DNA of 64,000 bases. Source: Mesonia aquimarina. Its GTDB lineage: Bacteria; Bacteroidota; Bacteroidia; Flavobacteriales; Flavobacteriaceae. The stretch is taken from the NCBI RefSeq assembly GCF_003667275.1, contig NZ_RCNV01000013.1:1-64000 (forward strand), read 5' to 3'. Shown here piece by piece: positions 1 to 64,000 of the stretch; within the stretch, counting starts at the first letter, position 1; every line of letters starts with the position of its first letter. Below the pieces are notes generated by a model. The model was not told the DNA's origin, did not search any database, and worked only from the letters and a program-made list of their open reading frames with translations. The position numbers were made by a program, and so were the translations under genes.

Positions 1-182
1 TTGATCGCTATGGAAAGCTGCTTAAACAGTTAAGTCCGAGTGGTCCGGGATGGGATGGAACCTATAATGGTAATCCGGTATCGTCTAATGACTATTGGTT
101 TAGAGTAGAGTATATGGAAACTCTGCCCGATGGTAGTTTGCAACCAAGAGAGTTTAAAGCGAACTTTACACTAAAAAGATAA
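1..182 (+). CDS. C-terminal end of a T9SS-secreted protein (type B sorting domain), 5' end outside the window
   Basis: The open frame enters from the left edge (first full codon at 3) and encodes 59 residues before TAA. The piece reads DRYGKLLKQL, then GWDGTYNG, NDYWFRVEY and FKANFTLKR at the end. This is the usual end of the gliding motility-associated (type B) C-terminal domain of Bacteroidota: a beta strand, the GWDGTYNG turn, a YWF strand and a basic last strand. That domain directs a folded passenger through the type IX secretion system. The passenger lies outside the window and its function cannot be judged. A 13-bp perfect inverted repeat follows directly. Confidence 0.85.
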   Translation, partial: DRYGKLLKQLSPSGPGWDGTYNGNPVSSNDYWFRVEYMETLPDGSLQPREFKANFTLKR

Positions 183-186
183 AAAC

Positions 187-234
187 AACAAAATTTTAGG
201 ATCAGTTTAAAAGACTTGGTTCTAAAATTTTGTT
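187..234 (+). terminator. Intrinsic-type terminator of the T9SS-secreted protein gene
   Basis: Arms 187-199 and 222-234 are perfect complements (AACAAAATTTTAG / CTAAAATTTTGTT); the stem can extend inward with G-U pairs. It starts 5 nt after the stop at 182. The downstream stretch is AT-rich rather than a clean T-run. The right arm also contains the TTTG that looks like the -33 element of the next promoter. Confidence 0.65.
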
Positions 235-258
235 ATTAAATTTTAATTTATATATTTG
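229..258 (+). promoter_or_regulatory. Promoter of the arginine operon (Bacteroidota type)
   Basis: TTTG at 229-232 and TATATTTG at 251-258 are separated by 18 nt, matching the -33 TTTG / -7 TAnnTTTG consensus known for Bacteroidota. Transcription would start only a few bases past 258, at or next to the ATG of the first leader peptide at 264. This is by far the best-formed promoter in the window. Its position directly before an Arg-rich leader ORF supports both calls. Confidence 0.7.
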
Positions 259-263
259 ATGAT

Positions 264-323
264 ATGATTTTAAAGAGGAACATAGCTAATTCATTTTACC
301 GCCGCCGCTGTCGCCGTGACTAA
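264..323 (+). CDS. Arginine operon leader peptide 1 (19 aa)
   Basis: ATG at 264, TAA at 321-323. The 19 residues are MILKRNIANSFYRRRCRRD: five of the last seven are arginine (codons CGC CGC CGC, TGT, CGC CGT), plus one AGG early on. Such an arginine run in a tiny ORF directly before an arginine operon is the hallmark of a leader peptide for ribosome-mediated attenuation. With little charged tRNA-Arg the ribosome would stall at 300-317 and change folding of the downstream leader RNA. There is no Shine-Dalgarno sequence, and the promoter places the RNA start almost at the ATG, so it may be translated leaderless. The GC-rich Arg codons stand out in AT-rich flanks. Confidence 0.75.
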   Translation: MILKRNIANSFYRRRCRRD

Positions 324-370
324 TTACCTGTGCGATTGTAACTCATTTTCTTTTTTAAAATTATTTTCTT

Positions 371-475
371 TTGAAATTCATCTTATCATTATTTTCTTTT
401 TACTCTACATCCTGTATTTCACACCGGGTATTTAGACGTGTTTATTTATTTCGCCGCCGCTTGGCGCGTATATAG
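371..475 (+). CDS. Possible second Arg-rich leader peptide (34 aa, TTG start)
   Basis: A second open frame in the same leader runs from TTG at 371 to TAG at 473-475. It begins MKFILSLFSFYS and ends HRVFRRVYLFRRRLARI, with seven arginine codons among its last 17 codons. The three consecutive CGC codons at 452-460 lie in the same 10-base string, CGCCGCCGCT, that carries the Arg codons of leader peptide 1 (300-309). The stop lies 7 nt before the hairpin at 483-511, the place expected for a controlling leader peptide. There is no ATG and no obvious ribosome site, so translation is uncertain. The arginine bias may also be a by-product of RNA pairing constraints. Confidence 0.4.
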   Translation: MKFILSLFSFYSTSCISHRVFRRVYLFRRRLARI

Positions 476-482
476 TTTGTAT

Positions 483-511
483 GGAACTCAGGTGAGTCCG
501 GTTCTTTTTTT
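483..511 (+). terminator. Attenuator terminator hairpin in the arg leader
   Basis: GGA(A)CTC at 483-489 pairs with GAGTCC at 494-499, leaving one bulged A and an AGGT loop. GAAC 484-487 could instead pair with GTTC 501-504. A run of seven T follows at 505-511. It lies 46 nt before the first structural gene and would end transcription when the antiterminator cannot form. The stem is short, so strength is uncertain. Confidence 0.5.
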
Positions 512-557
512 CATCCCTTTATCATTTAAACTCTAATTTTTTAATTCTTTGAATCCA

Positions 558-1184
558 ATGAAAATAGTCATTGCGAATCAATCGCATATCTCTTATGCAC
601 AAGAGATATGTGATTTGGTTAAACTATCAGCAAAAGCACGAGGCACCGGTATAGCAGAGCGTTCTCCTTCTTATCTCAAGGAAAAAATGTGTAGTGGGAA
701 TGCTGTCATTGCCCTTGACGAGGAGCAATTTGTGGGCTTTTGTTATATAGAATCATGGGATCATCAACAATATGTAGCCAATTCCGGTTTAATTGTTCAT
801 CCTGATTATCGTTATAAAGGAATTGCCAAGGATATTAAGAAAGCTGTATTTAAGCTTTCGAGAGAAAAATATCCAAAGGCAAAAATTTTCGGGATTACTA
901 CCGGTTTGGCAGTGATGAAAATCAATTCTTCTTTAGGATATCGACCAGTTTCTTTTTCGCAGTTAACAAAAGATGAACGCTTTTGGGACGGTTGTCAAAC
1001 CTGTAAAAATTATGATATTTTAAATAGAACCAATCGTCAAATGTGTTTATGCACAGGAATGGTTTATGACCCCTCAGAAGAAGGAACATATACATCAAAA
1101 AAAATTAAAGAAAAGACCTATCAACGCTTAAAAACGATTAAGCAAACTCTATTTAATAAAAAAAATAAAACCAATAAATCATGA
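558..1184 (+). CDS. GNAT-family N-acyltransferase, first gene of the arginine operon (ArgA-type role)
   Basis: The 208-residue protein has the GNAT fold: beta strands at about 50-80 and the acyl-CoA loop RYKGIA at 85-90. As the first gene of a complete arginine operon lacking another N-acylglutamate synthase, it most likely transfers an acetyl or succinyl group from CoA to glutamate. A cysteine cluster, CQTC at 146-149 and CLC at 163-165, follows the GNAT core and may bind metal; the C-terminus is very lysine-rich. An in-frame TTG at 549 would add three residues, but I chose the ATG at 558. The stop overlaps the argG start (ATGA, 1181-1184), so the genes are translationally coupled. The acyl group cannot be read from sequence. 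Confidence 0.75.
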   Translation: MKIVIANQSHISYAQEICDLVKLSAKARGTGIAERSPSYLKEKMCSGNAVIALDEEQFVGFCYIESWDHQQYVANSGLIVHPDYRYKGIAKDIKKAVFKLSREKYPKAKIFGITTGLAVMKINSSLGYRPVSFSQLTKDERFWDGCQTCKNYDILNRTNRQMCLCTGMVYDPSEEGTYTSKKIKEKTYQRLKTIKQTLFNKKNKTNKS

Positions 1185-2371
1185 ATAAAAAGAAAGTTGT
1201 CTTAGCCTATAGTGGAGGACTCGATACCTCTTATTGTGTACATCATTTAGCTCATGAAAAATCTTTAGATGTTTATGCAGTTAGTGTAAATACAGGAGGT
1301 TTTTCATCAGATGAACTAAAGGAAATGGAAAAAATGGCATTTCAATTAGGAGCTTATCATTTCGATGCCTTAGAGGCAGAGCAAGATTATTACCAAAAAA
1401 TCATTAAGTTTTTAATTTTTGGAAATGTATTAAAGAATAATAATTATCCGCTTTCGGTAGGAGCAGAGCGAGTACTTCAAGCGATTATGCTTGTAAAATA
1501 TGCTCAACATATAGGAGCAGATTTTATAGCCCACGGAAGTACAGGAGCTGGAAATGATCAAGTGAGATTTGACGTTATTTTTCAAATCTTAGCCCCGGAA
1601 ATACGCATTCTTACTCCAATTCGAGATCAGGGTTTGAGTAGAGAAGAAGAAATAGAATATTTACAAAATCACGGGATTCAACTAAACTGGTATAAAGCTC
1701 AATACTCTATTAATACCGGGTTATGGGGTACTAGTATAGGCGGAGCAGAAACCCTAACAAGTGATCTTCCTTTACCGGAAGAAGCTTTTCCTGTTCCTTT
1801 ACGAAAAAAGAATCCATTACCGATTGAATTGCATTTTGAACAAGGAGAGTTAAATGGTGTAGATACCAAAAAGGGAAGTTCGGTGGAAATGATTCAATAT
1901 TTAGAAACCATAGCGGCTCCTTATGCTATTGGTAGAGATATACATGTGGGCGATACCTTAATCGGAATAAAAGGTCGTGTGGGATTTGCGGCAGCTTCAG
2001 CCTTACTTATTATTGCAGCGCATCAACTCTTAGAAAAACATACCCTTAGCAAATGGCAATTACAGCATAAAGATTACATAGGAAAGTGGTATGGGACCCA
2101 TCTTCATGAAGGACAATATTTAGATCCGGTCATGCGTGATTTTGAAGCTTTATTAGCGACTTCTCAACAAAGAGTAAGCGGAAGTGTTTTTATCACCTTA
2201 CATCCTTATCGTTTTACACTTGATGGAATTAAATCTGATTATGATCTTTTAGAAAATACTTTTGCTCATTATGGAGAAACCAATTCAGCTTGGTCTGCCA
2301 ATGATGTAAAAGGTTTTATTAAGTTGTTCTCTATTCCCGGAAAACTCTATCAATCTGTAACCCATAACTAG
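1181..2371 (+). CDS. argG: Argininosuccinate synthase
   Basis: Joins citrulline and aspartate with ATP in the cytoplasm to give argininosuccinate, the next-to-last step of arginine synthesis. The 396-residue length fits the family. The N-terminal PP-loop AYSGGLDTSY (9-18) binds ATP pyrophosphate, and the HGSTGAGNDQVRF segment (about 117-129) is the typical substrate region. The start overlaps the previous stop by four bases, and argC begins one base after its stop. Placing argG near the front, before argC, is the usual Bacteroidota order. Nothing is missing or truncated. Confidence 0.96.
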   Translation: MNKKKVVLAYSGGLDTSYCVHHLAHEKSLDVYAVSVNTGGFSSDELKEMEKMAFQLGAYHFDALEAEQDYYQKIIKFLIFGNVLKNNNYPLSVGAERVLQAIMLVKYAQHIGADFIAHGSTGAGNDQVRFDVIFQILAPEIRILTPIRDQGLSREEEIEYLQNHGIQLNWYKAQYSINTGLWGTSIGGAETLTSDLPLPEEAFPVPLRKKNPLPIELHFEQGELNGVDTKKGSSVEMIQYLETIAAPYAIGRDIHVGDTLIGIKGRVGFAAASALLIIAAHQLLEKHTLSKWQLQHKDYIGKWYGTHLHEGQYLDPVMRDFEALLATSQQRVSGSVFITLHPYRFTLDGIKSDYDLLENTFAHYGETNSAWSANDVKGFIKLFSIPGKLYQSVTHN

Positions 2372-2372
2372 T

Positions 2373-3329
2373 ATGATAACAGTTGGAATTATTGGAGGTA
2401 GTGGTTATACAGGTGGTGAATTAATACGACTTTTATTACAGCATGCACAAGTGGATATTCGTTTTGTGTATAGTACCACTAAAGTAGGAATGCCTATTGA
2501 AAAGATACATCAGGATTTAATAGGAGAAACAACATTGATGTTTACAGATAAGATAGTTGCTGATGTCGACCTTGTTTTTTTATGTGTTGGACACGGGAAA
2601 TCTAAAGAGTTTTTACAAAAACATACGTTTAGTGAAACGACTAAAATTATTGATTTGAGTACTGATTTTCGGATGGAACATCAAAATCATGATTTTGTAT
2701 ACGGCCTACCGGAAGTCAATAAAGCTTTAATTATGCAATCTAATTTTATTGCTAATCCCGGATGTTTTGCAACAGCCATAAACCTGGCTCTTTATCCAGC
2801 AATCAAACATTTACAATTAGACGATGTACATATTCACGCGGTAACCGGAGCCACCGGTGGAGGTGCTCGTTTAGATGAAAAACAACATTTTTCCTGGCGT
2901 AGCCAGAATTATTCAAGTTATAAGATTTTTCAGCATCAACATGAGCGAGAAATATTACAGCTTTTTTCTAGATGTAAAGTAGTTCCGCAGTTAAACTTTA
3001 TTCCCCATAGAGGAAGCTTTGCTCGCGGCATTTATGTGACCTGTTATACGCAATTTTCAGGCGATCTAGCCCATGTAATCCAATTGTATGAATCATTTTA
3101 TCAAGATGCGCCTTTTACGATAAGATCTGGTATAGCACCCCATTTAAAACAAATAGTGAATACCAACAAGTGTCTACTGCATATTCAGCATATAAATGAT
3201 AAACTGGTTATTACCAGCATGCTTGATAATTTATTAAAAGGAGCTGCCGGACAAGCCGTTCAAAATATGAATCTCATGTTTGGTTTTGAAGAGACTACAG
3301 GACTAAAATTAAAAGGAAGCTATTTTTAA
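2373..3329 (+). CDS. argC: N-acetyl (or N-succinyl)-gamma-glutamyl-phosphate reductase
   Basis: Reduces the N-acyl-glutamyl phosphate made by ArgB to the semialdehyde with NADPH. The N-terminal nucleotide site is GIIGGSGYTGGEL at 5-17. The catalytic cysteine is C131 in NPGCFAT, and GATGGGARL follows in the substrate domain. At 318 residues it is of the short ArgC form. It is separated from argG by one base and from argD by 11 bases, so it is co-transcribed. Which acyl group it sees depends on the pathway form discussed under argF'. Confidence 0.95.
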   Translation: MITVGIIGGSGYTGGELIRLLLQHAQVDIRFVYSTTKVGMPIEKIHQDLIGETTLMFTDKIVADVDLVFLCVGHGKSKEFLQKHTFSETTKIIDLSTDFRMEHQNHDFVYGLPEVNKALIMQSNFIANPGCFATAINLALYPAIKHLQLDDVHIHAVTGATGGGARLDEKQHFSWRSQNYSSYKIFQHQHEREILQLFSRCKVVPQLNFIPHRGSFARGIYVTCYTQFSGDLAHVIQLYESFYQDAPFTIRSGIAPHLKQIVNTNKCLLHIQHINDKLVITSMLDNLLKGAAGQAVQNMNLMFGFEETTGLKLKGSYF

Positions 3330-3340
3330 AATCAACACTT

Positions 3341-4483
3341 ATGAAACTATTTGATGTATATACAACTTTTTCAGTTCAACTTGCTCAGGCAAAAGGCTGC
3401 TATCTTTATGATGATGAAGGAAAACAATACCTTGATTTTTATGGCGGCCATGCAGTAATTTCTATAGGACATAATCACCCGGTATATTGCCATGCGCTAC
3501 AGGATCAATTGGGTAAATTAGCCTACTATTCCAATGCAATAGATAAACCCATACAAGAAAAATTAGCTAAAAGTTTGGGAGAGGCTTCTCATTGTCAAGA
3601 TTATCGTTTGTTTATGTGTAATTCCGGTGCGGAAGCAAATGAAAATGCGTTAAAGCTAGCTTCTTTTGCAACCGGAAAGTCGCGTATTGTTTATTTTGAG
3701 AATGCTTTCCACGGTCGGACATCCGCTGCTGTTTCGGTGAGCGATCAAGAAAACTTGAAGTCACCTTTAAACAAACATAATCCTGTAACAAAGTTAAGCT
3801 TTGGTCAAGTTGATGAATTAGAAGCGATTTTAACAAAAAATGATGTTGCGGCTGTTATTATAGAAATAATTCAAGGAGTAGGAGGATTACATGAAGCTTC
3901 TACTCATTATTACAAAAAAATACAACAACTATGTAAGGATCATAAGGTCATATTTATCGTTGATGAAGTACAAAGTGGCTGGGGTAGAACCGGAAAATTT
4001 TTTGCTTTTCAGCATCATGGACTACAACCTAATCTTATTAGTATGGCAAAAGGAATGGGGAATGGCTTTCCGGTGGGAGGCGTACTGATTGACCAATCTT
4101 TTTCTGCTTCTCATGGCATGTTGGGGACCACCTTTGGAGGAAATCAACTCGCTTGTGCTGCCAGTTTAGCCGTTTTGGAAACATTACAAAATGAACAATT
4201 ATTAATTAACGTAGCAGAAATGTCTTCGCTTTTTTGTAAAAAAGCATTGGCTATACCTGCTATTAAAGCAATAAAGGGACGAGGCTTGATGTTGGGGTTA
4301 GTTTTTGATTTTGACGTAAAACTCCTTCGAGAATGCTTAGTATACGATTATCAAGTTTTTACCGGCGCAGCCACTCCTAAAAACATGCTACGAATTTTAC
4401 CTCCTTTAACGGTGACAAAAAAACAAATACAAGAATTTTTTACGGCACTAGAAGCTGCTCTCTTGCAATTAAACTTAACTTAA
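3341..4483 (+). CDS. argD: N-acyl-ornithine aminotransferase (class III)
   Basis: PLP enzyme that converts the N-acyl-glutamate semialdehyde to N-acyl-ornithine with glutamate as amino donor. Class III motifs are clear: SGAEANENALKLA near 96-108, the FHGRT segment, IVDEVQSGWGRTG near 206-218, and the PLP lysine K237 in MAKGMGNGFP. The length of 380 residues is normal. It sits 11 bases after argC and 8 bases before argF'. The enzyme family often also handles succinyl-diaminopimelate, so a second role in lysine synthesis is possible. Confidence 0.94.
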   Translation: MKLFDVYTTFSVQLAQAKGCYLYDDEGKQYLDFYGGHAVISIGHNHPVYCHALQDQLGKLAYYSNAIDKPIQEKLAKSLGEASHCQDYRLFMCNSGAEANENALKLASFATGKSRIVYFENAFHGRTSAAVSVSDQENLKSPLNKHNPVTKLSFGQVDELEAILTKNDVAAVIIEIIQGVGGLHEASTHYYKKIQQLCKDHKVIFIVDEVQSGWGRTGKFFAFQHHGLQPNLISMAKGMGNGFPVGGVLIDQSFSASHGMLGTTFGGNQLACAASLAVLETLQNEQLLINVAEMSSLFCKKALAIPAIKAIKGRGLMLGLVFDFDVKLLRECLVYDYQVFTGAATPKNMLRILPPLTVTKKQIQEFFTALEAALLQLNLT

Positions 4484-4491
4484 AGATAACC

Positions 4492-5436
4492 ATGAAACAT
4501 TGTACTTCATTATCAGATATAACTGATGTTCAGCAAGTAATCGATCAAGCGATAGCGATCAAACAACATCAGAATAGTGCTCCTATTGGAAAGGGTAAAA
4601 CACTAGGCTTACTTTTTTACAATCCCAGTTTGAGAACACGTTTGAGTACTCAAAAAGCTGCTCGCATGTTAGGGATAGAAGTTATTGTTATGAATATTAA
4701 TAAGGAGGGATGGACATTAGAATTTGAAGAAGGAGCCTATATGAATCACCAAACTTCTGAGCACATTAAAGAAGCTGCCGGGGTTTTATCATGTTATTGT
4801 GATATTATTGGTATTCGTATTTTTCCTTTGTTTAATTCTAAAGCAGAAGATGAACAAGAGCTCGTTTTAAATTCCTTTAAAAAGTATTGTACTATACCGG
4901 TGATTAATTTAGAGAGTGCAACGGCTCATCCCTTACAAGGCTTAACTGACGCGATGACAATTCAAGAATTTAAGATTGAAAAACCTAAAATAGTAATGAC
5001 TTGGGCTCCCCATCCTTCCGTATTGCCACAGGCGGTTCCTAATTCTTTTACGGAAGTAATGAATCAATTATCTATGAAGCATTCTATATGTAATCCTTCT
5101 ACTCATAATTTGGCTCCCCATATTGTACAATCTACACCTGTATTTAATGATCAGGCAGAAGCCTTGAAAGATGCAGATATCGTTTATGTTAAAAACTGGG
5201 GAAGTAACACCTATTATGGAGAAAAATTTCCTATTGATAGAAAATGGACATTTACGCTTGCAAAATGGAAATTAACCAATCAAGCTAAAGTATTGCATTG
5301 TTTGCCGGTAAGGAGAAATGTAGTAATAGAAGATGCTGTTTTGGATGGGAGTCAAAGTGCTGTTTTGAATCAAGCTGAAAACCGAACGTATATAGCTGCC
5401 AGTATATTAACCGAACTTTTACAAGCTAACTTATGA
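4492..5436 (+). CDS. argF': N-acyl-ornithine carbamoyltransferase (N-succinyl/N-acetylornithine type)
   Basis: Carbamoylates N-acyl-ornithine to N-acyl-citrulline, the step that sets the Bacteroidota and Xanthomonas pathways apart from the common one using free ornithine. The carbamoyl phosphate loop reads NPSLRTRLS (44-52), where ordinary ornithine carbamoyltransferases carry a STRTR-like loop. HPLQGL lies near 142-147 and HCLPVRRNVV near 279-288. Length is 314 residues. From memory, the residue that decides succinyl (Pro) or acetyl (Glu) preference precedes EHI; here it is S89 in QTSEHI, so substrate choice is open. The argB start overlaps its stop (ATGA). Confidence 0.9.
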   Translation: MKHCTSLSDITDVQQVIDQAIAIKQHQNSAPIGKGKTLGLLFYNPSLRTRLSTQKAARMLGIEVIVMNINKEGWTLEFEEGAYMNHQTSEHIKEAAGVLSCYCDIIGIRIFPLFNSKAEDEQELVLNSFKKYCTIPVINLESATAHPLQGLTDAMTIQEFKIEKPKIVMTWAPHPSVLPQAVPNSFTEVMNQLSMKHSICNPSTHNLAPHIVQSTPVFNDQAEALKDADIVYVKNWGSNTYYGEKFPIDRKWTFTLAKWKLTNQAKVLHCLPVRRNVVIEDAVLDGSQSAVLNQAENRTYIAASILTELLQANL

Positions 5437-6206
5437 AAGGTTTACATATTATAAAAGTAGGGGGGAGCGTGCTCAGCGATAAAAAAAGTATAGCCACTCT
5501 TTTGGATGATTTTGTAGCTTTAAAAGGAGCGAAGATTTTGGTTCATGGAGGAGGAAATGTAGTTACGGAAACAGCGTTAAAACTAGGCTACACCACTGAA
5601 ATGATTGAAGGAAGACGTATAACCTCAGATGCGATGATGGAGGTAGTGAGTATGGTTTGTGGTGGGCTCCTCAATAAAAATGTCGTAGGATGCTTACAAG
5701 CAAGATCGTGTAACGCTATAGGCCTATGCGGAGCGGATGGAAAAAGTATCCTCTCAAAAAAACGTCTATCTGCCCCTATTGATTATGGACGTGTGGGAGA
5801 TGTTATAGCTATCAATGAAGACTTTATTGTTAATTTGTTAGGAAAAGGATGTGTACCTGTATTTTCTCCTATCACGATGGATGGAGCCGGGAAATTGCTG
5901 AACACTAATGCGGATACTATAGCAGCTCAGCTTGCCATTGCACTCACCCCATATTTTAGGGTTCATCTAACTTTCTGTATCGATAAACCAGGTGTATTGA
6001 GTGATCCGCTCGATAATATGTCTGTGGTTCCATTCCTAAATCGAGATACTTATCAAAAGATGTTAGCTCAAAAAATAATTTCGCAAGGTATGCTCCCTAA
6101 ATTGGAACAGTCTTTTAAGGCACTAGAAAGATATGTGCATCAAGTGTGTATAGGAGGATGTAATGGATTAAAATCAACTCAAAAAAACACTAAAATAATA
6201 TTATAA
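5433..6206 (+). CDS. argB: N-acylglutamate kinase
   Basis: Phosphorylates the gamma carboxylate of N-acyl-glutamate. The amino acid kinase fold is shown by KVGGSVLSDK (8-17), HGGGNVVTE near 38-46, the substrate motif GRRITSDAMMEV near 60-71 and a NTNADTIAAQLA segment near 152-163. At 257 residues it is the compact form. It lacks the N-terminal helix that many arginine-inhibited hexameric enzymes carry, so feedback inhibition of this enzyme may be weak, which would fit transcriptional control at the leader. It overlaps argF' by four bases and shares one base with argE. Confidence 0.93.
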   Translation: MKGLHIIKVGGSVLSDKKSIATLLDDFVALKGAKILVHGGGNVVTETALKLGYTTEMIEGRRITSDAMMEVVSMVCGGLLNKNVVGCLQARSCNAIGLCGADGKSILSKKRLSAPIDYGRVGDVIAINEDFIVNLLGKGCVPVFSPITMDGAGKLLNTNADTIAAQLAIALTPYFRVHLTFCIDKPGVLSDPLDNMSVVPFLNRDTYQKMLAQKIISQGMLPKLEQSFKALERYVHQVCIGGCNGLKSTQKNTKIIL

Positions 6207-7270
6207 TGGATTTAAATGAATTATATGATGATGCTATCAAATTATTAAAAGAAATGATAAGCACTCCTTCTTTTTCTACCCAAGAATCGAGGACTGCAGA
6301 ACTTCTGGAAGCGTGGTTTGAAAAGTATTCTATTCCTTATCAACGATCAAATAACAATGTTTGGGCAATACAAAAAAATCATGGAGAGGCTAAACCTGTA
6401 GTGCTACTAAATTCGCATCACGATACGGTACGTCCTGCAAAATCTTATACTAAAGATCCATTTAATCCTCTCATTGAAGATGGAAAATTATACGGATTGG
6501 GAAGTAATGATGCCGGAGGATGTTTGGTTTCTTTGTTAGCGGTTTTTACCTATGCTTATCATCAAGATTTAACTTATACTCTTGTATTTGCAGGAACTGC
6601 TGAAGAAGAGATTAATGGAAATCAGGGAATCAGTAGTATTATTCCGAAACTCCCTGTACTGACTGCGGCAATTGTAGGAGAACCTACTCAAATGCAGATG
6701 GCTATTGCGGAGCGTGGTTTATTGGTTATTGATGCTTTTATAAAAGGAACAGCTTCTCATGCAGCTCATCCTAATACCGATAACCCTATTTTAAAGACTG
6801 CTGATTTTTTAAATAAATTGCAAAAGCTCACTTTTGATCGTATTTCTCCATTATTAGGAGAAGTTAACCTTAGTGTGACTCAAATTCATGCAGGTGAGCA
6901 ACACAATGCTATTCCAGATGAAGTCCATTTGGTAATAGATGTACGGGTGAATGATTGTTACTCCTTGGAAGAAGTTTTTACTATCTTAGCCCAAGAATTT
7001 GTCGCAGCTCGTTTTCAAGCACGATCTTTCCGATTACAACCTTCTATTGTTTCTTCTGCACATCCTTTAGTACAAACCGCCGAAAAACTTGGTGTGCTAA
7101 CCTATGGATCTAATACATTATCTGATCAAGCGCTCTTAACCTGCCCTTCTGTTAAAATGGGCCCCGGAAATTCCCTTCGTTCGCATACGGCAGATGAATT
7201 TATTTACCTGCATGAGATTAAAGAGGGAATACAAGCTTATATTAATCTATTATACAATTTAACTTTTTAA
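6206..7270 (+). CDS. argE: M20-family deacylase (ArgE-type)
   Basis: Zinc hydrolase that removes the acyl group from N-acyl-citrulline (or N-acyl-ornithine). The M20 metal motifs are H72 and D73 in NSHHDTV, D102 in GSNDAGG and the acidic pair in GTAEEEING near 129-137. Length is 354 residues with a dimerisation domain at about 165-270. The ATG shares its A with the argB stop. No argJ gene exists here, so the acyl group is hydrolysed rather than recycled and the first enzyme must supply it afresh each round. M20 members are broad; the operon context makes the ArgE call firm. Confidence 0.9.
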   Translation: MDLNELYDDAIKLLKEMISTPSFSTQESRTAELLEAWFEKYSIPYQRSNNNVWAIQKNHGEAKPVVLLNSHHDTVRPAKSYTKDPFNPLIEDGKLYGLGSNDAGGCLVSLLAVFTYAYHQDLTYTLVFAGTAEEEINGNQGISSIIPKLPVLTAAIVGEPTQMQMAIAERGLLVIDAFIKGTASHAAHPNTDNPILKTADFLNKLQKLTFDRISPLLGEVNLSVTQIHAGEQHNAIPDEVHLVIDVRVNDCYSLEEVFTILAQEFVAARFQARSFRLQPSIVSSAHPLVQTAEKLGVLTYGSNTLSDQALLTCPSVKMGPGNSLRSHTADEFIYLHEIKEGIQAYINLLYNLTF

Positions 7271-7280
7271 TACCTGTTAT

Positions 7281-8561
7281 ATGAAACTTTGGGAAAAAGG
7301 TCACTCTATTGACAAAAAAATAGAACAATTTACAATCGGTAATGATCGAGAATTAGATCGTTACCTAGCCAAGTATGATCTACAGGCTTCGATAGCTCAT
7401 GCGTATATGTTACAAGAATCGGATTTACTTACAAAAAAAGAAAATCACGCCTTGATAAAAGTGCTGGAAAAGCTACAAAAACAAGTAGAATCCGGAGACT
7501 TTCATATTGAAAAATCATTTGAAGATGTACATTCTAAAATTGAATATGAATTAGTACAAAGTTTAGGAGCAACCGGAAAGAAAATACACACCGGACGATC
7601 ACGTAATGATCAGGTTTTGGTGGCCATGCTATTGTTTTTTAAAGATCATCTTGGGCATCTACAAGAGCAACTTATAACCTTAATTGAACTTTTATTACAG
7701 CTTTCAGAAAAACATGAAAAAGCTTTTTTGCCTGGCTATACTCATTTACAAGTTGCTATGCCTTCTTCTTTTGGTTTATGGTTCGCAGCATACGCGGAAT
7801 TACTAATAGATGATTTATATATGATACAAGCAGCCCTAAAAGTAGTAGATCAAAATCCGTTAGGATCTGCAGCAGGATATGGAAGTTCCTTTCCGATAGA
7901 TAGAATGTCTACCACTAAATATTTAGGATTCTCTGCACTAAAAGTTAATGTAGTAGCCGCTCAACTTAGTCGAGAGAAAACGGCAAAAAACATCCATATG
8001 GCTTTATCTTCTGTGGCTCATACTATAGGGAAATTTGCTATGGATGTGTGTTTATATATGAATCCTCATTTTAATTTTATAGGATTGCCAGATTCGTTAA
8101 CCACAGGCTCTAGTATTATGCCTCATAAAAAGAACCCTGATTTATTTGAAGTTATGAGAGGAGAATGTAATAAAATACAAGCAGCTATGTATGAAACTAA
8201 CTTAATTTCAACTAATTTACCTTCCGGATATCATCGTGATTACCAATTGCTTAAGGAAAAAAGTATTTTAAACCTACTTTCTATGGAAAACGTGATTGAT
8301 ATACTCACGTATACGTTACCTCGAATAGAGGTTAAATCTATAGACCAGACTGATCCTGTATATCAATATGTAACTAGCGTAGATGCTATAAATAATCTAG
8401 TGATACAAGGTAAGTCCTTTCGAGATGCCTATCAGCTTATTGCTAATGAAATAAAAGAAGGTACTTATGACTCAAAAGAAACGAAAGCTCATACCCATAT
8501 AGGGAGTAAGGATAATTTAGGAATTGCCATGATCAGAAAAAAGCTTCGTGAGGTTTTGTAA
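7281..8561 (+). CDS. argH: Argininosuccinate lyase
   Basis: Last step: cleaves argininosuccinate into arginine and fumarate. It carries the aspartase/fumarase superfamily signature GSSIMPHKKNPD at 276-287 with the catalytic serine in the mobile loop, the TGRSRNDQV segment at 104-112, and H155 in GYTHLQ. Length is 426 residues, slightly short of the common 450-470 because the C-terminal part is compact. It begins 10 bases after argE and is the last gene of the operon; two terminators follow. Confidence 0.95.
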   Translation: MKLWEKGHSIDKKIEQFTIGNDRELDRYLAKYDLQASIAHAYMLQESDLLTKKENHALIKVLEKLQKQVESGDFHIEKSFEDVHSKIEYELVQSLGATGKKIHTGRSRNDQVLVAMLLFFKDHLGHLQEQLITLIELLLQLSEKHEKAFLPGYTHLQVAMPSSFGLWFAAYAELLIDDLYMIQAALKVVDQNPLGSAAGYGSSFPIDRMSTTKYLGFSALKVNVVAAQLSREKTAKNIHMALSSVAHTIGKFAMDVCLYMNPHFNFIGLPDSLTTGSSIMPHKKNPDLFEVMRGECNKIQAAMYETNLISTNLPSGYHRDYQLLKEKSILNLLSMENVIDILTYTLPRIEVKSIDQTDPVYQYVTSVDAINNLVIQGKSFRDAYQLIANEIKEGTYDSKETKAHTHIGSKDNLGIAMIRKKLREVL

Positions 8562-8618
8562 TATATTACCAAACTTTTTAGGTTCTTGGTTCAGGTTTTA
8601 TCGTCCAGACCGCAAAAT

Positions 8619-8653
8619 AAAAAAGCTTCAATTGTAAAATTGAGGCTTTTTTT
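8619..8653 (+). terminator. First terminator of the arg operon
   Basis: The stem AAAAAAGCTTCAATT (8619-8633) pairs with AATTGAGGCTTTTTT (8638-8652) through one G-U pair, around a GTAA loop, followed by T. It begins 57 nt after the argH stop. Confidence 0.85.
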
Positions 8654-8725
8654 ACGAAGTTGTGTTGTGAATATGAAGTTGAATTACTTTGTATTTAAGG
8701 TTTAAGTAGTGTTAAACCAGTGAAG

Positions 8726-8757
8726 AGCTTTTCCTGTAAGAGGGAGAGGCTTTTTTT
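8726..8757 (+). terminator. Second tandem terminator after the arg operon
   Basis: AGCTTTTCCT (8726-8735) pairs with the segment ending at T8751 (AGGGAGAGGCT) in about 10 pairs, three of them G-U; T8751-8757 forms the tail. The T-run exists only on the plus strand, so this does not serve murF, which is read from the other side. The 70 bases between the two hairpins contain no ORF that I recognise. Confidence 0.65.
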
Positions 8758-8781
8758 ATTTTCTGCTCTTTTCTCTTTCGT

Positions 8782-10059
8782 TTAAAGAAAATCTATTATT
8801 CGTTCTAGCGTCATACCTCTCGATCCTTTTATTAGAATATAGCTATTATCTACAAGTTGAATTTTTAAGTAATTAATAAAATCTTCAGTTGTTTCAAACT
8901 TTTTCGTATTACTTTTTATACTTGTTTTTTGAAATTCTTTTCCTATTAAAAAAGCATGCTTAAAATTATATTTATTAATTAAATCAACTATTTGCTGGTG
9001 TTCACTAGCACTAGTTTTACCGACTTCAAACATATCTCCTAAAATAACAATCTTATTTTTTTCCTTAGATTCGTTGAAGGTTTTTAAAGCCGCCGCCATA
9101 CTTGTAGGGTTTGCGTTGTAGGCATCTAAGATTATTGTATTGTTATTTTTTTCTATTAGTTGAGATCTATTATTACTTGGAAGGTATGCTTCAATAGCGT
9201 TTTTTATTTGATTTAAGGGAACATTAAACTGCAAGCCGATACAAGTGGCTGCAGCCATGTTTTTAGCGTTATATTCGCCTATTAATTTACTAGTAATACT
9301 AGTGTTTGCAACCTTGATGGAAGCGTAAGGTTTAGCTGAAATAAAATTGATGTTAAAATCATTTTTTTGACTTTCACCAAAAGTTATAAGGTTGCCACCT
9401 TTGCTTTGTTTCAATTGAAGTTCATCGTCAGTATTAATGAATATTTTCTTATTTTCTTTTTTTAAGAAGTCGTATAATTCACTTTTTCCTTTAATAACAC
9501 CTTCAATTCCACCGAAACCTTCTAAATGAGCTTTGCCAAAATTGGTAATGTAACCGTAGTCCGGTTGTGCAATATTGGTTAAAAATTCAATCTCTTTTAG
9601 ATGATTTGCGCCCATTTCAACGACTCCTATTTCTGTTGATTGGTTGAAAGATAACAATGTTAGCGGAACCCCAATATGATTGTTCAGATTGCCTTCAGTA
9701 GCTTTTGCTTTGTATTTTTTTTCAAGAACAGCTTGAATTAGTTCTTTTGTTGTTGTTTTGCCATTACTACCTGTTAAAGCTATGATAGGTATTCCTAATT
9801 TTTTTCGATGAAATTGTGCTAATTGCTGTAGGCATTCTAATACATTGTCAACTTTATGAATGTTAGCATTCTCTGAAGAATTAATTTCATCTACAATGGC
9901 AGCCTTTGCACCTGATTCTAGTGCTTTTTTGGCATATGTATTCCCGTTAAAATTTTCTCCTTTTAGCGCAAAAAAAAGTGTATTGGGTTTTATTTTTCTA
10001 GTGTCTGTAGAAACTCCATTACTTTCTAAAAAAAGCTTGTGTAAATTTGAAATAGTCAT
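8782..10059 (-). CDS. murF: UDP-N-acetylmuramoyl-tripeptide--D-alanyl-D-alanine ligase
   Basis: Adds D-Ala-D-Ala to the UDP-MurNAc-tripeptide, the last cytoplasmic step of the peptidoglycan monomer. The Mur ligase ATP loop is GSNGKTT at 97-103, followed by the EMGANHLKEI segment near 147-156 and the YNANPTSM signature near 313-320. Length is 425 residues. ATG start at 10059. It lies downstream of gldJ on the same strand, but a strong hairpin at 10071-10111 separates them, so murF may have its own promoter in the 70-base gap or depend on read-through. No cell-wall genes adjoin it. Confidence 0.93.
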   Translation of the reverse strand: MTISNLHKLFLESNGVSTDTRKIKPNTLFFALKGENFNGNTYAKKALESGAKAAIVDEINSSENANIHKVDNVLECLQQLAQFHRKKLGIPIIALTGSNGKTTTKELIQAVLEKKYKAKATEGNLNNHIGVPLTLLSFNQSTEIGVVEMGANHLKEIEFLTNIAQPDYGYITNFGKAHLEGFGGIEGVIKGKSELYDFLKKENKKIFINTDDELQLKQSKGGNLITFGESQKNDFNINFISAKPYASIKVANTSITSKLIGEYNAKNMAAATCIGLQFNVPLNQIKNAIEAYLPSNNRSQLIEKNNNTIILDAYNANPTSMAAALKTFNESKEKNKIVILGDMFEVGKTSASEHQQIVDLINKYNFKHAFLIGKEFQKTSIKSNTKKFETTEDFINYLKIQLVDNSYILIKGSRGMTLERIIDFL

Positions 10060-10070
10060 CTGTTATAATC

Positions 10071-10111
10071 AAAAAAAAGCCCTTTAAACATTATAGAGTA
10101 AAGGGCTTTTT
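10071..10111 (-). terminator. Terminator downstream of gldJ
   Basis: A perfect 13-bp stem (10074-10086 with 10099-10111; AAAAAGCCCTTTA) around a 12-nt loop. On the minus strand it is followed by a run of eight U (10071-10078). It stands between gldJ and murF. Confidence 0.85.
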
Positions 10112-10130
10112 GCTTTATTAATCTTTAATT

Positions 10131-11801
10131 TTAATCTCTTGCTCTTTTACCTTTTTTAGATTTTGAACCAACTCTTGACATTGCGTTTCTAAATCCGATA
10201 TAGTCGGTTGCCATATCTTGAGGGAAGTAGCGACGTTGAGCAGGATCTAACCAATATGCTCTATCTCTCCAAGAACCTCCTTTGTATACTCTAACTTCAT
10301 TATCAATAAGTGTTGTTCTTTCAGATGAAGTATCGTATTGTCTATCTAATGAAGAATTTCCAGTAGAGTCTTGCATTACAGAAACTTTATGCTTAGGAGC
10401 ATTGTACATACGTTTAGATTCGTCTTGAGTATCTCCTTGTTCACGATAATATCTTCCGGAAGCTTTATCGCCATCTCTAAAATCACGATTATCACTTTCT
10501 GTAAATTGCGTTCTTAAGTATGTATCTTCTTTTGTTACAGGTTCTTTTTTAATTTCACCAGGAAGACTTCTTGGAACAATTTTTCCGTTACTAAGCGTGT
10601 CGTAAATAACATCATCTGGAGTTAAAACCTCAACAGTGCCGTCTTCTCCAATGGAGTTTTTCGTGTATACATTTCCACGATAATAGTTGAAATCATTAAA
10701 CTCATCGTCAACTATTGGTCGATAAACATCTGCTACCCATTCTGCAACATTTCCAGCCATATCATAAAGACCATAGTCGTTTGGCGGATATGTTTTTATT
10801 TCAGCAGTAATGTCAGCTCCATCATCACTCCATCCGGCAATACCGCCGTAGTCACCATCACCTTGCTTAAAGTTAGCTAATTGATCTCCGCTTGTTTTTC
10901 TACTACCTGATCGTGTGTATTGACCATCCCAAGGGTATTTTTTTCTACCTCTATATTGGTTGTATTCTCTAGTGCTTGACATTCCTAAAGCTGCATATTC
11001 CCATTCAGCTTCAGTTGGTAATCTATATTCTGGTAAAATAACACCATCTTTACGTTGCACATATTTGTGAATCGTATCTTCTTTTACAACTTGTGTAAGA
11101 CGATCTGCGTTTCTACCTCTAGTAAGCGAGTCATTTCCACCGTAAACTTTGGTCGGTGCATTGATATATGTTTCAGTGCTGAATGTTGAAGAAGCATCCG
11201 CTTGAAGTCGAGCTCCCTCTGTAGTGTATCCCTCTTCTTCTAACAACGCCTCGTTTACACGATCTGTTCTCCATTTACTGAATTCGGTTGCCTGAATCCA
11301 ATTTACACCTACCACCGGATAGTTTTGATATGCCGGGTGACGTAAATAGTTATTAGTCATGGTTTCGTTATAACCTAATCGATTTCTCCAAACTAATGTA
11401 TCAGGAAGCGCTCCATAATAAATATCTCTATACTTTTTTTCTGTTGGAGGAAAGGTTAATTTGAGCCAGTCTAAATACTGAAGATACATTCTGTTGGTAA
11501 CTTCTGTTTCATCCATGTAGAATGACTGGACGTGTTGTTGGTTTGGCGTGTTGTTCCAATCATGCATTACATCATCTTGTACGCGCCCCATTGTAAATGT
11601 TCCGCCTTCGATAAAAATAAGTCCAGGACCTGTTTTTTGTTCTTCATAATCGGTTTGATATTTCATCATACCTTCTTTACCGGTTAAGTCCCAACCAGTA
11701 GCACGGGAATTGTCTTTGTAGTCTCTTGAGTTGTTACAGCTAGCTAAAAAGCCTAGTGTTGCAACGGCAAAAAAAGTTTTAAGAGCGGTATTGATTCTCA
11801 T
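10131..11801 (-). CDS. gldJ: Gliding motility lipoprotein GldJ (FGE-sulfatase-like fold)
   Basis: Outer-membrane-associated lipoprotein of the Bacteroidota gliding and type IX secretion apparatus; it helps stabilise GldK and other components. The ATG at 11801 gives a 556-residue protein with a lipoprotein signal and C22 in TLGFLASC; an upstream TTG at 11837 would only add 12 residues before it. The body is a formylglycine-generating-enzyme (SUMF1-like) domain: GGTFTMGR near 65, EVTNRMYLQYLDW, a LPTEAEWEYAALG block, a GLYDMAGNVAEWVADV block and a C-terminal GGSWRD. A long charged insertion sits before the GGSWRD block. porU is divergent upstream and porV follows it. Confidence 0.93.
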   Translation of the reverse strand: MRINTALKTFFAVATLGFLASCNNSRDYKDNSRATGWDLTGKEGMMKYQTDYEEQKTGPGLIFIEGGTFTMGRVQDDVMHDWNNTPNQQHVQSFYMDETEVTNRMYLQYLDWLKLTFPPTEKKYRDIYYGALPDTLVWRNRLGYNETMTNNYLRHPAYQNYPVVGVNWIQATEFSKWRTDRVNEALLEEEGYTTEGARLQADASSTFSTETYINAPTKVYGGNDSLTRGRNADRLTQVVKEDTIHKYVQRKDGVILPEYRLPTEAEWEYAALGMSSTREYNQYRGRKKYPWDGQYTRSGSRKTSGDQLANFKQGDGDYGGIAGWSDDGADITAEIKTYPPNDYGLYDMAGNVAEWVADVYRPIVDDEFNDFNYYRGNVYTKNSIGEDGTVEVLTPDDVIYDTLSNGKIVPRSLPGEIKKEPVTKEDTYLRTQFTESDNRDFRDGDKASGRYYREQGDTQDESKRMYNAPKHKVSVMQDSTGNSSLDRQYDTSSERTTLIDNEVRVYKGGSWRDRAYWLDPAQRRYFPQDMATDYIGFRNAMSRVGSKSKKGKRARD

Positions 11802-11843
11802 AATACAATTTATGTTTGTAAAATTTTGGGTTCGCAATATAAC

Positions 11844-12002
11844 AATTAACGCTAAATTAACAAGTTTGTTTTAGTTTTTTAGCATTAAAATTGTTGCCTT
11901 GTGCTTAGAATAACGTTAATTATTTAAGATTAGTATTATTGTATGCTAAATAAATTAATTTTGTGGGTCTAAATATAATACAATTATTTAATTAACGTTA
12001 TT
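11844..12002 (+). promoter_or_regulatory. Palindromic TAACGTTA sites in the gldJ-porU divergent promoter region
   Basis: AATAACGTTAATTA at 11909-11922 and TAATTAACGTTATT at 11989-12002 are perfect 14-base inverted copies, each centred on the palindrome TAACGTTA. A degenerate third copy, AATTAACGCTAA, is at 11844-11855. The second copy ends 7 bases before the porU ATG. Between copies one and two lies a -7-like TAATTTTG (11956-11963). The third copy sits between a TTG and a TATATTG that could form the gldJ promoter on the minus strand. Paired palindromes flanking promoters suggest operator sites for an unknown dimeric regulator. Confidence 0.5.
11956..11963 (+). promoter_or_regulatory. Possible -7 element of the porU promoter
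   Basis: TAATTTTG matches TAnnTTTG, 46 bases before the porU ATG. A TTG at 11939-11941 lies 14 bases upstream, shorter than the usual spacing, so the -33 element is doubtful. Confidence 0.4.
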
Positions 12003-12009
12003 TCTTGCA

Positions 12010-15000
12010 ATGAAGTTTCTTTATACCATATTTTTATTAGGCTGTTTTTTTTCAGTTCAAGCGCAACAAAAGACCTTTACTATAGAGTGGGGTGAAAAGC
12101 CTTTTTCTGAAAATACAGCTATCGCTATCCCTAGTTTTTCTTCAATTAATATTGAATATGATGCTCAAGAGGATGCTATTTTTTACCATAATCAATGGAG
12201 AGAGAGTGGTGCTGTTTTGTCTTCGGAGCTCAGTAATATTACATATGAAACCATTTCTGCAGAAAATTTAGGAGCTCTGGATAAAAAAAATATCAAGAAT
12301 ACTCCCGACTTAAAAATGTATACTTCTAAGGCAAGGCAGGTGACTTATTTTCAAATTAGAATAAATCCCATTGTAAGGCAAAATGGTGTTTATAAAAGAG
12401 TGAAATCATTTTCTGTAAGTTATACAAAAGGTGCGGCGAGAGATGGTGTGGTAACACAATCTGTTCCTTCTATTACAAATTCCGTGTTAGCGACAGGCGA
12501 TTGGTATAAGTTTTATATTGAAAAAACAGGGGTTTATAAAATTTCTAGAAGTTTTCTTAGCAATTTAGGAATGGATGTTTCTTCTATAAATCCGCAACGA
12601 TTAAAAATTGTAGGTCACGGTGGAAATATGCTCCCTTTATTAAATAGTGAGAATGATGCCTACGATCCACCAGAGACGGCTATTAAAGTAGTAGGAGGAG
12701 AAGATGGAAGTTTTGATTCTCAGGATTATATTTTGTTTTACGCAAAAGCTGTAAATGATGAGTGGAGCGAGGATAACGAGAGTAACCTTAATTTGTATGC
12801 CGAGCGCTCTTACTATTATATAAGTGCCGATGGAAATATAGGTAGACGAGTAATGCCTTATACAGAACCTACTGGAAATGCAACCACTACGATTACAACT
12901 TTTGATGATTACCAATATCACGAAGTAGATGAATATAGTATAGCTAAAACAGGAAGACGCTGGTTTGGAGATCGTTTCGATGTAGAGAATACAAAAGAAT
13001 TCGAGTTTAATTTTGATAACCTAGTTACCTCGGAGCCGGTAGAGTTCGATGTTGAGATGGTTTCAGCTTCAGAAGCTTCTACATCCATGCAAGTTCTTGT
13101 AAATGGTCAAGATGCAACCACTTTAGGCTTTAGTAGCTCTAATGATGATGTTTTAGCAGATTCTACAGGAGCTAGCTTCGAATTAAATCTTAATACTTCT
13201 ACTATTAATGTGGAGTTAAATTATAATAATGGCGGTAATCCTTCAAGTTTGGCTTATGTAGACTATATTAATGTACGCGCTAAACGATCATTACAAATTG
13301 TAAACAATCAGCAGTTGGAATTTACATCAGACGAAGCGGCATTGATTTCAGGTGTTGGTGAATATGTTATTCAAAATGCTTCTAGCGTCACAGAAGTTTG
13401 GGATGTGACTAATCCGAAAAATATAACTTCAGTAGCCAACACTGCAAATTCAAATTTCTCTTTTAAGGCATCGATGGGTGAAAAAAGAAAATATATAGCC
13501 TTGTCTTCCTCAGATTTTTATACCCCTTTGCGTGAAGCGGAAACCCGTATTGATAATCTAAATTTAAAAGGAACAATTTTTGAAAATGCTCAAGGGCAAT
13601 TTGAAGATGTAGATTATGTAATTGTAACATCAGAATTGTTGCTTCAACAAGCAAATCGCTTAGCTCAATTTAGAAGAGATCAAGATGATTTGAATGTAAA
13701 GGTGGTTTTGGTAAGTGATATTTATACCGAATTTAATTCAGGAAAGCAAGATATAGGAGCGATTAGAAATTTTGTGAATTACGTGTATAGTAATGCTTCT
13801 ACTGCGAATAATCGCTTAAAATATTTATGTCTGTTTGGAGATGCTTCCGTAGACTATAAGGATCGATTGCAAGGGAATAATAATATTGTCCCAACTTTTG
13901 AAGTTTTAAACGGGTTTAGTTTAAGTCCTTCCACTACGGCTTCTGATGATTTTTTTGGTTTAATGGATCCTGAAGAAGGGGGGATTTTCGGGAAATTAGA
14001 TATTGCAGTAGGAAGAATGTTAGCAGACTCTCCTCAAACCGCAAAAGTTTTGGTTGATAAAGTAATTGCTTATGAAGATAAAGTGTCTTACGGAAGCTGG
14101 CGAAATGATTTTGTGTTAATTTCTGATGATGCCGATATTTTTGGTGATAGAAACTTACAGGTTCAATTAGATAATGTAGGAGATGATATTTCTGAAAATC
14201 AACCGTTTATAAATGTAAAAAAAATACATAGCGATGCTTATCAGCAAATCTCATCATCTGGAGGGTTTCGCTACCCAGAAGCAACAGAAGATATTACACA
14301 AGCAGTAGAAGTAGGGGCCTGCGTGGTTAATTATTTTGGTCACGGAGGAATAAATGGCTTAGCTGCAGAGCGGTTAGTAACTATTGAAGGCATACGTTCC
14401 TGGCGAAATGAAAATCGCTATAATGTATTTATCACGGTTACTTGTGAATTTACTGTTTTTGATAATCCATTAAGACTCTCTCCAGGGGAGTATAATTTGC
14501 TAAATGATAAAGGCGGTTCAGTAGCTATGGTTAGTACTGTAAGAGCAATAGGAGTTACTACCGGCGCTAATTTTAACGAAGATTTTGCTCCGTATTTATT
14601 TAATTATAGTGGAGGAGATGATTCTGTTGCAGAGTCTGTCCGGAAAGCTAAAAATGAATCGGGCGGAGGGGTTCGTGTAATTTTTTATTTTGGTGATCCC
14701 GCCATGAAATTAGCATTGGCAGATCCTGAAATTAAATTAACACATATAAACGATGTGCCCGTAAACTCTCCACAAATAGATACCTTAAAAGCCCTAAGTA
14801 AAATAAAAATGACAGGAGAACTGGTTTATCCAAATGGAGTTAAAGTTAATAACTATAATGGAGTATTGTCGACTACTATTTTTGATAAGCGTATCGATAG
14901 AAATACTTTAGGTAACGATGGAACTGAAGGTAGTGATGATGAGTTATTTATTATGGACTTTACAACTTTAGGAGAGACGGTTTTTAGAGGGCAAGCTTCT

Positions 15001-15828
15001 GTGAAAAATGGTGAGTTTGAATTTGACTTTGTAGTACCAAAAGATATAAAAATACCCGTAGGTAATGGTCGCGTTAGTTTTTATTCAGAAAGAAATCAAT
15101 TACTTCAAGATAACCGAGGTTATAATAATGAAATATTGGTTGGCGGAGTTAACGAAAATGCCCCTGAAGATAATAAAGGGCCCGAAATACAGTTATATAT
15201 GAATGACGAGAATTTTGTTTCCGGAGGTATTACCAATGATTCCCCCTTTTTGTTGGCAAAACTTTCTGATGAAAACGGAATAAATACGGCGAGTGGAATT
15301 GGGCATGATTTAGTAGCTATTTTAGATGGAGATGAAACCAATCCATACGTGGTAAATGATTATTACGAAACAGAAGTTGATAATTATACACAAGGTAATG
15401 TGAATTATAAACTCCGTGACCTAGAGGAAGGATTGCATACCTTAACCTTTAAAGCCTGGGATGTTTATAACAATTCTAGTACAGCAGAAATTCAGTTTTT
15501 AGTAGCTGGAGATGATGAATTAAAAATTACAAAAGTGCTCAATTACCCCAACCCATTTACCACTTATACTGAATTTTGGTTTAATCATAATCGTCCTTTC
15601 GAGCCTTTGGAAGTACAAGTGCAGGTTTTTACAGTAACCGGAAAAGTGGTCTGGACAAAAAATCAAGTTATCAATACCGATGGGTTTTTGTCCAGAGAAA
15701 TTACTTGGGATGGTCGCGATGATTTTGGAGACCGAATAGGAAAAGGAGTTTACGTGTATAAATTAACTGTAAAATCTACCCTAACAAATAAGAAAGTAGA
15801 GAAATTTGAAAAATTGGTTATTCTCTAA
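12010..15828 (+). CDS. porU: T9SS sortase / C-terminal signal peptidase PorU
   Basis: Cell-surface protease of the gingipain (C25) family. It removes the C-terminal sorting domain from secreted proteins and links them to surface lipopolysaccharide, acting with PorV. The 1272-residue protein starts with a signal peptide (MKFLYTIFLLGC, cleaved near AQA/Q). The catalytic pair is visible: H778 in YFGHGG and C812 in VTCEF. The C-terminus (about 1180-1272) has the YPNPF start and GKGVYVYKL end of a type A sorting-like domain, which PorU is known to keep. porV follows after 39 bases with no terminator, so the two form an operon. Confidence 0.94.
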   Translation: MKFLYTIFLLGCFFSVQAQQKTFTIEWGEKPFSENTAIAIPSFSSINIEYDAQEDAIFYHNQWRESGAVLSSELSNITYETISAENLGALDKKNIKNTPDLKMYTSKARQVTYFQIRINPIVRQNGVYKRVKSFSVSYTKGAARDGVVTQSVPSITNSVLATGDWYKFYIEKTGVYKISRSFLSNLGMDVSSINPQRLKIVGHGGNMLPLLNSENDAYDPPETAIKVVGGEDGSFDSQDYILFYAKAVNDEWSEDNESNLNLYAERSYYYISADGNIGRRVMPYTEPTGNATTTITTFDDYQYHEVDEYSIAKTGRRWFGDRFDVENTKEFEFNFDNLVTSEPVEFDVEMVSASEASTSMQVLVNGQDATTLGFSSSNDDVLADSTGASFELNLNTSTINVELNYNNGGNPSSLAYVDYINVRAKRSLQIVNNQQLEFTSDEAALISGVGEYVIQNASSVTEVWDVTNPKNITSVANTANSNFSFKASMGEKRKYIALSSSDFYTPLREAETRIDNLNLKGTIFENAQGQFEDVDYVIVTSELLLQQANRLAQFRRDQDDLNVKVVLVSDIYTEFNSGKQDIGAIRNFVNYVYSNASTANNRLKYLCLFGDASVDYKDRLQGNNNIVPTFEVLNGFSLSPSTTASDDFFGLMDPEEGGIFGKLDIAVGRMLADSPQTAKVLVDKVIAYEDKVSYGSWRNDFVLISDDADIFGDRNLQVQLDNVGDDISENQPFINVKKIHSDAYQQISSSGGFRYPEATEDITQAVEVGACVVNYFGHGGINGLAAERLVTIEGIRSWRNENRYNVFITVTCEFTVFDNPLRLSPGEYNLLNDKGGSVAMVSTVRAIGVTTGANFNEDFAPYLFNYSGGDDSVAESVRKAKNESGGGVRVIFYFGDPAMKLALADPEIKLTHINDVPVNSPQIDTLKALSKIKMTGELVYPNGVKVNNYNGVLSTTIFDKRIDRNTLGNDGTEGSDDELFIMDFTTLGETVFRGQASVKNGEFEFDFVVPKDIKIPVGNGRVSFYSERNQLLQDNRGYNNEILVGGVNENAPEDNKGPEIQLYMNDENFVSGGITNDSPFLLAKLSDENGINTASGIGHDLVAILDGDETNPYVVNDYYETEVDNYTQGNVNYKLRDLEEGLHTLTFKAWDVYNNSSTAEIQFLVAGDDELKITKVLNYPNPFTTYTEFWFNHNRPFEPLEVQVQVFTVTGKVVWTKNQVINTDGFLSREITWDGRDDFGDRIGKGVYVYKLTVKSTLTNKKVEKFEKLVIL

Positions 15829-15867
15829 TTGATAGAAAACTATATATTTGCCAAACATTAAAATTTT

Positions 15868-17034
15868 ATGAAGAAAGTAAGCCTTTTATTAGCGGGAATA
15901 TGCCTTTTTATGAATACAAAAGCAAATGCCCAAGATGAAAATATAACCGAATCTGATCGGGTAATAACAACAGCAGTACCTTTCTTGATGATTTCTGGAG
16001 ATGCCAGAGCATCAGGAATGGCAGATCAAGGAGTTGCTACCCCTGTAGATACCTACTCGCAACAATGGAATCCGGCAAAATATGCTTTTGCAGAACAACA
16101 ACAGGGGGTTGGGATTTCTTACGTGCCTTATTTAAGAGAATTGGTAAACGATATTAATTTAGGGCAGGTAAATTATTACAATCGTATTAATGAGCGTAGT
16201 GCTTTTGCTGGTACCTTTCGCTATTTTAATTTAGGAGAGATAGAATCTCGTCAAACTGCAGAACAACAACCTTTAATTTTAAAACCCAATCAATTTGCTT
16301 TTGATTTAACCTATGCTTTGCGTTTGGGAGAGCAATTTTCTATGGCGGTTACCGGAAGGTATATTCGTTCAGACATCAGGTTGCAAACCACCAACGTAGA
16401 TGCGTCGGCAGCAAATTCGTTTGGTGTGGATATTTCTGCTTTTTACCAAAGTGAAGAAATTGCTTACGACGATTTTAATGGTCGTTGGCGCGGAGGTATA
16501 AATATTTCAAATATTGGTCCAAAAATTAAATATGATGATGCTGGTCAGGAAAGCTTTATTCCAACCAATTTTAAAGCAGGAGCTGGGTTTGATTTTATTT
16601 TAGATGCAGAAAATACAATAGGTGTTTATGGAGAGATGAATAAGCTTTTAGTGCCAACTCCAAGTGATTCTAATGGAGATGGCGTGATTAATAGAGAAGA
16701 TGATTATTATAATGAGAGTCCATTTGGAGCAATCTTTTCATCTTGGACAGATGCTCCGGGTGGATTTAGTGAAGAATTAAAAGAGATTACATGGGCATTA
16801 GGAGCAGAATATTCTTATCAAGACAGTTTTGCTTTTAGAATGGGTTATTTTAATGAAAGTGACGTGAAAGGTTTTCGTAAATTTTTAAGTCTAGGGGCCG
16901 GATTTAAATACTCTATTACTAGAATAGATGTTTCATATCTTTTCTCAACATCAAAAGCGGTAACAAATCCATTAGAAGGAAGCCTGCGTTTTAGTTTGTC
17001 ATTTAATTTTGGTGAAAACTATAGAGAATACTAA
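15868..17034 (+). CDS. porV: T9SS outer membrane shuttle protein PorV (LptO)
   Basis: FadL-like outer membrane beta barrel that collects substrates from the secretion channel and brings them to PorU. The 388 residues include a signal peptide (MKKVSLLLAGICLF, cleavage near ANAQ). The conserved N-terminal region follows, with VPFLMISGDARASGMADQG near 34-52, then amphipathic barrel strands, and an ending FSLSFNFGENYREY with an aromatic last strand. An SDSNGDGVINREDD stretch near 270 looks like a surface loop with a calcium-type DxDG pattern. It is co-transcribed with porU and followed by a strong terminator. Confidence 0.95.
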   Translation: MKKVSLLLAGICLFMNTKANAQDENITESDRVITTAVPFLMISGDARASGMADQGVATPVDTYSQQWNPAKYAFAEQQQGVGISYVPYLRELVNDINLGQVNYYNRINERSAFAGTFRYFNLGEIESRQTAEQQPLILKPNQFAFDLTYALRLGEQFSMAVTGRYIRSDIRLQTTNVDASAANSFGVDISAFYQSEEIAYDDFNGRWRGGINISNIGPKIKYDDAGQESFIPTNFKAGAGFDFILDAENTIGVYGEMNKLLVPTPSDSNGDGVINREDDYYNESPFGAIFSSWTDAPGGFSEELKEITWALGAEYSYQDSFAFRMGYFNESDVKGFRKFLSLGAGFKYSITRIDVSYLFSTSKAVTNPLEGSLRFSLSFNFGENYREY

Positions 17035-17060
17035 AATTTATGACATAAAAATCATATAGA

Positions 17061-17091
17061 AAAGTACCGAAAATAAATCGGTACTTTTTTT
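17061..17091 (+). terminator. Terminator of porU-porV
   Basis: A perfect 10-bp stem, AAAGTACCGA (17061-17070) with TCGGTACTTT (17078-17087), AAATAAA loop and T-run to 17091. Confidence 0.9.
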
Positions 17092-17169
17092 ATGCGTTTT
17101 ATTTTAAAAAAAGAAACAGTTTTTTTCTGATTAAAGCAGAAAGAGTTTTTCCTTTACCGCATATTATCT

Positions 17170-17177
17170 TATTTTTG
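17170..17177 (+). promoter_or_regulatory. Probable -7 element of the pyruvate dehydrogenase E1 alpha promoter
   Basis: TATTTTTG matches TAnnTTTG, 40 bases before the ATG at 17218 and downstream of the porV terminator. No clear TTG -33 element is seen. Confidence 0.5.
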
Positions 17178-17217
17178 TCTTCCGTTTTTGATCGCGAACG
17201 GTACTAAAATTAATTTC

Positions 17218-18216
17218 ATGAAAAAGATAACCAAAGAAACATACCTTAAGTGGTACGAAGATATGCTGTTTTGGCGCAAGTTTGAAGATAAATTAGCGCA
17301 AGTCTATATTCAGCAAAAAGTAAGAGGATTTCTGCATTTGTACAATGGGCAAGAAGCTATTTTAGCTGGAGCCTTGCATGCAATGGATCTTGAAAAAGAC
17401 CGTATGATAACGGCTTACAGAAATCACGTGCAACCTATTGGTATGGGAGTAGATCCTAAAAAAGTAATGGCAGAACTTTATGGAAAGAAGACGGGAACAT
17501 CGCAAGGTTTGGGAGGTTCTATGCATATCTTTTCTAAAGAACATCGTTTTTACGGAGGTCACGGTATTGTTGGTGGTCAAATTCCATTAGGAGCTGGACT
17601 AGCTTTTGGAGATAAGTATTTTAAAAGAGACAATGTCACGCTAACCTTTTTAGGTGATGGAGCAGCTCGTCAAGGAACACTTCACGAAACTTTAAACTTA
17701 GCGATGACTTGGCAGTTACCGGTAGTTTTTTGCGTAGAAAACAACGGCTACGCTATGGGAACTTCTGTAAAAAGAACAGCAAATCACGAAGATATTTGGA
17801 AATTAGGTTTAGGTTATGAAATGCCTTGTGGACCTGTAGATGCCATGAACCCTGAAAAAGTTGCTGAAGCTTTAGATGAAGCAATTGATAGAGCACGTTC
17901 TGGTAACGGGCCAACATTTTTAGAAATGAAAACCTACCGTTATCGTGGACATTCTATGAGTGATGCTCAAAAATACAGAACAAAAGATGAGGTAAAAGAA
18001 TACCAAAAAATCGATCCTATTTCTAAAGTTCTTTCAGAAATTAAAGAAAATAATTGGGCTTCAGAAGATGAAATTAAAAAGATCGACAAAAGCGTAAAAG
18101 ATCGCGTAAAAGAATGCGAGAAATTTGCAGACGAATCTGAATTTCCTGAAACTAGCGTAATGTACGACGCAGTTTACGAACAAGAAGATTATCCTTTTTT
18201 ATCACATAAATTATAA
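17218..18216 (+). CDS. pdhA: Pyruvate dehydrogenase E1 component, alpha subunit
   Basis: Half of the thiamine diphosphate-dependent E1 that decarboxylates pyruvate and acetylates the E2 lipoyl group. The TPP motif is intact: GDG at 146-148 and NN at 175-176. The phosphorylation-loop-like YRYRGHSMSDAQKYR segment follows near 240. I chose the ATG at 17218 (332 residues, starting MKKITKETYLKWY); an in-frame TTG at 17188 would add ten non-conserved residues. E2 starts 5 bases after its stop. E1 beta is not adjacent but at 56956-57936; no E3 gene is in the window. Confidence 0.94.
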   Translation: MKKITKETYLKWYEDMLFWRKFEDKLAQVYIQQKVRGFLHLYNGQEAILAGALHAMDLEKDRMITAYRNHVQPIGMGVDPKKVMAELYGKKTGTSQGLGGSMHIFSKEHRFYGGHGIVGGQIPLGAGLAFGDKYFKRDNVTLTFLGDGAARQGTLHETLNLAMTWQLPVVFCVENNGYAMGTSVKRTANHEDIWKLGLGYEMPCGPVDAMNPEKVAEALDEAIDRARSGNGPTFLEMKTYRYRGHSMSDAQKYRTKDEVKEYQKIDPISKVLSEIKENNWASEDEIKKIDKSVKDRVKECEKFADESEFPETSVMYDAVYEQEDYPFLSHKL

Positions 18217-18221
18217 AAATT

Positions 18222-19940
18222 ATGGCTGAAGTTATTAATATGCCTCGCTTAAGTGACACCATGGAAGAAGGTGTTGTAGCAAAATGGTTAAAGCAAAAAG
18301 GCGATAAAGTTGAAGAAGGCGATATTTTAGCTGAAATAGAAACCGATAAAGCAACCATGGAATTTGAGTCTTTTTATGATGGCACGCTTTTACATATTGG
18401 AATTGAAGAAGGTGATGGAGCTCCGGTAGATTCTTTGTTAGCTATAATTGGTGAAGAAGGAGAGGATATTTCAGATTTAATAAAAGAGGCCGAAAACTCT
18501 TCAAGCTCAGAAGGTAAAGAAGATAAAAAAGAGGAAGAAGATGATGAAGAAGAAAAATCAGAAGACAATAAGTCTGACGATACAGAAACTTCAGATGATT
18601 CAGCCGAAGAAGAAGATGGTGGCGATGGAGAAATTCCAGATGATGTTGAGGTAGTAAAAATGCCACGTCTTTCTGATACCATGGAAGAAGGAACCGTGGC
18701 TCAATGGTTAAAACAAGAAGGAGATAGTGTTGAAGAAGGAGAAATTTTAGCCGAAATAGAAACCGATAAGGCAACAATGGAGTTTGAGTCTTTTTATGAA
18801 GGTACGTTGCTTCATATTGGTATTGGTGAAGGAGAAAGTGCTCCGGTAGATTTCGTTTTAGCAATTATTGGACCTGAAGGAACTGATGTTTCTAAATTTT
18901 TAGATCAATTGAAATCTGACGGATCTTCTAAAAAATCTAATAAATCAGCTAAAAAAGAAAAATCTTCAGAAGATAAAGAGTCGAAAGATAAAGGTTCTTC
19001 AGAAAGCGAAAGTTCAGATTCTGGCGAAAGACAACATACCGATAGTGATGGCGATCGTATTTTTGCTTCACCCTTGGCTAAAAAAATGGCCGAAGAAAAA
19101 GGAATTGACCTAGCTGAGGTAAAAGGAAGTGGTGAAAATAATCGTATCGTTAAAAAAGATATCGAAAACTTCAAGCCTTCAGAAAAACCTGCTGAGAAAA
19201 AGGCAGCAAAAACTGAAGAGAAAGCAAGTTCTGCTCAACCTTATGTTCCGGCAGGTGAAGAAAGTTTTGAAGAGGTGAAAAATTCGCAAATGCGGAAAAC
19301 TATTGCCAAACGACTTTCAGAATCTAAATTTAATGCACCGCACTATTATCTAACTATCGGGTTAGATATGGAAAACGCAATGCAATCGCGTAAGCAGATT
19401 AATGAGTTGCCAGATACTAAGGTTTCGTTTAACGATATGGTAATAAAAGCATCGGCTATGGCGCTTAGAAAGCATCCGCAAGTAAACTCTCAATGGACTG
19501 GAGAGGCTACTAAAATTGCAAAACACATTCATTTAGGTGTTGCTGTTGCGGTTGATGAAGGTTTGGTTGTTCCGGTATTGCGATTTACAGATCAAATGTC
19601 TATGATGACCATCAATTCTAACGTAAAAGATTTAGCAGGAAAAGCCCGAAACAAAAAGTTGCAACCTAAAGATATGGAAGGAAGCACATTTACCGTTTCT
19701 AATTTGGGAATGTTTGGAATTGAAGAATTTACAAGTATTATAAATCAGCCAAACTCAGCTATTTTATCAGTAGGAGCAATTGTAGAAAAACCGGTTGTTA
19801 AAAATGGTGAAATAAAAGTAGGGCATACCATGAAAGTTACCTTAGCTTGTGATCACCGAACAGTTGATGGAGCAACAGGAGCTAAGTTTTTAGAAACTTT
19901 TAAAAAGTATTTGGAAAACCCGGTAACTATGCTGGCTTAA
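18222..19940 (+). CDS. pdhC: Dihydrolipoyl acetyltransferase (E2) of pyruvate dehydrogenase, two lipoyl domains
   Basis: Core of the pyruvate dehydrogenase complex, passing acetyl groups from E1 to CoA. Domains in order: lipoyl domain 1 (about 1-80, lipoyl lysine K43 in ETDKATME), an extremely acidic Ser/Glu/Asp linker (90-142), lipoyl domain 2 (143-222, K183), a Lys/Ser/Asp linker (230-275), the E1/E3-binding domain (about 279-317, FASPLAKKMAEEKGIDL), and the catalytic domain (about 345-572) with DHRTVDG containing H545 and D549. The two lipoyl domains are nearly identical, so they arose by recent duplication or are kept alike by conversion. It starts 5 bases after pdhA. Confidence 0.95.
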   Translation: MAEVINMPRLSDTMEEGVVAKWLKQKGDKVEEGDILAEIETDKATMEFESFYDGTLLHIGIEEGDGAPVDSLLAIIGEEGEDISDLIKEAENSSSSEGKEDKKEEEDDEEEKSEDNKSDDTETSDDSAEEEDGGDGEIPDDVEVVKMPRLSDTMEEGTVAQWLKQEGDSVEEGEILAEIETDKATMEFESFYEGTLLHIGIGEGESAPVDFVLAIIGPEGTDVSKFLDQLKSDGSSKKSNKSAKKEKSSEDKESKDKGSSESESSDSGERQHTDSDGDRIFASPLAKKMAEEKGIDLAEVKGSGENNRIVKKDIENFKPSEKPAEKKAAKTEEKASSAQPYVPAGEESFEEVKNSQMRKTIAKRLSESKFNAPHYYLTIGLDMENAMQSRKQINELPDTKVSFNDMVIKASAMALRKHPQVNSQWTGEATKIAKHIHLGVAVAVDEGLVVPVLRFTDQMSMMTINSNVKDLAGKARNKKLQPKDMEGSTFTVSNLGMFGIEEFTSIINQPNSAILSVGAIVEKPVVKNGEIKVGHTMKVTLACDHRTVDGATGAKFLETFKKYLENPVTMLA

Positions 19941-19960
19941 TCTAATAATATTATCAAGTG

Positions 19961-19990
19961 AAAAATCCCGTATAAAAGCGGGATTTTTTT
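19961..19990 (+). terminator. Terminator of pdhA-pdhC
   Basis: A 10-bp stem, AAAAATCCCG (19961-19970) with CGGGATTTTT (19979-19988), loop TATAAAAG, T-run to 19990. Confidence 0.9.
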
Positions 19991-20025
19991 ATCTTTAATT
20001 TTTTATGAATTAATATATAATTTTT

Positions 20026-20970
20026 ATGAAATATATACTTGTATTTTTAGTCTTTTTTAGTGGTAGTCAAATTTTTTCACAAGAAGAATCAGCCGAAGTT
20101 TCTATAGATTTTTTAAAAGAAAGTTTGGGTTATTTAGCTTCAGATGAATTAGCAGGGCGAAGAACCGGCTCTGAAGGAATTGAAAAAGCAGCGCACTATA
20201 TTGAAACTGTTTTTCAAAAAAGTGGATTACAGCCTTATTTTGAAACATATCGTGATAGCTTTCAGGTAAAAGGAAAAACGGGTTATAATATGGTTGGTTT
20301 TAAAGAAGGAAATGATCCAAAATTAAAAGATGAACTTATTGTTTTAGGAGCGCATTACGATCATATTGGGGTGGTAGACGAAAGTAAAATCGTTGCTGGA
20401 GATTCTATTGCTAATGGCGCTAATGATAACGCTGCAGGAACGACCTCTATTTTAGCTTTGGCAAAATATTTTGCTGATAAACAAACCAAAAGAAGTGTTT
20501 TGTTTGTTTTGTTTTCTGCGGAAGAAGAAGGTTTGGTTGGTTCTAAACATATAGCTAAACGATTAAAAAAAGAAGAGGCGAATATTTATACGATGTTGAA
20601 TTTTGAGATGATTGGTGTTCCTTTAGTAGGTCAAAACTATTCAGCTTATTTAACCGGATTTAATGAATCTAATTTTGCTGAAACTTTTAATAATTACGCC
20701 GGGAAAAAAGTATTCGGTTTTTTTTCAAAAGCAAAAGATTTTAAACTTTTTCAACGAAGTGATAATTATCCTTTTTATCAAGAAATGAAGATTCCAGCGC
20801 AAACCTTATGTACGTTTGATTTTTCAAATTATGACTATTATCACCATGTAGATGATGAAGCGGAGTTGATGGATTATGAGCATATGAAAAACTTAATCTC
20901 AGATATAATTCCGGGGATTGAAGGAATGGCAAATTCTAAAACTAAAGTTATTCAGTTAAATTCTAAGTAG
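20026..20970 (+). CDS. Secreted M28-family zinc aminopeptidase
   Basis: A 314-residue exported metallopeptidase. The signal peptide is MKYILVFLVFFSGSQIFSQ. The M28 two-zinc site is complete: H110 in GAHYDHIG, D134 in GANDNAAG, the catalytic and bridging acids E166/E167 in SAEEEG, and a HHVDDEAE segment near the C-terminus (about 278-285) for the last histidine ligand. It lies outside the PDH operon, after its terminator, and begins a row of plus-strand genes with 2-9 base gaps (20980-24783). The natural substrate is unknown; members remove N-terminal amino acids from peptides. Confidence 0.88.
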   Translation: MKYILVFLVFFSGSQIFSQEESAEVSIDFLKESLGYLASDELAGRRTGSEGIEKAAHYIETVFQKSGLQPYFETYRDSFQVKGKTGYNMVGFKEGNDPKLKDELIVLGAHYDHIGVVDESKIVAGDSIANGANDNAAGTTSILALAKYFADKQTKRSVLFVLFSAEEEGLVGSKHIAKRLKKEEANIYTMLNFEMIGVPLVGQNYSAYLTGFNESNFAETFNNYAGKKVFGFFSKAKDFKLFQRSDNYPFYQEMKIPAQTLCTFDFSNYDYYHHVDDEAELMDYEHMKNLISDIIPGIEGMANSKTKVIQLNSK

Positions 20971-20979
20971 TAAATTTCT

Positions 20980-21663
20980 ATGTCAAAAAATATTGTAATT
21001 ACAGGAACAAGTCGCGGAATTGGTTTTGAACTTGTTAAAATTCTCGCAAAACAGGGGCATAAAATTTTAGCCTTGTCTAGAAATGAAGATCCAATTACAA
21101 ATTTGGGCTTAGAAAATGTGACTGCTTTTTCTTGTGATATTAATGTTGAAGCACAATTGCAAGAAGTAGAATGGTTTATTTCAGAAAAGTGGAAAAAAGT
21201 AGATGTGCTGATTAATAATGCCGGGAAATTAGTTAATAAACCTTTTACGGAAATTTCTTCAGCAGAATTTGAAGAAGTTTATAAAACCAATGTATTTGGC
21301 GTTTTTCAACTGACAAAAATTTTAATTCCTTTTATGCATAAAGCCAGCCACGTGCTTACGATTAGTAGTATGGGCGGGGTTCAAGGAAGTATGAAATTTC
21401 CCGGGCTTTCGGCTTATAGTTCAAGCAAAGGAGCCGTTATTACACTTACAGAGGTGTTGGCAGAAGAATATAAAGAAAACGGGCCGTCATTTAATGTTTT
21501 TGCTTTGGGAGCAGTCCAAACTGAAATGTTAGAAGAAGCTTTTCCAGGTTATCAAGCGCCGGTTTCTGCACGAGATATGGCAAATTATATTGGTGATTTT
21601 GCTTTAACGGGATATCAATTTTATAACGGAAAATTATTGCAGGTTTCTAATTCTACTCCTTAA
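20980..21663 (+). CDS. Short-chain dehydrogenase/reductase
   Basis: A 227-residue Rossmann-fold oxidoreductase. The cofactor loop is GTSRGIG at 9-15, NNAG is at 79-82, and the catalytic residues are S130, Y146 and K150 (YSSSK). GTSRGIG with R12 and no acid at the end of strand two suggests NADP(H). Nothing in the sequence tells the substrate. It lies 9 bases after the M28 peptidase gene and 3 bases before the SprT-like gene, in one transcription unit. Confidence 0.9.
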   Translation: MSKNIVITGTSRGIGFELVKILAKQGHKILALSRNEDPITNLGLENVTAFSCDINVEAQLQEVEWFISEKWKKVDVLINNAGKLVNKPFTEISSAEFEEVYKTNVFGVFQLTKILIPFMHKASHVLTISSMGGVQGSMKFPGLSAYSSSKGAVITLTEVLAEEYKENGPSFNVFALGAVQTEMLEEAFPGYQAPVSARDMANYIGDFALTGYQFYNGKLLQVSNSTP

Positions 21664-21666
21664 TTT

Positions 21667-22263
21667 ATGAAAGAAATTCTTTCAAATTATATTCCTAAAC
21701 GAGCCGTGGATCCTGCGTTTCAATTAATTGCCAGCTATAACATTCATCTCAAAATTGTAAACGAAAGAAAAACGCGCCATGGTGATTATCGTGAAGTAAA
21801 TGGCGCACCGCAAATTACGGTTAATGCCAATCTAAATCCATATCGGTTTTTAATCACGTTAGTGCATGAAATTGCACATTTTATGGCCTTCAAAAAATAT
21901 GGAAGATTTATAAAGCCGCACGGAAAAGAGTGGAAATACACCTTTCAACAATTAATGCTGCCATTTATTAATCCAAGTATTTTTCCATCTCGGTTATTAC
22001 CAATTATAGCTAATCATTTTAAAAATCCATCAGCAAGTAGCGATACAGATGCTCGTCTTTCTGTTGCTTTGAAAGCTTATGATCCCGAAAATAATAAAAA
22101 TTATATCTTTGAGATTCCGTTGGGAAGTACCTTTAGAATTTATAATGGTAAAGTGTTTAAAAAAGGTAAAAAGCGTATAAAACGCTACGAGTGTGTAGAA
22201 ATAAATACAGGAAAAATTTATATTTTTCAGCCTAATGCAGAAGTAGAATTAGTGAAAACTTAA
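21667..22263 (+). CDS. SprT-like zinc metalloprotease-family protein
   Basis: 198 residues. The zincin motif HEIAH gives ligands H67 and H71 with E68 as general base; H85 in KPHGKEW is the expected third ligand. The C-terminal part (about 125-198) is a small beta domain with GKVFKKGKKRIKRYECVEIN where related proteins have a zinc ribbon; here only one cysteine remains. Bacterial SprT proteins are poorly understood; the eukaryotic relative Spartan degrades DNA-protein crosslinks. It is co-transcribed with the dehydrogenase and manC. Confidence 0.85.
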   Translation: MKEILSNYIPKRAVDPAFQLIASYNIHLKIVNERKTRHGDYREVNGAPQITVNANLNPYRFLITLVHEIAHFMAFKKYGRFIKPHGKEWKYTFQQLMLPFINPSIFPSRLLPIIANHFKNPSASSDTDARLSVALKAYDPENNKNYIFEIPLGSTFRIYNGKVFKKGKKRIKRYECVEINTGKIYIFQPNAEVELVKT

Positions 22264-22270
22264 GGGAATT

Positions 22271-23350
22271 ATGAATAAAAATTATTACGCAGTTATTATG
22301 GCCGGCGGTGTCGGTTCTAGATTTTGGCCATTGAGTAAACAATCCTTTCCGAAGCAATTTCACGATATGTTAGGAACGGGAGAATCTTTACTTCAGAAAA
22401 CTTATAGCCGACTTTCAAAATTAATTCCTTTAGAAAACATCTATATTCTAACCAATAGCTTGTATGAAGATTTGGTGAAAGAACAATTACCAAAAATAAC
22501 ACAAGAGCAAATTGTGCTGGAACCCGCTATGCGGAATACAGCACCGTGTATTCTATTGGCAGCTTTAAAAATTCAAAAGAAAAATAAAGATGCCCTAATG
22601 TTGGTGGCACCGAGTGATCATTGGATTGAAGACGAAAATGCTTTTATAGAAAATTTGCAGATTAGTTACGATGCTTGCCAGCGTGAAGATATATTAATGA
22701 CTTTAGGCATAAAACCAAGTTTTCCTAATACAGGTTACGGTTACATAAAGTATGCTGAAAAAAGTGTGAGTCCGGTAAAAAAAGTACTTCAATTTACAGA
22801 AAAACCAGATTATAAAACGGCACAATCTTTTTTAGCTGAAGGCAATTATTTGTGGAACGCCGGAATATTTATTTGGAGTGTTTCTTCAATTACAAAAGCT
22901 TTTGAAAAATATAATTCAAAGATGTTTTCTCTTTTTGTAGAACACCTAGACCATTTAAATACCGAAAAAGAACAATCGTTTTTAGCCAAAAAATATCAAG
23001 AAGCAGAAAATGTTTCTATTGACTATGCTATCATGGAAAAAGCACCAAATGTATGTGTGCTTCCGGCTACTTTTGATTGGAATGATTTAGGTTCTTGGGG
23101 AGCGCTACACGAGCAAATGCCAAAAGATGAGAAACAGAATGTAGTGATTAATGCACAGTCTCACTTAGAAAATACTAATAACTCTATAATAAGAACTGAA
23201 AAAGGAAAAGTTGTAGTTGTAGATGGTTTAGAAGATTATATTGTTGTAGATAATAAAGAAGTTTTGCTTATCTTTCCTAAAGGAAAAGAGCAGGATATAA
23301 AAAAGATACGCGCCACCATTCAAGAAAAGTTTGGCGACGAACTTGTATAA
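22271..23350 (+). CDS. manC: Mannose-1-phosphate guanylyltransferase
   Basis: Makes GDP-mannose from mannose 1-phosphate and GTP for surface polysaccharides and glycoproteins. The nucleotidyltransferase signature is MAGGVGSRFWPLS (10-22) followed by FPKQF. The AILAP-like segment appears as MLVAPSDHWI near 114-123, and FTEKPD near 176-181. Length is 359 residues, so it is the single-domain form without the isomerase half of AlgA-like enzymes. It sits in the same tight gene row, 7 bases after the SprT-like gene and 2 bases before the DUF389 gene. Confidence 0.92.
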   Translation: MNKNYYAVIMAGGVGSRFWPLSKQSFPKQFHDMLGTGESLLQKTYSRLSKLIPLENIYILTNSLYEDLVKEQLPKITQEQIVLEPAMRNTAPCILLAALKIQKKNKDALMLVAPSDHWIEDENAFIENLQISYDACQREDILMTLGIKPSFPNTGYGYIKYAEKSVSPVKKVLQFTEKPDYKTAQSFLAEGNYLWNAGIFIWSVSSITKAFEKYNSKMFSLFVEHLDHLNTEKEQSFLAKKYQEAENVSIDYAIMEKAPNVCVLPATFDWNDLGSWGALHEQMPKDEKQNVVINAQSHLENTNNSIIRTEKGKVVVVDGLEDYIVVDNKEVLLIFPKGKEQDIKKIRATIQEKFGDELV

Positions 23351-23352
23351 AA

Positions 23353-24783
23353 ATGACCACACCAGAAAATGACAAGCAACAGGAAGTAAACGAAAAACTT
23401 TCTAAAGACTTAAAAGGTACCGCAAAAAGCTTACGTAGTTTTTTACGGGAATTGCTGGATATTAGAAGTGACACCGATCGTGATTCAACTATTGAAGCCG
23501 TAAAAAAAGATATTCCTTTTAAAGGTCATAACGCTTGGATTTTGATATTCTCCATATTTGTAGCTTCTATTGGCTTAAATGTAAGCAGTACAGCTGTTAT
23601 TATTGGTGCAATGCTTATTTCACCATTAATGGGCCCAATTGTAGGAATTGGTCTTTCCGTGGCTATTAATGATATTGATACTTTACGTAGGTCACTTATT
23701 AATTTAGGTGTTATGGTCGGGCTAAGTGTGGTTACGGCATTTCTTTATTTTTGGATTTCACCACTTACTGGAAGCAATGCAGAGCTTGAAGCCAGAACTT
23801 ATCCTACAATTCTTGATGTGTTAGTCGCTATTTTTGGTGGTTTAGCGTTGATTGTTGCAAAAACTAAAAAGGGAACCATAGCGAGTGTTATTTTTGGAGT
23901 AGCCATTGCTACTGCCTTAATGCCGCCATTATGTACAGTAGGTTATGGTTTAGCGGAAGGCAACCTTTCTGATGCCGGAGGAGCTTTGTATTTGTTTTCG
24001 ATTAATGCAACTTTTATTGCCTTGTCAACTTTTGTGGTTGCTAAATTGTTAGGCTTTCCGTTGGTAAAATATGCTAATTCAAAAAGAAGAAAACGTATTG
24101 CTCAATTGGCTTCTGTTATTGCCATTATTGTTATGGTGCCAAGTGTGTATTTGTTTTATAATATGCTTCAAGAATCTTATTTTCGACAAGATGCTCGTAA
24201 ATTCGTAGAAGAAGAATTGATGGTTTATAATGAGTCATTTTTACAAAAAAATTCGACAATTTTAGATTTTGATTCCGGTAACGATCCTAAAATTGAAGTT
24301 TCGTTTTTAGGTAAAGAAATTCCTTCTTCGGTTATAAATTTATGGCGAGAAAAGATGAAACGCTATAATAATTTAAACGGCACTTCGCTTATTATTCTTC
24401 AAAATGAAAACACAGAATCTTTTGATCAATTGCAATACATGCAAGAATTTAAACGTCGAGATTCTATCAATTTATTAAACAAAGATGAGCGAATCGCATT
24501 TCTGGAACAACGCTTGTCCAAACTCTCACGATATGAGAATAAACAAATTCCGTTTGCTAGTATTTCTAAAGAAGCAAAGATAAACTACGAAGGTTTACAA
24601 AGTTTTAGTTATGCATCAAAATTAGTTTCGACTTTTGATAAAGTGGATACAATTCCAGAATTTAATGTTTCTTGGATAAAAGAAATATCAGCGGGAGAAA
24701 AACAACGAAATGAAGCTAAATTAAAAGAGTGGCTGGCGTATAAGTTAAATTTAGATACCTTAGTGGTACAAAGCGCAAATTAA
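23353..24783 (+). CDS. DUF389 family inner membrane protein
   Basis: 476 residues. An N-terminal cytoplasmic stretch is followed by about six membrane segments (roughly 50-265) containing the family core VSSTAVIIGAMLISPLMGPI (76-95) and a TALMPPLCTVGYGL segment. The C-terminal 200 residues are a charged soluble domain containing two regions that look like OSCP- or BON-type alpha-beta repeats. The function of DUF389 proteins is not established. It ends the plus-strand gene row; the ABC genes beyond are convergent. No clear terminator is visible in the 92-base gap. Confidence 0.85.
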   Translation: MTTPENDKQQEVNEKLSKDLKGTAKSLRSFLRELLDIRSDTDRDSTIEAVKKDIPFKGHNAWILIFSIFVASIGLNVSSTAVIIGAMLISPLMGPIVGIGLSVAINDIDTLRRSLINLGVMVGLSVVTAFLYFWISPLTGSNAELEARTYPTILDVLVAIFGGLALIVAKTKKGTIASVIFGVAIATALMPPLCTVGYGLAEGNLSDAGGALYLFSINATFIALSTFVVAKLLGFPLVKYANSKRRKRIAQLASVIAIIVMVPSVYLFYNMLQESYFRQDARKFVEEELMVYNESFLQKNSTILDFDSGNDPKIEVSFLGKEIPSSVINLWREKMKRYNNLNGTSLIILQNENTESFDQLQYMQEFKRRDSINLLNKDERIAFLEQRLSKLSRYENKQIPFASISKEAKINYEGLQSFSYASKLVSTFDKVDTIPEFNVSWIKEISAGEKQRNEAKLKEWLAYKLNLDTLVVQSAN

Positions 24784-24875
24784 ACAATCTATACTAATTA
24801 AATTTTTTAATCAGAAAATCATCCACAGGAAATAAATAAAAACTAGCATTTATTCGCTGATGTTAGTATGGAGAT

Positions 24876-25640
24876 TTAAAGTCCTTTTAATTGTGCTTCT
24901 CTCACTTTTTTAAACAAATCTGAAGAATATACAAAGTCGGTTACAGCTTCATTTTCGGTTTTAAAAATCTCATCATTGGTTCCGCGCCAAGCTAAAACTC
25001 CTTTTTGTAAGAAAATAATATTTTCACCTATTTCTAATACAGAGTTCATATCGTGTGTATTGATTACGGTAGTTATATCATTTTCTCGCGTAATTTCTTG
25101 AATTAAATTATCTATTAAAATTGCTGTTTTAGGATCTAAACCTGAGTTTGGCTCATCACAAAATAAATATTTTGGTTTATTGACAATTGCACGCGCAATG
25201 GCAACACGTTTTTGCATTCCTCCACTAATTTCAGCCGGATATTTATGTGGAGCATGATCAAGTTCTACACGTTTTAGAACTTCATCAACCCGCTCCATCA
25301 TTTCATCTTTTTTCTGGTTGGTGAACATGCGTAGTGGAAACATTACATTTTCGGCAACCGTCATTGAATCAAATAAGGCGCCACCTTGAAAAACCATTCC
25401 CATCTCAGTACGCAGATTACGTTTTGCTTCTTGAGAAAGTGAAGAATAAGCTTTTCTGTTATATTCAATAGTGCCTTGTTCTGGTGTAAAAAGTCCTAAA
25501 AGGCATTTTAAAAAAACAGTTTTTCCTGAACCAGATTGACCAATAATTAAGTTGGTTTTTCCTTTGTAAAATTCAGTAGAAATTCCTTTCAAAATTTCTT
25601 CACCATTAAATCCTTTATGTAAGTCGTTTACTTTTATCAT
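24876..25640 (-). CDS. ABC transporter ATPase of the Mla/MCE phospholipid type
   Basis: 254-residue ATPase that powers an MlaE-type permease, moving phospholipid between envelope membranes. Walker A is GQSGSGKT (34-41), the signature ISGGMQKRVAIARA is near 134-147, and Walker B YLFCDEP is followed by NSGLDP. The start is the ATG at 25640, overlapping the permease stop by one base (TAATG); a longer in-frame extension inside the permease gene is not conserved sequence. In E. coli the homologue is MlaF. No MCE-domain (MlaD) protein gene is adjacent. Confidence 0.88.
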   Translation of the reverse strand: MIKVNDLHKGFNGEEILKGISTEFYKGKTNLIIGQSGSGKTVFLKCLLGLFTPEQGTIEYNRKAYSSLSQEAKRNLRTEMGMVFQGGALFDSMTVAENVMFPLRMFTNQKKDEMMERVDEVLKRVELDHAPHKYPAEISGGMQKRVAIARAIVNKPKYLFCDEPNSGLDPKTAILIDNLIQEITRENDITTVINTHDMNSVLEIGENIIFLQKGVLAWRGTNDEIFKTENEAVTDFVYSSDLFKKVREAQLKGL

Positions 25641-26377
25641 TAGCTTAGCAATAATTGAGTTAATACATAATTTACGATAATAAGTATTACGCTTGTCCAT
25701 ACAAAAGAAGTGGTACTGGCTTGACCAACTTCTAGTGCGCCGCCTTTCATATAATACCCATGATATGCCGGAACGGTGGCTAGAATTAATGCAAAAAAGA
25801 AACTTTTTATAAATGCATAAGCTAGATGAAATGGAATAAAGTCAGATTGTAGTCCGCTTAAAAATGCTTCGCCAGAAATAAAACCGCCAAGAACGCCTGC
25901 CATATAAGCTCCCATAATTCCCATAAACATAGAAATAGCAATAACAAATGGATAAAAAAGCATGGCAATAATTTTAGGGAAAATTAAATAGTTGGCAGAA
26001 TTAATCCCCATAACTTCTAAAGCGTCAATTTGTTCCATAACGCGCATCGTTCCAATACTAGAAGTAATATAAGAACCTACTTTTCCCGCCATAATAATAG
26101 AAACAAACGTAGGAGAAAATTCTAAAATAATAGATTGTCTTGCTGTAAATGCTATTAAACTTTTTGGAATTAACGGGTTATTTAAATTTAGCGCAGTTTG
26201 TATGGTTACTACACCACCAATAAAAAAGGAAATGAAAACAACGATCCCTAAGGAGTTTACCATTAAATCATCAATTTCCTTGAAAATTAATTGGCGTAAA
26301 ACAGAAGCTTTGGTCATTCTTCTGAATATATTCTTAATCATGATGAAATATTGACCTATATCTTGAAGGTATTTCAT
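25640..26377 (-). CDS. MlaE-type ABC transporter permease
   Basis: 245 residues with five to six membrane segments, corresponding to MlaE in Gram-negative phospholipid transport. The conserved core is visible as GKVGSYITSSIGTMRVMEQIDALEVMG (about 98-124, shown in two parts: GKVGSYITSS and MRVMEQIDALEVMG). It forms an operon with the ATPase through a one-base overlap. The substrate-binding MCE protein and the periplasmic partner must be encoded elsewhere. Confidence 0.88.
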   Translation of the reverse strand: MKYLQDIGQYFIMIKNIFRRMTKASVLRQLIFKEIDDLMVNSLGIVVFISFFIGGVVTIQTALNLNNPLIPKSLIAFTARQSIILEFSPTFVSIIMAGKVGSYITSSIGTMRVMEQIDALEVMGINSANYLIFPKIIAMLFYPFVIAISMFMGIMGAYMAGVLGGFISGEAFLSGLQSDFIPFHLAYAFIKSFFFALILATVPAYHGYYMKGGALEVGQASTTSFVWTSVILIIVNYVLTQLLLS

Positions 26378-26464
26378 GTATTGAATTTTTGTAAAGCTAA
26401 AATAGCAAAAATAATTGCCAAAGTATTTAACTTACAATTAATCTTTATTCGCGCTTACATTTAA

Positions 26465-26472
26465 TATTTTTG
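26465..26472 (+). promoter_or_regulatory. Probable -7 element of the pafA promoter
   Basis: TATTTTTG matches TAnnTTTG and lies 22 bases before the ATG. No convincing -33 element is seen. Confidence 0.5.
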
Positions 26473-26494
26473 CATTCTTAAATTGAAATTTTAG

Positions 26495-28177
26495 ATGAAA
26501 AAATTAATTTTCCTTGTAAGTGTACTTTTCGTTTTTAGTCAATGTAAAACGCCGGTTGCTGTAGAAAAAAAACAAGAGAATAAAATACAGGATTCTCTAA
26601 TTGTTGTAGCAAAAAAACCGAAGTTAGTAGTTGGTATCGTAGTAGACCAAATGCGTTATGATTATTTAACCCGCTTTTGGGATAATTTTGGTGATGATGG
26701 ATTTAAACGTTTAGTAGAAGAGGGGTTTACTTGTAGAAATAATCATTTTAATTATGTGCCTACCTATACCGGTCCGGGTCACGCTTCAGTTTATTCTGGA
26801 ACTACGCCAGTAGGGCACGGAATTATATCTAACACTTGGTTTGATAAAAAAATAAATAAATCGGTTTATTGCACTGAAGATAATAGTGTAAAAAGTATAG
26901 GTATAGCAAATGAAGCCGGCCAAATGTCTCCAAAGCGAATGATGACAACAAGTATAGCTGATCAAAATAGATTACACACTCAATTTAAAGGGAAAACAAT
27001 TGGGGTTGCCTTAAAAGATAGAGGAGCAATTCTTCCGGCCGGACACACGGCAAACGCAGCATATTGGTTTTACGGGAAAGATCAAGGGAAATTTATAAGC
27101 AGCAGTTTTTATCAAAAAGAACTCCCGGTTTGGGTACAACAATTTAATGCCTCAGAAAAAGCAGATTCTTACTTAAAAAACTGGAATACCTTAAATCCAA
27201 TTGAAAGATATACCGAAAGTGGACAAGATGTTAGTCGCTATGAATTTGGTTTTATAGGAGAAGAAACACCAAGTTTTCCTTATGATTTAAAAAAATTAAG
27301 CAATGAAAATTCAGGTTTTGATATTTTAAAAACAACACCTTTTGGAAATAATTTAACAACCGATTTTGCTTTAACTGCGCTGGAAGAAGAAAATTTAGGA
27401 GCAGATGATTTTACAGATTTCTTGTGCATCAGTTATTCCAGTACAGATTATATAGGTCATAATTTTGGGGTAAATTCTAAAGAAGTTCAGGACGCATATA
27501 TTCGATTAGATCAAGATATTTCTCGTTTGCTTTCTACCTTAGATAAAAAAGTGGGAAAAGGAAATTATACTTTATTTTTAACATCAGATCACGGGGCAGT
27601 GCAGGTTCCTTCTTTTTTAGCAGATCAAAAAATTCCGGCTGGTTATTTTGACGTGGAAGCTTTTCAAAAAGCTGTTACTTCCTTTTTAGGGAAAGAATAT
27701 GGCGTTACCGATTTGGTAAAAAACATTTCTAATAATCAAGTGTTTTTTGATTACGAGCGTTTAGCTGAAGAAAATATCAATAGAACCGATTTAGAAAAAA
27801 ACTTGGCACATTTTATATTGAATTTTTCTCATGTGTCAAAAACAATTACCCGAAGTGCTTTGAAAGAAAGTGAATTTTCTACGGGAACTTTTTCTTTAAT
27901 TCAAAAAGGATTCCATCAAAAAAGAAGTGGAGATGTAGTTTTCATGTTAGATCCCGGTTATATTATTTATCCTGAAAAAGGTTCTACTCACGGAAGTGCT
28001 TTAAATTATGATACGCACGCACCGCTATTATTTTTCGGAAACGGAATTGAGCAAGGAGAAACTTATCAAAAAACTGAAATTACAGATATTGCACCCACAA
28101 TCTCAGCATTATTGGGAATTGCTTTTCCAAATGGCGCAACCGGAAATGTGTTACCTTTTGTATTTAAAAAGGACTAA
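26495..28177 (+). CDS. pafA: PafA-type alkaline phosphatase (periplasmic)
   Basis: Hydrolyses phosphate monoesters outside the cytoplasm; PafA of Flavobacteriia is not inhibited by phosphate. The 560 residues begin with a signal sequence ending FSQC (C17), a possible but non-standard lipobox. Active-site residues can be matched by spacing to the known Elizabethkingia enzyme: D51 (VVDQMRYD), nucleophile T92 in TYTGPGHAS, N113, K174 and R176 in KDRG, and SDHGAVQVP for the later metal ligands. It is monocistronic; its TAA overlaps the TAG of the convergent glycosyltransferase gene. Confidence 0.88.
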   Translation: MKKLIFLVSVLFVFSQCKTPVAVEKKQENKIQDSLIVVAKKPKLVVGIVVDQMRYDYLTRFWDNFGDDGFKRLVEEGFTCRNNHFNYVPTYTGPGHASVYSGTTPVGHGIISNTWFDKKINKSVYCTEDNSVKSIGIANEAGQMSPKRMMTTSIADQNRLHTQFKGKTIGVALKDRGAILPAGHTANAAYWFYGKDQGKFISSSFYQKELPVWVQQFNASEKADSYLKNWNTLNPIERYTESGQDVSRYEFGFIGEETPSFPYDLKKLSNENSGFDILKTTPFGNNLTTDFALTALEEENLGADDFTDFLCISYSSTDYIGHNFGVNSKEVQDAYIRLDQDISRLLSTLDKKVGKGNYTLFLTSDHGAVQVPSFLADQKIPAGYFDVEAFQKAVTSFLGKEYGVTDLVKNISNNQVFFDYERLAEENINRTDLEKNLAHFILNFSHVSKTITRSALKESEFSTGTFSLIQKGFHQKRSGDVVFMLDPGYIIYPEKGSTHGSALNYDTHAPLLFFGNGIEQGETYQKTEITDIAPTISALLGIAFPNGATGNVLPFVFKKD

Positions 28178-29022
28178 AATAATTTCGATTTAATTTTTTT
28201 CCATCGATATTTTCGAATCCATTTTCCTTCTTTTTCATTTACTAAAAAAGGAAGCTTATTTTTTTTCGCCTTAAAATATCCGGTTAAATAATCTTTTACC
28301 AAAGTAGGTTTTTTCTTCAGTAAGGCTAATTTAAGAGAGGCAATTAAAGTAATTAGAAAACCATATCGGAGTTTGTAAAAAGCTTCGCCTTGCTTATATT
28401 TTGAAGAATTATTATAGGTTTCTCCGGTAGCACGAAGATGTTTCACTTTTAAATTTTCATCAGTCTTAACGCTCCAACCGTAAAACTTTGCCAATAATTC
28501 ATCTGCCGTGTCCCAACCCATAGAAGCTTTTAAGCCGCCAATTTGCTGAAAACAATCTTTTCGGTAAGCTTTTAACGCTCCACGAATATGATCTTTATTG
28601 GTTAAGTTTTCAAGTTTCCAATGATCACCAGATTTAATGTAGCAAAACCCGCCAACCATTCCTGTTTTTTTATCTGCTGAAAAATGACTTGCAACTTTTT
28701 CGAGGTAATTTGAAGGGAAAATTAAATCTGCATCAAATTTACATACAACATCATACTGATTATCTAGTTGTTCAAGTCCGTTTAGAAAAGCTTGAACAAC
28801 TTTTCCGCCGGGCAAATGTGTGGGGGTAGAATTGTTATTGAAAAGTTTTACAATTGAATTTTTTTTAGAAAATTCAGTTACTTTTTCAGCGGTTTTATCA
28901 GTAGAATTATCATTTACCACTAAAATTTTTTCGGGTAAATATGTTTGTTCTATTAAAGATTGAAGCGTTTGTTGAATGCTTGCTTCTTCATTATGCGCTG
29001 GAATAATAATATAAAATCGCAT
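28174..29022 (-). CDS. Family 2 glycosyltransferase
   Basis: 282 residues with a GT-A fold: YIIIPAHNEEASIQQTL near 4-20, VVNDNSTDKT near 37-46, and FDADLIFP near 96-103, where DAD is the metal-binding DxD. GW and a lysine-rich tail follow, and there is no clear membrane segment. The ATG at 29022 is chosen, 5 bases after the methyltransferase stop; the longer frame would overlap that gene. It is the third gene of the KAS III-like / methyltransferase / glycosyltransferase set. The sugar and acceptor are unknown, but the neighbours suggest a lipid acceptor. Confidence 0.85.
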   Translation of the reverse strand: MRFYIIIPAHNEEASIQQTLQSLIEQTYLPEKILVVNDNSTDKTAEKVTEFSKKNSIVKLFNNNSTPTHLPGGKVVQAFLNGLEQLDNQYDVVCKFDADLIFPSNYLEKVASHFSADKKTGMVGGFCYIKSGDHWKLENLTNKDHIRGALKAYRKDCFQQIGGLKASMGWDTADELLAKFYGWSVKTDENLKVKHLRATGETYNNSSKYKQGEAFYKLRYGFLITLIASLKLALLKKKPTLVKDYLTGYFKAKKNKLPFLVNEKEGKWIRKYRWKKIKSKLF

Positions 29023-29026
29023 AGAT

Positions 29027-29551
29027 CTACTTTTTCCGCTCTGCGTAAACAATATAATAGCGCGGTGTGAACTTTCTAAGCAATGGGCGAATACCTATTT
29101 TTTTAACAGGGTTTGTCCATTTTTTTTGTGCTTTAATTTCCCAACCGGCTTTTTCTAAAAGCCAGTCAAATTGCCAATCTTCAAACTCATGATAATGCCG
29201 ATCCCATGGATCAGTTTTACTTCGGTATGCAGACGAAAACCATAATTTTAACGGAACACTAGCAACTAATTTGCCGGCTTTAATCTCACTTAAAACATTA
29301 AATGGAGCTAGTAAGTGTTCAAATATTTCAAAAGCAGTAACAACATCTACATTTGCTTTTTGTACAGCTGCAAAATCTAGATCTAAGTCCTCTCCTTGCG
29401 TGTTTTCCACTTCGTACCCGGCGTTAATCATTATTTCGGAAAAAGGGTTTTTTACACCTAAATCTAAAATTTTTTTTGGGGCTGGACTGACTTCTTCTAA
29501 AAATTCTAAGGTGTGTTTATAACGTTTGTTTGGGAAATTATTTTCGTACAA
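29027..29551 (-). CDS. Small class I SAM-dependent methyltransferase
   Basis: 174 residues, shorter than most free-standing methyltransferases. It holds the SAM motif I variant KILDLGVKNPFSE (about 27-39), the acidic GEDLDLDFA strand and DVVTAFEIFEHL near 64-75, so the Rossmann core is present but compact. The start codon is TTG at 29551; no ATG precedes the conserved part. It begins 5 bases after the stop of the KAS III-like gene. The substrate is unknown; operon partners suggest modification of a fatty-acid-derived product or glycan. Confidence 0.75.
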   Translation of the reverse strand: MYENNFPNKRYKHTLEFLEEVSPAPKKILDLGVKNPFSEIMINAGYEVENTQGEDLDLDFAAVQKANVDVVTAFEIFEHLLAPFNVLSEIKAGKLVASVPLKLWFSSAYRSKTDPWDRHYHEFEDWQFDWLLEKAGWEIKAQKKWTNPVKKIGIRPLLRKFTPRYYIVYAERKK

Positions 29552-29556
29552 AATTT

Positions 29557-30618
29557 TTAGTATTGATAAACTAGAGCATTAATATTCATTCCGGCGCCAA
29601 CACTTGCAAAAATAACAACATCTCCTTTTTCTAAGTGTTGACTTTTTATTTTTTTGCTTGTTACCAAGTCAAATAAAGTAGGTAGTGTAGCAACAGAGCT
29701 GTTGCCTAATTCAGCAATGCTCATCGGCATGATATGTTCAGGAGCCGCTTTGTCGAAGAGCTTATAAAAACGCTCACAAATGGCTTGATCCATTTTTTCA
29801 TTAGCTTGATGAATAAAAATCTTTTTCAATTTTTCTATAGGAACGCCACTTTTATCTAAACAACTTTTCATAGCTGTAGGAACGTGCGTTAATGCAAAAT
29901 TGTAGATTTTTCTACCATTCATTTTTATGTAGCGTGTGGGCTGATTAAGCTCTTTATTATAAGATTCTTCAAAAGTTAAATAATATGCTTCATTGCGTGC
30001 GTAAGTAGCCGATTCGAAGGCTAAAATCCCGTCATTTTCTGTGTCGGTTTTTTCAATGATACTAGCACCGGCACCATCACTAAAAATCATACTATCACGA
30101 TCGTGAACATCAACCACACGTGATAAGGTTTCAGCACCAATAACCAAGCATTTTTTTGCCATTCCAGCTTTTATAAATGCTTGTGCTTGGATAACACCCT
30201 CTAGCCAACCGGGACAGCCAAAAACAACATCATAGGCAACACAAGAAGGGTTATTTATTTTCAATTTAAATTTAACACGAGTTGCTAAACTTGGTACGGC
30301 ATCACTTTGGATATTATTGTGTTTTACATCACCAAAATTTTGAGCAACAATAATATAATCTAGATTTTCAGGATCTATCTTGGCGTCTGCGATTGCCCGT
30401 TCTGCAGCGATAGCCGCAAGATCTGAAGTAGTTAATTCTTCATCGGCATAACGGCGTTCTTCTATACCTGTAATGGCCTTAAATTTTTTAATAATCAATT
30501 CATTAGAATCGGGAATAGCACTTCCATCCGGGTTTTTAAATTCGTGGTTTAAAAAATCAGTATTCTTAATACTTTTGGTAGGAATACAACTTCCTATTCC
30601 TGTTATTTTGATAGCCAT
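29557..30618 (-). CDS. 3-oxoacyl-ACP synthase III-like enzyme
   Basis: 353 residues of the thiolase fold with the complete KAS III triad: C135 in VFGCPGW, H270 in IHQAN and N306 in ELGNSS. KAS III enzymes join an acyl-CoA starter to malonyl-ACP. The residues around the cysteine (GCPGW) and the length, greater than housekeeping FabH, suggest a specialised homologue, as used for unusual lipids or pigments. It heads a three-gene minus-strand unit with a methyltransferase and a glycosyltransferase. The product of this set cannot be named from sequence. Confidence 0.85.
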   Translation of the reverse strand: MAIKITGIGSCIPTKSIKNTDFLNHEFKNPDGSAIPDSNELIIKKFKAITGIEERRYADEELTTSDLAAIAAERAIADAKIDPENLDYIIVAQNFGDVKHNNIQSDAVPSLATRVKFKLKINNPSCVAYDVVFGCPGWLEGVIQAQAFIKAGMAKKCLVIGAETLSRVVDVHDRDSMIFSDGAGASIIEKTDTENDGILAFESATYARNEAYYLTFEESYNKELNQPTRYIKMNGRKIYNFALTHVPTAMKSCLDKSGVPIEKLKKIFIHQANEKMDQAICERFYKLFDKAAPEHIMPMSIAELGNSSVATLPTLFDLVTSKKIKSQHLEKGDVVIFASVGAGMNINALVYQY

Positions 30619-30770
30619 ATTTTAGCGTTGATAAATATTTGACAAACTAAGGAATATATTTAAAAAATAGAGGTAAAAGCTTACTTTTATTTCAGAATTG
30701 TTATTCTATTATTTTAAAAGCTTTTATTTGATGAATCAATAAAATAAGATAACAGTTTTTATCATAAATC

Positions 30771-30801
30771 AAAAACCCGAACAGACTTTGTTCGGGTTTT
30801 T
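30771..30801 (-). terminator. Terminator of gcvP (bidirectional shape)
   Basis: A perfect 13-bp stem, AAAAACCCGAACA (30771-30783) with TGTTCGGGTTTTT (30789-30801), and loop GACTT. On the minus strand the U-run is at 30771-30775. It starts 22 bases after the gcvP stop. Confidence 0.9.
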
Positions 30802-30822
30802 TGAGTATATATTAGTTTAAAA

Positions 30823-33672
30823 TTACTCAGAATCCATATATTCTTCAATAGGATCGCAAGTACACATTAAATTTCTGTCACCATAAGCATCATCTACTCG
30901 ACGAACACTTGGCCAAAACTTATTATCGCTAACATAAGGTAATGGAAAAGCAGCCTCTTTTCTAGAATATGGGAAATGCCATTCTTCTGAAGTTAACATT
31001 TCCATAGTATGTGGTGCGTTTTTCAAGAGATTGTTTTCTTGATCTTCAATAGCATCAATTTCTTCTTTAATAGAATTTAACGCATCACAAAAACGATCTA
31101 ATTCAGCTTTGCTTTCACTTTCTGTTGGCTCGATCATCATTGTTCCGGCAACCGGAAAAGAAACAGTAGGAGAGTGGAAACCATAATCAATTAATCGTTT
31201 CGCGATATCTACTACTTCAATGCCTTTTGTTTTAAACGGACGTAAATCTAAAATCATTTCGTGAGCAGCTCTTCCTCGTTCTCCGGAATAAAGTGTTTTG
31301 AAGTGATTGTTAAGGCGTTGTTTAATGTAGTTGGCGTTTAAAATTGCGTGTTCAGTTGCGCTTTTTAATCCTTTAGGGCCTAGCATAGAAATGTAAGCGT
31401 AAGAAATTAAACATACTAAAGAAGAGCCAAACGGAGCAGCAGAAATTGCTGAAATAGGATTAACTCCTCCAGTTTTAATTACTGGGTTTGAAGGTAAAAA
31501 CGGAACTAAATCTTCAGCTACACAAATAGGTCCTACTCCTGGGCCACCACCACCGTGTGGAATAGCAAAAGTTTTATGTAAGTTTAAGTGACAGACATCT
31601 GCTCCAATTTTACCAGGATTAGTTAAGCCAACTTGTGCATTCATATTGGCACCATCCATATAAACTTTACCGCCGTTTTCGTGGATAATTTTTGTGATGT
31701 CTTTAATAGCCGATTCAAAAACGCCGTGCGTAGAAGGATAGGTTACCATTAAAGCTGCTAAATTGTCTTTATGCTTTAAAGCCTTTTCACGTAAATCATC
31801 TACATCAATATTTCCTTTATCGGTAGACTTCGTTACTACAACTTTCATTCCTGCCATTACAGCACTTGCCGGATTGGTTCCGTGTGCCGAAGAAGGAATT
31901 AAGCAAATGTTTCGGTGATTGTCTCCGTTTGCTTCATGGTATTTTTGAATAGCCATTAATCCCGCATATTCTCCTTGTGCACCAGAATTTGGTTGAAGAG
32001 AAGTTGCAGCAAAACCTGTAATTTCAGTAAGCTGATCCTCTAAGCGTTTTAACATTTCTTGATAACCTTGCGCTTGTTCAATCGGTGCAAAAGGGTGAAT
32101 GTTGCCCCATTGCGGGTAACTTAACGGAAGCATTTCTGCTGCCGCGTTTAATTTCATCGTACAAGAACCTAAAGAAATCATGGAATGATTTAATGATAAA
32201 TCTTTACGCTCAAGTTTTTTGATGTAACGCATCAATTCTGTTTCTGAATGATAGCGATTAAAAACCTCATTGGTTAAAAACGGCGTATCTCTTGAAACTG
32301 ATGTGTTATCTAATAAGTTTTTCTCTAAACGAGTTATTTTTATGGATTCTTTTCCGGCAACGTGCGCAAAAACAGCAACGATATTATTTAAATCGTTTAA
32401 GGAAGTAGCTTCATTAATTGAAATGGAAACCGTTTCTGCATCTGGATAGTAAAAGTTAATTTCACTAGCTTCAGCAATTTGTTTTACTTTTTCAGCATCA
32501 GCTTTTACTTGAATCGTATCAAAATAAGTTTCATTAGTTTGATAAAATCCTAGTTTTTCTAAGGCATCGGCAAGTTCTGCCGCAGATTGGTGAACTTTAT
32601 CTGCAATATAAGTTAGTCCATTTGGTCCGTGATAAACCGCGTACATTCCTGCCATAACGGCTAATAAAACTTGTGCGGTACAAATATTTGATGTTGCACG
32701 ATCTCTTTTAATATGTTGTTCGCGCGTTTGTAATGCCATTCTTAAGGCTAAATTACCGTCACGATCTTTTGTTACCCCAATAATTCTACCCGGTACATTT
32801 CTTTTATATTCTTGTTTTGTAGCAAAATAAGCAGCATGTGGTCCTCCATAACCTAATGGAATTCCGAAACGTTGTGTTGTACCAACGACTACATCTACAC
32901 CTAATTCTCCTGGAGCACGTAATTTTACTAAGCTTAAAATATCTGCTGCAACAGCTGTTTTAATTTCGGCGTCTTTTGCTTTTTGAACAAATCCTGCATA
33001 GTCAAATACTTTTCCTGAAGCTCCCGGATATTGTAATAAGGTTCCGAAGAATTCTTCAGAAAAATCAAATTCTTCGTGATTGCCGATAACAAGTTCAATT
33101 CCTAAAGGATTAGCTCTCGTTTGTAAAACAGCTATAGTTTGTGGTAATACTTCTTCAGAAACAAAAAACTTAACTACTTTGTTTTTCTTCTGCGTTCTAT
33201 TTCTTACTGCAAAAAGTAAATTCATTGCTTCTGCAGCTGCTGTAGATTCATCTAGTAGTGAAGCGTTTGCTAATTCTAAACCGGTTAGATCTACAATCAT
33301 GGTCTGGAAATTAACCAAAGCCTCTAACCTACCTTGAGCAATTTCTGCTTGGTAAGGCGTGTAAGCGGTGTACCATCCTGGATTTTCTAATACATTACGC
33401 TGTATGACCGGCGGAGTATTAGAGTTATGATATCCTAAACCAATGTAGGTTTTAAAAACCTTATTTTTAGCTGCAAGTTTGGTAATATGTTCTAAGTATT
33501 CTTGCTCGCTTAAGGCTTCGGGAAGATCAAGCTCTTTTTCAAGTTTAATTCCGTCAGGAAGCGTTTCATAAATAAGTTGGTCTAATGAATCTGCTCCAAT
33601 AGTTTGCAGCATTTCTGAAATGTTTTCAGGTCTCGGACCGATGTGTCGTAACGCAAAAGAATCTGTGTTCAT
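30823..33672 (-). CDS. gcvP: Glycine dehydrogenase (decarboxylating), P protein of the glycine cleavage system
   Basis: Decarboxylates glycine and passes the aminomethyl group to the lipoyl H protein. At 949 residues it is the fused (two-half) P protein. The PLP lysine is K700 in [25 protein letters not shown] starts the N-terminal half; [10 protein letters not shown] opens the second half. It is monocistronic, with a -7 box upstream and a strong terminator. I saw no glycine riboswitch in its 5' region. The gcvH and gcvT genes are not in the window. Confidence 0.97.
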
Positions 33673-33703
33673 GTAATCTAAAAATTGCTGTGTTTGTGGT
33701 TTG

Positions 33704-33711
33704 CAAAAGTA
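33704..33711 (-). promoter_or_regulatory. Probable -7 element of the gcvP promoter
   Basis: On the minus strand the bases read TACTTTTG, matching TAnnTTTG, 31 bases before the gcvP ATG at 33672. No clear -33 element is visible. Confidence 0.5.
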
Positions 33712-33795
33712 CGATATTTAAGTGAAAAAAAATGTTAAGTTGTTTATTTAAAAATCAGCTTTATTTATGCTTAATTTTCCTAATAAAATTAGCTG

Positions 33796-33803
33796 TATTT
33801 TTG
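33796..33803 (+). promoter_or_regulatory. Probable -7 element before the UbiA-like gene
   Basis: TATTTTTG matches TAnnTTTG and ends only 4 bases before the ATG at 33808, so the transcript would be nearly or fully leaderless if this is the promoter. Confidence 0.4.
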
Positions 33804-33807
33804 TGTG

Positions 33808-34617
33808 ATGAGTAAATTAAAAAAAACACTAATTTTTTATATAAACAGTAGTATTCACGTGGCTTTTGCAATTGCTGCTTTAGCTTGGATTAGTTTTTTA
33901 GAATTAAATATTCCTGTAGATTTTACAATTTTATGTTTTATTTTTTTGAGTTCTATTACCGGTTATAATTTTGTAAAGTACGCCGGTATTGCGAAATTGC
34001 ATCATCAAAGTTTGACAAAAAATTTGCGAATAATTCAATTATTTTCGTTTGCCTGTTTTTTAGTATTGATTTATTTTTCATCGCTTCAAACATTAGATGT
34101 GATTTGGGTGACCAGCATTTTAGGAATATTTACTTTTTTTTATACTGTTCCTTTTTTACCCGATAGAACAAATTTGCGAAGTTTACGTAGTTTAAAAATT
34201 TTTGTTATAGCTTTGGTTTGGGCAGGGACAACAGTTTTACTTCCGGTAGTAAATTTTCAAGAAGTTTTTAATTCAGAAATTGTATTGCTCTTTTTACAAC
34301 GATTTCTTTTTGTAGTTGCGTTAACAATTCCGTTTGAAATAAGAGATGTGGTCTTTGATCGTGCTAATTTAGGAACATTGCCACAATTAACCGGAACCGA
34401 GCAGTCTAAAAAAATCGGCTATGTGCTCTTGTTTTTATTTTTGGGAATAGATTTTTTTTTAGCAGATAATTTTATAAGTACAATTCCAGAAATTCTTACA
34501 GTGATAATTTTGGCGGTGAGCATTTATAAATCTTCAACAAGTCAAAATAGATATTTTTCTGCTTTTTGGGTAGAAGGAATTCCGTTGCTTTGGTTGTTTT
34601 TCGAGTTTCTTCTTTAA
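33808..34617 (+). CDS. UbiA-like polytopic membrane protein with a degenerate first Asp motif
   Basis: 269 residues, seven to eight hydrophobic segments. The second polar loop, FEIRDVVFDRANLGTLPQLTG (start near 175; read as FEIRDVVFDRA then LGTLPQLTG), resembles the second Asp-rich motif of UbiA prenyltransferases, which ends in a D-R-x-x-G-x-x-T-L-P-like string. The first motif (NDxxDxxxD) is not there: the matching place reads NFVKYAGIAKLHH. It may therefore not transfer prenyl groups, or it may bind substrate differently. Start: ATG 33808; a GTG lies one codon upstream. It is monocistronic between gcvP and the sigma factor unit. Function unknown. Confidence 0.65.
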   Translation: MSKLKKTLIFYINSSIHVAFAIAALAWISFLELNIPVDFTILCFIFLSSITGYNFVKYAGIAKLHHQSLTKNLRIIQLFSFACFLVLIYFSSLQTLDVIWVTSILGIFTFFYTVPFLPDRTNLRSLRSLKIFVIALVWAGTTVLLPVVNFQEVFNSEIVLLFLQRFLFVVALTIPFEIRDVVFDRANLGTLPQLTGTEQSKKIGYVLLFLFLGIDFFLADNFISTIPEILTVIILAVSIYKSSTSQNRYFSAFWVEGIPLLWLFFEFLL

Positions 34618-34623
34618 ATAAGC

Positions 34624-34893
34624 TTATTTTCGATTTCTATTTTTATTCAACTCTTCTAAAAAACGATGATGTAATTCATTTTTTTCATTTTTATTAAGCG
34701 AACTAAAATTTGCTTGCTGTAGTAAACTGGTTAGCTTTTTATTTTTTTGCCGATATTTTCTGCAATTATTACAAAGTAAAAGATGAAATAATAATTTAAC
34801 TCGATCCCAGATCGGAGCTTCGTTATATTGGCATTTGTCACAAGTTGCGCTTGCCTTATTACAGCCTGAAGAAGGTTTGTTTTTAGAACTCAT
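34624..34893 (-). CDS. Small soluble zinc anti-sigma-like protein
   Basis: 89 residues with the pattern H37-x3-C41-x2-C44 (HLLLCNNC), the signature of zinc-binding anti-sigma domains. A second cysteine group, C11, C18 and C21, lies before it. There is no membrane segment, so it would act in the cytoplasm, perhaps sensing redox or zinc. It starts 6 bases after the stop of an ECF sigma factor gene, the usual place for the cognate anti-sigma factor. The function is inferred from motif and context; I know of no characterised close homologue. Confidence 0.65.
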   Translation of the reverse strand: MSSKNKPSSGCNKASATCDKCQYNEAPIWDRVKLLFHLLLCNNCRKYRQKNKKLTSLLQQANFSSLNKNEKNELHHRFLEELNKNRNRK

Positions 34894-34899
34894 AAATGC

Positions 34900-35460
34900 T
34901 TATTTCAACCAGTTTTTTTCTAAACACGATGCTAGTGTGGTGCGAGCACGGTGTATAATTACCCAAAGATTAGACGTACTAATATTAAACTCATTACAAA
35001 TAACATCAGTATCAATATTATCAATTGTTTTCATCTTGAAAATTTTGGCATGTTTTTCGTTTAAATTTTCTAAACAATTATAAATGGCCATACCTAATTC
35101 TGAATTGATGAGCTGGTCTTCAGCATTCTTTTCATGGAGGTTGCTTATTTGTTCTTCAAGCCAGTCGCCTTCACGATCGTTTTGAATATAATCAGGTTTT
35201 ATTTCAGCTTGTGCCTTTTTTGAATTGATTTTTCTATAATAATCAATAATTTTGCGTTTTAAAATAGATATTAGCCAAGTGCGCTCGGTTGCTTGTCCTT
35301 TAAAATTTTTCATCGATTTTAAGCCGGCCAAAAATGTTTCAGAAATAAGATCTTTGGCAACCTCACGGTCATTTACCCTGGTTATGGTATAATTAAAAAG
35401 ATAATTTGAATAATTATCTACCCATTTTTCAGGATTGATCTGGTGTTTGCTCGAGGCCAT
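34900..35460 (-). CDS. ECF-type RNA polymerase sigma factor
   Basis: 186 residues. Region 2 is visible as NYSNYLFNYTITRVNDREVAKD (start near 17) with DLISETFLAGL and a WLISILKRKIIDYYR block near 64-78. Region 4 is a helix-turn-helix near 135-180 (NEKHAKIFKM, then DVICNEFNISTSNLWVIIHRAR). It lacks the anti-anti-sigma or extra domains. It is co-transcribed with the zinc anti-sigma-like protein. Its regulon is unknown, and I found no repeat of an ECF-like promoter next to it. Confidence 0.9.
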   Translation of the reverse strand: MASSKHQINPEKWVDNYSNYLFNYTITRVNDREVAKDLISETFLAGLKSMKNFKGQATERTWLISILKRKIIDYYRKINSKKAQAEIKPDYIQNDREGDWLEEQISNLHEKNAEDQLINSELGMAIYNCLENLNEKHAKIFKMKTIDNIDTDVICNEFNISTSNLWVIIHRARTTLASCLEKNWLK

Positions 35461-35538
35461 AATTTAAAAATCTGATTCTCTAAAATTACGAAGAATCCAG
35501 CAGGAAAGGTTTTAGGGAATTGTGAAAAAAAACATAAA

Positions 35539-36786
35539 ATGAAAAAACTTTTAATAATAGGTTATTTATGGCCAGAGCCTGCATCTTCTGCTGCAGGAAG
35601 TAGAATGATGCAGTTAATCGATTTATTTTTAGAACAAGATTGGAAAATAACCTACGCCAGCCCGGCAAGCAATAAAGAATTTTCTACAGACCTTACTGCG
35701 CTAGGAATACAGAAAAAAGAAATAAAAACCAACGACAGTTCTTTTAATGACTATTTAAAAGAAGAACAGCCTGAAGCTGTGATGTTTGACCGATTTATGA
35801 TGGAAGAGCAATTTGGTTGGCGCGTTGCAGAAAATTGCCCAAAAGCCATTCGGGTTTTAGATACCGAAGATTTACATTTCTTTAGAAATGCGCGTTACGA
35901 AGCTTTTAAAAAAGGACGTAGTTTGCAAAAATCAGATTTGCACAGCGATGAGGCTAGAAGAGAAATTGCCAGTATTTTACGATGCGATATTTCATTGATT
36001 ATTTCAGAAGCAGAAAAAGACTTATTAGTCGAGCGTTTTAAAATTAATCCAGATTTATTACTTTACATTCCGTTTTTGGTTGATAGATTGCCTTTAGAAA
36101 GTTTAGCAGAAAAGCCTTCTTTTGATAAGCGTAATGATTTTATGTTTATCGGTAATTTTTTACACGCACCAAATTGGGATGCTGTTTTATATTTAAAAAA
36201 TAATATTTGGCCGCTGATAAGAAAACAATTGCCCAAGGCAAAATTGCATATTTATGGAGCTTACGCCTCTCAGAAAGTATTACAATTACAAAATAAAAGA
36301 CAAGGTTTTTTGGTTGAAGGTAGAACAGAGAATCCGGCTGAGAATTTTGAGAAAGCAAAAATTTTATTAGCGCCGCTTCGTTTTGGAGCAGGAATTAAAG
36401 GCAAGTTTATAGAGGCTATGATTGCCGGTACGCCTAGCGTAACAACCACAATTGGTGCTGAAGGAATTTGTGGAATTAATCCCTGGAATGGGGAGATTGC
36501 TAACGAAGATCAAGCCATTGCAGATGCCGCAGTTACTTTATATAATCAAGAAAAACGCTGGACAAAAGCACAACAATTTGGGTTTAGAATTTTAAATAAA
36601 CGTTTTCAGAAAGAAACTTTTGCAGGTTTACTTTTTGAAAAAATGACCTACTTAGAAAATAATCTTGAAAATCATCGCTCCAAAAATTTTATGGGTTCTA
36701 TGTTGATGCATCACACCTTAAAAAGCACAAAATATATGGCCTTGTGGATTGAAGCAAAAAATAAATTGGCCGATAAAAAACAATAA
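35539..36786 (+). CDS. Glycosyltransferase (GT-B, GT4-like)
   Basis: 415 residues with a GT-B layout. The N-terminal domain has LLIIGYLWPEPASSAAGSRM (4-23). The C-terminal domain begins near 200 (FMFIGNFLHAPNW), with APLRFGAGIKGKFIEAMIAG near 274-293, where the E-x7-E-like acidic and small residues bind the sugar nucleotide. It follows the divergent sigma factor gene after 78 bases and precedes hemW by 2 bases. Acceptor and sugar are unknown; a surface polysaccharide or glycoprotein role is likely. Confidence 0.85.
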   Translation: MKKLLIIGYLWPEPASSAAGSRMMQLIDLFLEQDWKITYASPASNKEFSTDLTALGIQKKEIKTNDSSFNDYLKEEQPEAVMFDRFMMEEQFGWRVAENCPKAIRVLDTEDLHFFRNARYEAFKKGRSLQKSDLHSDEARREIASILRCDISLIISEAEKDLLVERFKINPDLLLYIPFLVDRLPLESLAEKPSFDKRNDFMFIGNFLHAPNWDAVLYLKNNIWPLIRKQLPKAKLHIYGAYASQKVLQLQNKRQGFLVEGRTENPAENFEKAKILLAPLRFGAGIKGKFIEAMIAGTPSVTTTIGAEGICGINPWNGEIANEDQAIADAAVTLYNQEKRWTKAQQFGFRILNKRFQKETFAGLLFEKMTYLENNLENHRSKNFMGSMLMHHTLKSTKYMALWIEAKNKLADKKQ

Positions 36787-36788
36787 TA

Positions 36789-37913
36789 ATGGCTGGTATT
36801 TATATTCATATTCCGTTTTGTAAGCAAGCTTGTTTTTATTGCGATTTTCATTTTTCTACATCCATGAAAAAGAAAAATTCGCTGGTAAATGCGCTCTGTC
36901 ACGAAATGTATTTGCGAAAATCCACTATTACAGAACCGGTAGAAACTATTTATTTTGGAGGTGGAACACCAAGTTTATTAACATCAGCAGAACTTGAACA
37001 GCTTTTTAATTGTATAGATGAATTATTTCAGGTTCAAGAAAACGCAGAAATTACATTAGAAGCCAATCCTGATGATCTTACTGAAGAAAAATTGATTCAA
37101 CTTTCAGCTTCAAAAATTAATCGCTTAAGTATTGGTGTGCAATCTTTTTTTCAAGAAGATTTAGTACTAATGAATCGTGCACATAATTCAACTGAAGCCT
37201 TAAACGCAATTCAATCAGCTAAAAAATATTTCAACAATATTTCAATCGACTTAATTTACGGAATTCCAGATATGAGTTTAGCGCAATGGAAAAAGAATCT
37301 GGCTATGACATTAGATTTAGAAATTCCGCATGTTTCTAGCTATGCGCTAACAGTAGAGCCTAATACCGCTTTAAAAAGCATGATAGAAAAAGGTAAGATA
37401 AAGCCGGTAGATGAAGACAAAGCAAAGCAACATTTTGATGTTTTGCAAGAAACACTTACTGAAGCTGGATTTGTAAATTATGAATTTTCAAATTTTGGAA
37501 AACCCGGTTACTTCTCTAAAAACAATACTGCTTATTGGATGGGTAAACCTTATTTAGGAATCGGTCCGTCAGCGCACAGTTTTGATGGTAAAAAACGTAG
37601 TTGGAATATAAATAATAATGCCAAATATTTAAAAGCTATTGAGCAAGATGAATTGCCATTAGAAAAAGAATATTTATCAATAACCGATCGTTATAACGAA
37701 TACGTGTTAACACGGTTAAGAACGATGTGGGGAGTTTCTGAAGAAGAAATATTATCGAATTTCGGAAAAAAATTCCTTGATTATTTTATCAAGGAATCCA
37801 AGGTTTTTTTTGAAGATAATTTATTAGAAAAAGTTGACAAAAAAATTACCATCACTTTAAAAGGGAAATTTTTAAGTGATGGAATTGCTGCTGCTTTATT
37901 TTATATTGATTAA
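36789..37913 (+). CDS. hemW: Radical SAM heme chaperone HemW
   Basis: 374 residues. The radical SAM cluster motif is C11-x3-C15-x2-C18 followed by F20 (CKQACFYCDF), as in HemW; GGGTPSLL near 57-64 and the C-terminal HemW domain (about 275-374) follow. HemW binds heme and helps insert it into respiratory enzymes; it was long annotated as an oxygen-independent coproporphyrinogen oxidase, which needs an N-terminal extension that is absent here. It is co-transcribed with the glycosyltransferase. Its TAA overlaps the stop of the convergent msrC gene in a shared TTAA. Confidence 0.92.
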   Translation: MAGIYIHIPFCKQACFYCDFHFSTSMKKKNSLVNALCHEMYLRKSTITEPVETIYFGGGTPSLLTSAELEQLFNCIDELFQVQENAEITLEANPDDLTEEKLIQLSASKINRLSIGVQSFFQEDLVLMNRAHNSTEALNAIQSAKKYFNNISIDLIYGIPDMSLAQWKKNLAMTLDLEIPHVSSYALTVEPNTALKSMIEKGKIKPVDEDKAKQHFDVLQETLTEAGFVNYEFSNFGKPGYFSKNNTAYWMGKPYLGIGPSAHSFDGKKRSWNINNNAKYLKAIEQDELPLEKEYLSITDRYNEYVLTRLRTMWGVSEEEILSNFGKKFLDYFIKESKVFFEDNLLEKVDKKITITLKGKFLSDGIAAALFYID

Positions 37914-38368
37914 CTCAGAATTTTGGCAACTTCAGCATTAATAAATTCTAAGAAAACTTCATCTTTTTCGGTAAATGGATTGATAGTGTGCGAATCGATA
38001 TCAATTTGTCCAATATTTTCGCCTTCAACAAAAAGCGGGACTACAATTTCAGCCTTTACATCGATACTGCAAGCAATATAATTATCTTGTGCTTTTACAT
38101 CGGGTACAGTAAAATTCTGGTTAGATTCCGCTACTTGTCCGCAAATTCCTTTGCCAAAAGGAATAATAACATGATCGGTATGCGCCCCGGCATAAGCTCT
38201 TAGTTTTAGCTCTTTTTTATTACCGTTTTTAAAATAAAAACCAACCCAATTATAATAATCTATATTGTCTTTCAGTAGACTGCAGATTTCATTTAATCTG
38301 TGATCTACAGAAAGTTGCTTTTTAGAAAGTATGGTTTTTATTTCTGTTTTTAATTCATCTAAATTCAT
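37910..38368 (-). CDS. msrC: Free methionine-(R)-sulfoxide reductase (GAF domain)
   Basis: 152-residue single GAF domain. C76 in GKGICGQVAES and C100 in DNYIACS are 24 apart and match two cysteines of the E. coli enzyme (C94 and C118); the EIVVPLF and DIDSHTINPF segments also match. The third E. coli cysteine (C84) is not kept. The enzyme reduces the free amino acid methionine R-sulfoxide with thioredoxin, giving protection from oxidants. It is monocistronic and convergent with hemW. Confidence 0.85.
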   Translation of the reverse strand: MNLDELKTEIKTILSKKQLSVDHRLNEICSLLKDNIDYYNWVGFYFKNGNKKELKLRAYAGAHTDHVIIPFGKGICGQVAESNQNFTVPDVKAQDNYIACSIDVKAEIVVPLFVEGENIGQIDIDSHTINPFTEKDEVFLEFINAEVAKILS

Positions 38369-38424
38369 TTCCTTTTTTTAGCAAAAGTATTTATTATTTC
38401 ACGTAAATTGGTTTTTGAATTGCA

Positions 38425-38432
38425 TAAATTTG
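38425..38432 (+). promoter_or_regulatory. Probable -7 element of the xrtF promoter
   Basis: TAAATTTG matches TAnnTTTG; a TTG is 14 bases upstream at 38408-38410. The box lies inside the longest possible xrtF frame, which argues that translation starts downstream, at the TTG at 38450. Confidence 0.45.
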
Positions 38433-38449
38433 TAGTAGACAATAATGAT

Positions 38450-38998
38450 TTGACAAAGATTTTACGAAAAAATAAAAGTGTACTTCAATTTTTAGCAATA
38501 TTTGGAGCTTGCTATCTTGTGCTTACCATTCTTTATCATTTTTATTTATCGGTTGCAAGTTCTACAAATTATTATCCAGATTTTATTACACATTTAGTAG
38601 CAGAGCAGAGTCAACAAACTATAAGTAGTTTTGGCTATCACGCTAAAATTTTACCTCATTTACAGGAAGCTTCTATGCGTTTATTTGTAAATGAAAAATA
38701 CTTAGTGCGCATTGTTGAAGGCTGTAATGCTGTTAGCGTACTTATTTTATTCAGTTCTTTTGTGTTAGCCTTTCATGGAAGTTTAAAAAAAACCATTCTA
38801 TTTTTATTAGGAGGTAGCGTATTAATTTATAGTTTAAACATTTTTAGAATTGCTTTATTAGCTATTGGGATTTATAATTACCCGAACTATCAAGAATTAC
38901 TACACGGAACGGTTTTTCCAGTAATAATTTATGGAGCAGTTTTTTTGCTTTGGATATTTTGGGTGAGAATTGTTTCTAAAAAAACACCGCATGCGTAA
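38450..38998 (+). CDS. xrtF: Exosortase family protein XrtF
   Basis: Integral membrane cysteine protease/transpeptidase of the exosortase family, Flavobacteriia type F. Numbered from TTG 38450 (182 residues), the catalytic triad is C92 in VEGCNAVS, R133 in NIFRIALL and H152 in LLHGTVFP, each next to a membrane segment, as in all exosortases. The start is uncertain: the frame opens at TTG 38408, but a -7 box lies inside it, no ATG exists, and the TTG at 38450 gives the usual short N-terminus before the first membrane helix. Its partner gene overlaps it by 8 bases. No substrate with a matching sorting signal is seen nearby. Confidence 0.85.
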   Translation: MTKILRKNKSVLQFLAIFGACYLVLTILYHFYLSVASSTNYYPDFITHLVAEQSQQTISSFGYHAKILPHLQEASMRLFVNEKYLVRIVEGCNAVSVLILFSSFVLAFHGSLKKTILFLLGGSVLIYSLNIFRIALLAIGIYNYPNYQELLHGTVFPVIIYGAVFLLWIFWVRIVSKKTPHA

Positions 38999-39428
38999 TT
39001 GGATTAAAATTTTATTGATATTACTCCTATTTGGATGTTTAGCGCTGATCCGTTTTTTTGAAAGTGAATTATTTTTTGATCCGTTTATAGAATTTTATAA
39101 AGGAAATTACCAAACCGCAACACCACCAGAAATTGATGTTTTTTTAGTTACGCTAAATACGTTATTTCGCTTTCTGTTGAATAGTATAATTTCTTTACTA
39201 ATTCTTTGGATAGCTTTTAAAAAGAGAGAAGTGATAAAATTTTCTAGCTTTTTGTTTGCGATTTTTGGTGCAATTTTATTTATAATTTTTCTTTACTTAT
39301 TATTTAATTTAAACAAAGTCGATTATTTTTTACTGTTCTATGTGCGTCGTTTTCTAATACAACCGGTTTTAATTTTGTTACTAATTCCCGCCTTTTATTA
39401 CCAGCAATATTTAAAAAAAGCCGATTAA
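38991..39428 (+). CDS. Exosortase F system-associated membrane protein
   Basis: 145 residues with about four hydrophobic helices (LLILLLFGCLALI near 8-20, a second near 60-75, a third near 85-110 and a fourth near 125-140). It matches the small membrane protein that habitually follows xrtF in Flavobacteriia. The ATG at 38991 overlaps the xrtF stop by 8 bases in a different frame, indicating coupled translation. A longer TTG start at 38970 is possible but unneeded. Its role is unknown; constant pairing suggests it helps the exosortase. Confidence 0.8.
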   Translation: MRNWIKILLILLLFGCLALIRFFESELFFDPFIEFYKGNYQTATPPEIDVFLVTLNTLFRFLLNSIISLLILWIAFKKREVIKFSSFLFAIFGAILFIIFLYLLFNLNKVDYFLLFYVRRFLIQPVLILLLIPAFYYQQYLKKAD

Positions 39429-39442
39429 AAAACCGGCTTTAT
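39417..39442 (+). terminator. Weak terminator after the xrtF pair
   Basis: AAAGCCG (39417-39423) pairs with CGGCTTT (39434-39440) and is followed by AT-rich sequence. It lies across the stop codon, in the gap to the convergent lipoprotein gene. Confidence 0.5.
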
Positions 39443-39461
39443 ATTTTACGAAAAATGAAGA

Positions 39462-39740
39462 TTAGTGATTATGACCTTCGTGATCATCATGAGTTTCTTC
39501 TTCCATTTCTTCGTCAGCTTCATCAGCAGCATCTTCAACTTTATCGGCTCCTTTTTCTATAGCTTCTCCGGTTTCTTCTACACCTTCTTCTATAGCATCG
39601 CCAGTTTTCTCTGCAGCGTCCTCAATGTCTTCGCCAACAGCTTCAACAGCTTCTTCAGTTTTTTCTTTTGTAGTTTCTCGGCAAGATGTTGTTGCTAAGA
39701 CTAATGAAAGAGCAGCAAAGCTCAACATTATTTTTTTCAT
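39462..39740 (-). CDS. Small acidic hendecad-repeat lipoprotein, His-rich C-terminus
   Basis: 92 residues. A lipoprotein signal ends in LATTSC (C20). The mature part is very acidic and alpha-helical, with 11-residue units such as EKTGDAIEEGV, EETGEAIEKGA and DKVEDAADEAD, and ends HDDHEGHNH, a likely metal-binding tail. Eleven-residue repeats form amphipathic helices that lie on membranes or make loose coiled coils, as in LEA-type stress proteins. It is the last of three related genes on this strand; the middle one ends in its own terminator. Function unknown. Confidence 0.8.
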   Translation of the reverse strand: MKKIMLSFAALSLVLATTSCRETTKEKTEEAVEAVGEDIEDAAEKTGDAIEEGVEETGEAIEKGADKVEDAADEADEEMEEETHDDHEGHNH

Positions 39741-39800
39741 AATAGGTTATTTTAAAATTTTAAGGGATAAAAATACTCATTTTTTTAACTCCTTAACAAG

Positions 39801-39838
39801 AAAAAGGTCTTTTTCAAACGTAGAAAAAGACCTTTTTT
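39801..39838 (-). terminator. Terminator between lipoprotein genes
   Basis: A perfect 15-bp stem, AAAAAGGTCTTTTTC (39801-39815) with GAAAAAGACCTTTTT (39823-39837), loop AAACGTA. The symmetric U-runs would work on both strands; on the minus strand it ends the transcript of the gene at 39861-40112. Confidence 0.9.
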
Positions 39839-39860
39839 ATTTTAAGGAAAGACTGACGTT

Positions 39861-40112
39861 TTATAAATCGTCGTTTCCGCCCATTCCAGTATTTTCTTCT
39901 ACTTCATCAGCACCTTCCTCAGCAGCGTCGCCAACGTCTTCAGCAGCATCTTCTACAGCATCACCTGTGTCTTCTGCGGCATCTTCGATAGCGTCTCCGG
40001 TATCGTCTGCAGCTTCTTCCATATCATCAGTTTTCTTTTCTTCGTTTCTGCAAGAAGTAAAGGCTGTACTGAATGCAAAAAGCATTGCCAGCATTACAAT
40101 TGATTTTTTCAT
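39861..40112 (-). CDS. Small acidic hendecad-repeat lipoprotein
   Basis: 83 residues. A lipoprotein signal ends in STAFTSC (C21). The mature chain is nearly all Asp, Glu and Ala, with clear 11-residue repeats: DTGDAIEDAAE, DTGDAVEDAAE, DVGDAAEEGAD. It shares the signal type, the CR motif after lipidation (SCRNE; SCRET and SCREE in its neighbours) and the repeat with the gene at 39462, so the two are duplicates. The repeat DNA is GC-rich compared with its surroundings. It probably sits on the inner leaflet of the outer membrane. Function unknown. Confidence 0.8.
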   Translation of the reverse strand: MKKSIVMLAMLFAFSTAFTSCRNEEKKTDDMEEAADDTGDAIEDAAEDTGDAVEDAAEDVGDAAEEGADEVEENTGMGGNDDL

Positions 40113-40139
40113 AATGTTATTTTTATAGTTTAGGGTTTA

Positions 40140-40361
40140 TTATTTGTCGTCTCCAATCTTATCGATTTCTTCGTTCACTTCTTTGTCAACTTCATTATCG
40201 ATTTTTTCGCCGGTACGTTCTAAAATTCCTTTTTCTTCTTTGGTTTCTTTTTCAACCTCAACTTCTTTAACCACCTCTTTTGTTTTGGTTTCCTCTCTAC
40301 AAGATGTGGTAAAAGCTAAAGCTAAAAAGGTTAGGCAAATACCTAGGCTAAATTTTTTCAT
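40140..40361 (-). CDS. Small charged lipoprotein
   Basis: 73 residues. The lipoprotein signal ends in AFTTSC (C21) followed by REET, like its two neighbours. The mature part is an alternating Lys/Glu/Val stretch (KEVVKEVEVEKETKEEKG) and then ERTGEKIDNEVDKEVNEEIDK, a helical segment with the same (T/D)GxxI spacing as the acidic paralogues but without exact 11-residue repeats. The three genes share orientation and are spaced 27 and 120 bases apart. It is likely a divergent member of the same family. Function unknown. Confidence 0.75.
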   Translation of the reverse strand: MKKFSLGICLTFLALAFTTSCREETKTKEVVKEVEVEKETKEEKGILERTGEKIDNEVDKEVNEEIDKIGDDK

Positions 40362-40463
40362 AACTTTTTCAATTAATGTTAATTAATGGGCTAAATTATA
40401 ATATTTACCAAGGCTTTAATAGATAGAATTGATAAATTTTTATTAAAATTTGTCAATAATTTG

Positions 40464-41711
40464 TTATGACTGTGAAAGTAAGTTAGAAATATGCTTTACT
40501 ATTTTTACAGTTGCTCCGGTTTGCGAATTGATAAATTCTTTAGCATTCCTGCCACTTTTTTGTCGAAAAGAATTGTCTGTAATTAATCGGTCTAAAATAA
40601 TTTGAAGGCTTTGTTGATTATCTACCGAAAATAGACCTTTTTGTTTTTGCAGAGCAATTGCTTCCGGAAAATTCAGGTAATTTTTACCAATAACAATTGG
40701 CACTCCAAATGTAGCGGGCTCTAGAATATTGTGCAATCCTGTTGTGCCCATTGCTCCACCAACATAGGCAATTGTTGCGTAAGAATATGCTTTTGTTAAT
40801 AAACCAATAGTGTCTAATATAAATACTTGCGCTTCTTTTAAATTCTGATTTTCGTATTCACTAAAACGGATACTTTTTGCAGTGAGTTTTTTTTGTAAAG
40901 CTTTTATTTTTACGGAATTTATTTGATGTGGCGCAATAACAAATTTTACATCTTTTGAAGTGTTGTTGATGTAAGAAACTAGTATTTCTTCATCTTCAGG
41001 CCAAGTACTTCCGCAAATAACGCATGTTTTTTGATCTTTAAAGTTATCTAAAAAAGTTAACTCATTTTTTTGATCAAGTTGTCTACTTACACGGTCAAAA
41101 CGGGTATCGCCGCTCACGCTTACATTCTTAAAACCAAAAGTGTTCAACAGTTTTTTTGAATTTTCTTCCTGAACAAATAAATGTTGAAAAGTATGTAAAG
41201 CCTTCAGCATAAATTTTCCATAGGCTTTAAAATAGATTTGATTTTTCCTAAAAACGCCCGAAACCAAAATAGAATTGACTGATTTTTTTTGAAGTTCAAA
41301 AAGTAAATTCGGCCAAATTTCATATTTAATAAATAGGGCTATTTCAGGCTGAACGATTTCTACAAATTTTTTGGCATTACTTTTTGTATCTAAAGGAAGG
41401 TAGGTAACAACATCTGCTAACGCAGAGTTTTTTTTGATTTCATAACCCGATGGTGAAAAAAATGTGATTAAAATCTGATGTTCAGGAAAATTTTCTTTTA
41501 GTTTTTCTAAAACCGGAACGCCTTGTTCATATTCTCCCAAGGATGCAGCATGCATCCAAATAACAGGCTTTTTTTTGCCTACTTTTTCCTCTAAAATGCT
41601 AAAACTCTTTTTTCTTCCTTGATAAAATAATTTCATCTTCGGATTAAAAAGTGCGATTAGTGGTAGTAACTTTTCAAAAAGTGTAATTAATATTGAGTAA
41701 AGTGTACGCAA
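40464..41711 (-). CDS. waaA: 3-deoxy-D-manno-octulosonic acid (Kdo) transferase
   Basis: Adds Kdo to lipid A precursor at the inner membrane. The 415-residue GT-B protein starts with a membrane-anchor helix (LYSILITLFEKLLPLIALF) and has the WMHAASLGEYEQ segment near 51-62 with the catalytic glutamate, ILITFFSPSGYE, and the C-terminal VGGAMGTTGLHNILEPATFG block. The start codon is TTG at 41711; the family begins just there and no ATG is closer than residue 26. It is monocistronic, divergent from the DegT aminotransferase. One enzyme may add one or two Kdo; this cannot be read here. Confidence 0.93.
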   Translation of the reverse strand: MRTLYSILITLFEKLLPLIALFNPKMKLFYQGRKKSFSILEEKVGKKKPVIWMHAASLGEYEQGVPVLEKLKENFPEHQILITFFSPSGYEIKKNSALADVVTYLPLDTKSNAKKFVEIVQPEIALFIKYEIWPNLLFELQKKSVNSILVSGVFRKNQIYFKAYGKFMLKALHTFQHLFVQEENSKKLLNTFGFKNVSVSGDTRFDRVSRQLDQKNELTFLDNFKDQKTCVICGSTWPEDEEILVSYINNTSKDVKFVIAPHQINSVKIKALQKKLTAKSIRFSEYENQNLKEAQVFILDTIGLLTKAYSYATIAYVGGAMGTTGLHNILEPATFGVPIVIGKNYLNFPEAIALQKQKGLFSVDNQQSLQIILDRLITDNSFRQKSGRNAKEFINSQTGATVKIVKHISNLLSQS

Positions 41712-41803
41712 GCTTTTTTAATTTTTGCTAAAATACGTTATTCTCTAAAATTGAATTGTTGTTAGAACCGATATTTCGTATTTTCGTAGTTCAATAAAAT
41801 TAT

Positions 41804-42931
41804 ATGAGAAAGATACAAATGGTTGATCTAAAAGGGCAATACCAAGGAATAAAAGACCAGGTAAACGCTTCTTTTCAAGATGTTTTAGAAAATACTAGCT
41901 TTATAAATGGGCCAGAAGTACATAATTTTCAAGCAGAATTAGAACATTATTTAGGTGCAAAACACGTAATTCCCTGTGCTAACGGAACTGACGCTTTGCA
42001 AATTGCCATGATGGGTTTAGGCTTAAAGCCCGGTGATGAGGTGATTACGGCAGATTTTACTTTTGCAGCTACTGTAGAGGTAATTGCGTTGTTAGGCTTG
42101 ACTCCGGTTTTGGTAGATGTTGATAAAGAAAGTTTTAATATAGATCCTGCCGCGGTAAAAAAGGCAATAACTCCAAAAACTAAAGCAATTGTCCCGGTAC
42201 ATTTATTTGGACAAAGCGCTAATATGGATGAAATTCTTGCTATAGCTGAAGCACATAAATTATTTGTTATAGAAGATAATGCACAAGCCATTGGTTCAAA
42301 TTATCATTTTAAAGATGGTAGCATTAAAAAAGCCGGTGTAATTGGTGATATTGGAACAACTTCTTTTTTTCCTTCAAAAAATTTAGGCTGCTATGGTGAT
42401 GGCGGTGCATTATTCACAAACGATGAAAAATTAGCACATACATTAAGAGGAATTGTAAATCATGGAATGTACGAGCGTTACCATCATGATGTTGTGGGAG
42501 TAAATTCAAGATTAGATAGTTTGCAAGCAGCTGTACTTCGGGCAAAGTTGCCAAAACTAGATGATTATAATAATGCAAGAAGAACAGCCGCAAAAAAATA
42601 TTCTGCAGCACTTGAAAAAAATGAAAATTTACAAGTTCCTCAGATTTTAAATGGAGATGATACGCATGTTTTTCACCAATATTCTTTACGAGTATTGAAT
42701 GGAAAACGAGATGATTTATTGAAGCATCTACAAAGTAAAGATATTCCGTGCGGTATTTACTATCCAATTCCGCTTCACTCCCAAAAAGCCTATAAAGATA
42801 GTCGTTATAATGAGGCTGACTTTAAGAATACAAACGAGTTGGTGAAAGAAGTAATAGCTTTACCAATGCACACAGAATTAGATGATGAGCAAATTAGTTT
42901 CATTACCCAAACTATTAACGATTTTATTTAA
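41804..42931 (+). CDS. DegT/DnrJ/EryC1/StrS-family sugar aminotransferase
   Basis: 375-residue PLP enzyme that usually aminates a keto group on a nucleotide sugar for surface polysaccharide or lipopolysaccharide. The PLP lysine is K192 in FFPSKNLGCYGDGG; the family blocks NGTDALQIAMMGLGLKPGDE near 59-78, EDNAQAIGS near 159-167 and an N-terminal LKGQYQGIKDQV are present. The SxQAA block (RLDSLQAAVLRAKLP) is complete. It is monocistronic with a terminator, next to waaA, so an envelope role is likely. The exact substrate is unknown. Confidence 0.88.
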   Translation: MRKIQMVDLKGQYQGIKDQVNASFQDVLENTSFINGPEVHNFQAELEHYLGAKHVIPCANGTDALQIAMMGLGLKPGDEVITADFTFAATVEVIALLGLTPVLVDVDKESFNIDPAAVKKAITPKTKAIVPVHLFGQSANMDEILAIAEAHKLFVIEDNAQAIGSNYHFKDGSIKKAGVIGDIGTTSFFPSKNLGCYGDGGALFTNDEKLAHTLRGIVNHGMYERYHHDVVGVNSRLDSLQAAVLRAKLPKLDDYNNARRTAAKKYSAALEKNENLQVPQILNGDDTHVFHQYSLRVLNGKRDDLLKHLQSKDIPCGIYYPIPLHSQKAYKDSRYNEADFKNTNELVKEVIALPMHTELDDEQISFITQTINDFI

Positions 42932-42956
42932 AAGAATCAGTTAAAAAAAATTATAG

Positions 42957-42990
42957 AAATCCGATTATATTTAATTATGATCGGATTTTT
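42957..42990 (+). terminator. Terminator of the DegT aminotransferase gene
   Basis: AAATCCGAT (42957-42965) pairs with ATCGGATTT (42980-42988), with a T-run to 42990. It stands between convergent genes and mainly fits the plus strand. Confidence 0.75.
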
Positions 42991-42997
42991 ATGTTTT

Positions 42998-45367
42998 TTA
43001 ATGGATGTCAACTTTAATAATATCAGAAATTAAATCACCATTCTCTGTCATTCCTTCAATATATAATATAATTGAATCTTGCAAGGTGTTTTGGATACTA
43101 AATGTTTTTTGCCCGTCTTCTAAAGTTACATTCGGCAGCCAGTCTATTACACCGTAATCTCTATAAATTTCACTTGTGTAAGAAGCATATCTAGGCGTAT
43201 AAAATTCTTTAGCAGAGGAAAACCCTACATTCGCTGTAATGCTCTGGGAGGTATTTTTTATAGGACCGGCATCTATAGTGGTTTTAGTGTTTATTTTTAT
43301 CACTCCTGCGTTACCTCGCATACCAAAACCTAATCCTGTTTTATTAATGCTAATGGATTCAACTTGAGAAGTTTTTAAGTTTTGTAAAATAGTTCCGTAA
43401 TCATTTAATACAACTCCGTCTAAATATATTAACGGGCTTTCATAGCCGCCCAGGCCTAAAGACCTTGTAGATACAATTTCTACGCCAGATAAAGAGCGTT
43501 TTACTCTAAAGCCTTGCGTTCCTATATAATCTGTAATATAGATATAAATACTGGCTAAATCTTCATCAATGAGAGTTTGGTTAGAGAGTATTTCTTTTTT
43601 TTCTCTATCTACTTCTTTCTTTTTATTGCTAATATAAACACTGTCTAAGGATTCAATTCCCTTTAAAAATTCTGAAGGTATTTTAACTTCTTCTGTTGCT
43701 TGCGATTTTCTATTTGTTTGAAAAATATAACCCGGTAAAACTTTTGGTTGCTTGGTCCGATTTGGACCTATATTAGCGTAAATTTTAGGCTTGCTAACTT
43801 TTTTATTTTTAGAATTGACTAGGCTAAATGAAACTTGAGAACTATCTTCTACATATAAATTTTCAACTTTAAATGAATTGTTTTTTAGATCTACTGTTTC
43901 CATAAATCTACTTTCTTCGGAACTGACAAAAAGTTGATTTTCATTATCATCTAAGCTTTCATTTACTCTCCCGGAAATACTAAAACCCTTTTCGCGATCA
44001 AATTTTAAGCTTGGTGGATTAGAAAAAATATGATTCCATTTATATTTACTCCAGCCTTGCGTTAATAAAAGCAAGTCTAAATTATATTCTTTTCTTCTGT
44101 CTACTTCGGTAAAATAATAAGCTCCATCTTCTATTTTTCCTTTCGTATACGGAGCGAGTAAAAAAGCCGATTTAATATTATCTGCTGGGTTGTAAGCCTT
44201 GTTGTTAGCCGGTAATACAGAAATACTTAAATTATGTTCAATTTTTTTAAGAGCGGGAGAACTCATATTGATCTGCAAAGAATCAATATTATTTTTAAAT
44301 AAATAGGCATGTGTATTTATCTCTTTAGTCGCTGTAGAATTAAAAATAATACGTTCTAAAATTGGTTGGTTTTTATCGTCAAAAACAGTTAAATAATTTA
44401 CCCCATTACTTAAAACATCTCTTGTGATACTAATAGTCTTAGAAATTTGCTCTTTTTTAAATTGAAATGGAATTTGTTCTAAAATTCCGTTTTTATGAAT
44501 AGCTAAATAATAAGTTCTTCCTTTGATTTTTTCTAATGTAAAATTATTAGTGTTTATTTCAATAATAATTTTATCTTTTATGAGGTTATTAGTGATCATA
44601 GAAAATCCACTGCGCTCTGCCGGTTCCAGCTGTTGCTTAATTTTTTTCCCGGAAAAAGTAGTGATTTCTACCGTGTAATTTTCTTGAAATTTGGGATCTA
44701 ACCGAAATTTTCCTATTCCAAATTGATTCGATTTAAATTCAGTAATTAACTCTCCTGTATCATTAGTTATTTTAGCCTCAGAAAACTGTATTCCATTTCC
44801 ATTTTTATCTGTTAACTTAACTCCAATATTATTTTTTGCATCGGCTATTAAATGTCCTCCTTCTGGTAAAAATTGTAAGTCATAAGAATTAAATTTTTCC
44901 TGGGGAATATTTGGCGTGTCAATAGAATCATTTGGGAGAATGGTGAATTCTGTATCAAAAAAATATTCTTCTTTAAAGTTTTTCATATAATTAGTATGTG
45001 CTACTAATTTATAGGTGCCGGGAGCTAGCCCTTCCAAATTAAAATGGCCAGATCCGTTACCATTGTGCATCCAAATAGTTTTTGAATCAAGACCTTTTGC
45101 TTGTGGAGAGAGTAATTTAATGTGTAAGTTGGTAGTTTGGTTATTAGGTTTATCTCTTTTAGGATTAAAAGCGTATGCGCTAAACCAAAGATCTTCTTCC
45201 GGTATAAAAACTGTTTTGTTGAGGTGAAGAAAAAAAGCCTCTCTATCCAGTTGAAAATATTCTTTATAATCTTTTTGAAGTGGCGACAGTTCCTTTTTTT
45301 CTTGAGAAATTGCCGATAACGAAATTAAAATACTTGCAACTAATAGAAGGCTTTTTTTGTAAATCAA
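42998..45367 (-). CDS. Exported macroglobulin-like and plug-domain protein without a beta barrel
   Basis: 789 residues. A signal peptide (ending AISQ) is followed by an MG2-like beta domain (about 30-130; FLHLNKTVFIPEEDLWFSAY, then GLAPGTYKLVAHTNY). More beta domains follow, and near 640-705 there is a TonB-receptor plug-like segment (SGVEIVSTRSLG, PLIYLDGVVLND, VESISINKTGLG). It ends with about 75 more residues, so no 22-strand barrel is encoded. The start is TTG at 45367; no ATG lies in reach. It follows fabD by 12 bases. It is likely a periplasmic or outer membrane-associated partner of uptake or secretion; no function is proven. Confidence 0.7.
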   Translation of the reverse strand: MIYKKSLLLVASILISLSAISQEKKELSPLQKDYKEYFQLDREAFFLHLNKTVFIPEEDLWFSAYAFNPKRDKPNNQTTNLHIKLLSPQAKGLDSKTIWMHNGNGSGHFNLEGLAPGTYKLVAHTNYMKNFKEEYFFDTEFTILPNDSIDTPNIPQEKFNSYDLQFLPEGGHLIADAKNNIGVKLTDKNGNGIQFSEAKITNDTGELITEFKSNQFGIGKFRLDPKFQENYTVEITTFSGKKIKQQLEPAERSGFSMITNNLIKDKIIIEINTNNFTLEKIKGRTYYLAIHKNGILEQIPFQFKKEQISKTISITRDVLSNGVNYLTVFDDKNQPILERIIFNSTATKEINTHAYLFKNNIDSLQINMSSPALKKIEHNLSISVLPANNKAYNPADNIKSAFLLAPYTKGKIEDGAYYFTEVDRRKEYNLDLLLLTQGWSKYKWNHIFSNPPSLKFDREKGFSISGRVNESLDDNENQLFVSSEESRFMETVDLKNNSFKVENLYVEDSSQVSFSLVNSKNKKVSKPKIYANIGPNRTKQPKVLPGYIFQTNRKSQATEEVKIPSEFLKGIESLDSVYISNKKKEVDREKKEILSNQTLIDEDLASIYIYITDYIGTQGFRVKRSLSGVEIVSTRSLGLGGYESPLIYLDGVVLNDYGTILQNLKTSQVESISINKTGLGFGMRGNAGVIKINTKTTIDAGPIKNTSQSITANVGFSSAKEFYTPRYASYTSEIYRDYGVIDWLPNVTLEDGQKTFSIQNTLQDSIILYIEGMTENGDLISDIIKVDIH

Positions 45368-45379
45368 AGTAAAAAATAT

Positions 45380-46261
45380 TTAAAGTTCCGGTGCTGTAGT
45401 CACCATTTTTCGATCTATTTTTTTAACTAAACCTTGTAAAACTTTTCCGGGACCAATTTCTGTGAATGAAGTGGCTCCGTCATTAATCATATTTTGCACA
45501 CTTTGTGTCCATTTTACCGGTGCTGTTAATTGAAAAATTAAGTTTTTCTTAATTTCAGCAGGATTAGTCACGGCAAATGTACTAACGTTTTGATATATTG
45601 GGCAAATTGGTGTGTTAAAATTTGTTTCTTCAATAGCTTTTGCTAACTCTTCTCTGGCAGGCTCCATTAAAGGGGAATGAAATGCACCACCAACCGGCAG
45701 CATTAAAGCTCGTTTTGCACCACGATTTTTTAATTCTTCGCAAGCTTTTTCTATGGCTGGAACTTCGCCGGAAATTACTAATTGTCCGGGACAATTGTAA
45801 TTGGCAGCGACAACGATTCCATCAATTTCTGCGCAAACAGATTCTACCAATTCGTCTTCTAAACCTAAAACAGCTGCCATGGTAGAAGGCTGTAATTCGC
45901 ATGCTTTTTGCATGGCCTCGGCTCTTTTAGAAACAAGTTTTAAAGCGTCTTCAAAACTTAGAGTTTTGTTAGCAACTAAGGCGGAAAATTCTCCTAGCGA
46001 GTGTCCGGCAACCATATCTGGCGTTTCATTTTTGCCTAAAACTTCATTCATAATAGTTGAATGAATAAAGACCGCTGGTTGTGTTACATTGGTTTGTTTA
46101 AGGTCTTCGGCAGAACCTTCAAACATAATATCGGTTATATTGAAACCTAAAATTTTGTTGGCTTTATTAAAGATATCCTGCGCTTCTGGATATTTTTCAT
46201 ATAAATCTAATCCCATTTTTGGGAATTGTGCTCCTTGTCCTGGAAAAACGTATGCTTTCAT
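45380..46261 (-). CDS. fabD: Malonyl-CoA:ACP transacylase
   Basis: Loads malonyl groups onto acyl carrier protein for fatty acid synthesis. The acyltransferase motifs are FPGQGAQFPKMG near 6-17, the nucleophile S88 in AGHSLGEFSA, and GGAFHSPLMEPA containing the catalytic histidine near 199-201. Length is 293 residues, as usual. It lies downstream of a terminator that follows the PNPOx-like gene and upstream of the plug-domain gene, with which it may share a transcript. Other fab genes are not adjacent. Confidence 0.95.
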   Translation of the reverse strand: MKAYVFPGQGAQFPKMGLDLYEKYPEAQDIFNKANKILGFNITDIMFEGSAEDLKQTNVTQPAVFIHSTIMNEVLGKNETPDMVAGHSLGEFSALVANKTLSFEDALKLVSKRAEAMQKACELQPSTMAAVLGLEDELVESVCAEIDGIVVAANYNCPGQLVISGEVPAIEKACEELKNRGAKRALMLPVGGAFHSPLMEPAREELAKAIEETNFNTPICPIYQNVSTFAVTNPAEIKKNLIFQLTAPVKWTQSVQNMINDGATSFTEIGPGKVLQGLVKKIDRKMVTTAPEL

Positions 46262-46291
46262 AATTTTATTTTTTGCTAAAACAAATGTAAT

Positions 46292-46333
46292 AAAAAAAGA
46301 CCCAATACTTTTTTACAAAAGTTGGGTCTTTTC
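46292..46333 (-). terminator. Terminator of the PNPOx-like gene
   Basis: AAAAGACCCAA at 46296-46305 and its neighbours pair with TTGGGTCTTTT (46322-46332), with a further ACTTTT/AAAAGT pairing inside. The minus-strand U-run is at 46292-46298. It sits between the minus-strand genes at 46356-46856 and 45380-46261. Confidence 0.75.
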
Positions 46334-46355
46334 CATCGGGGCAAATACAGGTTTT

Positions 46356-46856
46356 TTATACGTTTAATTTTCCTTTCTTGCCAATATCTGTTTCTTCTCC
46401 CGAAATTGCAGAAAAACCAAGTTTTAGTAGGCTAATGTATTTGTTAGTTTTGGTGTCCCAATAATAAGCTTCTTTCGGGGTGAATTTTAATGCGGTTAAG
46501 TTAGGATCTTCTACACCATCAAACCAATTGTTAGAAATATCAGCATATAAATCTTCTAATATTTTTTGTTCTACTACAATTTGAATTTCACCGTAGATAC
46601 TAATAAATTTTTTATCGGCTGGGGAAGAATAGAGCAATTGTGCCAAATTATTTTGTGCAATGTTTTTGTTGTGGTCGCTGTCGCCCGGACTTAAAAACCA
46701 AATATCTCCCTTTTCATCAATCTTTTTATGTGTCATCGGTACCGCGTCTAATGGTGTTTTATTAAGTGCAGTAATTAACATTCCGGTTTCAATAGATTCT
46801 ACAAGCGAATTTAATTTTTTACTAGCTTCGTTATTTGATAATTCTTTAGTTTCCAT
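46356..46856 (-). CDS. Pyridoxamine 5'-phosphate oxidase-like (general stress protein 26-type) flavin-binding protein
   Basis: 166 residues with the split-barrel fold: MLITALNKTPLDAVPMTH near 27-44, DIWFLSPGDSDHNKNI near 52-67, and a WFDGVEDPNLTALKFTPKEAYYW block (read as WFDGVEDPN, then LKFTPKEAYYW) that is typical of the general stress family. Such proteins bind FMN, FAD or F420 and have unclear substrates. It lacks the residues and C-terminus of true PdxH. It is monocistronic with its own terminator. Confidence 0.8.
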   Translation of the reverse strand: METKELSNNEASKKLNSLVESIETGMLITALNKTPLDAVPMTHKKIDEKGDIWFLSPGDSDHNKNIAQNNLAQLLYSSPADKKFISIYGEIQIVVEQKILEDLYADISNNWFDGVEDPNLTALKFTPKEAYYWDTKTNKYISLLKLGFSAISGEETDIGKKGKLNV

Positions 46857-46942
46857 TTTTTATTTTAAATGTACAAGGAATAACACATTTTTTACGCTAA
46901 AGTACTATTAAAATAAAAAGAAGTTTTGTTAATAATTGTAAA

Positions 46943-47803
46943 TCAGGAATGCTTTTTAACTATAGAATTTACAGAATTGTAGTAAGTGCTCCCAAATAAA
47001 TTTAAGTGCACCAATAAATAATAAAGTTGAAATAAATCAATTCTATCTTTCCAGTTTTTTTGAAGCGGAAAAATTTCATGATAAGTACTAAAGAGTTCTT
47101 CAGAAAAACCGCCAAATAAGTGCATCATCGCAATGTCTAATTCTCTTGGAGCAAAACTTACTGCAGGATCTATTAAACAAGGATTTCCTTTGGCTGAAAT
47201 CATAAAATTACCATTCCATAAATCTCCGTGAATTAGAGCAGGTTCTTCTTCGGGAATTATTGAGGAGAGATTTTTATAAAACGCATCGGTTTTAAAAGAA
47301 AAGCCATTTTTTGCTGCTAGTTGAAATTGTGGTTCTAGCCTGTTTTCAATATAAAAATTGACTAAAAATGAAGAATCACTATTATTATATTGCGGTAAAC
47401 TTCCTATGTAATTGTCTTCTTCTAAACCGAAAGTTTTCTGCGTTTTTTGATGCTGTTTTGCTAAGCCTATGGCAAAATTTCCCCAAAAATCAACTAATTT
47501 TTTTCCGGAATTAATATATTCTAAAAGTAAATAAGAGTTGTTTTCAATGGTTCCAAAACTTAAAACATTTGGGGTTTTTAGTGCTTTTGCTGAAGCCAAT
47601 AAGTCTAATCCGTTTGCTTCTTTAGAAAACATATCGGGAAATTTAGTAGCCGAATTTATTTTAACCACTACTTTTTGTTGATTGGTTTCTATTAAAAATA
47701 CATCGTTGATGTCGCCACCGGCTAACGGATGGTGATTTTTTAGGCTTCCTAAATTTTCGTGTTCACTTAATTGATGTAAAAAATCGGTATAAATAAGGCT
47801 TAT
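46943..47803 (-). CDS. Fructosamine-kinase-family protein, apparent ATA start
   Basis: Fructosamine kinases phosphorylate sugar adducts on protein lysines (deglycation). The kinase motif is LIHGDLWNGN, and a downstream IDPAVSFAPRELDIAMM block is intact. The frame has no ATG in the right place: an internal GTG at 47668 would give only 241 residues and lose conserved sequence. Reading upstream in frame adds 45 residues, including PLAGGDINDVFLIE, the GGDIN motif of the family, giving 286 residues, the normal length. The extension begins ATA at 47803, overlapping the folA stop as ATAA, as ATGA does elsewhere here. ATT at 47794 is another option. HGD is then H192-D194. Confidence 0.75.
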   Translation of the reverse strand: MSLIYTDFLHQLSEHENLGSLKNHHPLAGGDINDVFLIETNQQKVVVKINSATKFPDMFSKEANGLDLLASAKALKTPNVLSFGTIENNSYLLLEYINSGKKLVDFWGNFAIGLAKQHQKTQKTFGLEEDNYIGSLPQYNNSDSSFLVNFYIENRLEPQFQLAAKNGFSFKTDAFYKNLSSIIPEEEPALIHGDLWNGNFMISAKGNPCLIDPAVSFAPRELDIAMMHLFGGFSEELFSTYHEIFPLQKNWKDRIDLFQLYYLLVHLNLFGSTYYNSVNSIVKKHS

Positions 47804-48282
47804 TTTTTTAGATAGGTAATGTAGCTAAAAGCGTGTGCGTGTTTCTCGTCTTTTTCGTGAAAAATTTCTCCGGTTTTTTTCCAGTTTTTTTCATTTATTT
47901 CCGGGAAAAAAGTATCGGCTTCAACTTTGGTATGTACGCGAGTTAATTCAATTTTATCGGCGTGAGGTAATGCTATTTTGTAAATTTCGCCACCGCCAAT
48001 AATAAAGGGTTGCTCGTCTTGTTTTGCAGCTATTAAAGCATCTTCTAAAGAGTGGACCACAATGCAATTTTCTGGAGCATAATTTTCTTGTCGCGTAATA
48101 ATAACATGCGTTCGGTTAGGTAATAATTTTGGGAAAGATTCAAATGTTTTTCTACCCATTATTATAAAATGTCCGGTAGTTAATTTTTTAAATCGTTTAA
48201 AATCATCAGGCAAATGCCAAACCAAATCGTTATCTTTTCCTAAGGCATTATTTTCTGCTGCAGCAGCAATCATGGTAAGCAT
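47800..48282 (-). CDS. folA: Dihydrofolate reductase
   Basis: 160 residues; reduces dihydrofolate to tetrahydrofolate with NADPH, needed after thymidylate synthase (thyA is at 52577). Motifs: MIAAAAENNALGKDNDLVWHLPDD near 4-27 (read as AENNALGKDN and LVWHLPDD, with the active-site acid D26), IIMGRKTFES near 43-52 and FIIGGGEIYK near 95-104. It begins 11 bases after the 2TM protein gene and overlaps the start of the fructosamine-kinase-like gene, so the three are one operon. Confidence 0.95.
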   Translation of the reverse strand: MLTMIAAAAENNALGKDNDLVWHLPDDFKRFKKLTTGHFIIMGRKTFESFPKLLPNRTHVIITRQENYAPENCIVVHSLEDALIAAKQDEQPFIIGGGEIYKIALPHADKIELTRVHTKVEADTFFPEINEKNWKKTGEIFHEKDEKHAHAFSYITYLKK

Positions 48283-48293
48283 AATAGCGTTAT

Positions 48294-48728
48294 TTAAAAT
48301 TTTAAATCGTTATTTTTTGGCTCAATTCGGTTAGGTTGAGTATCATTTTTAGGCAACGGATGTTCTTTTTCAACTTGCTTTTGTAATTTTTCAATCTTTT
48401 TCTGTTGAAGTTTAACCAAGCGTTCTAATTGGTTTTCTTCCCAATTTTTGCCCATTAGCTTACTTACAAAAAGTACATTAAAAAGGTGGATCAAAAAAAA
48501 GAAAAGCCAAATTAAAATAGCCCAAACAAACCAATCGGTTTTAAAAGGACGAAAGTTTTCTCCAAATTTTAAAACTAAATTTAAGACGATAAAAATAATA
48601 GAACCGGCCAAAAAAGCAACAAAATGAGTGGTTAGACGTTTTTTCTGTCTGATTCGTCGCTGCGCATTTTCAATCAATTTTCGCTGCTCCGGATCTATTG
48701 TTGTATTTTTTTTTGCTGATGAAGCCAT
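48294..48728 (-). CDS. 2TM domain membrane protein
   Basis: 144 residues. A basic N-terminus (RRIRQKKRLTTHFVAF) leads into two membrane helices (about 34-52 and 65-88) joined by a short loop, followed by a long charged coiled coil (LERLVKLQQKKIEKLQKQVEKE, about 100-121) and a polar tail. This is the 2TM domain found in Bacteroidota, sometimes fused to histidine kinases; alone its role is unknown. It is the first gene of the folA operon. Confidence 0.75.
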   Translation of the reverse strand: MASSAKKNTTIDPEQRKLIENAQRRIRQKKRLTTHFVAFLAGSIIFIVLNLVLKFGENFRPFKTDWFVWAILIWLFFFLIHLFNVLFVSKLMGKNWEENQLERLVKLQQKKIEKLQKQVEKEHPLPKNDTQPNRIEPKNNDLKF

Positions 48729-48791
48729 ATTCCTCGTACCTTAGTATTTCCGTCAAATTTAACTTTTTTTGAACCAATTTTTTATAGGCTT

Positions 48792-49877
48792 ATGAAGAAT
48801 TTAAGAAATCATTTCCCGGTCGTAAAACACAGTACTTATTTAAATACAGCCGCTACAGGTTTGCTTTCTGAACAAGTGTTTGAATATAAACAAGAGCAAG
48901 ATTTGGAGTTTCTTACGCTTGGTAGTTTGTTTAGAGATAAAAAATCAGATTTAATGGCTGAAATCAGAGAAAATTTAGCCCGATTTTTTTCAGCTGAAGC
49001 TAACAAAATTGCTTTGGTTCCAAATTTTTCATTCGGTTTTAATGTCCTTTTAGAAGGGGTAAAAAAGAATACTAAATTTTTATTGATAGATCAAGATTAC
49101 CCATCTATAAATTTGGCCGTAGAAGCACGCGATTTTGAAGTTTGTTATGCAGAATTAAATGAAAACTTAGAAGAAAATATCTATAAAACAATTCAAAAAG
49201 ATAAGCCTGAAATTTTTGCCTTTAGCATTGTTCAATACACTAACGGAATAAAATTAGAGCAAGAATTCTTACGGCAATTAAAAACAGATTTTCCAGATTT
49301 AATTTTAGTAGCCGACGGAACACAATATTGCGGGACAGAAAAGTTTAGTTTTAAGGACTCTAAAATTGACGTTCTAGGAGCAAGTGCCTATAAATGGATG
49401 AACGCCGGTTTTGGCCACGCATTTTTTATGTTTCAAGAAAATATAGCTTCAAAAATTTATCCTAAAACCAATGGTTTTGGTTCTTCTATTGGTAAATATA
49501 AACAAGAAGATAATTCATTTATCGGGAAATTTGAGCCTGGTCATTTAGACACTTCTGCAATTGGTGCAATGCTTCCAGCAATCCATTTACTAGAAAAAAT
49601 CGGGATTTCAACAATAGAAAATCAGTTAAAAAACTTAGCTGAAGCGGCAAAAAAATCTTTTGAAGAGAAACAATTATTAATGGAAGCGGTTTCAAAAAGA
49701 AAAAAACACTCTACTATTTTTAACATCAAAGGAGACGATAAACTTTTTCAGCATTTAATGGAAAATAATATTGTCTGCTCACAACGAGGTAATGGAATTA
49801 GAATTAGTTTTCATTATTATAATACGCTGGAAGATTTAGAAAAATTGATGAAAGTTATCGCGAAATTTAAAGGTTAA
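48792..49877 (+). CDS. Class V PLP-dependent enzyme (aminotransferase / cysteine desulfurase fold)
   Basis: 361 residues. The PLP lysine is K201 in SAYKWMNAGFG. Other fold blocks are YLNTAATGLLS near 16-26, VPNFSFGFNVLLEGV near 75-89, VADGTQYCG near 176-184 and GSSIGKYKQ. It is not a true cysteine desulfurase: the mobile cysteine loop is absent. It is convergent with egtD-egtB (45-base gap), and EgtE, the C-S lyase that ends ergothioneine synthesis, belongs to this fold. The EgtE role is a context-based guess; kynureninase-like or selenocysteine-lyase-like reactions are alternatives. Confidence 0.8.
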   Translation: MKNLRNHFPVVKHSTYLNTAATGLLSEQVFEYKQEQDLEFLTLGSLFRDKKSDLMAEIRENLARFFSAEANKIALVPNFSFGFNVLLEGVKKNTKFLLIDQDYPSINLAVEARDFEVCYAELNENLEENIYKTIQKDKPEIFAFSIVQYTNGIKLEQEFLRQLKTDFPDLILVADGTQYCGTEKFSFKDSKIDVLGASAYKWMNAGFGHAFFMFQENIASKIYPKTNGFGSSIGKYKQEDNSFIGKFEPGHLDTSAIGAMLPAIHLLEKIGISTIENQLKNLAEAAKKSFEEKQLLMEAVSKRKKHSTIFNIKGDDKLFQHLMENNIVCSQRGNGIRISFHYYNTLEDLEKLMKVIAKFKG

Positions 49878-49922
49878 TCTCGTGAGTTTGTTTTGATTTA
49901 AAATCTGTTTTAGTGAAATAAT

Positions 49923-50888
49923 TTACTTACGCTGAAAGACATAATTTTTGTAATATTTTTTTTCGTCGGTAAAAAACTCTTTAATTTTTAATCCCGCTTG
50001 ATTTGCTAACCATTCTACAACATCATCGGTATATTTTTGAGAAATTTCTGTATGAATACTTTCCCATTTTTTAAAGCTAATGCTTAAATCAAGTTCCGGT
50101 ATTTCTATAGTTTGATCTTCTACACTCACCAAAAAACTTTTTGCAGTTCCGGTTTCCGGATCATAGGTTTCCCAATGCTTAAACTTTTCCAAGTCAAAAT
50201 TAGCATCTAATTCTTTGTTGATTCGTGCTAATAAGTTTTTATTGAAAGCTTCGGTTATGCCCGTTTTATCATTATAAGCATCTAAAATTATTTGCGGATC
50301 TTTTTTCTGATCAAACCCCATAAATAGCATATCGTCATCGCTCATCGCCTCCTGGATGTTCTGTAAAAATTCAATTGCTTTTTCGTGACTTAAATTGCCA
50401 ATGTTAGAGCCCAGTACAATAATTACTTTTTTTCGATGATTATAGTCGGCTAATTTATCAAGCACCTTAAAGTACATTCCCTCTTGAATATGAACTTCTA
50501 AATCAGGTATTTCCTCTTTTAGTGCTTCTTCTAAACGTTCTAAAATATATTTGCTAATATCAATCGGTAGATAGCTGAAGTCATAATTTTTAGCCACTAA
50601 ATGTCGCAGAAGTATTTTGGTTTTTTTTCCATCTCCAGCGCCTAGCTCAATTAAATCAAACCCATTGTCACTATTAAACTGATCGGCGATAGCAGCAGTG
50701 TGTTTTTCTAAAATAGAATACTCACAATTGGTTAAATAGTAATCGGGTAAATTCATGATTTCTTGAAAAAGTTTATCGCCTTTTTCATCATAAATATATT
50801 TAGAAGATAAAAATTTAGGGAAAGAAGTTAATCCTTCTTGAACGTCTTGCGCAAAGGCAGAGGTTGAGGTTATTTGTTGGTCTTTCAT
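49923..50888 (-). CDS. egtD: Histidine N-alpha-methyltransferase (ergothioneine synthesis)
   Basis: Trimethylates histidine to hercynine with SAM. The 321 residues show the DUF2260-type fold: YDEKGDKLFQEIMNLPDYYLT near 33-53 (typical first block, read as YDEKGDKLFQEI and LPDYYLTNCEYSIL), SAM motif LIELGAGDGKKT at 79-90, and IVLGSNIGNLSHEKA. The C-terminal part ends FFTDEKKYYKNYVF. The gene follows egtB by 12 bases in the same operon. Confidence 0.9.
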   Translation of the reverse strand: MKDQQITSTSAFAQDVQEGLTSFPKFLSSKYIYDEKGDKLFQEIMNLPDYYLTNCEYSILEKHTAAIADQFNSDNGFDLIELGAGDGKKTKILLRHLVAKNYDFSYLPIDISKYILERLEEALKEEIPDLEVHIQEGMYFKVLDKLADYNHRKKVIIVLGSNIGNLSHEKAIEFLQNIQEAMSDDDMLFMGFDQKKDPQIILDAYNDKTGITEAFNKNLLARINKELDANFDLEKFKHWETYDPETGTAKSFLVSVEDQTIEIPELDLSISFKKWESIHTEISQKYTDDVVEWLANQAGLKIKEFFTDEKKYYKNYVFQRK

Positions 50889-50900
50889 TCGTAAAGTTGA

Positions 50901-52067
50901 TTATTTCGCTAAGCGAATTCCGTTAAATTGCCAGCGCAAATGGGGATGAAAAAAGTTTCTGTAAGTGGGTGTAGTGTGCTTTTTTGCCGTAGCAATAGAG
51001 CCGCCGCGTAATACTTTTTGGTTTACCATAAATTTACCGTTGTACTCGCCTAAAGCTCCTTCATCTTTTTTATAATTAGGATAGGGCAGATAAGCACTTT
51101 CTGTCCATTCCCAGCGTTTTCCCCAGTTAAATTTTTCTTGAGCAATTTCCCATTCAAATTCTGTGGGTAAGCGCAAGTTTTTCCATTGCGCAAAAGCATA
51201 AGCTTCATAATAAGAAATATGGGTTAAAGTTGCTTTTGGATTAACTCTTTGAAATCCGCCTAAAGTATATTGATGCCATTCGCCTTCAAATTTATACCAA
51301 TATGCTGGCGAATTAATTTTTTCATCAGTAATCCAATCCCAAGCTTCAGCGTGCCAGAGTAAAACATTTTCGTATCCGTCGGCTTCCATAAAATCAATAT
51401 ATTCTTGATTGGTTACTAATTTATTGGCGATAAAAAATTCATTTGCATAAACTTTATGTTTACCGAATTCATTGTCATAATGAAAATCAGCATCTGGAGT
51501 AGCACCAATTTCGTACACGCCTTCTTCTGTATGTAACCATTTTAGTGGATTTTCTTCAATTAGCTCTTCTTTAAAATTATTGTCGTAAACGGGAAGCAGC
51601 GGATTGTTTCCTAAAATATATTTAATATCGGTAAGTAATAATTCTTGATGTTGTTTTTCGTGATGAATACCAATTTCTATTACTTTTTGTAAGTCTTCAT
51701 CAATAGAATTATTTTTCAGAAAATCTGCTAATTCTCGCGTTACATATTCGCGATAAGCATAGATTTTTTCAACAGTCGGTCTCGAAAGATTACCTCGATT
51801 AGTACGCACTACTTTTTCGCCTACACTTTCGTAATAACTATTAAAAACATACGCAAATTGTAAATCAAAAAGCTCATAATTTGACTTATGGTTTTTTAAA
51901 ATAAACTCTTCAAAAAACCAAGTTGTATGTCCGAGATGCCACTTAGGTGGCGAAACAAATTCTACCGGCTGGACCACATAATCTTCTGTAGATAAGGGTT
52001 TACAAATAGATTCAGTTTGTTGTCGGGTTTCTAAAAAAAGTTCTAGTTGCGTGCTTGTGGTAATCAT
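50901..52067 (-). CDS. egtB: Ergothioneine sulfoxide synthase EgtB
   Basis: Non-heme iron enzyme that joins hercynine and a thiol (gamma-glutamylcysteine or cysteine) with oxygen. The 388 residues form an N-terminal DinB-like domain with the iron ligands likely H47 (WHLGHTTW) and H136/H140 (HEKQH), and a C-terminal formylglycine-generating-enzyme domain (about 165-388) with LPTEFEWEIAQ, GKRWEWTESAYLPY, and the end FNGIRLAK. No egtA or egtC is nearby, so it may use cysteine directly, as some EgtB types do. It is the first gene of the egtB-egtD operon. Confidence 0.9.
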   Translation of the reverse strand: MITTSTQLELFLETRQQTESICKPLSTEDYVVQPVEFVSPPKWHLGHTTWFFEEFILKNHKSNYELFDLQFAYVFNSYYESVGEKVVRTNRGNLSRPTVEKIYAYREYVTRELADFLKNNSIDEDLQKVIEIGIHHEKQHQELLLTDIKYILGNNPLLPVYDNNFKEELIEENPLKWLHTEEGVYEIGATPDADFHYDNEFGKHKVYANEFFIANKLVTNQEYIDFMEADGYENVLLWHAEAWDWITDEKINSPAYWYKFEGEWHQYTLGGFQRVNPKATLTHISYYEAYAFAQWKNLRLPTEFEWEIAQEKFNWGKRWEWTESAYLPYPNYKKDEGALGEYNGKFMVNQKVLRGGSIATAKKHTTPTYRNFFHPHLRWQFNGIRLAK

Positions 52068-52160
52068 AAGATAAAAGCGTTTTAATAGTTACGCTTCTCT
52101 CAAAGTTACAATTTTTTAGACACCAACTTCTTTAAGCTTTGTTAAAGCCAAATGAATTTT

Positions 52161-52564
52161 TTAAAACGTAAACGGAACTTTATAACTAATTGCTCTTGGT
52201 TTTCCATTAAGCGTTCCTGGTTTCATTTCCGGAATGCTTAAAATGGTTTTTTAGCAGCGTCTTGAAGGCTTTTTCTCCCTTCAGAAATCTTTTTAATTTC
52301 AGGTTCTCCGTTTTTATTAATCAAGAATTCAACAATTAACTTTGTGCCTTTGTCTTTTTCTGAATAATCTTTAGGGTAATGAAAATTTTGCTGAATATGC
52401 TGAGCTAGCATCACGTTAAAACAATTGTTTTTTTCGCTTTTTTCTTCGCAACCTGGCCAAACTGGCGCCACTTCTTTACTGCTGACTGTATTTCCTTTGG
52501 TTTCTTGAGCGAAACTAGAAAAAGACAAAGCTGAAAAAAACAGCATAAACATAAAATTTTTCAT
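52161..52564 (-). pseudogene. Small secreted TonB-C-like protein, frameshifted in an A run
   Basis: ATG at 52564; signal peptide MKNFMFMLFFSALSFSSFAQ. The frame runs to a stop at 52238 (108 residues) and ends abruptly at AAKKPF. If the six-base A run (T 52247-52252 on the plus strand) had one more base, or the ribosome slipped -1 there, the frame would continue KKTILSIPEMKPGTLNGKP, then RAISYKVPFTF and stop at 52161, giving 134 residues. That continuation matches the usual end of TonB-C / energy-transducer domains (P-x-M-x-P-G-x-x-x-G-K-P ... Y-x-V-P). It is therefore a broken, slippage-controlled or mis-sequenced gene. The role of small free TonB-C proteins is unclear. Confidence 0.7.
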
Positions 52565-52576
52565 AACTAATGGTTT

Positions 52577-53401
52577 TTAAATCGCGACAGCACCTTTTAT
52601 ATGCGGATGCGGATTATAGTTTTCTAAGCTAAAATCATCAAAAGTAAAGCCAAAAATATCTTTAACTTCCGGGTTTATTTTCATAGTTGGTAAATTTCGT
52701 GGCTCTCTAGATAATTGCAAATTCACTTGCTCCATATGATTACTGTAGATATGCGCATCGCCAAATGTGTGTACAAAATCTCCGGCTTCATAACCACAAA
52801 CTTGTGCCATCATCATTGTAAATAAAGCATAAGAAGCAATGTTAAAAGGCACGCCTAAAAATATATCGGCACTTCGTTGGTATAACTGGCAAGATAATTT
52901 TCCGTCGGCAACATAAAACTGAAAAAATGCATGGCAAGGCGGCAAAGCAGCTTTTCCATTTGCTACATTTTCACTAAACGATTTTGATGTATCAGGCATC
53001 GCGCTAGGATTCCAGGCAGAAACTAACATCCTTCTGCTGTTTGGATTCTTTTTTAGCGTTTCTATAATTTCGGTAATCTGATCTATTTCTTCCCCATTCC
53101 AGTTGCGCCACTGGTGACCGTATACCGGACCTAAATCGCCGTTTTCATCGGCCCATTCATTCCAAATTTTTACGCCATTTTTTTGTAAATATTCTACGTT
53201 AGTATCACCTTTTAAAAACCATAGCAACTCATAAATAATCGATTTTAAATGTAATTTCTTTGTGGTTACCATCGGGAAACCCTCACTTAAATCAAAACGC
53301 ATTTGGTAGCCAAACACACTTTTGGTGCCGGTGCCGGTGCGGTCTCCTTTTTCATTTCCGTTAGCTAATACGTGTTCTATAAGGTCGTGATATTGTTTCA
53401 T
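52577..53401 (-). CDS. thyA: Thymidylate synthase
   Basis: Makes dTMP from dUMP with methylene-tetrahydrofolate; works with folA at 47800. The 274 residues carry [18 protein letters not shown] (read as [11 protein letters not shown], near 91-101), the catalytic cysteine in [13 protein letters not shown] near 155, and [22 protein letters not shown] (read as [15 protein letters not shown]). All are typical of ThyA. The gene begins after an AT-rich stretch containing the palindromic repeat and ends 12 bases before the TonB-C-like gene start, so the two may share a transcript. Confidence 0.96.
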
Positions 53402-53413
53402 GAATTATATTTT

Positions 53414-53508
53414 GGGCGTTCGGGCGGGCTTTCGCGAGTCGCTTTTCTCTATTTCTGCGAAGGCAAAAATAGAGAAAGAGCTTCGACAAATCGCTCAATC
53501 CCTAACGC
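53414..53508. repeat. Imperfect palindromic intergenic element (95 bp)
   Basis: The element starts GGGCGTTCGGG and ends ATCCCTAACGC; outer arms GCGTTCGGG and CCCTAACGC are complementary at 8 of 9 positions. Inside, GCTTTTCTCTATTTCTGC (53441-53458) pairs with GCAAAAATAGAGAAAGAGC (53463-53481) with two defects, loop GAAG. It is more GC-rich than its flanks. The GGGCGTT...CCCTAACGC ends recall, from memory, a family of dispersed palindromic repeats in Flavobacteriaceae. Only one copy is in this window. Confidence 0.6.
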
Positions 53509-53621
53509 AAAGATAAGTAGAATATAAATAAAAAAAAGACCTTAATTTTCTGTTATAGTTATAACCTGTTAAAGTAAAATAATTTTACAATTAAAACCGT
53601 TAATAGAAAAAACACATAATT

Positions 53622-54257
53622 ATGAGAAAAATACTGTTGATTTTAGTTTTATGTATTTCAGTTTCAACTTTTGCGCAAACTGAAGAAAAAGAAACGTCTA
53701 ACTTTAGTATTGGATTAAACTTTGGTTTAGGAAATTCACTTTTAAATAATGAATTTTTTCAAAATTTGGAAGGTTCTGTTTTTACCACTCAATTTGATTT
53801 GAGCTATGATTTACACTTGAATGAGAATGATGCGATTTTTTGGCGGTTTGAGCTAGGGTTAGGTGCAGGTACTTATAATGCAAATCTTTTTTCAGCTATA
53901 GGGCAATCTAATCTAAGAGCAGAATATCTAAGAGTACCATTAAAGTTTAATGCTGTTTACAGGTTAGGTAGAAACCAAGAAAATATTTTGAGCAACACAA
54001 AATTTATCGCCGGAATAGGCGGGTTTTTAAATCATGTATATAAATATGAAAACAGTAATATAAATGAAACCTCAGAGCTAGATGATATTGATACAGATTT
54101 TGGTTTCTTATTTACCTTAGGCCTAGAGCAAGACGTTTCACAGAAATTCTCAGTAATGCTGGGATTAGATTATAGTTTGATGGGCGAAAAAAATAAAGAA
54201 GATGAATTAAAATTTAATACTGCAGCCTTTTATATAGGAGCAAGGTATCGTTGGTAA
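53622..54257 (+). CDS. Outer membrane beta-barrel protein (porin-like, OMP_b-brl type)
   Basis: 211 residues. The signal peptide is MRKILLILVLCISVSTFAQ. Alternating hydrophobic strands and an aromatic end (FYIGARYRW) point to an eight-strand outer membrane barrel. SIGLNFGLGNSL near 27-38 and YLRVPLKFNAVYRLG near 107-121 are typical of the PorT/OmpW-like families in Bacteroidota; the second segment, with its RVPLKF strand, is shared by many small barrels. It is alone, between the palindromic repeat and a convergent gene. Function unknown. Confidence 0.75.
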   Translation: MRKILLILVLCISVSTFAQTEEKETSNFSIGLNFGLGNSLLNNEFFQNLEGSVFTTQFDLSYDLHLNENDAIFWRFELGLGAGTYNANLFSAIGQSNLRAEYLRVPLKFNAVYRLGRNQENILSNTKFIAGIGGFLNHVYKYENSNINETSELDDIDTDFGFLFTLGLEQDVSQKFSVMLGLDYSLMGEKNKEDELKFNTAAFYIGARYRW

Positions 54258-54281
54258 CTAAAGTAGAGAGGCGAAATTTTT

Positions 54282-54917
54282 TTATTCTCGTTTAGAAATT
54301 TCGTCTCTAATTTTTGCAGCGGCTTCATAGTCTTCTTTTGATACCGCATCTTCTAATGCTTTTTTTAATTCAGCAAGCGATTGCTTTTTTAACGGGTTAT
54401 CATCACTTTCTGAGGAAGACGGGTCATCATCTTCTGTTTTTAGTGCATCTTGAATGATAAGCTCTGTTTTTTGTACTTCTTTTTCTTCTGCTTTACCGTC
54501 AGATGTTTTTAAGAAAACGCCCGCTTTGTCTAAAATGTTTTTATAAGTGAAAATTGGAGCGTTAAAACGCAAAGCCAACGCAATAGCATCGCTTGTTCTT
54601 GCATCAATAATTTCTTCAATTTTATCGCGTTCACAAATTAAACTGGAATAAAAAACACCGTCAACTAACTTATGAATGATGACTTGTTTTACATTGATAG
54701 CAAAACGATCAGAAAAGTTTTTGAATAAATCGTGCGTTAAGGGCCTTGGCGGTCTAATATCTTTTTCTAGAGCAATGGCTATTGATTGTGCTTCAAAAGC
54801 ACCAATAACTATTGGGAGTTGTCTTTTTCCTTCAACTTCGCTCAACAAAAGGGCGTAAGCACCGTTTTGGGTTTGACTGTAAGAAATTCCTTTTATGGTT
54901 AAACGCACTAAACTCAT
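54282..54917 (-). CDS. Bifunctional nuclease-family (DUF151) protein fused to a UvrB/UvrC motif
   Basis: 211 residues. The first 130 residues are DUF151: GISYSQTQNGAYALLLSEVEGKRQLPIVIG (read as QNGAYALLLSEVEGKRQLPI), EAQSIAIALE, and RTSDAIALALRFNAPIF near 108-124. The final 30 residues (LKKALEDAVSKEDYEAAAKIRDEI) form a UVR motif, a helical hairpin that binds partner proteins such as in UvrB-UvrC. Plant DUF151 proteins show nuclease activity; the bacterial role is not settled. It is monocistronic; the gap to etfA holds the etf terminator. Confidence 0.85.
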   Translation of the reverse strand: MSLVRLTIKGISYSQTQNGAYALLLSEVEGKRQLPIVIGAFEAQSIAIALEKDIRPPRPLTHDLFKNFSDRFAINVKQVIIHKLVDGVFYSSLICERDKIEEIIDARTSDAIALALRFNAPIFTYKNILDKAGVFLKTSDGKAEEKEVQKTELIIQDALKTEDDDPSSSESDDNPLKKQSLAELKKALEDAVSKEDYEAAAKIRDEISKRE

Positions 54918-54944
54918 ACTACAAATTAATCAAAATAAATGAAA

Positions 54945-54987
54945 TAAAAAAGCAGTCTACATAAGAAGAGTTCTTCGTATGTAGACT
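54945..54987 (-). terminator. Terminator of etfB-etfA
   Basis: AGTCTACATAAGAAG (54954-54968) pairs with CTTCGTATGTAGACT (54973-54987) at 14 of 15 positions, loop AGTT. On the minus strand a U-rich run follows at 54945-54951. Confidence 0.8.
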
Positions 54988-55026
54988 ACTCTTTTAGGCG
55001 AATTTTTCGGGCACAATTTATAAAAA

Positions 55027-55995
55027 TTATGCGTTATTCGCCTTAAATTCTTTTAATTTTTCAATGAGTTTTGGTACTACTTCAAAAGCATCACCAACAA
55101 CCCCGTAATCTGCTGCTTTAAAGAAAGGAGCTTCAGGATCATTATTGATAACTACCTTGTTTTTTGAAGCATTAATTCCGGCTAAATGTTGTATTGCTCC
55201 CGATATACCTACTGCAATATATAGGTTTGCAGCTACAGGTTTTCCGGTTTGTCCAACGTGCTCACTATGTGGTCTCCAGCCCATATCACTTACGGGTTTA
55301 GAGCAGGCTGTGGCAGCACCTAATACATCTGCAAGTTCTTCTATCATTTCCCAGTTTTCTGGTCCTTTAAGACCACGTCCGCCAGAAACAACAATCTCTG
55401 CATCTGCAATAGTGATTTTATTTGTTGCTTTGTCTACTGATTCTACATTAATAGAGAAATCACTTTCATCCAAACTAGGCTCAAAAGCTTCTGAGGAAAC
55501 TTCTGTTTCGTTTTCTTTTAAACCAAACGCGTTTTTAGCTAATCCTACAATTTTTACATCGGTAGAAATTGAAGTCATATTAAACGCTTTATTGGTAAAA
55601 GCCGTTCTTTTAACAGTAAAAGGATCTGTGCTTTCTGGTAGCGCTACAACATTTGGTGCGTAACCAGCCTCTAGATTTACCGCTAAAATTGGTGCTAAAT
55701 ATTTATCGTTTGCTGTTTGGCTAAGGACCACAACTTTAGCATCTTCCTTTTTTGCAGCTTGACTTAAAGCGTCTGCGTAAGCATCTGCATTGAATTTGCT
55801 AAGTTTATCATTACTAATTTCTAGAACTTTTGAAACACCGTATTTTCCTAATTCTGAAGTGTTTTCTGCATTAAAACTTACAGCGGTTACTGAACTTCCT
55901 AAAGCGTCCGCAATTCCTTTTGCGTAAGAAGCTGCTTCAAAAGCTGCTTTTTTAAATTTTCCGTTTTCGGATTCTGTATATACTAAAACTGACAT
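55027..55995 (-). CDS. etfA: Electron transfer flavoprotein, alpha subunit
   Basis: 322 residues. Carries FAD and passes electrons from acyl-CoA and related dehydrogenases towards the quinone pool. The C-terminal FAD domain is clear: IVVSGGRGLKGPENW near 208-222, ACSKPVSDMGWRPHSEHVGQTG (read as DMGWRPHSEHVGQTG near 244-258), IAVGISGAIQHLAGI and NNDPEAPFF. It lies 43 bases after etfB in the same operon. The ETF:quinone oxidoreductase gene is not in the window. Confidence 0.95.
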   Translation of the reverse strand: MSVLVYTESENGKFKKAAFEAASYAKGIADALGSSVTAVSFNAENTSELGKYGVSKVLEISNDKLSKFNADAYADALSQAAKKEDAKVVVLSQTANDKYLAPILAVNLEAGYAPNVVALPESTDPFTVKRTAFTNKAFNMTSISTDVKIVGLAKNAFGLKENETEVSSEAFEPSLDESDFSINVESVDKATNKITIADAEIVVSGGRGLKGPENWEMIEELADVLGAATACSKPVSDMGWRPHSEHVGQTGKPVAANLYIAVGISGAIQHLAGINASKNKVVINNDPEAPFFKAADYGVVGDAFEVVPKLIEKLKEFKANNA

Positions 55996-56038
55996 AATTT
56001 TTTTTGTGTTGATGGGTTAACAATTCTGCAAAAGCTGT

Positions 56039-56785
56039 TTATATTGCTTTAGCATCATTGTGTAATAAATCGATTAATTCGTCTAAATTATCGGCATCTA
56101 CTAATTTTACGTCTCCTTTAGGTGCCGGCTTTTCAAACTTAACCGCTTCAGATCTTTTGTCTGCATCTACAGGATCAACTACGTTTAACGGTTTTTTTCT
56201 TGCCATCATAATTCCACGCATATTTGGTATTTTGAGATCGCTCTCTTCAACCAATCCTTTTTGACCGCCGATAACCAAGGGTAAATTAGCACTTAGTGTT
56301 TCTTTACCACCATCAATTTCGCGAGTTGCCGTAGCTTTATCGCCTTCAATTTCTAGTCCTACACAAGTATTGATAAAGTTAGCTTTTATCAATTTTGCTA
56401 ACATTCCTGGAACCATCCCGCCATTGTAATCAATAGATTCTCTACCGGCTATAACAAGATCGTAGCTTCCATCTTCAACAACTTTTGCTAATTCTTTTGC
56501 TACTTGAAAACTATCGGTAGCTGGTGTATTTACACGTATAGCATTGTCTGCTCCAATAGCTAAGGCTTTTCTTAATGTTGGTTCTACATCAGCTTCACCT
56601 ACAGTAACTACATCTACAGATGCGCCTTGTTTTTCTTTAAACCACATAGCGCGAGTAAGACCAAATTCATCATTTGGATTAATTACAAATTGTACCCCGT
56701 TTTTGTCAAATTGACTATCACCTTCAGTAAAATTAATTTTTGAAGTTGTATCGGGCACGTGGCTTATACAAACTAATATTTTCAT
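56039..56785 (-). CDS. etfB: Electron transfer flavoprotein, beta subunit
   Basis: 248 residues from ATG 56785 (MKILVCISHVPDTTSK). The open frame extends further upstream but that part is not like the family. It forms the ETF heterodimer with EtfA and binds AMP. The signature VIAGRESIDYNGGMVPGMLAKL (read as GRESIDYNGGMVPGML near 114-129) and PNMRGIMMARKKPL near 194-207 are present. It is divergent from the pyruvate dehydrogenase E1 beta gene. Confidence 0.95.
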   Translation of the reverse strand: MKILVCISHVPDTTSKINFTEGDSQFDKNGVQFVINPNDEFGLTRAMWFKEKQGASVDVVTVGEADVEPTLRKALAIGADNAIRVNTPATDSFQVAKELAKVVEDGSYDLVIAGRESIDYNGGMVPGMLAKLIKANFINTCVGLEIEGDKATATREIDGGKETLSANLPLVIGGQKGLVEESDLKIPNMRGIMMARKKPLNVVDPVDADKRSEAVKFEKPAPKGDVKLVDADNLDELIDLLHNDAKAI

Positions 56786-56913
56786 TTTATTTCTTTTTCG
56801 ATTAGATAATATACTATGTGAGTGCGAATATAAGTAAAATAAAAAAAAAATACTATGCAAGCATAATAAATTATTTTTGTCGAAAACCTTTAGTTTTTCG
56901 ATTTGGGTTTGCT

Positions 56914-56921
56914 TACTTTTG
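56914..56921 (+). promoter_or_regulatory. Probable -7 element of the pdhB promoter
   Basis: TACTTTTG matches TAnnTTTG, 34 bases before the ATG. The -33 element is not clear. Confidence 0.5.
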
Positions 56922-56955
56922 TGCAGTATAAAAATGAAGAGCTCAAAATTTTACC

Positions 56956-57936
56956 ATGAAGACAATTCAATTTAGAGAAGCAGTTTGCGAAGCGATGAGT
57001 GAAGAAATGCGCAGCGATGAAGCGGTGTATTTAATGGGAGAGGAAGTAGCGGAGTATAACGGTGCTTACAAAGCATCTAAAGGAATGTTAGATGAATTTG
57101 GACCAAATCGTGTGATTGACACCCCGATTTCTGAAGCTGGTTTTAGCGGAATTGGTGTAGGTTCTACAATGACAGGCGCAAGACCGATTATTGAATTTAT
57201 GACGTTCAATTTTTCGTTAGTGGCGATCGATCAAATCATAAATAATGCTGCTAAAATTAGACAAATGTCTGGCGGGCAATTTAAATGCCCCATTGTTTTT
57301 AGAGGTCCAACAGCGTCTGCAGGGCAATTAGGTGCAACGCACTCTCAAGCTTTTGAGAGCTGGTATGCCAATTGTCCTGGTTTAAAAGTAATTGTGCCTT
57401 CTAATCCTTATGATGCAAAAGGTTTGTTGAAATCTGCTATTCGAGATGAAGACCCCGTTATTTTTATGGAAAGTGAGCAGATGTATGGTGATAAGGGAGA
57501 AGTGCCTGAAGAGGAATATACTATTCCTATTGGAAAAGCTGATATAAAAAGAGAAGGGACTGATGTAACCATCGTTTCTTTTGGAAAAATTATAAAAGAA
57601 GCATACAAAGCAGCAGAGAAATTAGACGAAGAGGGAATTTCTTGTGAAATAATTGATTTACGTACTATTCGACCAATGGATTATGAAACTATTTTAGAAT
57701 CTGTTAAGAAAACTAATCGTTTGGTTATCTTAGAAGAAGCTTGGCCGTTTGGGAATATTTCAACAGAAATTACATATCAAGTTCAAGAAAAAGCTTTTGA
57801 TTATCTTGATGCTCCTATTATAAAAATTAATACGGCAGATACACCTGCGCCATATTCCCCTGTCTTGTTAAAAGAATGGTTGCCAAATAGCGAAGATGTT
57901 ATAAAAGCCGTTAAAAAAGTATCTTATAAGGATTAA
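56956..57936 (+). CDS. pdhB: Pyruvate dehydrogenase E1 component, beta subunit
   Basis: 326 residues; partner of PdhA (17218) in the E1 heterotetramer. It binds the pyrimidine ring of thiamine diphosphate through the glutamate in YLMGEEVAEYNGAYK near 26-40; the GARPIIEFMTFNF and RGPTASAGQLGATHSQ blocks follow, and the C-terminal transketolase domain starts near 190. It stands alone with its own promoter and terminator, about 37 kb from pdhA-pdhC, so the complex's subunits must be balanced through separate transcription units. Confidence 0.95.
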   Translation: MKTIQFREAVCEAMSEEMRSDEAVYLMGEEVAEYNGAYKASKGMLDEFGPNRVIDTPISEAGFSGIGVGSTMTGARPIIEFMTFNFSLVAIDQIINNAAKIRQMSGGQFKCPIVFRGPTASAGQLGATHSQAFESWYANCPGLKVIVPSNPYDAKGLLKSAIRDEDPVIFMESEQMYGDKGEVPEEEYTIPIGKADIKREGTDVTIVSFGKIIKEAYKAAEKLDEEGISCEIIDLRTIRPMDYETILESVKKTNRLVILEEAWPFGNISTEITYQVQEKAFDYLDAPIIKINTADTPAPYSPVLLKEWLPNSEDVIKAVKKVSYKD

Positions 57937-57960
57937 GTAAAAACTTCCACTTATATTTGA

Positions 57961-57990
57961 AACTTCATCTTTACGGATGAAGTTTTTTTT
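57961..57990 (+). terminator. Terminator of pdhB
   Basis: AACTTCATC (57961-57969) pairs with GATGAAGTT (57976-57984), with a T-run to 57990. It lies directly before the next gene's leader. Confidence 0.9.
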
Positions 57991-58005
57991 GCCTCAAAAA
58001 AATCT

Positions 58006-60501
58006 ATGAAAATTAAGTTTTTATTATATTTTATTCTGCTAACAGCGGGTTCTGTTTTTGCGCAAACCAAAGCCGGAGGTTTAGTGGTAGACGAAGAAGG
58101 GGAGCCGGTACCCTTTGCTAACGTAATCTTTAAAAATTCTTCAGAGGGAACAATTACCAATGAAGATGGAAGTTTTTATATGCAGTCTGACAACTCATAT
58201 AATGCCATTAATATATCCTTTGTTGGTTTTGAAAGTAAAACAATTCCGCTCGAAAAAAAGGTGAATTACGATTTAGAGATCACATTAAAAGAAGAAGCAA
58301 GTGCCTTAAATGAAGTTGTGATCTATCAAGGGAAAACCTCTAAAAAAAATAATCCAGCAATAGATATTCTTCGGAAAATTTGGGAGAATAAACGTGATAA
58401 TGGTGTAAAAAAGTTTGATCAGTACCAATACAAAAAATATGAAAAACAAGAATTTGATCTTAATACCATTGATAGCTCGTTAATCAATAGCAGGGTTTTT
58501 AACGGTATGGAATTTATTTTTGAAGAAACAGATACCAATGCCGTAACCGGAAAAACCTACCTTCCTATTTTTATTAATGAAGCACTTTCTCGGGTTTATG
58601 GCGATAATAATTTAGGAGAAGAAAAGGAAATTTTATTAGGCAATAAAAATTCCGGTTTTAGTGATAACCAAACGCTAATTGCTTTTGTAAAAGATTTGTA
58701 TGCTGATTATAATATCTACGATAATTATTTAAAATTTTTCGATAAAAGTTTTGTGAGTCCGCTTTCTACAACCGGAATCAATGTTTATAATTATGTGTTG
58801 GCAGACACGGCTTATGTAGATAATAAGTGGTGTTATAAAATTGTCTATTACCCACGTCGAAAAAATGAGCTCACTTTTAAAGGAGATTTTTGGGTAAACG
58901 ATTCTACTTGGGCAATCAAGAAAATTAATATGCAAGTCACTAAAAGTGCCAATATAAATTGGGTGAAAGAAATTTATATTGAACAAGAATATGATGTGCT
59001 AAATGATTCAATTTTCTTGATCACACGCGATCATTTTATGTCAGATTTTTCATTAAATAAGAAAAAAGAATCACGAGGAGTTTATGGAAAACGGACCACT
59101 TTATATGATAATTACGAGTTTAATATAAAAAAGGGTAAGGCTTTTTTTAATACTAGGCGAGATCCGTATCAAGAACAGGTTTATAATCGTGATCAAGAGT
59201 TTTGGGATCAAAATCGTATTGAAAAATTAAACAAAGACGAGCGTCAAGTTTATGATATGCTCGATACTTTAAAAACAGTTCCCGCATTTAAGCGTTTATA
59301 CAATATAGGTTCTATTTTGGCATCGGGTTATGTGGAGTTTGATGGATTTGATTATGGTCCAATTTTTTCAACATTCGGTTACAATGATGTTGAAGGAATT
59401 CGCGTAAGAGCCGGCGGTAGAACTTACTTTTCAAGAAATGATCCGTGGCGAATAGAAGGTTACACCGCTTATGGTTTTCGAGATAATAAATTTAAATACG
59501 GAATTTCAGGAAAGTGGCTTTTAGACCGAAAAAACCGACTCATTGTTACGGGAGGAAATAGGCGTGATATCGAGCAATTAGGGGCGAGTTTAACCAATAC
59601 GAATGATGTTTTAGGAAGATCTTTAGCTTCTTCCGCATTAATTACTGTGGGTGCAAATACTAGTTTGACCGATATAAATTTATCGACTTTTGCCTTGGAA
59701 ATGGAGCCGTTTAAGAACTTCAATATTCGTGTTGGTGGTTCATTTAGAACATTGAAAGCTGCTTCAGATGAATTTAGTTTAGCTTATTTTACGGATGATG
59801 CACGCACACAAACCTCAAGTCAAATTAGGCAAACTGAAATTTCAACTATTTTGGGCTATTCTCCCGGAAGAAAAACCACGGGTTATGGTGTTGATAGAAC
59901 TATAATTAATGATGGGGATTTTCCCAAATTTTTTGTCAATTATTCGGTAGGAATTAAAGATGTGTTTAATAGCGATTTTGATTATGAACGTATTCAGTTT
60001 TATTATCGTCATCCTTGGCAAATAGGTGGTTTAGGTAAGTTTACTTCCACTTTAGAAGCTGGAAAAACCTTTGGAGCTGTTCCGTTAGGCTTGTTGAGTG
60101 TGGTACCGGGTAATCAAACCTTATTTTCTATTTTTGGCACTTTTCCATTGCTTAATTTTTATGAGTTTGTAACCGATTCGTACACCAGTCTTCATTTAGA
60201 ACATAATTTTAACGGACGCTTGTTTTCTAGAATTCCAGGGTTAAGAGACCTCAATCTACGCGAGTTGGTTTCTGTTAGAGGAGTGGTGGGCGATATTTCA
60301 GAGGAGAGTCAATTGCTTAACGCCTCTACTTCTAATCCTGTTTTAATGGCCCCTAGCAGAGAGCCTTATTGGTCGTGGAGTGTTGGAGTGGGCAATATTT
60401 TTAAAGTTTTTCGATTAGACTTTCACTTTCGTGGAAATTATTTTGATAATCCCGATGCAAGATCCTTTGGAGTTACCGGTAACTTTGGATTTTATTTCTA
60501 A
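58006..60501 (+). CDS. DUF5686 outer membrane protein with N-terminal carboxypeptidase-regulatory-like domain
   Basis: 831 residues. Signal peptide MKIKFLLYFILLTAGSVFAQ; a carboxypeptidase-regulatory-like (CarboxypepD_reg) domain at about 22-105 (GLVVDEEGEPVPFANVIFKN, then GFESKTI). Next comes the DUF5686 region with NPAIDILRKIWENK near 121-134, a soluble middle and a C-terminal beta barrel ending GVTGNFGFYF, with an aromatic last residue. Such proteins occur throughout Bacteroidota and are probably Omp85/BamA-like outer membrane proteins of unknown role. It is monocistronic, between the pdhB terminator and ppa. Confidence 0.82.
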   Translation: MKIKFLLYFILLTAGSVFAQTKAGGLVVDEEGEPVPFANVIFKNSSEGTITNEDGSFYMQSDNSYNAINISFVGFESKTIPLEKKVNYDLEITLKEEASALNEVVIYQGKTSKKNNPAIDILRKIWENKRDNGVKKFDQYQYKKYEKQEFDLNTIDSSLINSRVFNGMEFIFEETDTNAVTGKTYLPIFINEALSRVYGDNNLGEEKEILLGNKNSGFSDNQTLIAFVKDLYADYNIYDNYLKFFDKSFVSPLSTTGINVYNYVLADTAYVDNKWCYKIVYYPRRKNELTFKGDFWVNDSTWAIKKINMQVTKSANINWVKEIYIEQEYDVLNDSIFLITRDHFMSDFSLNKKKESRGVYGKRTTLYDNYEFNIKKGKAFFNTRRDPYQEQVYNRDQEFWDQNRIEKLNKDERQVYDMLDTLKTVPAFKRLYNIGSILASGYVEFDGFDYGPIFSTFGYNDVEGIRVRAGGRTYFSRNDPWRIEGYTAYGFRDNKFKYGISGKWLLDRKNRLIVTGGNRRDIEQLGASLTNTNDVLGRSLASSALITVGANTSLTDINLSTFALEMEPFKNFNIRVGGSFRTLKAASDEFSLAYFTDDARTQTSSQIRQTEISTILGYSPGRKTTGYGVDRTIINDGDFPKFFVNYSVGIKDVFNSDFDYERIQFYYRHPWQIGGLGKFTSTLEAGKTFGAVPLGLLSVVPGNQTLFSIFGTFPLLNFYEFVTDSYTSLHLEHNFNGRLFSRIPGLRDLNLRELVSVRGVVGDISEESQLLNASTSNPVLMAPSREPYWSWSVGVGNIFKVFRLDFHFRGNYFDNPDARSFGVTGNFGFYF

Positions 60502-60530
60502 AAAAGTAGTATTTAACGCCTTACATTTCT

Positions 60531-60538
60531 TAAATTTG
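60531..60538 (+). promoter_or_regulatory. Probable -7 element of the ppa promoter
   Basis: TAAATTTG matches TAnnTTTG, 45 bases before the ppa ATG. CTAACGTA, at 60566-60573 in the resulting leader, recurs twice before hppA. Confidence 0.5.
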
Positions 60539-60583
60539 CAATCTTATATTTTTTGAAATTAAATACTAACGTAATTTAGAGTA

Positions 60584-61093
60584 ATGACATTTGATGTTTT
60601 AATTGAAATCCCGAAAGGAAGCCGAAACAAATATGAATATGATTTTAAGTTGAAAAAAATACGTTACGACCGTATGATTTTTTCTTCTATGATGTATCCG
60701 GCAGATTATGGTTTTGTGCCAGAAACATTGGCTTTAGATGGCGATCCGTTAGATGTTTTAGTATTGGTTACAGAGCCTACTTTTCCTGGTTGTGTAATCG
60801 AAGTAAAACCTATTGGAGTTTTCCATATGGCTGATGAAAAAGGACCTGATGAAAAAATTATTTGTGTTCCGGTAAGTGATCCTATTGCTAATAAAGTAGA
60901 TGATCTAAAAGGATTGAATCCACACTTAATTAAAGAAATTGAACACTTTTTTCAAGTATATAAAGATTTAGAAGAGAAAAAAGTTGATGTTGGTGGTTGG
61001 GGAGATTCAACTGAAGCAAATGATATTGTAAACCAATGCATCAAACGTTATAAAGAAAGTGATGTACCAAGAGAAGAGGTGAGTATCGACTAG
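60584..61093 (+). CDS. ppa: Soluble inorganic pyrophosphatase (family I)
   Basis: Hydrolyses cytoplasmic pyrophosphate, pulling biosynthetic reactions forward. 169 residues; the metal-binding motif is LDGDPLDVLV with D52, D54 and D57, and EIPKGSRNKYEYD (8-20) and the YPADYGFVPET block (38-48) are typical. Length and motifs fit a bacterial hexameric enzyme. The next gene is the membrane pyrophosphatase; a terminator separates them, so they are controlled apart. Confidence 0.95.
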   Translation: MTFDVLIEIPKGSRNKYEYDFKLKKIRYDRMIFSSMMYPADYGFVPETLALDGDPLDVLVLVTEPTFPGCVIEVKPIGVFHMADEKGPDEKIICVPVSDPIANKVDDLKGLNPHLIKEIEHFFQVYKDLEEKKVDVGGWGDSTEANDIVNQCIKRYKESDVPREEVSID

Positions 61094-61121
61094 TAAATCG
61101 GTGTTTATTTTGTTAATATAG

Positions 61122-61154
61122 AAGCAATACTCGTAAAAAAGTGTTGCTTTTTTT
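61122..61154 (+). terminator. Terminator of ppa
   Basis: AAGCAATAC (61122-61130) pairs with GTGTTGCTT (61141-61149), one G-U pair, T-run 61148-61154. Confidence 0.8.
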
Positions 61155-61172
61155 ATGGAATTTTAATTTTAT

Positions 61173-61210
61173 TACGTTAGATTTAACAAAACATTAATTT
61201 TTCTAACGTA
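61173..61210 (+). promoter_or_regulatory. Inverted octamer repeat in the hppA 5' region
   Basis: TACGTTAG at 61173-61180 and CTAACGTA at 61203-61210 are perfect inverted copies 22 bases apart; the second ends on the A of the hppA start codon. The same octamer is in the ppa leader. They may be operator half-sites or part of an RNA hairpin at the start codon. Confidence 0.35.
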
Positions 61211-63468
61211 TGGAATCAACTATTATTTTTCTTCCCATTGCTATGGCAGTAGTGGGAATTATCTTCATGATTATCAAAGCGAGTTGGGTAAAAAAACAAG
61301 CGGCAGGAAATGAGAAAATGCAATCCATTTCAAAAAGTATAAAAGACGGAGCTCTTGCTTTTTTAAATGCAGAATATCGCTTGTTAATTGTCTTTGTTAT
61401 TCTCGCATCTATAGCTTTATATGTAATTTCAATAAGTGTAGATACCACAAGCTGGATGATTATCCCAGCGTTTATTCTTGGAGCAATTTTCTCGGCACTA
61501 GCAGGAAATATTGGTATGCGTATAGCAACTGAAGCTAACGCAAGAACAGCACAAGCAGCCAGAACAAGTCTGCCAAATGCACTCAAAGTTTCTTTTAGTG
61601 GTGGAACCGTTATGGGCTTAGGTGTGGCAGGTTTAGCAGTGTTGGGTTTAAGTTTGTTGTTTATTGTCTTTATTAATCAATTTGTAGGTGAAGCTGATAC
61701 ATTTTATGCTGATATGACGATGGTTTTAGAAGCCCTTGCAGGTTTTTCTTTAGGGGCAGAATCTATTGCCCTTTTTGCAAGAGTCGGTGGTGGTATTTAT
61801 ACAAAAGCTGCTGACGTTGGAGCAGATTTAGTTGGAAAAGTAGAGGCAGGAATTCCAGAAGATGATCCTAGAAATCCGGCTACAATTGCTGATAATGTTG
61901 GTGATAATGTTGGGGATGTTGCTGGAATGGGAGCAGACCTATTTGGAAGCTATGTAGCAACAGTTTTAGCGGCTATGGTACTTGGGAATTATGTGATAAG
62001 AGACATGTCCTTAGACACACCTTTTACCGACGATTTTAATAATATGGGACCTATTTTGCTACCCTTAGTTATTGCAGGTGTCGGTATATTAGCTTCTATT
62101 CTGGGAACTTTTTTGGTAAAGATAAAAAGTAATTCAGCAAAAGAAAGTAAAGTTCAAGCTGCTTTAGATAGAGGAAATTGGATAGCAATTTTATTAACAC
62201 TTGTCGCTACTTGGTTTTTAATAGAGTGGATGTTGCCTCCAAGTTTACAAATGAATTTCTTTGGAGAAGGATCTAAAGTAATTCCTTCAATCAATGTATT
62301 TTGGGCAGCTCTGATAGGTCTAGCAGTAGGAGCCTTGATTTCTGTAGTTACAGCTCATTATACAAGTTTAGGCAAAAAACCGGTACTTAATATTGTTAAA
62401 AATAGTTCAACTGGAGCAGCTACAAATATCATAGCCGGTTTAGCGGTAGGGATGAAATCTACTTTTTTATCAGTTTTATTATTTGCAGCAGCAATTTACG
62501 GTTCTTATGAATTAGCCGGATTTTATGGTGTTGCCTTAGCAGCTTCAGCGATGATGGCAACTACAGCTATGCAATTGGCAATTGATGCTTTTGGACCCAT
62601 TGCAGATAATGCCGGAGGCGTTGCAGAAATGAGTGAAATGCCAGAAGAAGTAAGAGAACGTACAGATATTTTAGATTCTGTGGGAAATACAACTGCGGCT
62701 GTAGGTAAAGGTTTTGCGATCGCATCAGCGGCATTAACAGCGCTTGCTTTGTTTGCTGCATATGTTACATTTACGGGAATTGATGGAATTAACATTTTCA
62801 AGGCAGACGTATTAGCAGCGCTTTTTGTGGGCGGAATGATTCCTGTAATTTTTTCGGCTTTAGCGATGGAATCAGTAGGTAAGGCTGCTATGGAAATGGT
62901 AAAAGAAGTCCGTAGGCAGTTTAAAGAGATTCCAGGAATAATGGAACGCACGGCAACACCCGAATACGCAAAATGTGTAGATATATCTACAAAAGCGGCC
63001 TTACGTGAAATGATTTTACCAGGCTTAATTACTATAATTTCTCCCGTTATTGTTGGGGTCGTTTTTGGTGCAGAACCGCTTGGTGGTTATATGGCCGGTG
63101 TTTGTGTTTCAGGAGTAATGTGGGCTATCTTTCAAAATAATGCCGGAGGAGCGTGGGATAATGCTAAAAAGTCTTTTGAAGCTGGTGTTGAAATCGATGG
63201 TAAAATGACTTATAAAGGAAGTGATGCGCATAAAGCTGCTGTAACTGGTGATACGGTAGGGGATCCCTTTAAAGATACTTCAGGTCCATCAATGAATATT
63301 TTAATCAAGTTAACCTGTTTGGTAGGATTAGTAATTGCCCCTATTTTAGGAAATCACTCAGCTGAAGAACTAGAATCATCTCAAAAACAAAAAATAGATA
63401 AAATTGAAAAAAATATCGAAGAAGAGCCTATAAAAACATTAAGCTTGGTAAATGAAATAAAGCATTAA
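61210..63468 (+). CDS. hppA: Membrane-bound ion-translocating pyrophosphatase (K+-dependent type)
   Basis: Couples pyrophosphate hydrolysis to pumping H+ or Na+ across the inner membrane. 752 residues, about 16 membrane helices. The substrate loop is [18 protein letters not shown] starting at G193 (K199, D202), followed by a [17 protein letters not shown] block; the third motif lies near 655-700 ([25 protein letters not shown]). In [10 protein letters not shown] the deciding residue is A496, not Lys, so by known rules the enzyme needs K+. K+-dependent members include Na+ pumps; which ion is moved cannot be told safely. The last 30 residues are a charged extension. Confidence 0.93.
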
Positions 63469-63473
63469 TTATT

Positions 63474-63513
63474 AAAAAAAAACCTCAATTTTTTTTTAGA
63501 AATTGAGGTTTTT
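63474..63513 (+). terminator. Bidirectional terminator between hppA and the small secreted protein gene
   Basis: AAAAACCTCAATTT (63478-63491) pairs with AAATTGAGGTTTTT (63500-63513). It has U-runs on either strand and lies between convergent genes. Confidence 0.88.
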
Positions 63514-63532
63514 AATAGGTTCTAAACTAACT

Positions 63533-63868
63533 TTATTGCTTGTGAGAACTTTTATAGTGCTCAGCAAATTTTTCCATTTGCGATGAGCTTAAAACCTTTC
63601 TAAGGTTTTTATAAAACTCAGCTTCAAATTTGTTTTTAATATCGAAGTAATTTTCGTTTTTTTCTTTACCTGCCAGATTTTGCTTTAATGAGGAATAGTA
63701 TTCTTTTGCATATCTATAAATTTTATCTTTTTGAATTGTTGTTAAGTCAATCTTTTCAGTCATTTTTTGTACAAATTCATCAGATTTATTTTTCTCCTGA
63801 GCTGTTACGCTTAAAGAAGTGCAAAAAACAAAAGCAATTGTAGATAGTAGTAAGTATATTTTTTTCAT
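63533..63868 (-). CDS. Small secreted protein of unknown function
   Basis: 111 residues. A signal peptide (about 1-23, VTAQ) precedes an almost wholly helical, charged mature part (KMTEKIDLTTIQKDKIYRYA, then a FYKNLRKVLSSSQMEKFAEH segment). The pattern of a helical pair with 'L(T/S)xxQ' turns resembles small Spy/CpxP-like or DUF-type periplasmic helper proteins in Bacteroidota, but there is no clear signature. I do not recognise the family. It is convergent with hppA; its 5' region runs to the window edge. Confidence 0.65.
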   Translation of the reverse strand: MKKIYLLLSTIAFVFCTSLSVTAQEKNKSDEFVQKMTEKIDLTTIQKDKIYRYAKEYYSSLKQNLAGKEKNENYFDIKNKFEAEFYKNLRKVLSSSQMEKFAEHYKSSHKQ

Positions 63869-64000
63869 AAATTCTATGATTTTATTTAATCAAATATAAC
63901 TATAGATTTTTAATAAAAAAAATAATTAATAAATAGTTGAGAGATGATTTTGATTCATTTTTTTAAAATATTTACCTTTTCTTTCCCCCCGGTGGATACT
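63869..64000. other. AT-rich right edge without a recognised feature
   Basis: These 132 bases are AT-rich and presumably contain the promoter of the secreted protein gene on the minus strand. I see no TAnnTTTG on the needed strand, no ORF and no hairpin. A short C-rich string lies at the very end (CCCCCCGG). Confidence 0.3.

Follow-up and report, generated by a model that had tools for sequence, protein, structure and literature searches.

How arginine synthesis is controlled in Mesonia aquimarina is the question raised by the DNA ahead of its arginine operon, at the start of a contig of the 3.28 Mb genome. The window, as the term is used here, is the whole stretch analyzed, the first 64,000 nucleotides of that contig, and the features of the leader and operon described lie on its forward strand. 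The operon (555-8561) consists of a GNAT acetyltransferase gene and seven more arginine-pathway genes. The product of the first gene (555-1184) scores above the Pfam cut-off for GNAT and has no NCBIfam model above cut-off; we infer from its operon position that it is argA-like. Downstream, NCBIfam identifies argG, argC, argD, an N-acetylornithine carbamoyltransferase, argB, an ArgE/DapE deacylase and argH (1181-8561), with argC, the carbamoyltransferase, argB and argH above cut-off and argG, argD and the deacylase as best hits below it. The genome also encodes Rho. The end of a gene 5' of the leader (1-184), presumably a gliding-motility/type IX secretion C-terminal domain, has seven further genomic matches of 67-96% identity and varying length.

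Control by ArgR was considered and rejected. The ArgR C-terminal domain (PF02863) was found in 0 of 60 genomes of the same order, 54 of them at least 90% complete, and is absent from the genome of the window; the same search was positive in 8 of 14 control genomes, including a Bacteroides. An earlier note, made from the letters of this DNA, had proposed that the operon is governed by a ribosome-mediated attenuator with Arg-rich leader peptides, and the positions it gave for the parts of that leader proved accurate. A Bacteroidota-type promoter has TTTG at 229-232 and a -7 box, TATATTTG, at 251-258; we take TAnnTTTG to be the Bacteroidota -7 consensus. ORF1 (264-323; ATG 264, TAA 323) encodes leader peptide 1, MILKRNIANSFYRRRCRRD. 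ORF2 (371-475; TTG 371, TAG 475) encodes leader peptide 2, MKFILSLFSFYSTSCISHRVFRRVYLFRRRLARI, with the end FRRRLARI. The hairpin P1 (452-468) carries conserved Arg codons in its 5' arm and a CGCC GCTT GGCG core at 455-466. The hairpin P2 (483-505) has a stem of six pairs, a bulge ending at A490, and a core (491-499) of GG/CC pairs closing a UGAGU loop, and it runs into seven T residues at 505-511. The string CGCCGCCGCT indeed occurs twice, at 300-309 and 452-461, as does AACTCA, at 340-345 and 485-490.

The leader recurs across the family. Fifty loci, the window and 49 related ones, were selected solely by similarity to the first gene, and 41 of them carry the P1-P2 pair at E<=0.01 under a covariance model of these two 3' hairpins built from 18 leaders. 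The nine without the pair (L022, L023 and L026-L032) comprise one member of the same genus and otherwise other families. Within the genome the leader is the only strong match to the model (442-512, E 7e-16); the next, at 0.004, lies in an ABC-transporter gene. Among 397 sampled genomes of the family Flavobacteriaceae, a protein search found the first gene in 266 and the model matched 258 at E<=0.1, and in a sample of the phylum 35 of 395 genomes reached 0.01, with all matches better than 1e-8 in Flavobacteriaceae. A pattern scan of named genomes matched at least 119 stretches; among the matches listed are Maribacter, Zobellia, Winogradskyella, Robiginitalea, Cellulophaga, Arenibacter, Yeosuana and Kordia, one Capnocytophaga metagenome bin and two records named Flavobacterium sp. 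Neither P1/P2 nor a clear Arg-rich leader ORF was seen in the 260 nt 5' of the gene in seven sampled members of g146, a genus taken to be Flavobacterium; two of these genomes carry a weak frame that contains three Arg. No Rfam covariance model matched window positions 1-1200 at E<=1 or ten related loci at E<=0.1, and no membership of the T-box or any other Rfam family was found.

The hairpins were compared in 109 leaders, a set biased to high model scores that includes the best-scoring model matches, so that its counts for P1, P2 and the RRP peptide end are flattered by selection. P1 is a CG-rich stem that usually holds a stop codon in its loop. The P2 core reads GGTGWGTCC (RNA GGUG(A/U)GUCC) in 107 of the 109 and GATGWGTTC, a compensatory change, in the other two, and the A directly 5' of it, which ends the bulge, is present in 108. 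When bulge length was set to maximize pairs, the second stem pair was C-G in 75 leaders, A-U in 20, U-G in 7, U-A in 3, G-C in 1 and unpaired in 3. In an earlier count over 18 leaders a one-column slide scored better on covariation (0.211 versus 0.227), which is put down to the variable bulge. The strong, full P2 element occurs once in the genome; of two other matches, to the bare core, one falls within an ABC-transporter gene. Folding energy does not reach significance on its own (z -0.28/-0.31 in the window and -0.26 to -1.47 in three relatives), and a terminator scan did not report the hairpin at 483-511, probably because of its bulge. The possibility that the core serves as a Shine-Dalgarno sequence was rejected: AGGTGA resembles one, but the match is lost in the variants GATGAGTTC and GATGTGTTC, whose pairs are intact.

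What the hairpins share with the peptides is position, as Arg-Arg codons lie within the 5' arm of P1 and at a near-fixed distance 5' of P2. The claim of two tandem Arg-rich ORFs withstood comparison. An Arg-rich ORF is found at the place homologous to ORF1 in 70 of the 109 leaders (about 67-70 with ORF1, since L042 is probably false), and L036 and L039 may hold a missed one; the remaining 39 leaders are single. Leaving out L042, L161 and L164 gives 67 tandem leaders, and dropping five more that lack the P1 pattern gives 62 for the frame and start counts of ORF2. Of the 62, 61 keep its frame free of stops for 26 codons (12 and 3 do so for the other two frames), and a start codon stands 27 or 28 codons 5' of RR in 57, versus 1 and 0. 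This conservation, together with the hairpin pair in 41 of 50 protein-chosen loci, excludes chance. The ORF2 start lies at -113 to -127 (TTG 30, GTG 20, ATG 13 and 4 unassigned in the 67 leaders). In its last 12 codons, CGC and CGT make up 405 of 453 Arg codons. For the window's own genes the figure is 194 of 502, a yardstick from one genome set beside leaders from many. The body of ORF2 is A/U-rich and G-poor, with a C/G ratio of 2.1, though C is only 17%.

ORF1 encodes 14-26 residues in the 70 leaders, from ATG in 60, GTG in 7 and TTG in 3, and its stop lies 158-182 nt 5' of the P2 core in all but one; MNSKKNKIRTFSPSLRLRNRRR and MKNLKNKIRCSVPGLPARNYRRCF are examples of the peptide in relatives. 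Its Arg codons are CGC or CGT in 277 of 352 cases, unlike those of the window's own genes. The pN/pS ratio is 0.73 in frame, versus 1.12 and 0.81 in the other frames, a moderate signal from pairs that are not independent. The stops are TAA in 56, TAG in 14 and TGA in none, which may reflect composition. The promoter motif TAnnTTT stands 4-7 nt 5' of the ORF1 start in 50 of the 70 tandem leaders, versus 6% of 2091 control positions, and ahead of an in-frame start in 20 of the 39 single ones; the box is absent from 20 tandem and 19 single leaders. Such spacing suggests leaderless transcripts and makes ORF1 a probable leaderless ORF.

The two frames are joined by a stem, S0. In the window its 5' arm, the start of ORF1 (264-280), pairs with 348-364 in the minimum-energy fold, the duplex having a z of -4.3, and the 3' arm ends 6 nt 5' of the ORF2 start codon. 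Across tandem leaders S0 links the start of ORF1 to a region of about 30 nt directly ahead of the ORF2 start. The duplex averages -11.2 kcal/mol, versus -6.2 for shuffles, with z below -1 in 61 of 67 leaders and above 0 in 2. For the covariation test, the alignment, arm span and composition, pN/pS and the count of Arg at codon 9 or 10, L025 and L021 were left out as well as L042, L161 and L164, leaving 65 tandem leaders. The covariation test compared pairing within leaders with pairing between leaders for 1128 segment pairs along the tandem leader, and S0 was the strongest (z -7.2, its neighbor -5.6). The P2 stem came next at -3.8; because values of opposite sign reach +4.8, S0 alone clears the noise and the P2 stem is not significant in this test. 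A MAFFT/RNAalifold treatment of the full tandem leader missed S0, in a region that it aligned poorly. The median span of the S0 5' arm is 1-40 nt, and Arg occupies codon 9 or 10 of ORF1, within that arm, in 48 of 65 tandem leaders, so that a ribosome stalled there would keep S0 open and free ORF2.

Other pairings fared differently. In the same test, which covers arms set farther apart than those of P1, neither hairpin showed a prominent alternative partner in 65 tandem or 39 single leaders (best value among single leaders, -2.5), and no prominent covariation linked the Arg codons of ORF1 to P1 or P2 in the 65 tandem leaders. The earlier note had looked to related leaders for conserved Arg runs and covarying helices, and had held that alternative pairings are built in through the duplicated segments. 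The Arg runs are kept and S0 covaries, though S0 would gate ORF2 and not P2; the pairings between duplicated segments do not covary. Cross-pairing through CGCCGCCGCT or AACTCA was rejected on that ground, and the duplicated CGC strings follow from the conserved CGC/CGT Arg codons.

The reading we favor, at a probability of about four in five, is that an arginine-responsive, ribosome-mediated leader of attenuator-like design controls the arginine operon. For the window the best reading is a relay of two ORFs through S0. When arginyl-tRNA, mainly that reading CGU and CGC, runs short, a ribosome would stall on ORF1, often at Arg codon 9-10. A stall within the 5' arm would prevent S0 from forming and leave the ORF2 start free. 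A second ribosome could then enter ORF2, stall at Arg-Arg and hold P1 open, and the operon would be expressed. With ample arginine, ORF1 would be read quickly, S0 would close ORF2, P1 and P2 would form, and the operon would be turned down, most likely by premature termination that dispenses with a U-tract and is aided at P2 by Rho or another factor. The A/U-rich, G-poor body of ORF2 and the presence of Rho make Rho-aided termination possible. Relatives with a single ORF would use the second step alone. How P1 and P2 would act on RNA polymerase is the least certain part of this proposal.

An Arg-codon-rich short leader ORF directly 5' of the arginine operon is what an attenuator calls for, and the classical form of attenuation would add that P2 and its U-run make an intrinsic terminator, with the duplicated segments of ORF1 and ORF2 as the antiterminator on stalling. 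The T7 after P2 in the window fits this account, as does the minimum-energy fold of 446-512, which pairs the 5' arm of P1 with the P2 side. A conserved intrinsic terminator was not found, however. At least six T in the eight positions after P2 occur in 7 of 109 leaders, versus 35 of 109 in a control stretch further downstream, so the hairpin with a T7 tail that the earlier note took for a terminator is real in the window and is shared by few relatives, and the intrinsic terminator was rejected as the general mechanism. Cross-pairing of the P1 arm with the P2 core was rejected as well, since eight leaders have CGCAC in place of CGCCC in the P1 arm but an unaltered P2 core, and no other covarying alternative stood out. 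We therefore regard classical attenuation as unlikely here; the same want of a classic antiterminator counts against attenuation in the wider sense too. A different objection is that RNA structure alone matters and that the Arg-rich frames are by-products of CGC-rich hairpins. The RRP codons do coincide with the 5' arm of P1, and the pN/pS of tandem ORF2 lies close to that of the other frames (0.81 versus 1.01 and 0.99, not convincing and a sign of little amino-acid constraint; 0.85 versus 0.92 and 0.76 outside P1). This view is nevertheless very improbable, given the open ORF2 frame and its start codon at a fixed place, an ORF1 that is Arg-rich though far from P1, and the clear signal from the ORF of single leaders, whose pN/pS is 0.58 versus 1.24 and 1.33 over 22 pairs, not independent ones.

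Stalling could also have another cause. TnaC and SpeFL are arrest peptides that respond to a ribosome-bound ligand, and a nascent peptide ending in RRP before a stop codon might likewise stall when free arginine (or ornithine) binds the ribosome, rather than for lack of charged tRNA. The ORF beside P1 ends in RRP in 86 of 109 leaders, followed by TAA in 75 and TAG in 11, and R-R-x-F-P-R-R-P recurs in tandem ORF2. Against this, several leaders read past RRP (for example L020, L025, L100, L135 and L149) and some have RRT...VRV/VRA ends instead; the Arg-Arg codons keep their place, whereas the stop does not, and arrest of this kind appears improbable. A possible, if doubtful, alternative is that P2 alters the translation or decay of the first-gene mRNA and not termination. 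P2 lies 56-71 nt from the first gene in 93 of 102 leaders (seven of the 109 lack a recognized start and were left out), a narrow range that fits translational control and counts against attenuation, and the leader ORF of Salmonella speF affects Rho termination, translation and RNase G decay at once (PMC6386406). Yet no covarying pairing with the first-gene start region stood out, and in three genomes (G121, G383 and G189) the first gene was not found and another gene stands between leader and argG, the P2 element being kept. The replacements begin 116 nt, 155 nt and at least 183 nt 3' of P2. By Pfam that of G383 is a GNAT acetyltransferase and that of G121 has no family, and the G121 gene has no meaningful similarity to the window's enzyme. 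Retention of P2 at a changed distance means that the leader is not bound to the first-gene start, and these replacements speak, indirectly, for control of operon transcription, not of the translation of one gene. A more speculative and rather unlikely elaboration would have the operon open only after two successive checks for arginine starvation, with a leaderless Arg peptide gating the start of a second one through S0, and would have P2 bind an arginine-specific ligand acting in trans, which might even be the Arg-rich leader peptide after its release.

The history of the element was followed on a tree of 71 first-gene proteins, after exclusion of the 38 of 109 leaders without a long enough gene; one row, L091, is a different enzyme on a very long branch. 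The tandem or single state requires 8 changes, versus a shuffled mean of 23, and all 41 tandem rows belong to a single group (support 100/97) whose 52 members include 11 single leaders. If the root of this tree lies among single leaders, the tandem state probably reflects one gain and several losses. The window's own protein sits on a long branch inside the tandem-containing group, and the first gene is present in only 1 of 15 sampled genomes of the genus, so it was either lost in the genus or acquired here. Beyond the reach of the model, Arg-rich leader ORFs with other hairpins occur in L023, of the same genus, and in L027, L029 and L032, of other families; they are less clear in L022, L028 and L030 and were not found in L026 and L031. 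On this evidence the Arg-rich leader principle seems older than P2.

Some individual loci depart from the common layout. By eye, the Arg-rich frames of L023, L027, L029 and L171 lead into hairpins whose loops read UACGU or UCCGU and which may represent another type of P2, of the form U-N-N-G-U. L166 and L175, of genus g196, have a hairpin with GGTGTGTCC some 230-250 nt 5' of the first gene, from which a long additional stretch separates it. Replacement of the first gene by an unrelated or distant one directly 5' of argG, with the P1-P2 element kept, is seen at L298:254-838, at L299:3109-3711 and in L091.

Amino-acid leader-peptide attenuators are well established in Proteobacteria for his, trp, thr and ilv. 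The arginine leader shares with them a short 5' ORF with a run of end-product codons, a biosynthetic operon and hairpins that follow. It differs in its amino acid, in having one or two ORFs, in the conserved P2 motif, in the S0 link between ORF1 and ORF2, and in that no conserved U-tract and no covarying antiterminator were found. Sinorhizobium trpL and the mycobacterial polycysteine ORFs are leaderless and serve, as the probably leaderless ORF1 would, as amino-acid sensors, but they concern other amino acids and phyla and are, so far as is known, single ORFs. The Sinorhizobium peptide peTrpL is reported to act in trans as well (PMC7298713). Leaders of the ermA type have two leader peptides in tandem, with antibiotic-induced stalling and a translational output; serial leader ORFs gated by RNA pairing are common to both, whereas the antibiotic and the output set ermA apart.

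Parallels in the sensing of arginine come from reports compared here by the portions consulted. In the Salmonella speF leader, two consecutive Arg codons of orf34 sense arginine and act through leader folding and Rho; by description, that leader has one ORF and controls ornithine decarboxylase, whereas here the target is arginine synthesis (PMC6386406). In Staphylococcus aureus rbfL, scarcity of arginine makes a ribosome pause at the Arg codons of the leader ORF, but the paused ribosome blocks the next start and so represses, in the translational control of a biofilm regulator (PMC13009471). Within the phylum, Flavobacterium psychrophilum shows strong clues for leader-peptide attenuation ahead of amino-acid biosynthesis operons; the consulted portion of that report names no arginine element or structure, and the sampled g146 genomes are without P1/P2 (PMC9723704). 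The literature searched, within the portions consulted, gives no description of this arginine leader element, and an arginine case among those of F. psychrophilum is possible (PMC9723704).

Taken together, comparison of related sequences indicates that the arginine operon has a genuine leader element found across the family, and it confirms the tandem ORFs and S0. The Arg-codon leader principle, with P1/P2 in Flavobacteriaceae, most likely lets ribosomes sense arginine shortage. Given the conserved tandem Arg ORFs and the negative search for an ArgR domain, the operon may well be controlled mainly by its leader, which would explain how arginine synthesis is controlled in a large family without a detected ArgR domain in the genomes examined. 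Under the more speculative scheme of two checks and a ligand at P2, the leader would stand in for ArgR across a bacterial family. The near-invariance of P2 points to a partner, whether RNA polymerase, Rho, a protein or the peptide. These leaders match no Rfam model and could found a new one. Two ORFs tied by a covarying stem, in about six of every ten leaders examined, offer a test bed for ribosome signaling from one ORF to another, and the element would add arginine to the amino acids under leader-ORF control in Bacteroidota.
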